A stretch of DNA of 32,340 nucleotides from an uncultured Burkholderiales bacterium (GTDB lineage Bacteria; Pseudomonadota; Gammaproteobacteria; Burkholderiales; Casimicrobiaceae): contig CALDYQ010000032.1 in the NCBI GenBank assembly GCA_937944385.1, forward strand, positions 1 through 32,340, given 5' to 3'. This document shows positions 1 through 32,340 of this stretch, in pieces. How positions within the stretch are numbered: the first letter of the stretch is position 1; every line of letters begins with the position of its first letter. The position numbers and the translations under genes are program-made. The notes beneath the pieces are model-generated. The model saw nothing but the letters and a program-made list of their open reading frames with translations, ran no database searches and was not told the origin of the DNA.

Positions 1-2613
1 TACTGGGGGCCGCCCGAGAAAAGCCCGTGGGTGGCACAACTCGGCGGGCAGAAGGTTTTCGTCGTGCCGCGGATGAAACTCGGCCAGATGGTGGTGCTGC
101 CGCAGCCCTGGCGCGGCGAGACCGCCTGGGGGGCGCATGACGAGAAGAAGAGCTTCCATGACACCAAGATGCCGTTGTCGCACCACTACATCGCCGTGTA
201 CCTGTGGGCGCGGGAGCAGTTCGATGCCCATGCCATCGTACACCTGGGCACGCACGGAACTCAGGAATGGACTCCGGGCAAGGAACGTGGGCTATGGGCC
301 TATGACGACCCGAACCTGCTGGTGCGCAACACCCCGGTGGTGTACCCGTACATCGTGGACAACATCAGCGAAGCCGTTCACGTCAAGCGTCGCGGACGCG
401 GGGTGATCGTCAGCCACCAGACGCCGCCGTTTTCGCCTGCGGGCTTGGCGCCCGACTTCGTCAAGCTGGCCGACCTGGTGCGCGAATATGAGGCTGCTGA
501 CGAGGGGCTCGTGCGCGAGGGCAGCCGCAAGCTCATCATCGAGCAAGCGGTGCGCATGAATGTGCACAAGGATCTCAAGTGGTCGCTCGCCGAGGTGGAA
601 AAAAACTTCGACCGCCATCTGCGCGAGTTGCAGGACTGGCTGGAATCGCTTGGTGAGGCGCAGCAGCCGCTGGGCCTGCACACGCTGGGCGAGACAGCGC
701 CAGCGGAACACCGCGCGGTCAACCTGATGCAGATGCTGGGCGAGCCGCTTTATCGCGCCACCGGCATCGACAACCCGCGCAAGGCGTTCGCGGTCGACTA
801 CCAGAAGCTGCGCGAGCTTGCCCCTTACCGCTTTGTGCAGGATTGGGTGATGAGCGAGCGACCCTTGCAGGAACTGGACAGCCCCGCGCTGCGGGAGGTT
901 GCCAGCAAAGGCCGTCAATATGCCGCCCATCTTCAGGCCGAGGCCGAGACCGAGGCGGTGCTGCGTGCGCTTTCGGGTCGCTGGGTCGATCCCTCCTACG
1001 GCGGCGACCCGATCCGCAACCCCGATGCCGTACCGACCGGGCGCAACATGTACGGCTTCGATCCGTCCCGTATTCCCACCCGCTCGGCCTATGAGGCCGG
1101 CAAGAAGGCGATGGATGCGCTCATTGCCGAGTACCGGCTCAAGCACGGCAAGCCGCCGACCAAACTGACCTTCACCATGTGGAGCACCGAGACCATGCGC
1201 CATCTTGGCATGCTCGAGGCGCAGGCGCTGTACGCCATGGGGGTGCGCCCGGTGTGGGATGCCGGGGGTCGGGTCATCGGTATGGAGGCCATCCCGTCGG
1301 TCGAACTGGGGCGCCCGCGCATAGACGTCGTGATCTCGATGACGGGTCTGTGGCGCGACCAGTTTCCCAACGTGATGGAGCGCTTCAACGAGGCAATTGC
1401 GCTCGTCGAGGCCTTGCCCGAGGATGCCGGGCAAAACCCGCTGCGTGCCAACACCGCCCGTGTGGAGCAGACGCTGCGCGCGCGTGGCGTCGCTGCAGAG
1501 GAGGCGCGCGAGTTCGCCCTCACGCGGCTCTTTGGCAACGAATCCGGCGACTACGGCACGGGGCTGCCCGAGGCCACGCTCGATTCCGACCAATGGGACG
1601 AGGGCGACGGCAAGCTCGAGCAGCTCTACCTGGCCCGCATGTCCTGGGGCTATGGGCCGAACCCGGCCAACTGGAGCCGCAAGCTGCGCGACGCCGCCGG
1701 CAAGGAGATCAATGCCTACGCCGAGCACCTCCGCGGCACGAGCGCCGCTGTGTTCTCCCGCTCCTCCAACCTGCGCGGACTGCTCGACACCGACCATCCG
1801 TTCGAATACCTGGGGGGCATTTCGCTTGCAGTCAAGTATCTCGACGGCAAGAACCCGCCGCTGTTCATCAGCAACATGCGTGATCCAAACCGTGCTCGGC
1901 TGCAAAGCGCAGAGAACTTCATGGCGATGGAGCTGCGCAGCGTCTACCAGCACCCCAACTGGGTGAAGGAGATGAAAGCCGAGGGCTACAGCGGCGCCCA
2001 GCAGATGCTCAACACCATCAACAACTTCTGGGGCTGGCAAGCGGTGGACCGCAACATCGTGCGCGATGACCAGTGGCAGGAGTTCAAGGCGGTGTACCTC
2101 GACGATCGCTACAAGCTCGGCCTGCGCAAATGGTTCGAACAGAAGCACCCGGCGGCGCTGGCGCAGATCACCGAACGCATGCTGGAGGCGATCCGAAAAG
2201 GCTATTGGCAGGCAGATGAAAAAACCGCGCGCGATCTCGCTCGCACTTGGGCAGAGGTCAGCCGCAAACACGACGTGCAAACGCTAAACGAGACCTTCAA
2301 GGCTTATGTGGCAGAGTTGGTCGGTCAGGGATTTGGCCTCGGTAGTGCGCCGGCACAGGCAGTAAACGCAGCGGCCTCGGGTCGTCCGCAGACAGCGTCG
2401 CCAGAGCAAGAGCCCGCTGAGGCAACGCCAAGGACCGAGGCGCCGCCGGAACTGGTTTTGCGCGGCCAGCAGCTGGTCGAGCAGCCGCGCATGACAGCCG
2501 AGGTGGCGCAGCTTCTGTGGACCTACGCCGCGGCCATGCTCGCCATCGTCCTTGCCGGTGCGTTGTGGCAGACCCAGCGGGCGCGGCGGGCCCGGCCGCA
2601 GACGCTCGGCTAG
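1..2613 (+). CDS. cobN: CobN/HmuS-type metal chelatase large subunit, C-terminal part, membrane-anchored (5' end outside window)
   Basis: The reading frame is open from base 1, so this is the last ~870 codons of a protein that is usually ~1,250 residues or more in this family. The CobN/magnesium-chelatase-H signature HLGTHGTQEW lies at visible residues ~81-90, followed by further blocks such as MWSTETMRHLGMLEAQALYA (~385) and NNFWGWQAVDRN (~675). CobN proteins insert or remove metal from tetrapyrroles. After the catalytic body comes a Pro/Ala/Glu-rich linker (~775-830), then a single hydrophobic helix (~839-859) and a basic tail (QRARRARP). By the positive-inside rule the tail is cytoplasmic and the body periplasmic, unlike cytoplasmic cobalamin-synthesis CobN. 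No cobS or cobT is visible. The following MotA-like and DUF2149 genes are the partners expected of HmuS-type haem systems. Family is certain; substrate and direction of the reaction are inferred. Confidence 0.9.
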   Translation, partial: YWGPPEKSPWVAQLGGQKVFVVPRMKLGQMVVLPQPWRGETAWGAHDEKKSFHDTKMPLSHHYIAVYLWAREQFDAHAIVHLGTHGTQEWTPGKERGLWAYDDPNLLVRNTPVVYPYIVDNISEAVHVKRRGRGVIVSHQTPPFSPAGLAPDFVKLADLVREYEAADEGLVREGSRKLIIEQAVRMNVHKDLKWSLAEVEKNFDRHLRELQDWLESLGEAQQPLGLHTLGETAPAEHRAVNLMQMLGEPLYRATGIDNPRKAFAVDYQKLRELAPYRFVQDWVMSERPLQELDSPALREVASKGRQYAAHLQAEAETEAVLRALSGRWVDPSYGGDPIRNPDAVPTGRNMYGFDPSRIPTRSAYEAGKKAMDALIAEYRLKHGKPPTKLTFTMWSTETMRHLGMLEAQALYAMGVRPVWDAGGRVIGMEAIPSVELGRPRIDVVISMTGLWRDQFPNVMERFNEAIALVEALPEDAGQNPLRANTARVEQTLRARGVAAEEAREFALTRLFGNESGDYGTGLPEATLDSDQWDEGDGKLEQLYLARMSWGYGPNPANWSRKLRDAAGKEINAYAEHLRGTSAAVFSRSSNLRGLLDTDHPFEYLGGISLAVKYLDGKNPPLFISNMRDPNRARLQSAENFMAMELRSVYQHPNWVKEMKAEGYSGAQQMLNTINNFWGWQAVDRNIVRDDQWQEFKAVYLDDRYKLGLRKWFEQKHPAALAQITERMLEAIRKGYWQADEKTARDLARTWAEVSRKHDVQTLNETFKAYVAELVGQGFGLGSAPAQAVNAAASGRPQTASPEQEPAEATPRTEAPPELVLRGQQLVEQPRMTAEVAQLLWTYAAAMLAIVLAGALWQTQRARRARPQTLG

Positions 2614-2669
2614 GCGCGTCTGATCGAACACGCCAAACCATCCGATGAACCCAAACAGCTCCTGATTCC

Positions 2670-3209
2670 ATGAATGCCATCGAAGGCCTGCTCTATGAAA
2701 CCTCGAAGTTCTTTCTCACGCCGGTGTTGCTGCTGTTGATCCTGATGTTCGTCTACGCGCTTTTCTCGCTCGGGCAGATGCTGATCGAGGCTGTCTTGCG
2801 CATGCGTCGGCCGCACGGCTCGGCACCGCTACATGCGTGGCAAGCCCAAAACAAGCAGGCGGGGATCGATGCGCTCGAGTTGTATGTGCTCAAGCAGCTC
2901 GAATGGCAACGCATCACCAGCCGCGTGGCGCCGATGCTCGGGCTGGTGGCCACCATGATCCCGATGGGTCCCGCGCTTATTGCGGTTGCTCAGGGCAACA
3001 CGCAGGGCATGGCGCAGAACTTGGTCGTTGCCTTCTCTGCAGTCATCATCGCGTTGCTGTCGGCCGCCGTTACCTTCGTGGTGCAAAACCTCCGCCGGCG
3101 CTGGCTGCTCGAGGAGCTGAACGCGCTTCTCGCTGCACAGCCGCAGAGCCATCATCCGGTAGCAGCACAGGCCGCGAATAACGCAGGCGCGGGGCTATCG
3201 CATGGCTGA
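2670..3209 (+). CDS. MotA/TolQ/ExbB-type proton channel protein
   Basis: 179 residues. There is a long hydrophobic helix at ~15-38 near the N terminus, a cytoplasmic stretch (~40-80), and two more helices at ~85-106 and ~115-140. The third is followed by basic QNLRRRW. The segment with PMLGLVATMIPMGPAL is the MotA/TolQ/ExbB pore signature. Such proteins form the inner-membrane proton channel of energising complexes together with an ExbD/TolR/MotB-like partner. The partner here is most likely the downstream DUF2149 gene, whose start overlaps this stop by 8 bases. The start ATG lies 56 bases after the chelatase stop with no strong Shine-Dalgarno sequence, so co-transcription with the chelatase is probable. 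It is too small and in the wrong context for flagellar MotA. Which process it powers is inferred from its neighbours. Confidence 0.85.
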   Translation: MNAIEGLLYETSKFFLTPVLLLLILMFVYALFSLGQMLIEAVLRMRRPHGSAPLHAWQAQNKQAGIDALELYVLKQLEWQRITSRVAPMLGLVATMIPMGPALIAVAQGNTQGMAQNLVVAFSAVIIALLSAAVTFVVQNLRRRWLLEELNALLAAQPQSHHPVAAQAANNAGAGLSHG

Positions 3210-3531
3210 GCCGCGTCGTATGGGCATCGACATCCTCGCCGACGCAGAGGATGACGATCCGATCCTCTCCGTCGTCAACATCGTCGATGTATTTCTTGTG
3301 GTGATCGCCGTGTTGTTGATCGCCATCGCCGAGAACCCGCTCAACCCCTTCGTCACCGAAAACGTCGTCGTCATCAAAAACCCGGGTGAGGCCAACATGG
3401 AACTCGTCATCAAGAAAGGCAACGAGCTCAAGCAATACAAGGCCAGCGGTCAGATTGGCGAAGGTGAAGGCGCCAAGGCGGGCACCGCCTACCGGCTTAA
3501 AGACGGCACGATGATCTATGTGCCCGAGTGA
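3202..3531 (+). CDS. DUF2149 family protein, ExbD/TolR-like topology
   Basis: 109 residues. A short acidic N-terminal tail (ADAEDDDPILSVVNIVDVF) runs into one transmembrane helix at ~24-44. It is followed by a small ~60-residue domain predicted to be periplasmic and ending IYVPE. This is the topology of ExbD, TolR and MotB: an acidic residue at the membrane face, a single helix and a periplasmic domain. Asp29 (in NIVDVF) is the natural candidate for the proton-carrying residue. From memory, DUF2149 proteins occur next to MotA/TolQ/ExbB proteins and CobN homologues, as in the hmu haem operons of Bacteroidota. The gene overlaps the channel gene by 8 bases, indicating translational coupling. Family assignment is good; the ExbD-like role is inferred from topology and context. 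Confidence 0.78.
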   Translation: MAEPRRMGIDILADAEDDDPILSVVNIVDVFLVVIAVLLIAIAENPLNPFVTENVVVIKNPGEANMELVIKKGNELKQYKASGQIGEGEGAKAGTAYRLKDGTMIYVPE

Positions 3532-3560
3532 GCCCCGCGCGGTCGACCCGCCCACGCTCT

Positions 3561-3578
3561 CCGGCTCGAAACAGCCGG
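3561..3578 (+). terminator. Possible weak terminator hairpin after the DUF2149 gene
   Basis: A perfect 6-bp stem (CCGGCT / AGCCGG) closes a 6-base loop, 29 bases after the DUF2149 stop. No T-run follows, so it may only pause RNA polymerase or protect the mRNA 3' end. Confidence 0.3.
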
Positions 3579-3635
3579 TGAACCTGAGGCGCCCCCCTGG
3601 CTGCAGCCGCAGCGCTTCTACGACCGACGGAATGA

Positions 3636-3669
3636 ACACCGGCATTGACTCTCATTGCTCACCCGGTGT
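3636..3669. promoter_or_regulatory. Inverted repeat around a Fur-like half-site upstream of the mbnP-like gene
   Basis: A perfect 7-bp inverted repeat (ACACCGG at 3636-3642, CCGGTGT at 3663-3669) flanks 20 bases containing ATTGACTCTCATT. The latter resembles one half of a proteobacterial Fur box (11 of 13 against AATGATTCTCATT); the other half is poor. TTGACT at 3645-3650 could be a -35 hexamer, but I see no convincing -10. The rest of the 250-base gap (3532-3781) holds no gene I can support. The mbnP-like gene has a Shine-Dalgarno GAGGAG at 3769-3774. Confidence 0.25.
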
Positions 3670-3781
3670 GCCCGAAAAGCGCTCCACCATCGTGCGCGGC
3701 GGAGCACCTGAAGGCAGCAGCCGTAACCGCTACGACCGTTGCCATGACATCTCTACCCACTCTAACCCGAGGAGCACAACG

Positions 3782-4816
3782 ATGCACCCATCGACCCAAT
3801 CGCGTTCGCGTTTTTCTCTGACCCGTCCTCGCGTTGTCTTTGCCGCCCTCGCTGCAGCAGGCGTGCTGACCGCCTGTGGCGGCGGCGGAGATGATTTACC
3901 TGCGGGCCCAAAATCAGTCGAAATTCGCTTCTCGACCGTGGCGGCCGGCCGCGCGGTCGATTGCGCCACGCCGAGCATCACCAACCTCGGCACCACCAAT
4001 GCCACGGGCCGCCTGCGCGATGCGCGCTTCTACGTGATGAATGCTGCGCTCGTGCGCGAGGATGGGGTCGAAGTACCGATCACGCTGCCAGCCAATGACA
4101 ACTGGAACGCCACCGTCGGCAGCGACCGGGTGACCCTGATCGACCTCGAGAACAAGACCGGGGCCTGCAACGGCACCGCCGAGATGAACACCGCGCTCAA
4201 GGGGACGGTGCCGTCTGGCAAATACAAAGGCCTCAAGATGATGGTGGGCGTGCCGTTCGTGCTCAATCATACGAACCAGGCCGCCGGGCTCGATGTCACG
4301 CCGGCCGTGGTGAACAACGCAGTGCATCCGGGCATGGCCTGGGCTTGGGCCGGTGGGCGCAAGTTCGCCAAGATCGAGTTGGTCGATGAGCTGGCGGATG
4401 CACCGGCAGGAACACCAAGCAAATGGGAGGCTTCCGTCTTCAACGTCCACCTCGGCTCCATCGGTTGCACGGGAACCAATCCGTCGGCCGGTCAGGTGGA
4501 TCAATGCAAGGCACCCAACCGGATGGCGGTCGAGTTGCGTGACTTCGATGCCGATCGTCAGCAAGTCCTCGTCGATGTGGCCGCGCTCGTTGCGAACAAC
4601 GATGTCACGCGCAATGTTTCGGGCCCGACGGGTTGCATGTCTGGGCTGAGTGACTTCGAATGCACTGGCGTATTCAAGGCACTACAAATCGGATTTGATG
4701 GTGCGGCACCGGAGGGCGCTTCCTACACGGTCGGCAAGGTGGGCGATCCAAGCAACTATGGCTTGCCGATTGCCGGCGGTGTTGGTCAGACCGTGTTCAG
4801 GGCGGGCGACCGATGA
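3782..4816 (+). CDS. mbnP: MbnP-like copper-binding lipoprotein
   Basis: 344 residues from the ATG at 3782, chosen because GAGGAG lies 7 bases upstream and a lipoprotein signal follows at once. The signal is a basic N-region, hydrophobic core and lipobox LTAC with Cys32, then four Gly; Gly at +2 favours the outer membrane. The body has MbnP-family blocks: a YVMNAALVREDGVEVP-like strand, VTLIDLENKTGAC, VPSGKYKGLKMMVGVPFVLNH and HPGMAWAWAGGRKFAKIEL. In characterised MbnP a Trp is oxidised to kynurenine by the partner MbnH and helps bind Cu(I); the Trp residues of the AWAWAGG block are candidates. Several Cys could form disulfides. The stop overlaps the mbnH-like start by 4 bases (ATGA). No methanobactin precursor or synthesis gene is in the window, so the pair probably serves general copper handling. 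Confidence 0.82.
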   Translation: MHPSTQSRSRFSLTRPRVVFAALAAAGVLTACGGGGDDLPAGPKSVEIRFSTVAAGRAVDCATPSITNLGTTNATGRLRDARFYVMNAALVREDGVEVPITLPANDNWNATVGSDRVTLIDLENKTGACNGTAEMNTALKGTVPSGKYKGLKMMVGVPFVLNHTNQAAGLDVTPAVVNNAVHPGMAWAWAGGRKFAKIELVDELADAPAGTPSKWEASVFNVHLGSIGCTGTNPSAGQVDQCKAPNRMAVELRDFDADRQQVLVDVAALVANNDVTRNVSGPTGCMSGLSDFECTGVFKALQIGFDGAAPEGASYTVGKVGDPSNYGLPIAGGVGQTVFRAGDR

Positions 4817-6015
4817 ACGCACGGCAGCCTGAGCGCCCTTTGCAATGCCAGGCGATCTGGGTGACCGTTTCCCTGGCCGCTTTGGTTGCCGGCTGCGGCG
4901 GCGACAGCGGGATCGCGATCACCGACACGGCGCGCAATGCGCCGGGTTACGCGTGGCAGCTTCCGCCTGATTTTCCACAACCGCTCGTGCCTGCCGACAA
5001 CCCACTCACCGAGGCAAAGGCAGAGCTCGGTCGCTACCTCTTCTACGACAAGCGTCTATCCGGTAACGGTACGCAGTCCTGTGCGAGTTGCCACCAGCAG
5101 GACAAGGCCTTCACCGACGGGCGGGCAGTCGCCGTGGGCTCAACCGGAGAGCGTCATCCACGCAATGCCCAGGGGCTGGCCAACGTGGTCTATCACGCCA
5201 CGCTCACCTGGGCTAATCCAAGCCTCATGCGCCTGGAGTCGCAAATGCAGGTGCCGCTCTTCGGTGACAGCCCGGTCGAGATGGGCGTCAACGAGCATAA
5301 CCGGCAGGAGGTCATCGGGCGCATCCGGTCCGATCCGATTTACGCTCCGCTCTTCAAGGCAGCGTTTCCGGATGCGACCGGACCGATCGATTGGCCGCAG
5401 ATCACGCAGGCCATCGCCAGTTTCCAGCGCACGCTGATCTCGGCCAACAGCCGCTACGACCGCTACCTGCAGGGTCGCGAGGTGCTAACGCCAGCCGAGA
5501 TGCGCGGTCTGAAGCTGTTTTTTGGCGAGAAGGCCGAATGCTTTCACTGCCATTCCGGGTTCAACTTCAACGACCAGGTGGTGCATGCAAGCACGCGCGT
5601 ACTCGATACACCGTTCCACAACACGGGGCTTTACAACATAGGCAACACGGGCAACTTTCCAGAACATAACCAGGGGTTGTTCGAGTTCACCAACAACCCG
5701 GCAGACCGGGGCAAGTTCCGTGCGCCGAGCTTGCGCAACGTCGAGGTCACTGCGCCCTACATGCACGACGGCAGTGTGCCGACGCTCGAGGCCGTACTCG
5801 ACCACTACGCGGCCGGCGGACGACTGATCACCAGCGGACCCCACGCGGGCGACGGGCGGCAGCATCCGAACAAAAGCGACCTGATTTCGCTCATCGACCT
5901 CAATCCCCAGGAGAAGGCGGACATCATCGCCTTCTTGAAAACGCTCACCGATGAAGAGTTTCTCCGCAACCCCAGGTTCTCCGACCCCTTCGCCAGCACG
6001 CCGAAACGGCCGTAG
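4813..6015 (+). CDS. mbnH: MbnH-like dihaem cytochrome c peroxidase/MauG family lipoprotein
   Basis: 400 residues. The N terminus is a lipoprotein signal with lipobox VAGC (Cys28) followed by Gly-Gly-Asp. Two c-type haem sites are present, CASCH (Cys90-His94) and CFHCH (Cys243-His247), as in bacterial dihaem peroxidases and MauG. The C-terminal block with RAPSLRNVEVTAPYMHDGS (~305-325) is typical of the family and holds Met and His candidates for distal ligands. Overlap with the mbnP-like gene makes MbnH the best subfamily call: an enzyme that uses a high-valent dihaem state to oxidise a Trp of MbnP to kynurenine. A generic hydrogen-peroxide-detoxifying CcpA is the alternative. Its last 65 bases overlap the next coding frame, implying coupling with the outer-membrane protein. 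Confidence 0.85.
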   Translation: MNARQPERPLQCQAIWVTVSLAALVAGCGGDSGIAITDTARNAPGYAWQLPPDFPQPLVPADNPLTEAKAELGRYLFYDKRLSGNGTQSCASCHQQDKAFTDGRAVAVGSTGERHPRNAQGLANVVYHATLTWANPSLMRLESQMQVPLFGDSPVEMGVNEHNRQEVIGRIRSDPIYAPLFKAAFPDATGPIDWPQITQAIASFQRTLISANSRYDRYLQGREVLTPAEMRGLKLFFGEKAECFHCHSGFNFNDQVVHASTRVLDTPFHNTGLYNIGNTGNFPEHNQGLFEFTNNPADRGKFRAPSLRNVEVTAPYMHDGSVPTLEAVLDHYAAGGRLITSGPHAGDGRQHPNKSDLISLIDLNPQEKADIIAFLKTLTDEEFLRNPRFSDPFASTPKRP

Positions 6016-7306
6016 TGCTGCGCTGGGCCGTCGCTGTTTTGCCGGGTATGGCCATGGGATCGCGCACCGCGTCTCGAGTGTTTGCCTCGCCATGGCAGTT
6101 GCACAGGGTGCGCTCGTCGCGCTTGCGCCGACGGCGAGCCTCGCGCACGGTGAGGCAGGTGATGTTCTGCCGACCGATCCGGGGGTGGTCGTTGGGTTCA
6201 AGGCAGCGTTCCATCTGCTTGATCGGCGGGGTGAGCTGCCCTCGCAGCGCCTGGACGGCGTGCTGCTGCGCGGTGATCGTGGCATCGATCCTGAAGGAGT
6301 AAAGTTCGAACATGCTCAAGCCTCGCTTGCCTGGCGCGTGTCTGACAGTTGGGGCGCTTATGCCGCAGCGGCAGCGCATGACCGGGACCCAGTACACCTG
6401 GATGCACTGTGGCTTCAGTGGCGTGCCGACCACGGGCCTTTGGCGGCTACGTGGCTGACCCTTGGGCGACAAATGCTCTACGCAGGGCCAGTGATTTCAC
6501 CGGCCGGGCACCTCGATGGCCGTCTGTTTCCACCGCTCGCCCAGCGTGTGGCCTTTGACCATCAGCTGGCCGACGAGGGCGTGCAGTTTGGCTGGCGCGG
6601 TCAGCTCGACGATGCTGCGCTCGCGGCTGACCTTGGGCTCTGGCGCGGCCGTACCTTCCCCGGAAGCCGCGCAGGCGGTAGCCGCACGCCGGGTGTGAAT
6701 GTGCACCTGGGCGGACAGCTTGGTGCCTGGTCGGCGGATGGGGTGGCGCTGTTTCTCGAGCCAAGGCAGCGGGGGTTGAACACCTCACCGGCGCTCGACC
6801 ACACGCACGAACCACCTCCTTGCTTGCCACCGCGCCGCGGCGTGCTGTGCTTCAACGGGCGGACGATGCTCGCCGGCGGCAGCCTTCGCTGGCAGGGTGC
6901 TGGGTCCTCCTGGCCTATGCCGTTGACCCTCACCGCCGCCGGTTGGCGACGCGAGGAGCGCGGAGCGCTCGATGGTGTCGGCGGGCAGGCCGCCTATCGC
7001 GGACGGACGACGGCGGGCTGGGTCGAGGCAGTCTGGGCGGTCAGGCCAGAGCTTTCGCTTGGCCTACGTCATGAAGCGCTCGCGGTCCATCACCGAATGC
7101 ATGGGCCCGGGGCATCGGTTCTTGCGCGCGAGGCGCGGCTCGACCAGGCCGGTTCTGGACGCCGAGATGCATTCCACGTGCATTGGTCGCCCGAGCGCTG
7201 GTTCTCGCTGCTTGGGGAGGTGGGCGAGGAGCGACTTGCGGGGCGGCGGGCGCGCTTCATCGGTGTGCGTGCTTGGGTTTCGCTGGAGCACCGCTGGCCG
7301 CAGTAA
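5951..7306 (+). CDS. Predicted outer-membrane beta-barrel, metal-associated family (paralogue of 19187-20329)
   Basis: Up to 451 residues. The earliest ATG (5951) overlaps the mbnH-like gene by 65 bases. The next in-frame ATG (6092, residue 48) would leave a signal peptide without basic residues, so the upstream start is preferred but uncertain. A signal-like segment ends near PTASLA before HGEAG. The remainder alternates polar and apolar residues with many Gly, Trp, Arg and short turns, as in 14-18-strand barrels, and ends HRWPQ. I do not recognise a named family. Internal segments align by eye with the zinc-locus barrel: LGRQ...FPPLAQRVAF..QLADEGVQFGW; RGR...PG...GGQLG; GR..L...LRW. Its place after the MbnP/MbnH pair suggests a channel or docking partner for copper or a copper complex. 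The last 50 bases overlap the end of the opposite-strand tgpA. Confidence 0.7.
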   Translation: MKSFSATPGSPTPSPARRNGRSAALGRRCFAGYGHGIAHRVSSVCLAMAVAQGALVALAPTASLAHGEAGDVLPTDPGVVVGFKAAFHLLDRRGELPSQRLDGVLLRGDRGIDPEGVKFEHAQASLAWRVSDSWGAYAAAAAHDRDPVHLDALWLQWRADHGPLAATWLTLGRQMLYAGPVISPAGHLDGRLFPPLAQRVAFDHQLADEGVQFGWRGQLDDAALAADLGLWRGRTFPGSRAGGSRTPGVNVHLGGQLGAWSADGVALFLEPRQRGLNTSPALDHTHEPPPCLPPRRGVLCFNGRTMLAGGSLRWQGAGSSWPMPLTLTAAGWRREERGALDGVGGQAAYRGRTTAGWVEAVWAVRPELSLGLRHEALAVHHRMHGPGASVLAREARLDQAGSGRRDAFHVHWSPERWFSLLGEVGEERLAGRRARFIGVRAWVSLEHRWPQ

Positions 7307-9515
7307 GGTCTTCTCCCGGGCAACGCCGCAGCACGTGTACGCTGGGCCACCAACGGCGCAATTGGCGAAGCGCGCGAGCGGCGTGCGCGGCTTCGGACTC
7401 GGTAGCTGTTCTGGCAAACCGGTTTCCGTAATAGAGGGCGAGGAAGCGCTCGCAGCGCTCGGCGCAGTCCGGCCAGCGCGCGGCGGCACGGTCAAGGACG
7501 GAGCGGACGGTTTCGTGTGGCGCGATCGGCAGTCCTGCGCGGCGGAGATGCTCGCGCAGGAGATGCCACTCGCGCACGATGGGATCGCGCGGCGCCTGTG
7601 CACGCTGCGCAAGCCACCACCAGAGCGCGGCGGAGAGTGCGCCAAGGACCGAGATCGCAAGCAGCATCCAGCCGACGAGGGTGAGCGCATCCACCCGTTC
7701 CACGCCGAGCCGCTTGAGCAGGTCGCGCTGACGGTCGCGGTCGAAGCCGATCACCCACTTCGTGTAGGCGAAGTTGGCCTCCTCCCACCAGCGCTCGAGC
7801 AGTGCAGCGCCCAGGAAGCGGCCGCCGGAGATGAGCAGCCGCTCGGTTTCGGGTAGCGCATCGGCCAACGACTGCTCGATCCGGCTCGGCGCGATGGCCG
7901 CAGTGGGGTCGACGCGTCGCCAGCGCCCGTCGATCAGCACCTCCGCCCAGGCGTGGGCGTCGCTCTGCCGGACGAGCCAGTAGCCCGAGGGCTGCAGTTC
8001 GCCGCCGTGATAGCCGGTGACCACGCGCGCGGGAACGCCCGAGGCGCGCATGAGAAAAACAAAGGCGCCCGCATAGTGCTCGCAGAAGCCGCGACGACCG
8101 CGTGGGTCGAACAGGAACTCGTCGATACTGGTGAGCCGGTTCTCACGGCCATAGCGCGGCGGGTTGAGCGTGTAGAAGAACGGTTCGTTCGTGAAGTGCG
8201 CGAGCAGTGCCCGCACGCGCGCCACCGGGTCGGGATGCCGTTCGGTCAGTTCGCGCGCGAAGGCGCGAGCACGTGGGTTGCCTGAGGGATTGCCCAGCGC
8301 CAAGTCGACCTGCGGGTTGGCAGTCGCGGCCGCGGGGTAATCCGCCCGGGCGAAGGACTGGATGCGGTACTGGAGTGCGCCGTTGGGTCGGCGTGCAAGC
8401 GCAATCTGCTGCGCCTCGGTCGCGTAGGCGACGCGCTCGACGGCAGGCCCGGTGGGCAGCGCGATCGGGATCTCGAGCACCGGCAGCCAGCGCGTCTCCG
8501 CTCGGTCGAGCGTCACCACGTACTCGATCACGTCGCGCTGGTACTCCTCGGGCGTGAAGTTGACGAGTGGCGTGTTCTGTCCCGTTGTGACCTCCACACC
8601 GGAGAACGCCCGGCGCGGGTCATCGAACTCGGGCAGCGCTCGCCAGGTGACGCCATCGAACCCGCGCAGCACCGGGCCGCGCCAGTAGAGGTCCTTGCGT
8701 GTCGGCGTCCGGCCGGAAAACTCGACCCGGAGCGCCGGTTCGCGCGAGCGGATGAGTTCGGCGATCTGGCCTGGTTGCATCTCCTCAGAGAGTCCGGTCT
8801 GGGCTGCGGTCGGGGCGCTCATGCCCCAAAGCGGCGCGGTGGCGCGCGGGAAGAGGATGAAAAGGAGCGCCGCGAGCGGGATGCCGAGCAGCGTGTCCCG
8901 GGTCGATGCGAGCAGGTGCTGACCGAGGCTCATGCCGACGGCCTTGCCCCCGCTGCCTTGAGTGGCCGGCCGCTCGATCAGGCGGAGCGCGGTCACGAAG
9001 ATCACCACGACCACAGGCAGGGAGAGCGCGGCAGCGAGTCCGAGGTTCTCGAAGAAACTCGCCACATAGAGCACGAGCGCCATGCCCCAGACCACCATGA
9101 AGTCGCGCGCGCTCCGCGATTCGGCGAGCTTGAGGGGCCCAAGCACGAAGAGAAACGCCACGCCCGGGTCCCGGCCCAAGAGCCGCCCGTAGTGCTGCCA
9201 GATGAGCCCGGCGGTCACGAGCGCGATGAGGATCAGGGCGAGACGAAGCGCGGTGCGCCGTGGCAGGTCGCGGATCAAGGCGGTCACAGCCACGGCCAGG
9301 AGGCCGAGCACTGCAACCGCGATCGGCACATGCGCGACGTTAGGCACTTGCGCCGCAAACAGCGTGAGCGCCATGAAGCGGCGCGCCCGCAGGTCGGGCG
9401 GCGCGGCGAGCGAGCGCGCCGACCAGCGGACCGTGGGGTCGGAGAGCTGAGGCAGCACGCGCCGCACGCGCGTGCGGGAGGCGCCAGTGCGTGCGGGGCT
9501 AGCTTCTGAGGCCAT
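7257..9515 (-). CDS. tgpA: TgpA-type membrane transglutaminase (DUF3488-transglutaminase-like)
   Basis: 752 residues from the ATG at 9515, chosen over an upstream in-frame start because it overlaps the DUF58 stop by only 17 bases and begins MASEASPARTG. The N-terminal ~190 residues hold several transmembrane helices (DUF3488 region). A periplasmic transglutaminase core follows with the catalytic triad visible: Cys in GFCEHYAGAF (~477), His in DAHAWAEV (~520) and Asp in RVDPTAA (~535). Another membrane helix (WMLLAISVLGALSAALWWWL, ~635) precedes a DUF4129-like C-terminal segment. Homologues such as TgpA of Pseudomonas aeruginosa are inner-membrane proteins, and the moxR-DUF58-tgpA order is widely conserved. 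The substrate is unknown. The 3' end overlaps the convergent outer-membrane gene by 50 bases. Confidence 0.92.
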   Translation of the reverse strand: MASEASPARTGASRTRVRRVLPQLSDPTVRWSARSLAAPPDLRARRFMALTLFAAQVPNVAHVPIAVAVLGLLAVAVTALIRDLPRRTALRLALILIALVTAGLIWQHYGRLLGRDPGVAFLFVLGPLKLAESRSARDFMVVWGMALVLYVASFFENLGLAAALSLPVVVVIFVTALRLIERPATQGSGGKAVGMSLGQHLLASTRDTLLGIPLAALLFILFPRATAPLWGMSAPTAAQTGLSEEMQPGQIAELIRSREPALRVEFSGRTPTRKDLYWRGPVLRGFDGVTWRALPEFDDPRRAFSGVEVTTGQNTPLVNFTPEEYQRDVIEYVVTLDRAETRWLPVLEIPIALPTGPAVERVAYATEAQQIALARRPNGALQYRIQSFARADYPAAATANPQVDLALGNPSGNPRARAFARELTERHPDPVARVRALLAHFTNEPFFYTLNPPRYGRENRLTSIDEFLFDPRGRRGFCEHYAGAFVFLMRASGVPARVVTGYHGGELQPSGYWLVRQSDAHAWAEVLIDGRWRRVDPTAAIAPSRIEQSLADALPETERLLISGGRFLGAALLERWWEEANFAYTKWVIGFDRDRQRDLLKRLGVERVDALTLVGWMLLAISVLGALSAALWWWLAQRAQAPRDPIVREWHLLREHLRRAGLPIAPHETVRSVLDRAAARWPDCAERCERFLALYYGNRFARTATESEAAHAARALRQLRRWWPSVHVLRRCPGEDLTAASGAPAKPKHAHR

Positions 9516-10521
9516 CGATCGTCTCCGGCCGTGTCGGGTAAGCCGCGAGCAGGATCTCGGCGTCGCGTGCCTGCGCCGCACCGTCCGCCATCTCGAGGCT
9601 GCCGTTGGGCAGCGTCAGGCGGTAGGCCACGTTCTCGTTGCGTGCTCGCTCCACCCAGGCCGCCATGCGCGCGAGCCGGGCCTCGAGGCCGGGCAGGAGG
9701 AGCGCATTCCAGTCGAGGTGCAGCTCATTGCGGGAAGCCGCGGTGCCCGTCCGGGTGAACCACTGGCCGCTCTTGGCGACCTGCTTCCAGGCCACGCGCC
9801 GGAGCGAGTCGCCAGGGACGTACTCGCGCAGGCTGTCCGGGTCGTGGGCGACCTGGCTCACGCGGCCGGGGCTGTCGGGTGCGCCCTCGCCGTAGGGCAG
9901 GGGCGGGGGCGGCGACTCCGGAGCCGGCGCGATGAGGCCCACCCACGGAAAATGGACGTAGCTCCAGGCCCGGATCAATCCGTAGGGGGCGCGGCTTTCG
10001 AGCGTGATGCGACCGAGCGGATGCACACCGCGCGGGCAGCCGCTAAGCGCGAGATCGAGGTGACCGCTTGTGTCGGCTTCGAGATCGGTCGCTTCGCTGT
10101 GCACCCGCGCGCGCTTGCGTGGGCGGCCTTCGTGCGCGCCATTCGTGTTCACGAAGGCGCGGATGCCTTCGCGACGCCGACCGGGCGAGGCGAGCCCGAG
10201 CGCAAAGACGAGGGTTTCGCCCTCGCGGGCGAGCGGTGAGCGGCCGGGGCGGACGTTGAGCCCGGCGAGGTTGCGGTAAGTCGCGTGGAGCGCGACCTGC
10301 ATGAGCCCACCGAGCAGGAAAGCAACGAGATAGGCGAGCGCGAGCTGATAGTTCACGCCGATAAGCAGGAGCACGATCGCCACTGCGATGATGAACAGCC
10401 CCCGCCCCGACGGCAGCACGTAGATGCGGCGCTGGACGAGCGTGACCTGCTCGGCGCGCGTCGGCAGGTGGCCCGAGGCTTCGGCCCACCGCCGCCGCAG
10501 AGGGTTCAGAAGGTCAGGCAT
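9499..10521 (-). CDS. DUF58 domain protein
   Basis: 340 residues from the ATG at 10521 (MPDLLNPLRRRWAEA). The frame stays open upstream, but that stretch is the shadow of moxR. A hydrophobic hairpin at ~45-85 (GLFIIAVAIVLLLIGVNYQL, then a second helix) anchors the protein. The rest is cytoplasmic and carries the DUF58 core, including REYVPGDSLRRVAWKQVAKS (~245-265) and TRTGTA; this region is related to von Willebrand A-type folds. DUF58 proteins are usual partners of MoxR ATPases. The start is 13 bases after the moxR stop and the end overlaps tgpA, so the three form one operon. Biochemical function is unknown. Confidence 0.88.
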   Translation of the reverse strand: MPDLLNPLRRRWAEASGHLPTRAEQVTLVQRRIYVLPSGRGLFIIAVAIVLLLIGVNYQLALAYLVAFLLGGLMQVALHATYRNLAGLNVRPGRSPLAREGETLVFALGLASPGRRREGIRAFVNTNGAHEGRPRKRARVHSEATDLEADTSGHLDLALSGCPRGVHPLGRITLESRAPYGLIRAWSYVHFPWVGLIAPAPESPPPPLPYGEGAPDSPGRVSQVAHDPDSLREYVPGDSLRRVAWKQVAKSGQWFTRTGTAASRNELHLDWNALLLPGLEARLARMAAWVERARNENVAYRLTLPNGSLEMADGAAQARDAEILLAAYPTRPETIDGLRS

Positions 10522-10534
10522 GGCGCAACCCGTG

Positions 10535-11491
10535 TCACGGCGCAGGGACGCTTTCGAGCAGGCTGCGTGCGAGTTCCGCGCCTCGGCCCGGCCCATCGTG
10601 CGTACCGCCGAGACGGTGAGACACAACCGGCGACCAGACGGTCTGCACGTCTTCGGGCTCGACATGGTTGCGTTCGGCGAGCAAGGCCCAGGCCCGCGCT
10701 GCACGCAGGATCGCGAGCCCCGCCCTTGGCGAGAGCGGTCGCATCGCACCCTGGCGCGAGGCAACGAGCAGCGCCCGCACATAGGCCACGATCGGCAACG
10801 CAGTGTGCACTTGAGCCGCACGGGTTTGCAGTCGCTTGAGCTCCTCCGCCGACACGAGCGCGGAGGTCGCCTGCGCGAGGCTGCGAAGGTCGCCGCTCTG
10901 GAGCAGTTGCATCTCGGCCGCCTCGTCGGGAAAGCCAAGTGTGAGCCGCATCATGAAGCGGTCGAGCTGAGACTCGGGCAGCGGCGAGACGCCCACCTGA
11001 TCGAGCGGATTCTGGGTCGCGATCACGAAGAAGGGCGTGGGCAGATCGCGCGTCACACCGTCGACGGTGACCTTGCGCTCCTCCATCGCCTCGAGCAGCG
11101 CGCTCTGCGTTTTCGACGGGGCGCGGTTCAGTTCATCGGCCAGGAGCATCTGGCTGAACACCGGGCCGGGCACGAAGCGCATCGAGCGCGTCTCAGGCTC
11201 GAAGATCGACAGCCCGAGCAGGTCCGAGGGCAGCAGGTCGTTCGTGCACGGCAGTTTGGCGTACTCGAGCCCGAAGGCGCGCGCGAGCGCGACGGCCAGC
11301 GTGGATTTGCCGAGGCCTGGCGCATCTTCGATCAGCAGGTGACCTTCGGCGATCAGGCAGGCCACTGCGAGGCGAATGGCCTGCTTTTTGCCCAATACAA
11401 TCGAATCGAGTCGCTCGAACAGCGGATCGAGCGCGCGCACGGTGATGGCCGCGCCTCGCTCCGCGTCAGGGCTTGGGTCTCGGGTCGGCAT
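10535..11491 (-). CDS. moxR: MoxR-family AAA+ ATPase
   Basis: 318 residues from the ATG at 11491. The Walker A loop is DAPGLGKST at ~57-64 and the Walker B region is LLADELNRAP at ~115-124. The typical MoxR stretches KTQSALLEAMEER and FVIATQNPLDQ.G..PLPESQLDRF follow, with the lid domain C-terminal. MoxR proteins act as chaperone-like ATPases for assembly or activation of partner complexes, commonly with DUF58/von Willebrand A proteins. This is the first gene of the operon with the DUF58 and transglutaminase genes. Only 20 bases separate its start from the start of the divergent Rieske gene, so at least one promoter must lie inside the neighbouring coding sequence. Confidence 0.93.
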   Translation of the reverse strand: MPTRDPSPDAERGAAITVRALDPLFERLDSIVLGKKQAIRLAVACLIAEGHLLIEDAPGLGKSTLAVALARAFGLEYAKLPCTNDLLPSDLLGLSIFEPETRSMRFVPGPVFSQMLLADELNRAPSKTQSALLEAMEERKVTVDGVTRDLPTPFFVIATQNPLDQVGVSPLPESQLDRFMMRLTLGFPDEAAEMQLLQSGDLRSLAQATSALVSAEELKRLQTRAAQVHTALPIVAYVRALLVASRQGAMRPLSPRAGLAILRAARAWALLAERNHVEPEDVQTVWSPVVSHRLGGTHDGPGRGAELARSLLESVPAP

Positions 11492-11511
11492 GGCAGGACG
11501 GGAGGTGGCGG

Positions 11512-12264
11512 ATGGCGAAAAGCTGGAATCAGGCACCGAAGGGCTTTCTCGATCGAGGGGGAGAGGAGTTTGCGTGCCCACCGTCGACCGACGGAACCCG
11601 CAGGGAGTTTCTTGCAGGCTGCACGGCGTGGTTGACTTCGGCCGCAGCAGTCGCCACGGCAGCACGGTCGCAGCCGGCCGGTGCACGGGCTTCGGCGCCG
11701 CGGCTCACGCGCTTCAGCCCGGCGATCTTAGCCGACGCTCGCGGTGAGCCTCTGCGTGCGGCGCAGCTCAAGGTGCGCACGAACTACATCTTTCACTATC
11801 CCTTCGTCGCCACACCGTGCCTGCTCCTCGATCTGGGCCGCGATGTCGGTGGCGTCGGGCGTAAGCGGAGTATCGTGGCCTTCTCGGCGATCTGCTCGCA
11901 CAAGCTGGCCTATCCGGCGCGCGAGGTCAGCTTCATCCGCTTCCAGGATCGCGCCTCGACCAAGAGTGCCGCCGATCACATCCACTGCTGTGCGGATCAC
12001 TCGGTCTACGACCCGGCCCGGGGCGCGCGCGTCGTTTCGGGACCGGCACCGGACGCGCTCGCTGAGATCGTGCTCGAGCATGACGCCGGGATGGATACCC
12101 TGCGCGCCGTGGGCGTGCGTGGCGTCGACCAATTCGAGCCCTTCTTTCGCAAGTACGATTTCAAGCTGGCGATGGAACTGGGCGCGCGGGCGAAGGAGGT
12201 TGCCGGACCCTCGGTGAAGGTCGAGGAACTCACCGCGTTCTGCCGCAACATCGCGCAATGCTGA
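11512..12264 (+). CDS. Tat-exported Rieske [2Fe-2S] protein
   Basis: 250 residues. The ATG at 11512 is preferred to an upstream GTG because GGAGGT at 11501-11506 is well spaced. Residues 29-60 form a twin-arginine signal (TRREFLAGC, hydrophobic run, small residues), preceded by an unusually long ~28-residue N-tail. The Rieske ligands are visible: Cys128 and His130 in AICSHKLAYP, and Cys160 and His163 in HCCADHSVYDP. The cysteine pair that makes the disulfide in bc1-type Rieske proteins is missing from box 1, while box 2 has an adjacent extra Cys159. The C terminus ends in FCRNIAQC. No cytochrome b or oxygenase subunit is nearby, so the electron partner is unknown. Fold and export are well supported; role is not. 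Confidence 0.8.
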   Translation: MAKSWNQAPKGFLDRGGEEFACPPSTDGTRREFLAGCTAWLTSAAAVATAARSQPAGARASAPRLTRFSPAILADARGEPLRAAQLKVRTNYIFHYPFVATPCLLLDLGRDVGGVGRKRSIVAFSAICSHKLAYPAREVSFIRFQDRASTKSAADHIHCCADHSVYDPARGARVVSGPAPDALAEIVLEHDAGMDTLRAVGVRGVDQFEPFFRKYDFKLAMELGARAKEVAGPSVKVEELTAFCRNIAQC

Positions 12265-12277
12265 CAGCGCAGGACGC

Positions 12278-13066
12278 GTGACCGGACGACCCCGCTCGCG
12301 TCTACTCTGGCTGGAGCCGGGGATGCCCTTCCCGCCCGCCGGGACCGCGCACGAACATCCCAACGGGCTGCTCTGCGCCGGTCTCGAACTCACGCCCGAA
12401 CGGGTACTCGAAGCCTACCGCTGCGGCATCTTCCCATGGTTCAATGAAGGTCAGCCCGTGCTCTGGTGGAGCCCCGACCCGCGCATGGTGCTCTTTCCGG
12501 ATGAGTTCCGTCTGCACCGGAGCCTCAGGAAGACGCTCCGTCGCGGCGGCTATGTCGTCACCTGCGATCGCGCATTCGATCGCGTCATAGAGGGGTGCGC
12601 CGAGCCGCGCCCCGATCAGGACGGCACGTGGATCACCGACGAGATGCGGGCGGTCTATGGGGAACTCTACCGGCGGGGCATCGCGCACAGTGTCGAGACC
12701 TGGGTCGAGGGCGAACTGGTGGGCGGGCTCTACGGGCTCGCGCTAGGCCGCGTCTTCTTCGGGGAAAGCATGTTCGCCCGCGCGACAGATGCGTCCAAGA
12801 TTGCTTTTGCGCATCTGGTCCTGCAACTCACCCGCTGGGGCTTCGGGCTCATCGACTGCCAGCAGGAGACCGCCCATCTCGCCTCGTTTGGTGCCCGCCC
12901 GATCGCGCGTGCCGTCTTCCTCGCGCACCTCGAACGGTTGCTACACTCGACGGCAGAATTCACCGACGTGGAGGCCGCATGCAGTGCGCGGCAAGAATGG
13001 TGCTTCGACCCGGATCTCTCGGTTGCCTGGTCGAACGGCGCGCCCGGCCAGCGGGGTGAGGGATGA
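12278..13066 (+). CDS. aat: Leucyl/phenylalanyl-tRNA-protein transferase
   Basis: 262 residues, slightly longer than the ~235 of E. coli Aat. Characteristic blocks are [42 protein letters not shown] (~48-70), and [30 protein letters not shown] followed by [10 protein letters not shown]. Aat transfers Leu or Phe from tRNA to proteins with N-terminal Arg or Lys, marking them for ClpS/ClpAP. GTG at 12278 is used as start, with AGGAC just upstream; an internal ATG at 12323 is possible but would remove conserved sequence. The stop overlaps bpt by 4 bases, so the two N-degron transferases are translationally coupled. The gene follows the Rieske gene by 13 bases. Confidence 0.95.
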
Positions 13067-13800
13067 GCAAGCCGGACGATCTCAAAAGCCCGCCCTGGCA
13101 GGCACTCCAGTTCTACGCCACCGCCCCGTATCCGTGTAGTTACCTGCCGGAGCGCACTGCCCGTTCGCAGGTGGCCACGCCATCCCACCTCATCGATGCA
13201 CAGGTCTACAGTGACCTGCTTCGGCTCGGATTCCGTCGCTCGGGCAGCTTTGTCTACCGTCCGCACTGCGAGGGTTGTCAAGCCTGCGTGCCGCTTCGGG
13301 TGCGAGTGCGGGACTTCGCGCCCAACCGTTCTCAGCGGCGCACCTGGAATCGCCTCTCGGAGCAACTCACCGCGCGCCGGGTGTCATTGACCTTCGACCC
13401 GGAGCACTACAACCTCTATCTGCGCTATCAACAGCTCCGACATGAAGGCGGCGGTATGGACCGGGATAGCCGCGAGCAGTATCGCCATTTCCTGCTCGGC
13501 AGTCATGTACACACCCTGCTCGTCGAGTTCCGCCAGAGCGCCACCCGGCAACTGGCGATGGTCGCCTTGATCGATGCGGTGGATGACGGGCTTTCGGCGG
13601 TCTACACCTTCTATGACCCGGCGCTCGCGAGCGGACTTGGCACCTTCGCCGTACTCTGGCAGATCGAGCAGGCGCGCCTTGCAGGGCTGGCCTACGTGTA
13701 CCTCGGCTACTGGATCGAAGCCAGCGCAAAGATGGCCTACAAGGCGAACTATCGCCCAGCAGAGATTCTTGACGGGGGCACCTGGCGGCTGCTCGACTGA
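13063..13800 (+). CDS. bpt: Aspartate/glutamate leucyltransferase (Bpt, ATE family)
   Basis: 245 residues. The N-terminal domain has the conserved [16 protein letters not shown] stretch and the Cys-rich [14 protein letters not shown] (~70-83). The C-terminal GNAT-like domain contains [20 protein letters not shown] and [20 protein letters not shown]. Bpt adds Leu from Leu-tRNA to N-terminal Asp or Glu, feeding the same ClpS pathway as Aat. The start ATGA overlaps the aat stop. In many betaproteobacteria aat-bpt is followed by pyrD; here a short leader and prpE follow instead. Often annotated 'arginyltransferase' by homology to eukaryotic ATE1, but the bacterial enzyme uses Leu. Confidence 0.94.
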
Positions 13801-13830
13801 ATCGAAGGCGCTCCGAAGCGCGGTTTCGAT
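13801..13830 (+). terminator. Stem-loop directly after bpt, possible weak terminator
   Basis: ATCGAA and TTCGAT form the outer stem and GCGCT/AGCGC the inner stem around CCGA, beginning at the base after the bpt stop. There is no T-run, so termination may be partial. Confidence 0.35.
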
Positions 13831-13863
13831 CGCGTCTGTTCAGGCGGTTGTCAGGACGGAGCG

Positions 13864-13917
13864 AATAATTGGCTTCAAACCCCGCGCAGGGAAGCCAAAA
13901 AGCAAGGAGGATCCGCC
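13864..13917 (+). promoter_or_regulatory. prpE leader: -10-like element, inverted repeat and strong ribosome-binding site
   Basis: AATAAT at 13864-13869 is a plausible -10 with no good -35. A perfect 8-bp inverted repeat (TTGGCTTC 13869-13876; GAAGCCAA 13891-13898) closes a 14-base loop. The strong Shine-Dalgarno AAGGAGG sits at 13904-13910, 7 bases before the prpE ATG. The repeat could be an operator or an mRNA hairpin. Confidence 0.4.
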
Positions 13918-15801
13918 ATGTTCTCGCACTATCAAGCTCACTATGACCGCTCGATCAAGGAGCGGGACACTTTCTGGCGTGAAGAGGCGGCGCTGATCGA
14001 CTGGCAGACCCCGTTCGGCGAGGTGTGTGACTTCTCCCGCCCCCCGTTTGCAAAGTGGTTCGTCGGCGGCCTGACCAATCTCTGTCACAACGCAGTCGAC
14101 CGGCATCTGGCGACGCGCGGGGACCAGGTCGCGCTGCATTTCATCTCGACCGAGACCGACACCGAACGCAAGTACACCTACGCCGAACTTGCAGCCGAGG
14201 TCAATCGCGCCGCGGCAATGCTGCAATCGCTCGGCGTGGGGCAGGGCGATCGGGTCTTGATCTACATGCCGATGGTCCCCGAGGCAGTCTTTGCCATGCT
14301 GGCCACGGTGCGCGTCGGCGCGATTCATTCGGTCGTGTTTGGCGGCTTCGCCTCGGCCTCGCTCGCGACCCGCATCGAGGATGCCAAACCCAAGGTCATC
14401 GTCTCTGCCGATGCTGGGATGCGCATGGGCAAGGTGGTGCCCTACAAAGGCCTGCTCGATCAGGCGATCGAGCTTTCAGCGCACAAACCCGAGAAAGTAT
14501 TGCTCTTCGACCGTGGGCTCGCGCCGATGGCGACTACCCCCGGGCGCGACATCGACTACGCGCAGTTTCGGCTGTCTCACATGACGAAGCAGGTGCCCTG
14601 CACCTGGGTCGAATCCTCGCACCCGTCCTACATCCTCTACACCTCGGGCACCACCGGCAAGCCCAAGGGCGTGCAGCGCGACACGGGGGGCTATGCGGTC
14701 GCACTCGTCTCCTCGATGCGAAAGGTGTTCGGCATGCAGCCGGGAGACACCTTTTTCTGCACGAGTGACATCGGATGGGTCGTCGGCCATAGCTACATCG
14801 TCTACGGCCCGCTACTCAACGGCAACACGACCATCATGTACGAAGGTGTGCCGCTTCGGCCGGACCCGGCGATCTGGTGGAAGATCTGCGCAGAGAATGG
14901 CGTGAAGACCATGTTCTCCTCACCGACCGCGATCCGGGTCCTGAAGAAACAGGATTCGGCGTTCATGAAGCGGCACGCGCTGCCGAAACTGAAGTACCTT
15001 TTCCTCGCCGGGGAGCCGCTCGACGAGCCCACGGCGCGCTGGGCGAGCGAGTCGCTGGGCGGCGTGGCGATCGTCGATAACTACTGGCAGACCGAGTCCG
15101 GCTGGCCGATCCTCGCAGCCCAGGTGGGCATCGAGGACACGCCGCGCAAGTTCGGCTCGCCCTCGTTCCCGGTCTACGGCTTCAATGTCAAGCTCAAGCA
15201 CGAGGCCACGGGGGCGTCGGTGGGTGCGAACGAGAAGGGGGTATTGACGATCGTTCCGCCGTTGCCGCCCGGGGCGATGTCGACGGTCTGGGGTGATGAT
15301 GATCGCTTCGTCAGGACCTACTTCGGCATGTTCCAGGATGAACTGGTCTATTCCACCTTCGACTGGGCAACGCGGGACGAAGACGGGTATTACTACATTC
15401 TCGGCCGCACCGACGATGTCATCAACGTGGCCGGGCACCGGCTGGGCACGCGCGAGATCGAGGAGGCGGTGCAGGCCAACCCGCTTGTTGCCGAGTGCGC
15501 GGTCGTCGGTGTGGCCGATCCGGTGAAGGGACAGATCCCGGTCGCCTTCGTCGTGCTCAAGGACCCCTCCAAGGCAAGCGACGAGACCAAGACCGCCATC
15601 GCCCAGACGGTCGACCGCGAGATCGGTGCGATTGCCCGTCCGGGTGCCGTGCATCTGGTCACGCTGCTGCCCAAGACCCGCTCGGGGAAACTCCTGCGCC
15701 GATCGATCCAGGCGCTTGCCGAGGGACGCGATCCGGGCGACCTGACCACGATCGAGGACCCAGCGGCGCTCGAGCAGGTGAAGGCGGCGCTCGCAAGATA
15801 A
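13918..15801 (+). CDS. prpE: Propionyl-CoA synthetase (propionate-CoA ligase)
   Basis: 627 residues, the usual PrpE length. The ACS-type N-terminal region begins at FSHYQAHYDRSIKERDTFW. The adenylation P-loop YTSGTTGKPKGVQRDTGGYA is at ~240-259, with the PrpE-style QRDTGG tail rather than the acetyl-CoA synthetase version. DNYWQTESGW is at ~390. The C-terminal lid carries the catalytic Lys in KTRSGKLLRR (~590), which is the lysine regulated by acetylation in this family. The enzyme activates propionate to propionyl-CoA via an acyl-adenylate in the cytoplasm. No prpB, prpC, prpD or prpR is next to it, so it is outside a methylcitrate operon here. Acetate or acrylate are possible side substrates. 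Confidence 0.93.
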   Translation: MFSHYQAHYDRSIKERDTFWREEAALIDWQTPFGEVCDFSRPPFAKWFVGGLTNLCHNAVDRHLATRGDQVALHFISTETDTERKYTYAELAAEVNRAAAMLQSLGVGQGDRVLIYMPMVPEAVFAMLATVRVGAIHSVVFGGFASASLATRIEDAKPKVIVSADAGMRMGKVVPYKGLLDQAIELSAHKPEKVLLFDRGLAPMATTPGRDIDYAQFRLSHMTKQVPCTWVESSHPSYILYTSGTTGKPKGVQRDTGGYAVALVSSMRKVFGMQPGDTFFCTSDIGWVVGHSYIVYGPLLNGNTTIMYEGVPLRPDPAIWWKICAENGVKTMFSSPTAIRVLKKQDSAFMKRHALPKLKYLFLAGEPLDEPTARWASESLGGVAIVDNYWQTESGWPILAAQVGIEDTPRKFGSPSFPVYGFNVKLKHEATGASVGANEKGVLTIVPPLPPGAMSTVWGDDDRFVRTYFGMFQDELVYSTFDWATRDEDGYYYILGRTDDVINVAGHRLGTREIEEAVQANPLVAECAVVGVADPVKGQIPVAFVVLKDPSKASDETKTAIAQTVDREIGAIARPGAVHLVTLLPKTRSGKLLRRSIQALAEGRDPGDLTTIEDPAALEQVKAALAR

Positions 15802-15893
15802 GGTGGGCCGAGGGCGAGCCGAGGGCGGGCAGGAACGCGGCTCGGGGCGCAGCGGCAGCGCATCGCGCGGATCATCCGGGCAAAATTCTGTCC

Positions 15894-16736
15894 ATGCATC
15901 TCGACCCGACACTGATGAAGTGGCTGCACGAGAACCTTGCGCGCGGCCACTCTCCTGAAAGCCTGACCACTTCGATGCTCGCCGCCGGCTGGTCGCAGGA
16001 GATCGCCCGCGCGGCGCTCGACGAGGCGCTCGGTCGCGTGATCAAGGCCAACCCGCTGAGGGTGGACGCGCCGCGCTCCTCGGCCGTGCCGGAGCCGGAT
16101 CTCGCGCAGTCGCCCTCGTTCATCCAGACCGCGGACCGGCGCGTCGACGTGTGGACGGTGGTCAAACATCCGCGTGTGGTGGTGTTCGGCAACCTGCTTT
16201 CGGACGAGGAGTGCGAGGAACTGATCCAGCTCGCACAGCCAAAGTTGAGCCGGTCGCTGACGGTCGACAACCAGACGGGCGGGGATGAAGTCAACCCCGC
16301 GCGGACGAGTGACGGCATGTTCTTCAACCGTGGCGAGAACCCGCTCTGCGAGCGGATCGAGCGGCGCCTGGCCGAACTCGTTCGCTGGCCCTACGAAAAC
16401 GGTGAGGGACTGCAGGTGCTGCGCTACCGAAACGGCGCGCAATACGTTCCCCACTACGACTACTTCGATCCGACCCAGCCGGGCACGCCCAAGATTCTCG
16501 CCCGCGGCGGACAGCGCGTCGGCACGATCGTGATCTATCTGCGCACGCCGGAACGGGGCGGGGCCACCGTGTTTCCGGACATCGGGCTCGAAGTCGCACC
16601 GATCAAGGGTTCCGCGGTGTTCTTCAGCTACGACCGGCCACACCCCGACACGAAGACGTTGCATGGCGGGGCGCCCGTCACGCTCGGCGAGAAATATGTG
16701 GCGACCAAATGGATGCGCGAGCGGGAGTTCGTCTGA
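15894..16736 (+). CDS. Prolyl 4-hydroxylase-like Fe(II)/2-oxoglutarate dioxygenase
   Basis: 280 residues from the ATG at 15894; the frame is open upstream but there shadows prpE. The N-terminal ~50 residues (MHLDPTLMKWLHENLARGHS...) form a small helical region of the kind found before bacterial P4H domains. The dioxygenase core carries the iron triad His187 and Asp189 (HYDYFDP) and His257 (TLHGGAPV), and Lys267 (GEKYVATKW) for 2-oxoglutarate. The stretch ARTSDGMFF (~136-144) is the usual substrate-loop motif. Such bacterial enzymes hydroxylate prolyl residues in peptides or proteins such as EF-Tu. No collagen-like or obvious substrate gene is adjacent. It lies 92 bases after prpE on the same strand. 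Confidence 0.88.
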   Translation: MHLDPTLMKWLHENLARGHSPESLTTSMLAAGWSQEIARAALDEALGRVIKANPLRVDAPRSSAVPEPDLAQSPSFIQTADRRVDVWTVVKHPRVVVFGNLLSDEECEELIQLAQPKLSRSLTVDNQTGGDEVNPARTSDGMFFNRGENPLCERIERRLAELVRWPYENGEGLQVLRYRNGAQYVPHYDYFDPTQPGTPKILARGGQRVGTIVIYLRTPERGGATVFPDIGLEVAPIKGSAVFFSYDRPHPDTKTLHGGAPVTLGEKYVATKWMREREFV

Positions 16737-16744
16737 CCCCCGCT

Positions 16745-16762
16745 CGCCCACACCATTGGGCG
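16745..16762. terminator. Small hairpin between convergent genes
   Basis: CGCCCA and TGGGCG form a perfect 6-bp stem with a 6-base loop in the 42-base gap between the convergent dioxygenase and tctC genes. It could act in both directions. No long T-run is present, so support is weak. Confidence 0.3.
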
Positions 16763-16778
16763 TTCGGTCAGACGAAGG

Positions 16779-17756
16779 TCAGTCCAGCTTCGCTCCCGAG
16801 GACTTCACGACTTCGGCCCAGCGCTTGATCTCCGCGTTCACGAAGCGGCCGAAGGCCTCGCCGTAGAGGTTTGGCGTCTCTGCGCCCATGCCGTTCCAGA
16901 TCGTTTTCAGTTCTTCGCTGGCGAAGGCCTGACGCAGGTCGTTCTGGAATTTCTGGATGACCGCGGGCGGCGTGCCGGCGGGTGCCCACAGGCCATACCA
17001 CGTCGATACCGTGTAGTTGAGTCCCTGCTCCTTCGCGGTCGGGATGTTCGGGAAGCCTGGCGCCCGCTGCTCGGCAGCGACCGCGATCGCCTTGATGCGC
17101 CCGCCCCGGATGTGGCCTGCCGATGAGCCCATGCCGTCGAACATCACGTCGATCTGCCCGCCCACGAGGTCGGTGAGGGCCGGGCCCGCCCCCTTGTAGG
17201 GTACGTGCTGGATCTTGACGCCCGCGGCGGCGTTGAAGAGCTCGCCCGCGAGGTGGTGTGACGAACCATTACCGGCCGAGCCAAAGTTCATTCGCCCGTC
17301 GGCGCGCCTGGCGGCTTCGATGAAGCCCTTGAGATCGTTCGCCGCGACGCGCTGCGGGTTGACCACGATCACCTGCGGCACCGAGGAGACGAGCGCGACC
17401 GGCACAAAGCTCCGCTCGATGTCGTAGTCGAGCCTCGGATAGAGGGAAGGCGCAATGGCATGGTGCACCGCGCCCATGAAGAACGTGTAGCCGTCGGGGA
17501 GCGCCTTTGCCGCCACCGCTGCACCGAGCGTGCCGCCGGCGCCCCCCCGGTTGTCGATCACGAACTGCTGGCCAAGCACCTTGGACAGATGCGCCGTCAG
17601 CGGACGGGCGAAGGCGTCGGTACCGCCGCCGGCAGGGAAGGGCACCACGATCGTGACGGGTTTGGCTGGCCACGCCGGGGCCTGTGCCCACGCGGCTGTC
17701 GTCAGCGCGGCCGTTACGACAGATGCGGCCAGAAGACGGGCGAGCGACGCAATCAT
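16779..17756 (-). CDS. TctC/Bug-family tripartite tricarboxylate transporter substrate-binding protein
   Basis: 325 residues from the ATG at 17756, with AAGGAGG 4 bases upstream. A Sec signal peptide ends near AAWAQAPAWP (~23-27). The mature N terminus KPVTIVVPFPAGGGTDAFAR and the later NFGSAGNGSSHHLAGELF, VPYKGAGPALTDLVGGQIDV and WYGLWAPAGTP are hallmarks of Bug receptors, which are greatly expanded in Burkholderiales. These periplasmic proteins bind carboxylates, amides or other small acids for TctAB permeases. No tctA or tctB is nearby, so it is an orphan receptor and its ligand cannot be read from sequence. It diverges from the zinc locus; its 5' leader can fold over the ribosome-binding site. 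Confidence 0.93.
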   Translation of the reverse strand: MIASLARLLAASVVTAALTTAAWAQAPAWPAKPVTIVVPFPAGGGTDAFARPLTAHLSKVLGQQFVIDNRGGAGGTLGAAVAAKALPDGYTFFMGAVHHAIAPSLYPRLDYDIERSFVPVALVSSVPQVIVVNPQRVAANDLKGFIEAARRADGRMNFGSAGNGSSHHLAGELFNAAAGVKIQHVPYKGAGPALTDLVGGQIDVMFDGMGSSAGHIRGGRIKAIAVAAEQRAPGFPNIPTAKEQGLNYTVSTWYGLWAPAGTPPAVIQKFQNDLRQAFASEELKTIWNGMGAETPNLYGEAFGRFVNAEIKRWAEVVKSSGAKLD

Positions 17757-17760
17757 GAAT

Positions 17761-17809
17761 CCTCCTTGTTCCTTGCTGAGTGGGGTTGGGTCCCACCTTT
17801 TTAACAAGG
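17761..17809 (-). promoter_or_regulatory. tctC leader fold that could mask the ribosome-binding site
   Basis: In the minus-strand mRNA, CCTTGTT (17809-17803) is perfectly complementary to AACAAGG (17770-17764). The latter shares its AAGG with the Shine-Dalgarno AAGGAGG (17767-17761). Between them GTGGG and CCCAC (17796-17780) form an inner 5-bp hairpin. The ATG follows at 17756. This arrangement could regulate translation; no known riboswitch class is recognised. Confidence 0.35.
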
Positions 17810-17865
17810 CGCTCCGCGCTGGGTGCTCGAGCACGTCGCAGTGGCACTGGCGTTGCTTTTGCGAT

Positions 17866-17896
17866 TGTTACGAAGTAGCATTGTTATGTTGTCACG
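17866..17896. promoter_or_regulatory. Two tandem Zur-like boxes upstream of the zinc locus
   Basis: TGTTAC-GAA-GTAGCA (17866-17880) and TGTTAT-GTT-GTCACG (17882-17896) each fit the 6-3-6 palindrome TGTTAT-N3-ATAACA known for betaproteobacterial Zur, with three mismatches each. They are one base apart and lie 20-50 bases before the likely aztD start. A possible promoter (TTGCTT 17853-17858, TAGCAT 17876-17881, 17-base spacing) overlaps box 1, so binding would repress it. A zur-type gene ends the same locus. Confidence 0.5.
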
Positions 17897-17915
17897 TTTC
17901 ATACTCGGTTCTTCA

Positions 17916-19190
17916 ATGGGCAAATCAAGCAATCGCGTCACATATTGCCTCATGCTCGCCTTGGTTGCCGGTGCGCTCGCGGGCTGCGGCGGCGGAGGGG
18001 ATGAGGCGCACAAGGATTTCTTCATCGACACCAAGGGCCGGCTTGCGATCGCCGCGCAAGACTCGGCGAATGTTCGCATTCACGATCTCGACAGCGGACA
18101 GACAGCGGGCACGTTCGCGATGGCGAACCCACCCTCGGCGCTCTATGCGAGTCCCGGTGGGCGGTTCGTGCTCGCCGTGCAGCGCACGAACAACCTCGTG
18201 CAGACGATCGACGGCGGCGTGTGGCAGGAGGATCACGGCGATCACCTGCATGACTACAAACAGGCTCCGGCGATGGCGGGCTTTCGCATCGATGGCCCGC
18301 AGCCGACGCATTACGATGATCGTCATGGCCGGGCGAGCATCTTCATGGATGGTCGCGCCGGGCCGCCGCTCGAGTCGTCCTACGCGGTGCTGTTCGACGA
18401 GGACTCGATCGCCCGCGGCCGTCTGCTGGCCCGCTTGCCCGAGCTGCCCTATGCGGTGCACGGTTTCGCTGAACCGAACGGGGAGCACCTGGTGGTGACG
18501 CATCGCTCGGCCGATGCGGTCGATGCCCTACCGAATTACCTGCACGTCTGGCGGCGCTCGGGCGAGACGTTCACGAAGGTACAGGAGCTGCCGACGCGCT
18601 GCGACCGCATGCATGGCAGCTACACACGGCAGCACGTCACGGTCGCTGGTTGCGCCGACGGCGTGGCGATCCTCAAGCGTGACGCCGCGGGGCAGTTCAC
18701 GAGCCAGATGGCAGCCGCCTCACATCGCATCGGCACGGTTGCCGGACATGCAAAGCAAAGCCGAATGATCGGCATCGGCAATGCAGGCACACCTTTGACG
18801 AGTCAGTTTTCCGACATCGATCTCGACACCGGTCGCACGACGAAAATCATGATCGATGGCTGGGGGGAAGGCCGACTGCGTCGGGCGCACGGCTGGAACC
18901 GTCAGGGCACGCGTTTCTTCGTGCTAGACGACCGCGGAAGCCTGTTCGTCCTCGAATTCGCAAATGGCGCTTGGCGAACCATCAAGCGTATCGATGGGGT
19001 GATCGCCGAGATGCCGACGGCTGCGCCCTTCCCGGCGTTCGTGGCGAACGGCGCCAAGGACGAGGCGTATTTCACCGATCCGAAGGGACGCGCGCTTGTC
19101 ACCGTGAATACGGCCACGCTCGAAATCGGCGCTCGTACGGCGCTCGATTTCGTGCCTTCGGCCTTGGCTTGGGTTGGGATCACGCGATGA
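17916..19190 (+). CDS. aztD: AztD-like zinc metallochaperone, lipoprotein form
   Basis: 424 residues from the ATG at 17916. A second in-frame ATG at 17886 falls inside a Zur-like box, so the later start is preferred; neither has a clear Shine-Dalgarno. The N terminus is a lipoprotein signal with lipobox LAGC (Cys24) and Gly at +2. The rest looks like a beta-propeller of repeated ~45-residue sheets, as known for AztD, the periplasmic zinc chaperone that hands zinc to the binding protein AztC. Candidate zinc ligands are clustered: DHGDHLHDY (His107, His110, His112) and THYDDRHGR (His132, His137). A Cys pair (TRCDRMHGSY..., VAGCADG) may form a disulfide. The stop overlaps the barrel gene start by 4 bases. 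Characterised AztD is soluble; a lipid anchor is unusual. Confidence 0.78.
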   Translation: MGKSSNRVTYCLMLALVAGALAGCGGGGDEAHKDFFIDTKGRLAIAAQDSANVRIHDLDSGQTAGTFAMANPPSALYASPGGRFVLAVQRTNNLVQTIDGGVWQEDHGDHLHDYKQAPAMAGFRIDGPQPTHYDDRHGRASIFMDGRAGPPLESSYAVLFDEDSIARGRLLARLPELPYAVHGFAEPNGEHLVVTHRSADAVDALPNYLHVWRRSGETFTKVQELPTRCDRMHGSYTRQHVTVAGCADGVAILKRDAAGQFTSQMAAASHRIGTVAGHAKQSRMIGIGNAGTPLTSQFSDIDLDTGRTTKIMIDGWGEGRLRRAHGWNRQGTRFFVLDDRGSLFVLEFANGAWRTIKRIDGVIAEMPTAAPFPAFVANGAKDEAYFTDPKGRALVTVNTATLEIGARTALDFVPSALAWVGITR

Positions 19191-20329
19191 GGGCGGCAAT
19201 ACTCCAGCGCGCCGCCCTTGGTCTGGCGGTCGCGACTGCTTCGGCACCCGCTCTCGCTCAGGACTCATGGGCCGTCGGTGCCGTGGTCGATGTTTCTGCG
19301 CTATCCAAGACCTTCCCGCTCGGCGCACGCGACAAGGATCTCGGTCTCGGGCACAGCGATGTCACGGTCTCGGGGGGCATCGCCGGACTGTTCGACGCGC
19401 GACTGACCGGCGCGGCGCATACCCACGAACGCAAACTCGAGGCGCACATCGAGGAGGCCTCGCTGGCCACGCGTACGCTGCCGTTCGGCTTGCAGCTCAA
19501 GGTTGGACGTTTCGCCTCCCAGCTCGGCTATCTGAACGAGCAGCATCCGCACGCAGATGATTTCATCGAGCGGCCATTGCCGTATCGTGCTTTTTTTGGC
19601 CAACACTGGTTCGACGATGGCGTCCGCCTCAATTGGACCGCGCCCTCGGCGGCCTACGTCCGTCTGGGCGTCGAAGCCTTTCGCGGTCGGCAGCTCGTCC
19701 GGGAGACCGCTTCGGCGCGACGGCCCGGTGCGCTCGTCTTCTCGGCCAGGACCGGTGGCGATCTCGGCTCAAGCATGAGCTGGCAGGCCGGTGCCAGCTG
19801 GCTCGACAATCGCCGTGAGCCGCTCATCGAGGAAGACGAGCACGGGCACCATGATCACGATCACGCCGGCGAGCATGAGCATGAGCATGCCCACGGCGCT
19901 GCGTTCAGCGGCCGACGGGGGCTCGTGCTCGATGCCGTCTGGAAATGGGCACCTGGCGGTAACGCAAAAAACGAGCAACTGCGGCTCTCGGGCGAGTATG
20001 TGCGGATCGAACGCCTCAACCGCCATGCCAGCGCAGACGACCGGCACGACGGCGGCTATGTGAGCCTGGTCTACCGCTTCCGTCCCGCATGGGAGGCAGG
20101 CGTCTCGGCAGGCGTTCTGAATGTCCGCATACCGCACGAGGATCATTTCCATCCCGGACGGCTTCGTGAAGCGTCCGTCATGCTCGCCTACAAGCCCGGG
20201 CATCTGCAGAGCTACCGCCTGCAGGCCACGCGCGTGAGTGGCGCGCGCGGCTTCGGCGAGGTTCCCCGGTGGCGCGTCGGTCTGCAGGTGGTGCTTGCGA
20301 TCGGCGCACACCCAGCGCACGGCTTCTGA
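19187..20329 (+). CDS. Predicted outer-membrane beta-barrel with His-rich loop, zinc locus
   Basis: 380 residues from the ATG at 19187, which overlaps the aztD stop as ATGA. A Sec signal peptide ends APALA before Gln25. The mature part alternates polar and apolar residues through many predicted strands (for example LQLKVGRFASQLGYL, VRLNWTAPSAAYVRLGVEAF, RVGLQVVLAI), consistent with a porin-like barrel. Residues 215-237 are a loop with nine His plus Asp/Glu, ending EHEHEHAHG, a likely zinc-collecting site; further His occur at HPHADD (~120) and HEDHFHPGR (~325). It aligns by eye with the barrel at 5951-7306 over several blocks. There is no TonB box or plug domain, so it is not a TonB-dependent receptor. 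A Zur-controlled zinc porin is the best inference. Confidence 0.75.
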   Translation: MRAAILQRAALGLAVATASAPALAQDSWAVGAVVDVSALSKTFPLGARDKDLGLGHSDVTVSGGIAGLFDARLTGAAHTHERKLEAHIEEASLATRTLPFGLQLKVGRFASQLGYLNEQHPHADDFIERPLPYRAFFGQHWFDDGVRLNWTAPSAAYVRLGVEAFRGRQLVRETASARRPGALVFSARTGGDLGSSMSWQAGASWLDNRREPLIEEDEHGHHDHDHAGEHEHEHAHGAAFSGRRGLVLDAVWKWAPGGNAKNEQLRLSGEYVRIERLNRHASADDRHDGGYVSLVYRFRPAWEAGVSAGVLNVRIPHEDHFHPGRLREASVMLAYKPGHLQSYRLQATRVSGARGFGEVPRWRVGLQVVLAIGAHPAHGF

Positions 20330-21276
20330 TGCGGCTCGTCGGTCTGGCCCTCGTCGTAGCGGCGCTCATCGCTGCGCCCGGCGCCCGCGCGCTCGAGGTC
20401 TTCGCCTGCGAGCCGGAGTGGGCAGCGCTCGTTCGCATTCTCCTGCCTGAGGCTCGGATCACCGTGGCGACACACGCTGGACAGGATCCCCACGAAATCG
20501 AGGCTCGGCCGAGCCTGATCGCTGCACTGCGGCGCGCAGATGCCGCCGTCTGCACCGGAGCCGGGCTCGAGGCGGGCTGGCTGCCGATGTTGCAGTCGCG
20601 TGCCGCGAACGCGAAGGTGCAGCCGGGGCAGCCAGGCATGATCGAGATGGCCCGCTTCACCCGGCTCATCGATCCGAGGCCTGCGAGCCTCTCTCCGTTC
20701 TCCGGTGACGTGCATCCCGAAGGCAACCCGCATTTCCACCTCGATCCCAGCCGTTGGCCCGAACTCGCCCGCGGTCTCGCCCAGGCGCTCACCCGGCTCG
20801 CACCAGGTCACTCGACCGCGATGGCCGAGCGCGCTCGGGCGTTCGAGGCTCGCTGGGCCGAGCGCACGCGCGGCTGGCAAGCGCGGCTCGCTGAGGCGAA
20901 GCGTGTACGCGTGGCCGTCCAGCACACGACATTCGCTTACTTCTTCGCTTTCGCCGGGGCACGTGTCGTAGCCGACCTCGAGCCCAAGCCGGGGGTGCCG
21001 CCCACGCCAGGGCATCTTTCGGCCACGCTGGGCGCGCTCCGCGGTGCGCCCCCCCATGCGGTATGGATTGCCACCTACCAGGATGCGCGCCCTGCGCGCT
21101 GGCTTGTGGGGCAGATGGCCGGCGTGCGCCTTGTCATGCTGCCGGCCACGGTCGACGAAGCCGCCGATGAGTCGGCGCTCGTGCGCTGGTTTGACACGCT
21201 GGTCGGGGCGCTTGCAGAGGTGATCGCCGCGGTGCCTGCTGCATCTTTGGCTCGATCGTCGGGCGCAGCAGGGTGA
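20329..21276 (+). CDS. znuA: ZnuA/AztC-type zinc-binding protein of an ABC importer
   Basis: 315 residues; the ATG at 20329 shares its A with the previous stop (TGATG). A Sec signal peptide ends near PGARA (~21). Ligand residues of cluster A-I metal-binding proteins are visible: His55 (AGQDPHEIEARPS), His135/His137 (GNPHFHLDPSRW) and His199 (VQHTTFAYFF), plus the later acidic ATYQDARPARW. The long His-rich flexible loop of E. coli ZnuA is absent, as in AztC, which takes zinc from AztD instead. The protein captures zinc in the periplasm and delivers it to the permease. GTGA overlap with the permease gene shows coupling. Zinc rather than manganese is favoured by the Zur and AztD neighbours. Confidence 0.87.
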   Translation: MRLVGLALVVAALIAAPGARALEVFACEPEWAALVRILLPEARITVATHAGQDPHEIEARPSLIAALRRADAAVCTGAGLEAGWLPMLQSRAANAKVQPGQPGMIEMARFTRLIDPRPASLSPFSGDVHPEGNPHFHLDPSRWPELARGLAQALTRLAPGHSTAMAERARAFEARWAERTRGWQARLAEAKRVRVAVQHTTFAYFFAFAGARVVADLEPKPGVPPTPGHLSATLGALRGAPPHAVWIATYQDARPARWLVGQMAGVRLVMLPATVDEAADESALVRWFDTLVGALAEVIAAVPAASLARSSGAAG

Positions 21277-22055
21277 GCGACCTTGTGTCAACGCTGTTGT
21301 GGCCTGCGGTCGCCCTCGCTGCCGGTGCAGCACTGCTTGCGCCGCTTGGGGTCGAGGTGTTCCGTCGGGGTATCGTTTTCGTCGATCTGGCAATCGCCCA
21401 GGGGGCGGCACTTGCGGCACTGGTCGTTCAGATTCGCTTGCATGAGGCAGCTTCGGCGCTGATGGTGACTTGCGCGGGGGTGCTCGGGGCACTGCTCACT
21501 GCGGGGCTCGTAAGGCTGCTCGCCGCGCGTCTCGATCACGGGCGCGAGGCCGCGATCGGATTGCTTTACGTGGCGGGCGCGAGCGGTGGACTGCTCGTGA
21601 GCGCGCATGATCCTCACGGCGCGGCGCACTTCACCCAGCTTCTCGCGGCCGATGTGCTCTGGGCGGAGCCGAGCCAGACGGTCCCGCTCGGACTCATCGC
21701 CCTCGTCGTGCTCGCGCTCGCCAGTCGCCGGGCGCTGGGCGCGCGAGATGGCGTCTTCTACCCCGCACTTGGACTGGCCGTTGCGCCCGCACTCATGACG
21801 CTCGGGCTCTATGCCGTCTTCGCGCTCCTGATCGCTCCGGCGCTTTGGGCAGAGCGCGTTCGCTACTCAGCTGCACTGTCCGCGGTCGTACTCTTCGCGG
21901 TCTTGACGAGCCTGGGCGCGCTCATCCTTTCGGTGGTACTCGATTGGCCGAGCGGCGCTACGGTCGCCGCCGTGGTCGCCTTCGCAGGGCTCGTCCCTAC
22001 AATCCTTTCGCATGGCACGCGAGCCGAGCAAGTCCAACCGATCGACCGCGGGTGA
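21273..22055 (+). CDS. znuB: ZnuB/AztB-type metal ABC transporter permease
   Basis: 260 residues starting at GTG (GTGA overlap with the binding-protein gene). About seven to eight hydrophobic helices span the length, in the ABC-3 family pattern. Family blocks include LGVEVFRRGIVFVDLAIAQGAALAAL (~25-50), a helix with ARLDHGREAAIGLLYVAGASGG and VFALLIAPALWAERV. It forms the inner-membrane path for zinc. A cognate ATPase is needed, but none is encoded between here and zur or anywhere in the window. The last 44 bases overlap the zur-like start, so importer and regulator are co-expressed. Confidence 0.88.
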   Translation: MSDLVSTLLWPAVALAAGAALLAPLGVEVFRRGIVFVDLAIAQGAALAALVVQIRLHEAASALMVTCAGVLGALLTAGLVRLLAARLDHGREAAIGLLYVAGASGGLLVSAHDPHGAAHFTQLLAADVLWAEPSQTVPLGLIALVVLALASRRALGARDGVFYPALGLAVAPALMTLGLYAVFALLIAPALWAERVRYSAALSAVVLFAVLTSLGALILSVVLDWPSGATVAAVVAFAGLVPTILSHGTRAEQVQPIDRG

Positions 22056-22521
22056 CGCCGCGATCCGAGACGACGCGCGCGTCGAGCACGCCCGCGCCCA
22101 TTGCGAAGCACGCCGACTCAATTTCACACCGCAGCGCGCGGCGGTGTACCGGACGCTGCTCGCCTTCAACTCGCCGGTCAAGGCCTACGATCTGCTTACG
22201 CGAATGCAGCAGGACGCGCCCGGCATGGCGCCGATGACGATCTACCGCGCACTCGACTTCCTGATCGGGGCAGGGCTCATCCACAAGATCGCAGCGACGG
22301 CGAGCTTCGTGCCCTGCGCGCACGAGGGCGCACACGCCCACGGGCAGGTCGCTTTTTTTGTCTGCCAGCGCTGCGGTGCGGTCGATGAGGTCGAGGCGAA
22401 AGACATGATCCACGCGCTCGATCGCGCGAGGCCGCATGGGCGCGGCTTCGCGATGCAGTCGATCGAGGTCCATGGCCTCTGTGCCGACTGCATTGCCGAG
22501 ACAAGCCCGGCGCAACGTTAG
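22012..22521 (+). CDS. zur: Fur-family transcriptional regulator, probable Zur
   Basis: 169 residues. The N-terminal winged helix (~25-95) contains LNFTPQRAAVYRTLLAF and the recognition-helix region MAPMTIYRALDFLIGAGLIHK. The C-terminal half has the two structural-zinc Cys pairs CQRC (118/121) and CADC (157/160), plus a Cys/His-rich stretch PCAHEGAHAHG (102-111) that would form the regulatory zinc site. The fit to Zur and the location at the end of a zinc-import locus favour Zur over Fur. A likely target is the pair of Zur-like boxes at 17866-17896, making the locus self-regulated. The start lies inside the permease gene, and the stop is 5 bases from the tail of tRNA-Leu on the other strand. 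Confidence 0.88.
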   Translation: MAREPSKSNRSTAGDAAIRDDARVEHARAHCEARRLNFTPQRAAVYRTLLAFNSPVKAYDLLTRMQQDAPGMAPMTIYRALDFLIGAGLIHKIAATASFVPCAHEGAHAHGQVAFFVCQRCGAVDEVEAKDMIHALDRARPHGRGFAMQSIEVHGLCADCIAETSPAQR

Positions 22522-22526
22522 CGGCG

Positions 22527-22619
22527 TGGTGCCCGAGACCGGACTCGAACCGGTACGCCTGCTTTCGCGAGGCGGCGGATTTTAAGTCCGCTGTGGCTAC
22601 CAGATTTCACCACTCGGGC
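22527..22619 (-). tRNA. tRNA-Leu (anticodon TAA)
   Basis: On the minus strand the acceptor stem GCCCGAG/CTCGGGC, discriminator A and encoded CCA (22529-22527) are complete. The anticodon arm is GCGGA-CTTAAAA-TCCGC, giving TAA. The long variable arm (CGCCT...AGGCG) is class II as expected for Leu. The T arm is ACCGG-TTCGAGT-CCGGT. Length is 93 nt including CCA. Confidence 0.97.
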
Positions 22620-22672
22620 TGAGGTTCGAGCCGTAATTGTCGCCGAGCGGACCATTGACCGAGTCGAGCGAC

Positions 22673-23443
22673 TCAGCGCGGCGCGGTCGGCAAGTTTTGC
22701 GCACGTCCGATCAAGAAGATCGTCGGTCGCTTTTCGGCAAAGCGCGCGCGGTCGTCGGCGGTCCAGGCGGCGCGCGGCTTGGCAAGAACGGCTTCGGCCT
22801 CGCCCGTGATGTCCTGCGCAGCAGCAAGGACGAGGTCACCTGGCAGCAGTTCGCAGAGTGACGCGAGCATCTGCACGTGCCGGTAGGGTGTTTCGATGAA
22901 AAGCTGGGTCGCACCGGTGGTGCGCACCCGTGCGACGGCATCCCGGATCGCGCGATCCCGCTCGGCAGGTTTGGCGGGCAGATAGCCCAGGAATTCGAAG
23001 CGCTGGCCATCGAGACCGCTCGCTGCCAGCGCAAGCAGGATCGACGAGGGCCCTGTGAGTGGCACCACGCGGACGCCCAACTGATGCGCCCGGGCGACGA
23101 GTGCGCTGCCAGGGTCGGCGATCGCGGGCATCCCGGCATCCGAGACGACACCCACGTCATGCCCGGCGGCGAGCCAGGTTTCGGCGTCCGCGAGTGCAAA
23201 CGGGAGCGGATCGATAGGCGTGATCTCGAGGGTTGCGATCGGGTCGGGATGCGCGATCGCTTTCAGAAAAGCACGGGCGGCCTTGGGCGTCTCGGCGACG
23301 AAGTGGCGGAGACGGCGGGCAGTCTCGATCGTTCCGACGGGGAGCACGGCCTCGGGTGCCGTTGCAGAGAGCAGGGTCGGTACGAGATAGAGCCTGCCGT
23401 AGAGCGTGCCTTCTGGCCGCCCGGTTGGCTCAGCGGTAACCAT
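22673..23443 (-). CDS. SAM-dependent methyltransferase of the tetrapyrrole-methylase/RsmI-like family
   Basis: 256 residues from the ATG at 23443; a GTG at 23461 is an alternative. The start overlaps the maf stop by 14 bases. The tetrapyrrole-methylase fold is indicated by GTLYGRLYLVPTLL at the N terminus, DVGVVSDAGMPAIADPGS (~95-112), VVPLTGPSSILLALAASGL (~125-143) and FIETPYRHVQML (~185). It is shorter and divergent at the N terminus compared with RsmI (the 16S rRNA C1402 2'-O-methyltransferase), where VATPIGNLGD is typical. It belongs to the related group usually found next to maf, yceD and rpmF in betaproteobacteria. The true substrate is unknown, so no gene symbol is given. Confidence 0.85.
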   Translation of the reverse strand: MVTAEPTGRPEGTLYGRLYLVPTLLSATAPEAVLPVGTIETARRLRHFVAETPKAARAFLKAIAHPDPIATLEITPIDPLPFALADAETWLAAGHDVGVVSDAGMPAIADPGSALVARAHQLGVRVVPLTGPSSILLALAASGLDGQRFEFLGYLPAKPAERDRAIRDAVARVRTTGATQLFIETPYRHVQMLASLCELLPGDLVLAAAQDITGEAEAVLAKPRAAWTADDRARFAEKRPTIFLIGRAQNLPTAPR

Positions 23444-24023
23444 GCGGGGCGAGGAGCTCACACAGCCGGATGAGCGGGAGCCCGATGAGCGCGGTCGGGT
23501 CGTCGCTTCGTACCCGGGCGAGGAGTTTGATGCCTGCGGTCTCTACTTTCACCGCGCCGGCTGCGTCGAACGGTCGTTCTCGTTCGAGGTAGGCGATGAG
23601 GTCCGCATCAGGCAGATCGCGGTAGACGATTTCGGTCGGGACACTCTCCACCGCCGCCTGACTGCCGGCCAGCACGCACAGTGCCGTGTGGCAGATGAGG
23701 GTGCGGCCCCGGCAGCGTTGAAGCTGGGCGAGCGCGGTGGCGAAATCGCCGGGCTTCGAGATCGCCTCGCCGTCGAGGTCGAGCACCTGGTCCGAGCCGA
23801 TGACGACGGCCTCGGGATGCTGTTCGGCCACGGCTTGGGCCTTTTCACGGGCCAGCCGCAGGCAGTGCGCGAGCGGTGTCTCGCCCGGCCATTGCGCTTC
23901 GGCCACCCCGGGGGCAATGGCCTCGAACGGCCAGCCTAGCCGGGCGAGCAGTTCGCGACGGTAGCGGGAGGTCGAGGCGAGGAAGAGGGGCGGCACGCTC
24001 GTGGATGTCGGTGGTGAGGGCAC
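23430..24023 (-). CDS. maf: Maf-family nucleotide pyrophosphatase, YceF type
   Basis: 197 residues starting at GTG (24023). The Maf signature LASTSRYRRELLARLG is near the N terminus (~15-30). GSDQVLDLDGEAISKPGDF (~75-93) holds the catalytic acidic residue and matches the YceF (7-methyl-GTP pyrophosphatase) branch rather than the dTTP/UTP branch. The C-terminal block KVETAGIKLLARVRSDDPTALIGLPL is also typical. The enzyme hydrolyses modified nucleotides to prevent their misincorporation. It is divergent from yceD with 134 bases between and is followed by the methyltransferase gene with an overlap. Confidence 0.93.
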   Translation of the reverse strand: MPSPPTSTSVPPLFLASTSRYRRELLARLGWPFEAIAPGVAEAQWPGETPLAHCLRLAREKAQAVAEQHPEAVVIGSDQVLDLDGEAISKPGDFATALAQLQRCRGRTLICHTALCVLAGSQAAVESVPTEIVYRDLPDADLIAYLERERPFDAAGAVKVETAGIKLLARVRSDDPTALIGLPLIRLCELLAPHGYR

Positions 24024-24089
24024 GACATTCTGTACCGGGCCGTGTCATGATGAACCAATGATGATGGCCCAATGATGGCCTTGACGGAC

Positions 24090-24095
24090 TATAAT
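24090..24095 (+). promoter_or_regulatory. Consensus -10 hexamer of the yceD-rpmF-plsX operon
   Basis: A perfect TATAAT lies 62 bases before the yceD GTG. TTGACG at 24081-24086 is too close to be its -35, and the correctly spaced bases are poor. Just upstream, AATGATG is repeated (24049-24077). The remainder of the 24024-24157 gap holds nothing else I can identify. Confidence 0.5.
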
Positions 24096-24157
24096 CTCGC
24101 TCTTCCGATTATTTCCCCGCAAGCCGAGCCATCGACACTGCGCGGGGGTCGGCTCGA

Positions 24158-24826
24158 GTGACCGAATCTGCCGCTTCGAAGACGGGCGTTCCGGGCGCGG
24201 AGGATGCGCAACTAGGTGCCGGTCGGCATGGGCAGTCGACCACGATGCCCGTCCTGCCAAACATGCCCAAAGCGTCCGACTGGCAGCGGGTGCGCCCGAT
24301 GCGGGCATTTGCCCAGCTGACTGCATCTCTCGATGCGCAGCTCGAGCCGGCGCGGTTCGAGCGGATGGAGGGGGTGGTGATCGCAGGCACGGTCGCTGCG
24401 CGCATCGCGGCTGTCTCAGAAGGGATGTCAGCGGGTCGTTCTTCAGCAAGGGCGACGAACGCGGACATAGTGGCGCATCGACCAGGGTTCACAGTTGAGG
24501 CGAAGGCGCACCTTCGCCTGACCTGTCAGTCCTGCGGTGAATCATTCGCCCACGTGGTCAGCACGCTGTCCACGCTCTGGGTGGCTCGGGATGAGCGTGA
24601 GTTGCTGGCCTGGGAGCAGGCCGCGGCCCGCGCCGACATCGACGCGGAGGGGGAAGACGGTGGCCCCTCGGCGCACGGTGCGGCCGAGTTGGAGGTCGTG
24701 TTGGCCGACGAGCAGGCGAGTGGGCTTAGTCTCGTCGAGGACGAGCTGCTGCTCGCCATGCCCGTGGTGCCCCGGTGCCCGGCTTGCGCGTCGAGCTCCG
24801 AACCGCAGCGATTCAGTTTTGGTTAG
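24158..24826 (+). CDS. yceD: YceD/DUF177 family protein
   Basis: Up to 222 residues from the GTG at 24158; an internal ATG at 24245 would give 193. E. coli YceD has ~173, so the N terminus here is either longer than usual or mis-started. Two zinc-ribbon-like Cys pairs are present, CQSC (123/126) and CPAC (207/210), with VEAKAHLRLTCQSCGESF typical of DUF177. An acidic linker (~160-170) lies between. YceD homologues are almost always next to rpmF and are implicated in 23S rRNA accumulation or large-subunit assembly. rpmF starts 34 bases downstream in the same operon. Confidence 0.88.
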   Translation: MTESAASKTGVPGAEDAQLGAGRHGQSTTMPVLPNMPKASDWQRVRPMRAFAQLTASLDAQLEPARFERMEGVVIAGTVAARIAAVSEGMSAGRSSARATNADIVAHRPGFTVEAKAHLRLTCQSCGESFAHVVSTLSTLWVARDERELLAWEQAAARADIDAEGEDGGPSAHGAAELEVVLADEQASGLSLVEDELLLAMPVVPRCPACASSSEPQRFSFG

Positions 24827-24860
24827 TCCGTCATTGGTTTGAGTTTCACAGGAGCCCATC

Positions 24861-25043
24861 ATGGCCGTTCAACAGAACAAGAAATCCCCGTCGAAGCGCG
24901 GCATGCACCGTGCGCACGACTTCCTCACTGCGCCGCATCTGTCGATCGAGCCGGTGACCGGCGAGCCGCATCTGCGGCACCACATCTCTCCGAGCGGCTA
25001 CTACCGCGGCAAGAAGGTCGTCGAGACCAAGGCTGACGAGTAA
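24861..25043 (+). CDS. rpmF: 50S ribosomal protein L32
   Basis: 60 residues, the normal length, with the L32 start [20 protein letters not shown] and the C-terminal [14 protein letters not shown]. There is no Cys, so this is the zinc-free form. AGGAG at 24850-24854 is the ribosome-binding site. It is in the conserved yceD-rpmF-plsX order that links ribosome and lipid synthesis. Confidence 0.98.
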
Positions 25044-25085
25044 TCCGCACGGGCGGGTTGCCTCGGCCCTGCCTGCTGGACGTCG

Positions 25086-26171
25086 TTGAGCGACTCCACA
25101 CTCCTCACCCTGGCCGTCGATGTCGACGGCGGTGACCATGGCGCGCCGGTGACCCTGCCCGGCGTCGCCACCTTTCTGCGCGCCCACCCGCAAGCCCGCG
25201 TGCTGCTCGTTGGCACGTCGGATTCGCTCGCCCAAGGGCCGTCGCTCATCCCGTCGAATCTGCTCCATCGCGTCGACACGCTCGAAGCCGACGACGTGGT
25301 CGGCATGGACGAGCCGCCGGCGCAGGCGCTCAAGAACAAAAAGCGCTCCACGATGAGGCTTGCGGTGGATGCCGTCAAGAACGGCACGGCCCAAGCTTGC
25401 GTGAGTGCAGGCAACACTGGCGCACTGATGGCGACCGCGCGCTTCGTGCTGAAAACGCTCCCGGGCATCGACCGCCCGGCGATTGCCTCGGTGATGCCGA
25501 CGCACTCCGGGGACGACGCCTCGGGCGACGGTGGTGCTGTGATGCTCGACCTCGGGGCGAATGCCCAATGCACCCCGGAGCATCTGCTGCAGTTCGCGAT
25601 CATGGGCTCGGCGCTCGCCTCCGTGATCATGGGCAAGGAGCGACCGACGGTGGCGCTTCTCAACATCGGTGAGGAGGACATCAAGGGCAACCCGCTTGTC
25701 AAGGCTGCGGCCGAATTGATCCGGCAGACCGATCTCAACTTCATCGGCAACGTCGAGGGCACAGACATCTATCGTGGCGTGGCTGATGTCGTGGTGTGCG
25801 ACGGCTTTACCGGTAACGTGGCGCTCAAGGCCTCCGAGGGCGCGGCGAAGCTCCTCGCCCAGATGCTCCGGGAAGAGCTCACGCGCAACCCGCTCACCAC
25901 GTTGCTTGCTGCGTTCTCGGCACCGATGCTCAAGCGGTTCAAGGCCCGCGTCGATCCGTCCCGCTACAACGGGGCGTCGCTGCTCGGTCTACGCGGCATC
26001 GTGGTCAAGAGCCACGGCGGGACCGATGCACTCGGCTTCGCAACGGCCATCGGCCGCGCCCATGACGAGGCGAAGGCCGGGTTGATCTCGCAGCTGGCCG
26101 CGCGCATCGGACGGGTCGCGTCACCGTCGGGCGCACGTGCCGCGCGTGAATTGGGCGCAGAAGCCGACTGA
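25086..26171 (+). CDS. plsX: Phosphate acyltransferase PlsX
   Basis: 361 residues, near the family norm of ~340-350. The N-terminal [18 protein letters not shown] is the PlsX start motif (usually IAIDAMGGDHGP), so Asp replaces the usual Met. [36 protein letters not shown] and [19 protein letters not shown] are diagnostic. PlsX makes acyl-phosphate from acyl-ACP for phospholipid synthesis at the membrane. The start is TTG at 25086, because no ATG or GTG precedes the conserved region in frame. It lies 42 bases after rpmF, with fabH following. Confidence 0.95.
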
Positions 26172-26237
26172 TCGCCTCACGGCGGCTGCCACTTGCCGTC
26201 GATTGAAGCCGAAGCGCTTCTTGATGAAATAACGTTT

Positions 26238-27194
26238 GTGTACGCCAGAATCATCGCCACCGGCAGTTACCTGCCCGCCCGCATCCTGACCAATCGCGAT
26301 CTCGAGGCGATGGTCGAAACCTCTGACGAATGGATCGTCACCCGCTCGGGCATCCGCGAGCGGCACATTGCTGATGCGTCGGAGGAGACGAGCGATCTCG
26401 CCGTACATGCGGCTGAGCGTGCCCTTGCGGCGGCCGAACTCGGCAAGAGCGATGTCGACCTGATCATCGTGGCGACGACGACGCCTGACATGATCTTTCC
26501 GAGCACGGCCTGCATCGTGCAGGACAAGCTCGGCATCCGGCAGGGGGCGGCGTTCGACGTTCAGGCCGTCTGCTCGGGATTCGTCTACGCCCTTTCGTTG
26601 GCCGACCGACTGATCTCGAGCGGCGCCCATCGCACCGCGCTCGTGATCGGTGCGGAGATCTACTCGCGCATCCTCAACTGGCAAGACCGTGCCACCTGCG
26701 TGCTCTTTGGCGACGGTGCGGGTGCGGTCATCCTCACGCGCTCCGACACCCCGGGCATCCTGGCCTCGAAGCTCTGCGCCGACGGCAGCAAACGGGGCAT
26801 CCTCAAGGTGCCCGGCCATGTGCGCAACAACTCGATCTATGGCGATCCGACGGTGCACATGGACGGCCAGGCGGTGTTCAAGTTTGCGGTCGGCGCCATG
26901 GCCGAGGTCTGCGAGGCGACGCTGGCTGAGGCGGGGCTCCCCGCGAGTGCAATCGATTGGCTGGTGCCGCATCAGGCCAACGTGCGCATCATCGACGCCA
27001 CCGCCAGGCGACTTGGCCTTCCGACGGAGCGGGCGATCGTCACGGTCGACCGGCATGGCAACACCTCGGCCGCCTCGATTCCGCTTGCGCTCGACGTCGC
27101 GGTGCGTGATGGCCGCATCCGGCCGGGGCATCTCGTGCAGATGGTCGGTGTCGGCGGTGGCTTCACCTGGGGGAGTGTGCTTGCCCGCTGGTAG
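26238..27194 (+). CDS. fabH: 3-oxoacyl-ACP synthase III (FabH)
   Basis: 318 residues from the GTG at 26238, giving [19 protein letters not shown] and matching the usual FabH start. The frame is open 45 bases further upstream to a TTG, which would add a non-conserved tail. The active-site Cys112 is in DVQAVCSGF, the same number as in E. coli. The His is in VPHQANVRI (~245) and the Asn in HGNTSAAS (~275). FabH condenses acetyl-CoA with malonyl-ACP to start fatty-acid synthesis. No clear Shine-Dalgarno precedes the GTG. Confidence 0.95.
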
Positions 27195-27227
27195 CCGTTG
27201 CGGGGCGTGTCACCTGAACGGCTTTTC
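27193..27227 (+). terminator. Terminator-like hairpin after fabH
   Basis: AGCCGTT (27193-27199) and AACGGCT (27217-27223) form a 7-bp stem with a 17-base loop, followed by TTTTC. The large loop makes it weak. It lies in the 136-base gap before fabD, so partial termination or a separate fabD promoter is possible. Confidence 0.35.
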
Positions 27228-27330
27228 GTGCGACGCGAGATTCTTTGCGGCGTAGAAGCAGGGAAAAGCCGGCGTCGACCCGAACGAACTGCCACACTGC
27301 GTCCAACAAGGGTTTGATGAGAAAGTCGTG

Positions 27331-28269
27331 ATGAAGCTCGCATTCGTTTTCCCCGGGCAGGGGTCTCAGTCGGTCGGCATGATGGCGGCCTATGGCGATC
27401 TTGCGCCGATCGCCGGCACGCTCGAGGAGGCCGATCAGGCGCTCGGCCGTCCGCTCTCTTCGGTCATGAGCGAGGGCCCGGCCGAGGCGCTCAACGTGAC
27501 GACCAACACGCAGCCGGCGATGCTTGCCGCCGACGTGGCGCTCTGGCGGGCCTGGCTCGCGGCAGGCGGGCCGCGGCCGGTGATGGTCGCCGGGCACAGT
27601 CTGGGCGAATACGCCGCGCTCGTTGCGGCCGAAGCGGTCGACTTTCCGTCGGCGATGCGCCTCGTTGCAGCGCGCGCGCTGGCGATGCAGGATGCGGTGC
27701 CGCCCGGTGTGGGCGCGATGGCGGCGATCCTCGGACTCGATGCCAGCACGCTGGCCCAGGCGTGCGAAGAGGCCGCGCAAGGTGAAGTCGTCGCCTGCTG
27801 CAACCTGAACGCGCCCGGTCAGATCGTGATCGGCGGTCACAAGGGCGCGGTCGAGCGAGCGATGGCGCTCGCGCGCGAGCGTGGCGCCAAGCGCGCGGTG
27901 CCGATCGCGATGAGCGTGCCTTCCCACTGCGAGTTGATGCGCCCAGCAGCCGCGGCCCTCGCACCAGCGTTGAACGCCACCGTCTTCCAGCCGCCGCACA
28001 TCGCGGTCATCCACAACGCCACCGTCGATGTCGCGGGCGATGCAGCGAGCATCCGGCTCGTGCTGGCCGAGCAGCTCTACCGCCCCGTGCGCTGGATCGA
28101 AACGATCGAGAAAATGGCCATGCAGGGCGTCACGCACGTGGTCGAATGCGGGCCAGGCAAGGTGCTCGCGGCCATGGTCAAACGCATCGCACCCACGGTC
28201 GAGGTGCTGACGCTCTCCGATTGCGCGGCGTTTGATGCAGCGATCACCCAACTGAAAGGAAACGCATGA
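27331..28269 (+). CDS. fabD: Malonyl-CoA:ACP transacylase (FabD)
   Basis: 312 residues from the ATG at 27331; a GTG immediately before it is in frame and adds one residue. The start FVFPGQGSQSVGMM is diagnostic. The nucleophile Ser90 is in GHSLGEYAAL, and the catalytic His is in the VPSHCELM block (~200). It transfers malonyl from CoA to ACP. The stop overlaps the fabG start by 4 bases (ATGA). Confidence 0.96.
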   Translation: MKLAFVFPGQGSQSVGMMAAYGDLAPIAGTLEEADQALGRPLSSVMSEGPAEALNVTTNTQPAMLAADVALWRAWLAAGGPRPVMVAGHSLGEYAALVAAEAVDFPSAMRLVAARALAMQDAVPPGVGAMAAILGLDASTLAQACEEAAQGEVVACCNLNAPGQIVIGGHKGAVERAMALARERGAKRAVPIAMSVPSHCELMRPAAAALAPALNATVFQPPHIAVIHNATVDVAGDAASIRLVLAEQLYRPVRWIETIEKMAMQGVTHVVECGPGKVLAAMVKRIAPTVEVLTLSDCAAFDAAITQLKGNA

Positions 28270-28994
28270 ACGGCAAAGTCGCCTTGGTCACCGGCGCCAC
28301 GCGCGGCATCGGTGCCGCGATCGCCCGCGTGCTCGCCGACGGTGGCGCGCGCGTGGTCGGCACTGCGACGACCCCGGAAGGGGCAGCGCGGATCAGTGCC
28401 GCGCTCGGCGAGCGCGGCCGCGGCATCGTGCTCGACGTGACCGACGGCGCCGCAATCGAGGCGGCGCTCAAGGACATCGAGAGCCACGAAGGCGCGGTCG
28501 CGATCCTCGTCAACAACGCGGGCATCACGCGCGACACACTCCTCATGCGAATGAAGGACGAAGACTGGGACGCCGTGCATGAGACGAATCTCAAGGCCGT
28601 CTTCCGCCTGTCGCGCGCCGTGAGCCGCGGCATGATGAAGGCGCGCTGGGGCCGCATCGTGAACATCGGCTCGGTCGTGGGCTCGATGGGCAATGCCGGC
28701 CAGGTCAACTACGCCGCGGCCAAGGCGGGCCTGGTGGGGTTGACCAAGTCGCTCGCCCAGGAACTCGGCTCTCGTGGCATCACCGCGAATGTGGTTGCCC
28801 CGGGTTTCATCGACACCGACATGACCCAGGCGCTGCCCGAGGCGCAGCGAACCAAGCTCGTCGAGATGATTCCGGCAGGGCGTCTCGGCACGCCAGAGGA
28901 CGTCGCTTTCGCCGTGGCCTTGCTCTGTGACGAGCGGGCGGGCTACGTCACCGGCACGACGCTGCATGTCAATGGAGGCATGTATCTAGCGTAA
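28266..28994 (+). CDS. fabG: 3-oxoacyl-ACP reductase (FabG)
   Basis: 242 residues. This is a short-chain dehydrogenase with the NADPH motif TGATRGIGAAIA (~9-20), NNAG (~83), and the catalytic Ser136, Tyr149 and Lys153 (YAAAKAG). The C terminus VTGTTLHVNGGMYLA matches FabG. It reduces 3-oxoacyl-ACP in each elongation cycle. It is coupled to fabD by a 4-base overlap and followed by a 142-base gap before acpP. Confidence 0.96.
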   Translation: MNGKVALVTGATRGIGAAIARVLADGGARVVGTATTPEGAARISAALGERGRGIVLDVTDGAAIEAALKDIESHEGAVAILVNNAGITRDTLLMRMKDEDWDAVHETNLKAVFRLSRAVSRGMMKARWGRIVNIGSVVGSMGNAGQVNYAAAKAGLVGLTKSLAQELGSRGITANVVAPGFIDTDMTQALPEAQRTKLVEMIPAGRLGTPEDVAFAVALLCDERAGYVTGTTLHVNGGMYLA

Positions 28995-29050
28995 GTCCCG
29001 GCGTGTTGCAGAGAAAATCGCGCGAGATGCGAGGGTCTTGCCGTTGCTTC

Positions 29051-29085
29051 TTGACGGTTTTTCGGCGACAAGCCTTTGTTAACAT
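29051..29085 (+). promoter_or_regulatory. Possible acpP promoter region
   Basis: TTGACG at 29051-29056 resembles a -35. TAACAT at 29080-29085 resembles a -10 but the spacing is 23 bases; TTTGTT at 29075-29080 has better spacing (18) and poorer sequence. A separate promoter is expected because ACP is needed in large excess. Confidence 0.3.
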
Positions 29086-29136
29086 TGAATCTTCTGCGAG
29101 TGTTCGCAGCAACCAGGGAATCCATCAGGGATCGAC

Positions 29137-29373
29137 ATGAGTGATATCGAAGCGCGCGTCAAGAAAATCGTTGCCGATCAGCTTGGCGTTGCAGAGGCTG
29201 ACGTGAAGAACGAATCGTCCTTCGTCGATGATCTCGGGGCGGACTCGCTCGACACGGTCGAGCTGGTCATGGCGCTCGAGGAGGAGTTCGGCACCGAAAT
29301 CCCCGACGAGGAGGCCGAAAAGATCAAAACCGTTCAGGCGGCGATCGATTACGTCCTTGCGCACAAGAAGTAA
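29137..29373 (+). CDS. acpP: Acyl carrier protein
   Basis: 78 residues, acidic, almost identical in pattern to E. coli AcpP. The phosphopantetheine attachment Ser37 is in [24 protein letters not shown] at 29127-29131 serves as ribosome-binding site. It carries the growing acyl chain for the Fab enzymes encoded on both sides. A strong terminator follows at 29430. Confidence 0.98.
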
Positions 29374-29429
29374 GCCGTCGGCGTGGCTGGGCGGCTGCCT
29401 TTCGGGCGGCGCTCGCGGCACACGCACCG

Positions 29430-29459
29430 AGGGGCGGCCGTCGTGCCGCCCTTTTTGTT
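29430..29459 (+). terminator. Intrinsic terminator between acpP and fabF
   Basis: A perfect 7-bp GC stem (GGGCGGC 29432-29438, GCCGCCC 29445-29451) has a 6-base loop and is followed by TTTTTGTT. This is the best canonical terminator in the window. It would give an abundant monocistronic acpP transcript and lower read-through into fabF. Confidence 0.85.
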
Positions 29460-29536
29460 GATTGTCGGGTGGAGCAGCCCCGCAGCCATCGCCGGTATGC
29501 GGGTCGCCCACTCCACCTCTCGAGGGATTGATCCGC

Positions 29537-30790
29537 ATGACCGCAAGACACCGCCGCGTCGTCGTCACCGGCCTGGGCATCGTGAGCCCCGTCGGCCTCG
29601 GACAGGCTGCTGCCTGGGACGCCATCGCCAGCGGCCGCTCGGGTATCGGCCCGATCACGCGCTTCGACGCCTCGGCCTTCGCCACGCGCATTGCGGGCGA
29701 AGTGCGCGGCTTCGATCCGGCGCAGTACATGTCGGGCAAGGAAGCCCGCCGCTACGACACCTTCATCCACTATGGGATCGCCGCGGCGAAGGAAGCCCTG
29801 GCTGATGCCGGGCTCGACCGCGCAGCGGTGGAGCGGGACCCTGAGCGATTCGGAGTCTCGATTGGCTCCGGCATCGGCGGCCTGCCGATGATTCAGGACA
29901 CCTGCTGGTCGGTGAAGGAGAGCGGCCCGCGCAAGATCTCGCCGTTCTTCATTCCCGGCTCGATCATCAACATGATCTCAGGGTTGCTGTCGATCGAGTA
30001 CGGCTTTCAGGGACCGAACCTCGCCTCGGTCACCGCCTGCAGCACGGCCAACCACTGCATCGGCGAGAGTATGAGAAAGATCGAGTACGGTGAGGCCGAC
30101 GTGATGATCGTCGGCGGCTCCGAAGCCGCCGTCTGCGAACTCGGCATCGGTGGCTTCAACGCCGCGCGTGCACTGTCCACGCGCAACGATGCGCCGAGCG
30201 AGGCGAGTCGGCCCTGGGATGTCGACCGAGACGGCTTCGTATTGGGCGAGGGCGCCGGTGTGCTGGTCATCGAAGAACTGGAGCATGCCCGTCACCGTGG
30301 AGCGCGCATCTACTGCGAACTCGCGGGCTACGGCGTGTCTGGCGATGCCTACCACGTCACGGCGCCGCGCGAGGACGGCGACGGCGCGCGCCGCTGCATG
30401 CTGAACGCGCTGCGAAACGCAGGGCTGAACCCTGACGAAGTCGACTACATCAATGCCCATGGCACTTCGACGCCCCTCGGGGATGTGGCCGAGGCCACCG
30501 CGGTCACGCGGGCCTTCGGGGATCATGCCGGCCGAGTGATGGTCAGTTCGACCAAATCCATGACCGGCCACCTGCTCGGGGCAGCTGCGGGGGTGGAGGC
30601 CGTGTTCACCGTGCTTGCACTCCATCACGGTGTCGTGCCCCCCACGATCAACCTGCACAAGCAAGACCCAGCCGTCTCGCTCGACCTGGTCCCCAATGTG
30701 GCGCGTCAGGCGCCGGTCAAGGTGGCCATGTCCAATAGCTTCGGCTTTGGCGGCACGAACTCGTCGCTCGTCTTTCGCCGCCTTCAATGA
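29537..30790 (+). CDS. fabF: 3-oxoacyl-ACP synthase II (FabF)
   Basis: 417 residues from the ATG at 29537 (MTARHRRVVVTGLG). The frame is open upstream across the terminator, but homology begins here. The active-site Cys168 is in VTACSTANHC, and the two catalytic His lie in NAHGTSTPLGD (~310) and KSMTGHLLGA (~347). It catalyses elongation condensations. The stop overlaps a possible upstream start of lysC by 4 bases. Confidence 0.96.
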   Translation: MTARHRRVVVTGLGIVSPVGLGQAAAWDAIASGRSGIGPITRFDASAFATRIAGEVRGFDPAQYMSGKEARRYDTFIHYGIAAAKEALADAGLDRAAVERDPERFGVSIGSGIGGLPMIQDTCWSVKESGPRKISPFFIPGSIINMISGLLSIEYGFQGPNLASVTACSTANHCIGESMRKIEYGEADVMIVGGSEAAVCELGIGGFNAARALSTRNDAPSEASRPWDVDRDGFVLGEGAGVLVIEELEHARHRGARIYCELAGYGVSGDAYHVTAPREDGDGARRCMLNALRNAGLNPDEVDYINAHGTSTPLGDVAEATAVTRAFGDHAGRVMVSSTKSMTGHLLGAAAGVEAVFTVLALHHGVVPPTINLHKQDPAVSLDLVPNVARQAPVKVAMSNSFGFGGTNSSLVFRRLQ

Positions 30791-30804
30791 CAAGAACTCA
30801 CAAG

Positions 30805-32070
30805 ATGCTCGTCGTCCATAAGTACGGCGGAACCTCCATGGGCTCCGTCGAGCGCATCAAATCCGTCGCCCAGCGCGTGGCCAAATGGCACCGGGCGGGC
30901 CACCGCGTCGTGGTCGTGCCCTCGGCCATGGCCGGAGAAACCAACCGCCTGCTCGGTCTGGCGAAGGAAATCTCGGCCGAGGCCGATCCGCGCGAGCTCG
31001 ATCAGATCGCCTCGACTGGCGAGCAGGTCTCGGTCGGCCTTCTCGCGATCGCCCTGCAGGCGCTTGGCGTCAAGGCCAAGAGCTACACCGGCTGGCAAGC
31101 AGGAATCAAGACCGACAGCGCATTCACCAAGGCGCGCATCACCGAGATCGACGGGGCCAAACTGCTCTCCGACCTCGATGCCGGTGTGATTCCGATCGTC
31201 ACGGGTTTTCAGGGCATCGACGGGGCAGGCAACATCACGACCCTGGGTCGCGGGGGCTCGGACACCCAGGCCGTGGCCGTCGCTGCAGCGATCAAGGCCG
31301 ACGAGTGCCTGATCTACACCGACGTCGATGCGATCTACACGACCGACCCGCGCGTCGTCGAGGACGCGCGGCCGCTCAAGGTCATCGCCTTCGAGGAGAT
31401 GTTCGAGCTCGCCTCGCTTGGCTCCAAGGTCCTGCAGATCCGCTCGGTGGAATTCGCAGGAAAGTACCGGGTGCCGACCCGCGTGCTGTCGAGCTTCACC
31501 GATCCCCTGATTCCAATCGAGATCGAGGCCAAGAGTGGCACCCTGATCACCTTCGAGGAAGACGAAAAGATGGAACAAGCCGTCGTATCTGGCATCGCCT
31601 TCAACCGCGACGAGGCCAAGATTACCCTGCGTGGTGTGCCCGACATGCCGGGTATCGCCTACAAGATCGTCGGTCCGATCGGAGAGGCCAACATCGACAT
31701 CGACATGATCGTCCAGAACATCGGGGAGAGCGGGCACACCGACTTCTCCTTCACGGTGCATCGCAACGAGTTCGATCGCGCGATGAGGGTCCTGAACGAA
31801 CAGGTCAAGCCCGCGCTCGGCGCGAAGGAGGTCGTGGGCGACAACAGGGTGTGTAAGGTATCGATCGTCGGCATCGGCATGCGCTCGCACGTTGGCATCG
31901 CGGCCACGATGTTCAAGGCACTGGCCGACGAAAACATCAACATCCAGATGATCACGACGAGCGAGATCAAGACCTCGGTGCTCGTCGATGACAAATACAT
32001 GGAACTGGCCGTGCGGGCGCTGCACCGGGCGTTCGAACTGGACAAGGAACCGGCTGCCCGAGCTGCCTGA
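30805..32070 (+). CDS. lysC: Aspartate kinase (LysC)
   Basis: 421 residues from the ATG at 30805 (MLVVHKYGGTSMGS), which matches the usual betaproteobacterial start. An ATG at 30787 overlapping the fabF stop would add six residues. The kinase domain contains KYGGTSMGS, QVSVGLLAIALQALG and the GRGGSDTQAVAVA loop. The C-terminal ~160 residues form two ACT domains (GVPDMPGIAYKIVGPIGEAN; VSIVGIGMRSHVGIAATMF), the site of lysine/threonine feedback in this family. It makes aspartyl phosphate for Lys, Met, Thr and diaminopimelate synthesis. tRNA-Ser follows 31 bases downstream. Confidence 0.96.
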   Translation: MLVVHKYGGTSMGSVERIKSVAQRVAKWHRAGHRVVVVPSAMAGETNRLLGLAKEISAEADPRELDQIASTGEQVSVGLLAIALQALGVKAKSYTGWQAGIKTDSAFTKARITEIDGAKLLSDLDAGVIPIVTGFQGIDGAGNITTLGRGGSDTQAVAVAAAIKADECLIYTDVDAIYTTDPRVVEDARPLKVIAFEEMFELASLGSKVLQIRSVEFAGKYRVPTRVLSSFTDPLIPIEIEAKSGTLITFEEDEKMEQAVVSGIAFNRDEAKITLRGVPDMPGIAYKIVGPIGEANIDIDMIVQNIGESGHTDFSFTVHRNEFDRAMRVLNEQVKPALGAKEVVGDNRVCKVSIVGIGMRSHVGIAATMFKALADENINIQMITTSEIKTSVLVDDKYMELAVRALHRAFELDKEPAARAA

Positions 32071-32086
32071 GCACCCGGCTCGCGGC

Positions 32087-32092
32087 TACAAT
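32087..32092 (+). promoter_or_regulatory. Possible -10 element for tRNA-Ser
   Basis: TACAAT matches 5 of 6 of the -10 consensus and ends 9 bases before the mature tRNA 5' end. The correctly spaced -35 region inside lysC is poor, so read-through from lysC is an alternative. Confidence 0.35.
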
Positions 32093-32101
32093 CCGAGGAG
32101 A

Positions 32102-32195
32102 GGAGACGTGACCGAGAGGCCGAAGGTGCTCCCCTGCTAAGGGAGTATGCGTGCCAAAACATGCATCGAGGGTTCGAATCCCTCCGTCTCCGCCA
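32102..32195 (+). tRNA. tRNA-Ser (anticodon GCT)
   Basis: The acceptor stem GGAGACG/CGTCTCC, discriminator G and encoded CCA (32193-32195) are complete. The anticodon arm CTCCC-CTGCTAA-GGGAG gives GCT. There is a long class II variable arm and a T arm GAGGG-TTCGAAT-CCCTC. Length is 94 nt with CCA. Confidence 0.97.
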
Positions 32196-32233
32196 AACAA
32201 AAAAGCCCCCGAAGTGGGGCTTTTTGTTTGGCG
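32191..32233. terminator. Long-stem terminator fused to the tRNA-Ser 3' end
   Basis: The left arm 32191-32209 and right arm 32216-32233 pair over 18 bp with one bulged A, around the loop CGAAGT. The core is AAAAAGCCCC/GGGGCTTTTT, so it works as a terminator on either strand. The left arm includes the last base of the acceptor stem, the discriminator and the CCA of the tRNA. Confidence 0.85.
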
Positions 32234-32252
32234 CGGAAAGTTCGAGGGATGA

Positions 32253-32339
32253 GAACCCGAGAAGAGGGTTCGGTGGAGGGCGCCGCGGCGCGGCGTCCGG
32301 AACGACGCCCGGAGGGCGGCCCCGAGCGGAAGCGAGGGG
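32253..32339. other. Array of hairpin-forming sequences at the window end
   Basis: Four elements follow in a row. GAACCC/GGGTTC forms a hairpin (32253-32271). GCGCCGCGGCGC is a 12-bp palindrome (32280-32291). GGCGTC/GACGCC has the loop CGGAAC (32292-32309). CCCC/GGGG (32320-32339) has an inner GC/GC pair, tandem G-A mismatches and a GGAA tetraloop. No coding sequence is supported. It may be a dispersed repeat or a structured RNA; it continues beyond the window. Confidence 0.45.
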
Positions 32340-32340
32340 T

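Follow-up and report, generated by a model that had tools for sequence, protein, structure and literature searches.

A zinc-uptake operon without an ATPase gene

How might a binding protein and an ABC-type permease take up zinc when the operon encoding them carries no ATPase gene? This question is raised by a five-gene operon on contig CALDYQ010000032.1 of an uncultured Burkholderiales bacterium (assembly GCA_937944385.1), of which the whole stretch of 32,340 nucleotides that was analysed is referred to here as the window. The zinc-uptake operon, on the forward strand, encodes an AztD-like protein, a barrel-like protein, a ZnuA-type binding protein, an ABC-3 permease and a Zur-like regulator, and an ATPase is absent (Table 1). 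The start codons of the first three genes are internal to their open frames and were taken from the translations. The preliminary description had claimed this order of overlapping genes with no space for an ATPase, and the coordinates from 17916 to 22521 bear it out: the operon ends overlap and the gene after the Zur-like frame (22673-23461) lies on the opposite strand, therefore no space is left for an ATPase gene. Its further claim that no other ABC ATPase occurs in the window holds as well, since none of the 62 ABC_tran matches of the genome (E <= 0.001) lies on the contig, which is exactly the window. In a Pfam search, the permease (PF00950) and the binding protein (PF01297) are each the single match of their family in the genome; the complete second znuABC that the preliminary description had named as the finding that would speak against it was sought throughout the genome and was not found.

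Table 1. Coordinates of the operon genes and of the features discussed in the text (positions in the window).
Feature	Position	Strand	Evidence
Two tandem Zur-operator-like sites	17866-17880 and 17882-17896	+	directly 5' of first operon gene
AztD-like zinc chaperone, N-terminus lipoprotein-like	17916-19190	+	ATG 17916; NF038015, 94 bits
Outer-membrane barrel-like protein with His-rich stretch	19187-20329	+	ATG 19187; 4-nt overlap with AztD-like frame
ZnuA-type (cluster A-I) metal-binding protein	20329-21276	+	ATG 20329; 1-nt overlap with barrel gene; PF01297
ABC-3-fold permease, ATPase-less lineage	21273-22055	+	GTG 21273; 4-nt overlap with binding-protein gene
Family signature FVDLAIAQ, permease residues 36-43, with Asp38 and Gln43	21378-21401	+	alignment
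Permease Glu92 (canonical Asp)	21546-21548	+	alignment
Short loop, permease residues 151-159, canonical coupling-helix segment missing	21723-21749	+	alignment, models
Zur-like Fur-family regulator frame	22012-22521	+	44-nt overlap with permease gene; PF01475, PRK11639

Fold, metal triad and missing segment of the permease

The window permease is matched by PF00950 with just 21.6 bits (cut-off 20.1) and sits on a long branch in the tree. Its AlphaFold2 model was nevertheless found to be PsaC-like in a structure search (Z 24.2 over 243 residues, rmsd 3.7), placing it in the ABC-3 fold, the best structural match being the PsaBC manganese importer (PDB 7KYO and 7KYP, Z 24.2 and 23.1). ZIP and TRAP proteins were absent from the structure-search lists, an absence that says nothing about kinship. 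The permeases of two other family loci (L082 and L117) have NCBIfam matches far under every cut-off, and therefore no NCBIfam model names this permease family. Purifying selection is indicated by the permease dN/dS values of 0.06-0.28 in 8 sampled pairs of relatives.

The residues expected to line the metal path are altered in a constant manner. Asp38, Gln43 and Glu92 are each present in all 61 family rows of the alignment, while the column of Gln43 holds His in 24/24 canonical rows and that of Glu92 holds Asp, again in 24/24. Consequently, the family triad reads Asp/Gln/Glu instead of the canonical Asp/His/Asp, with His replaced by Gln43 and the second Asp by Glu92. An Asp-His-Asp triad in the metal path is described for MntC in the available text of PMC8487065.

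A second change concerns the segment that we take to be the coupling helix linking permease and ATPase. The spacing from column 126 to Pro189 is 81 residues in every canonical row (24/24) and 62-63 residues in 48 of the 61 family rows, the window permease included, which corresponds to a loss of 18-19 residues at the canonical coupling-helix position. In keeping with this, the match of the Pfam ABC-3 model to many family permeases is split in two, leaving a stretch from about position 140-150 to 160-170 uncovered. In the AlphaFold2 model of a canonical permease (L130), a helix at residues 167-196 is followed by a short helix at 198-203, and in that of the window permease the helix at 133-151 is followed by residues 154-157 only. 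PsaC, unlike the window permease, has this segment, with FDELLAKAMG at residues 162-171, and uses the ATPase PsaB. The remaining 13 of the 61 family rows keep 73-84 residues there, L122 apparently by way of an insertion. A canonical-looking segment is kept in some Gemmatimonadota members, yet no ATPase adjoins them, and the absence of an ATPase thus does not require the loss of the segment.

Recurrence of the ATPase-less arrangement

Comparison of the locus in relatives, as proposed in the preliminary description, revealed that the ATPase-less gene set recurs and forms a widespread lineage beyond the window. The permease lineage was found in 77/300 genomes of the order and in 90/369 genomes of the class, and other phyla contain relatives as well. 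It was present in none of the five other sampled genomes of the window's own genus, and the cassette is consequently dispensable in that genus. The binding-protein gene lies within 300 nt of the permease gene in all 41 family stretches, the barrel gene adjoins the permease gene in 34, and a Zur-like gene was seen in 2. An ABC ATPase was seen in just 4 of the 41 stretches (for 7 of the 41, little sequence is available on one side), and the nearest is 1974 nt away; in control loci with canonical permeases, an ABC ATPase lies at most 4 nt from the permease in 19/19 cases. The absence of the ATPase is not due to chance, because it is conserved across the family.

The ATPases in the vicinity of some cassettes were examined individually. 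Three stretches (L037, L046 and L049) carry an ABC ATPase frame of 639-734 amino acids, stop to stop, 3' of the permease gene. That of L037 matches PRK10636 (782 bits) and, above the model's cut-off, ABC-F (454 bits), and was rejected as a motor; the ABC-F gene is taken as a mere neighbour since none was seen beside other cassettes. For the ABC ATPase encoded some 2 kb downstream in L118 and L119, the best-fitting models are DevA/LolD, and in L043 a 581-residue ABC frame lies about 5 kb upstream of the barrel gene.

With the window permease as query, no match was obtained in plasmids. The L096 permease as query retrieved two records, from Vibrio campbellii and Sulfurovum mangrovi, in which barrel, binding-protein and permease genes stand together with no ABC ATPase in the 12.7 kb examined.

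Search for an ATPase elsewhere in the genome

A genome-wide search for an unpaired ZnuC/AztA ATPase, also suggested in the preliminary description, gave no ZnuC-type ATPase above background among all 113 candidates, every one of which was scored (best 170 bits). Ten of the 12 best-scoring ATPases fit other models best, namely sulfate, phosphonate, LptB, Drr, heme, MacB/LolD, polyamine-type and glutamine, and the heme-type one (L148) adjoins a very hydrophobic frame of 347 residues. Likewise, no ZnuC-type ATPase rose above background in 12 single-contig genomes carrying the family (in five of them, scoring covered only 8 candidates). A cognate ABC ATPase is thus found neither in the window, nor within 1.9 kb of the permease in the 41 stretches, nor above genome background. 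At the level of the class, a ZnuC-type ATPase is also encoded in 29/79 cassette genomes at E <= 1e-62, with 9 more borderline, and therefore the cassette is not alone there.

Zinc-related partners and Zur-like sites

The binding protein is assigned to cluster A-I (ZnuA) by PF01297 with 101.5 bits (cut-off 29), and its His ligands are conserved, H155 and H219 in 61/61 and H75 in 55/61 family rows. The AztD-like protein scores 94 bits with NF038015 (E 7.6e-27) against a cut-off of 400, and the Zur-like protein 111 bits with PRK11639 against 167, so that both names stay under NCBI's own thresholds; the latter protein also matches PF01475 with 44.1 bits (cut-off 23.1). Homologues of the AztD-like protein come first in the operon in family stretches L117 and L122. 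For the barrel protein, Pfam and NCBIfam gave no match and a PADLOC search was empty; its identity follows the reading of the preliminary description, and for one homologue a match to the BBP2 porin model was obtained, below threshold.

Of the two tandem sites before the operon, the first has 2 mismatches to the Zur-like pattern, and the zero mismatches of the second are meaningless since the pattern was partly built on it. The same reservation applies to the 21 genome matches of this pattern versus 14 for a reversed control. The only ZIP gene of the genome is preceded by a Zur-like site, 43 nt ahead of a GTG start, suggesting that the operon is probably not the sole entry of zinc. When scored against a Zur consensus, the window upstream reaches 11/15, a level attained by 6% of controls. 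Among 40 cassettes (L099 was omitted, its upstream being too short), 4 upstreams (L117, L118, L119 and L122) reach at least 12/15 versus 1.6% of 800 controls. The idea of Zur boxes beside all cassettes was rejected and, with strong Zur-like boxes in only 4/40, it is not certain that the wider family transports zinc. As the preliminary description proposed, the operon of the window could plausibly form a self-contained zinc route that includes its own regulator.

Possible mode of zinc transport and alternatives

The preliminary description had left two possibilities, an ATPase shared from elsewhere or a system powered differently. The missing coupling segment and the failure of any ZnuC-type ATPase to stand out favour the latter over the former. 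We consider it probable, at roughly 60%, that the ABC-fold zinc permease, fed by its binding protein, works without ATP hydrolysis and derives from an importer of the ZnuABC/AztABCD type. ZIP proteins are thought to move zinc down its electrochemical gradient, and a comparable route can be proposed for the operon. Zinc would reach the periplasm, perhaps via the barrel, and be captured there by two proteins, the AztD-like one and the ZnuA-type binding protein, the latter passing it to the permease, presumably dimeric as in its relatives. With its coupling segment deleted and its triad changed to Asp/Gln/Glu, the permease would dock no ATPase; docking of the loaded binding protein may instead open the path, whereby Zn2+ would move inward down its own electrochemical gradient, favoured by its two charges, an inside-negative membrane and very low free cytosolic zinc. 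When zinc is replete, the Zur of the operon would repress it, as the sites suggest. More broadly, and with slightly less than even odds, the family may represent an undescribed and widespread transporter class, in which an ABC-importer fold and its high-affinity binding protein act as an ATP-free metal uniporter or secondary carrier gated by that protein. In this scenario, an ABC-3 lineage would first have lost its ATPase, and the coupling segment would have disappeared later, in a single deletion at the root of a large clade consisting mainly of proteobacteria. Segment-keeping members with no adjoining ATPase, in Gemmatimonadota and others, are the proposed intermediates.

Sharing of a single ATPase is known among some sugar importers (MsiK), and the window permease might likewise borrow one encoded elsewhere. 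The genome offers dozens (62 matches), and the heme-type L148 near its hydrophobic frame would be the natural candidate because, of the ATPases that were classified, it is the one of the type II importer kind; the canonical-looking segment retained by some family members and the possibility that a generic ATPase could bind the permease by another surface also speak against the ATP-free reading. Such borrowing is nonetheless unlikely, as the docking segment is missing in 48 family rows, the window permease among them, no ZnuC-type ATPase exceeds background in this genome or the 12 single-contig ones, and the ten classified ATPases have better-fitting assignments. A zinc-proton antiporter or symporter, as opposed to a uniporter gated by the binding protein, appears slightly less likely still: the missing ATPase and the invariance of Asp38 and Glu92 (61/61) at the triad positions described in the available text on MntC (PMC8487065) are compatible with it, but ATP-driven relatives need acidic residues there too, hence these give no argument for coupling.

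Two further alternatives were considered. The permease fold could serve as a non-transporting receptor for the zinc-loaded binding protein, in sensing or periplasmic zinc storage, with zinc entering via the ZIP protein whose gene has an upstream Zur-like site. The altered triad would fit such a role, which is nevertheless improbable, less so only than a ruined operon, given that the path keeps its acidic residues, the whole membrane-part fold matches that of a working importer and most stretches have no recognisable regulator (Zur-like gene in 2/41). That the locus is a decayed or mis-assembled znu operon, as the Pfam score barely over the cut-off and the long tree branch might suggest, is very improbable, and assembly artefact and pseudogene were rejected: the five overlapping frames are open, many genomes show the same arrangement, closed, single-contig ones among them, and the dN/dS of the relatives' permeases is well below 1.

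Relation to known systems

The ATP-free reading was set against known systems. AztABCD of Paracoccus denitrificans likewise combines an AztD-like protein, a cluster A-I binding protein and an ABC-3 permease in one operon, and of the NCBIfam models, those of Azt (AztB, AztC and AztD) fit the permease, binding protein and AztD-like protein best. The window operon differs in having no AztA, a deleted coupling segment and an additional barrel and Zur, and its Azt scores are far below the curated cut-offs. With ZnuABC it shares the binding-protein family, the permease fold and the Zur-like regulator and sites, but not the triad, and its genome has no ZnuC above background. ATPase-free ECF S-components (solitary BioY and BtuM) are importer membrane subunits that work without a motor; these are different proteins and, unlike the window operon, have no periplasmic binding protein. 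TRAP transporters, according to the available text of PMC8276074, perform uptake fed by a binding protein without ATP and would work alike, but their membrane proteins differ, and no Pfam match to the TRAP DctQ/DctM domains was obtained among the operon proteins. In the available text of PMC9820375, ZrgABCDE of Vibrio cholerae is an unusual zinc importer beside ZnuABC. Unlike the window operon, it includes a gene for an ATPase (zrgC), and its binding protein is not related to ZnuA.

No description of an ATPase-less Znu-like system was found in titles and abstracts of the open-access literature, which is weak evidence of novelty. If the proposed reading is true, a textbook primary active importer would have turned ATP-free while keeping its binding protein, offering a natural experiment, with intermediates alive, on the roles of the ATPase and coupling helix in type II ABC importers. 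It would also add a seemingly undescribed metal-uptake route in a fair share of the genomes of the class Gammaproteobacteria (90/369 sampled). In Sulfurovum mangrovi, the genes are annotated 'metal ABC transporter permease' and 'zinc ABC transporter substrate-binding protein', an annotation implying an ATP-driven importer whose motor is missing.

Operon and genome content

The five genes of the operon run head to tail on the + strand, each overlapping the next, and are followed by a gene on the opposite strand; a TctC-type receptor gene is placed divergently and directly upstream. The genome holding the window, which is its contig C32, amounts to 2.54 Mb in 98 contigs and is 98.6% complete. 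It has 62 ABC_tran matches, none of them on C32, one match apiece to the ABC-3 and ZnuA families, both within the operon, and one ZIP gene, on contig C25.

Coordinates of the operon genes and of adjoining features in the window
Feature	Position	Strand	Remark
TctC-type tripartite tricarboxylate transporter receptor gene	16779-17834	-	directly upstream, divergent
Zur-like sites	17866-17896		before the operon
AztD-like gene	17916-19190	+	operon gene 1
Barrel gene	19187-20329	+	operon gene 2
Binding-protein gene	20329-21276	+	operon gene 3
Permease gene	21273-22055	+	operon gene 4
Zur ORF	22012-22521	+	operon gene 5

Distribution of the permease family

Scanning genome contigs with the permease returned 19 related loci in MAGs labelled Gamma-, Alpha- and Betaproteobacteria, Lysobacterales, Nitrospirae/Nitrospiria, Zixibacteriota, Gemmatimonadota, Eisenbacteria and one unnamed bacterium. 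All 19 loci had a recognisable binding-protein gene and 17/19 a barrel gene, the two barrel-less loci (L047 and L050) being on contigs that start within the binding-protein gene; in L051 the permease is cut off by the contig end. The A1 profile, built from 19 family permeases, matched at 142 bits or more in 77 of 300 Burkholderiales genomes, this one included, and the matches below this set, canonical (ATPase-paired) control permeases among them, reached at most 110 bits. In the draw across Gammaproteobacteria, A1 matched at E <= 1e-35 in 90 of 369 genomes (75/314 among the better ones). The motorless permease set is a widespread family and no single-genome oddity. It is patchy inside the window's own genus, since A1 found it in none of the five other members in the order draw.

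At several family loci (e.g. L038, L091 and L100) the cassette has close to it, as judged by eye, xerC/dapF-like genes upstream and hslV/hslU-like genes downstream, and these recurrent surroundings suggest long vertical inheritance. A Vibrio campbellii record of 2.06 Mb that is labelled plasmid and has only two features annotated (NZ_CP050465.1) also contains a barrel-binding protein-permease cassette.

ABC ATPases near the permease and elsewhere in the genomes

Gene neighbourhoods were compared in 41 family stretches picked from strong matches (L082-L122, of which L097 and L115 share one genome) and in 19 canonical control stretches (L123-L141). In 41/41 family stretches the binding-protein gene was no more than 300 nt away from the permease, and in 34/41 a barrel gene was no more than 2.5 kb away (all except L103, L112-L115, L118 and L119). 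An ABC ATPase was within 4 nt of a permease at 19/19 control loci; it was present in 4 of the 41 family stretches, 7 of which extend less than 3 kb on one flank of the permease, at distances of 4455, 3164, 1995 and 1974 nt. The one at 3164 nt (L117) is part of a separate canonical system, those of L118 and L119 best fit DevA/LolD models, and L094 has a weak match (50 bits), which is on the opposite strand.

A permease borrowing an ATPase encoded elsewhere is the rival reading on which the genome-wide searches bear. A profile of 19 control ATPases (A2), run against the same 300 genomes with only 8 candidates per genome scored, matched at E <= 1e-77 in six of the 77 family genomes (G228, G016, G026, G112, G021 and G299), a test that can miss, as G195, with a canonical permease, gave no strong ATPase. 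In the remaining 71 the best values (3e-45 to 4e-60) were like those of many genomes that lack a strong A1 match. Among the matches listed, at least 7 of 75 order family genomes, a set lying outside G006 and the window's genome, have a second, full-length canonical ABC-3 permease (G195 and the same six).

In the window's genome, no ZnuC-type ATPase rose above background among 113/113 candidates scored with A2 (top 170 bits). Ten of its twelve best matches (ranks 1-9 and 12) were classified as sulfate, phosphonate (two), LptB, Drr, heme, MacB/LolD, aminoethylphosphonate/polyamine-type (two) and glutamine. Across the class, with 32 candidates scored per genome, 79 of 89 family genomes were covered, ten at 86% completeness or less being excluded; A2 values, which fall without a sharp gap, were at most 1e-62 in 29, between 1e-62 and 1e-58 in 9 and above 1e-58 in 41. 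Background values were obtained for single-contig genomes of the class (G379, G381, G420, G423, G430, G559 and G608; 32 candidates) and of the order (G043, G148, G182, G216 and G221; 8 candidates), and for the Gemmatimonadota chromosome of L045 (1.4e-53), whose single ABC-3 match is at the cassette position.

The permease: deleted segment and metal path

An alignment of 61 family rows (19 from A1 and 42 from the stretches; L082 repeats L038 and L141 repeats L117) was set against 24 canonical rows, with one repeat. From column 126 to Pro189, 81 residues were counted in 24/24 canonical rows vs 62-63 in 48/61 family rows, the window included, and in many family permeases the Pfam ABC-3 profile splits into two matches flanking the gap. 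The deleted piece carries the canonical F-D-x-x-x-A-x-x-x-G type stretch. In AlphaFold2 models, a canonical permease (L130) has a helix at 167-196 followed by a short helix at 198-203, and the permease of the window (mean pLDDT 89.9) a helix at 133-151 followed by just 154-157. The model nonetheless retains the ABC-3 permease fold: its best solved match is PsaC of the manganese importer PsaBC (Z 24.2, rmsd 3.7, 243 residues), which, unlike the window permease, keeps the segment (FDELLAKAMG, 162-171). We take the missing piece to be the coupling helix, in view of the EAA-like motif of type II importers and of the matched models. In PsaBC and MntBC, coupling helices are described as connecting the membrane domains to the ATPases (PMC11779740).

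Bacillus anthracis MntC is described as requiring Asp47, His51 and Asp94 (PMC8487065). By presumed column match, the family has Asp38, Gln and Glu instead of this D/H/D triad: the His column holds Gln in 61/61 family rows vs His in 24/24 canonical rows, and the second Asp column Glu in 61/61 vs Asp in 24/24. Asp38 is invariant in the family, one column ahead of the canonical Asp, itself found in 15/24.

The observations establish an absent ATPase, a deleted segment, a changed triad and conservation. In the proposed mechanism the binding protein would gate the permease and Zn2+ would then move down its own electrochemical gradient, for which ATP is in principle not needed because the cation is divalent and free zinc in the cytosol it enters is very low. 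Alternatively, transport could be coupled to protons, or the permease could act as a receptor without transport.

Substrate and regulation

Binding-protein ligands H155 and H219 are present in 61/61 rows and H75 in 55/61, and E238 is family-specific (61/61). His at the third site is the zinc-like choice; of 18 canonical binding proteins, 10 carry His and 8 carry Glu there. The Zur-like pattern, partly derived from the window site, is weak overall (21 genome hits vs 14 in the control). One site (C25:44783-44797; L142:1401-1415) lies 43 nt 5' of a GTG start of the genome's only ZIP gene, which is likely a second zinc entry. A strong Zur-like box was found in just 4 of 40 other cassettes scored and a Zur-like gene in 2 of 41 family stretches; therefore zinc is not secured as the metal for the family at large. 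The window barrel has an unusual His-rich stretch, at least 7 His per 25 residues occurring in only 3/53 family barrels.

Evolution and neighbouring genes

In a tree of 83 rows, 23 canonical rows were split off by one branch (100/100), the deletion-bearing rows and L122 formed a 48-row clade (100/99), and the 12 remaining long-segment rows fell between the two. Viewed from the canonical side in a tree without a known root, the ATPase neighbour would have been lost first and the segment later, once. The window clusters with L117, L122 and L120 (100/97); L117 and L122 are the two other loci where AztD comes first and a Zur-like gene is close by, and the pairing with L120 may be false, both being long branches. 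For whole open frames of 8 pairs of relatives each, the window itself having no relative close enough, dN/dS was 0.06-0.28 for the permease and 0.07-0.30 for the binding protein.

The barrel-less L112-L115 form a sister group with permease frames that span 433-451 aa from stop to stop, no ABC ATPase within the fetched stretches, and Glu replacing the first His ligand of the binding protein (4/61 rows); one upstream gene is common to all four. Three MAGs have a big ABC ATPase frame 3' of the cassette (L037:4822-6774, which is ABC-F/YheS-like, L046:8398-10602 and L049:10849-12768), and a Zixibacteriota MAG has a NicO-like nickel/cobalt transporter gene there (L042:10742-11425). DUF2946 ORFs in Bordetella are copper-responsive leaders. 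Small proteins with His and Cys, forming one cluster, occur at 25 family loci, mainly upstream of the barrel; that of L087 (5199-5549) has no DUF2946 match and that of L049 (7173-7583) scores 21.4 bits, under the cut-off of 23.7.
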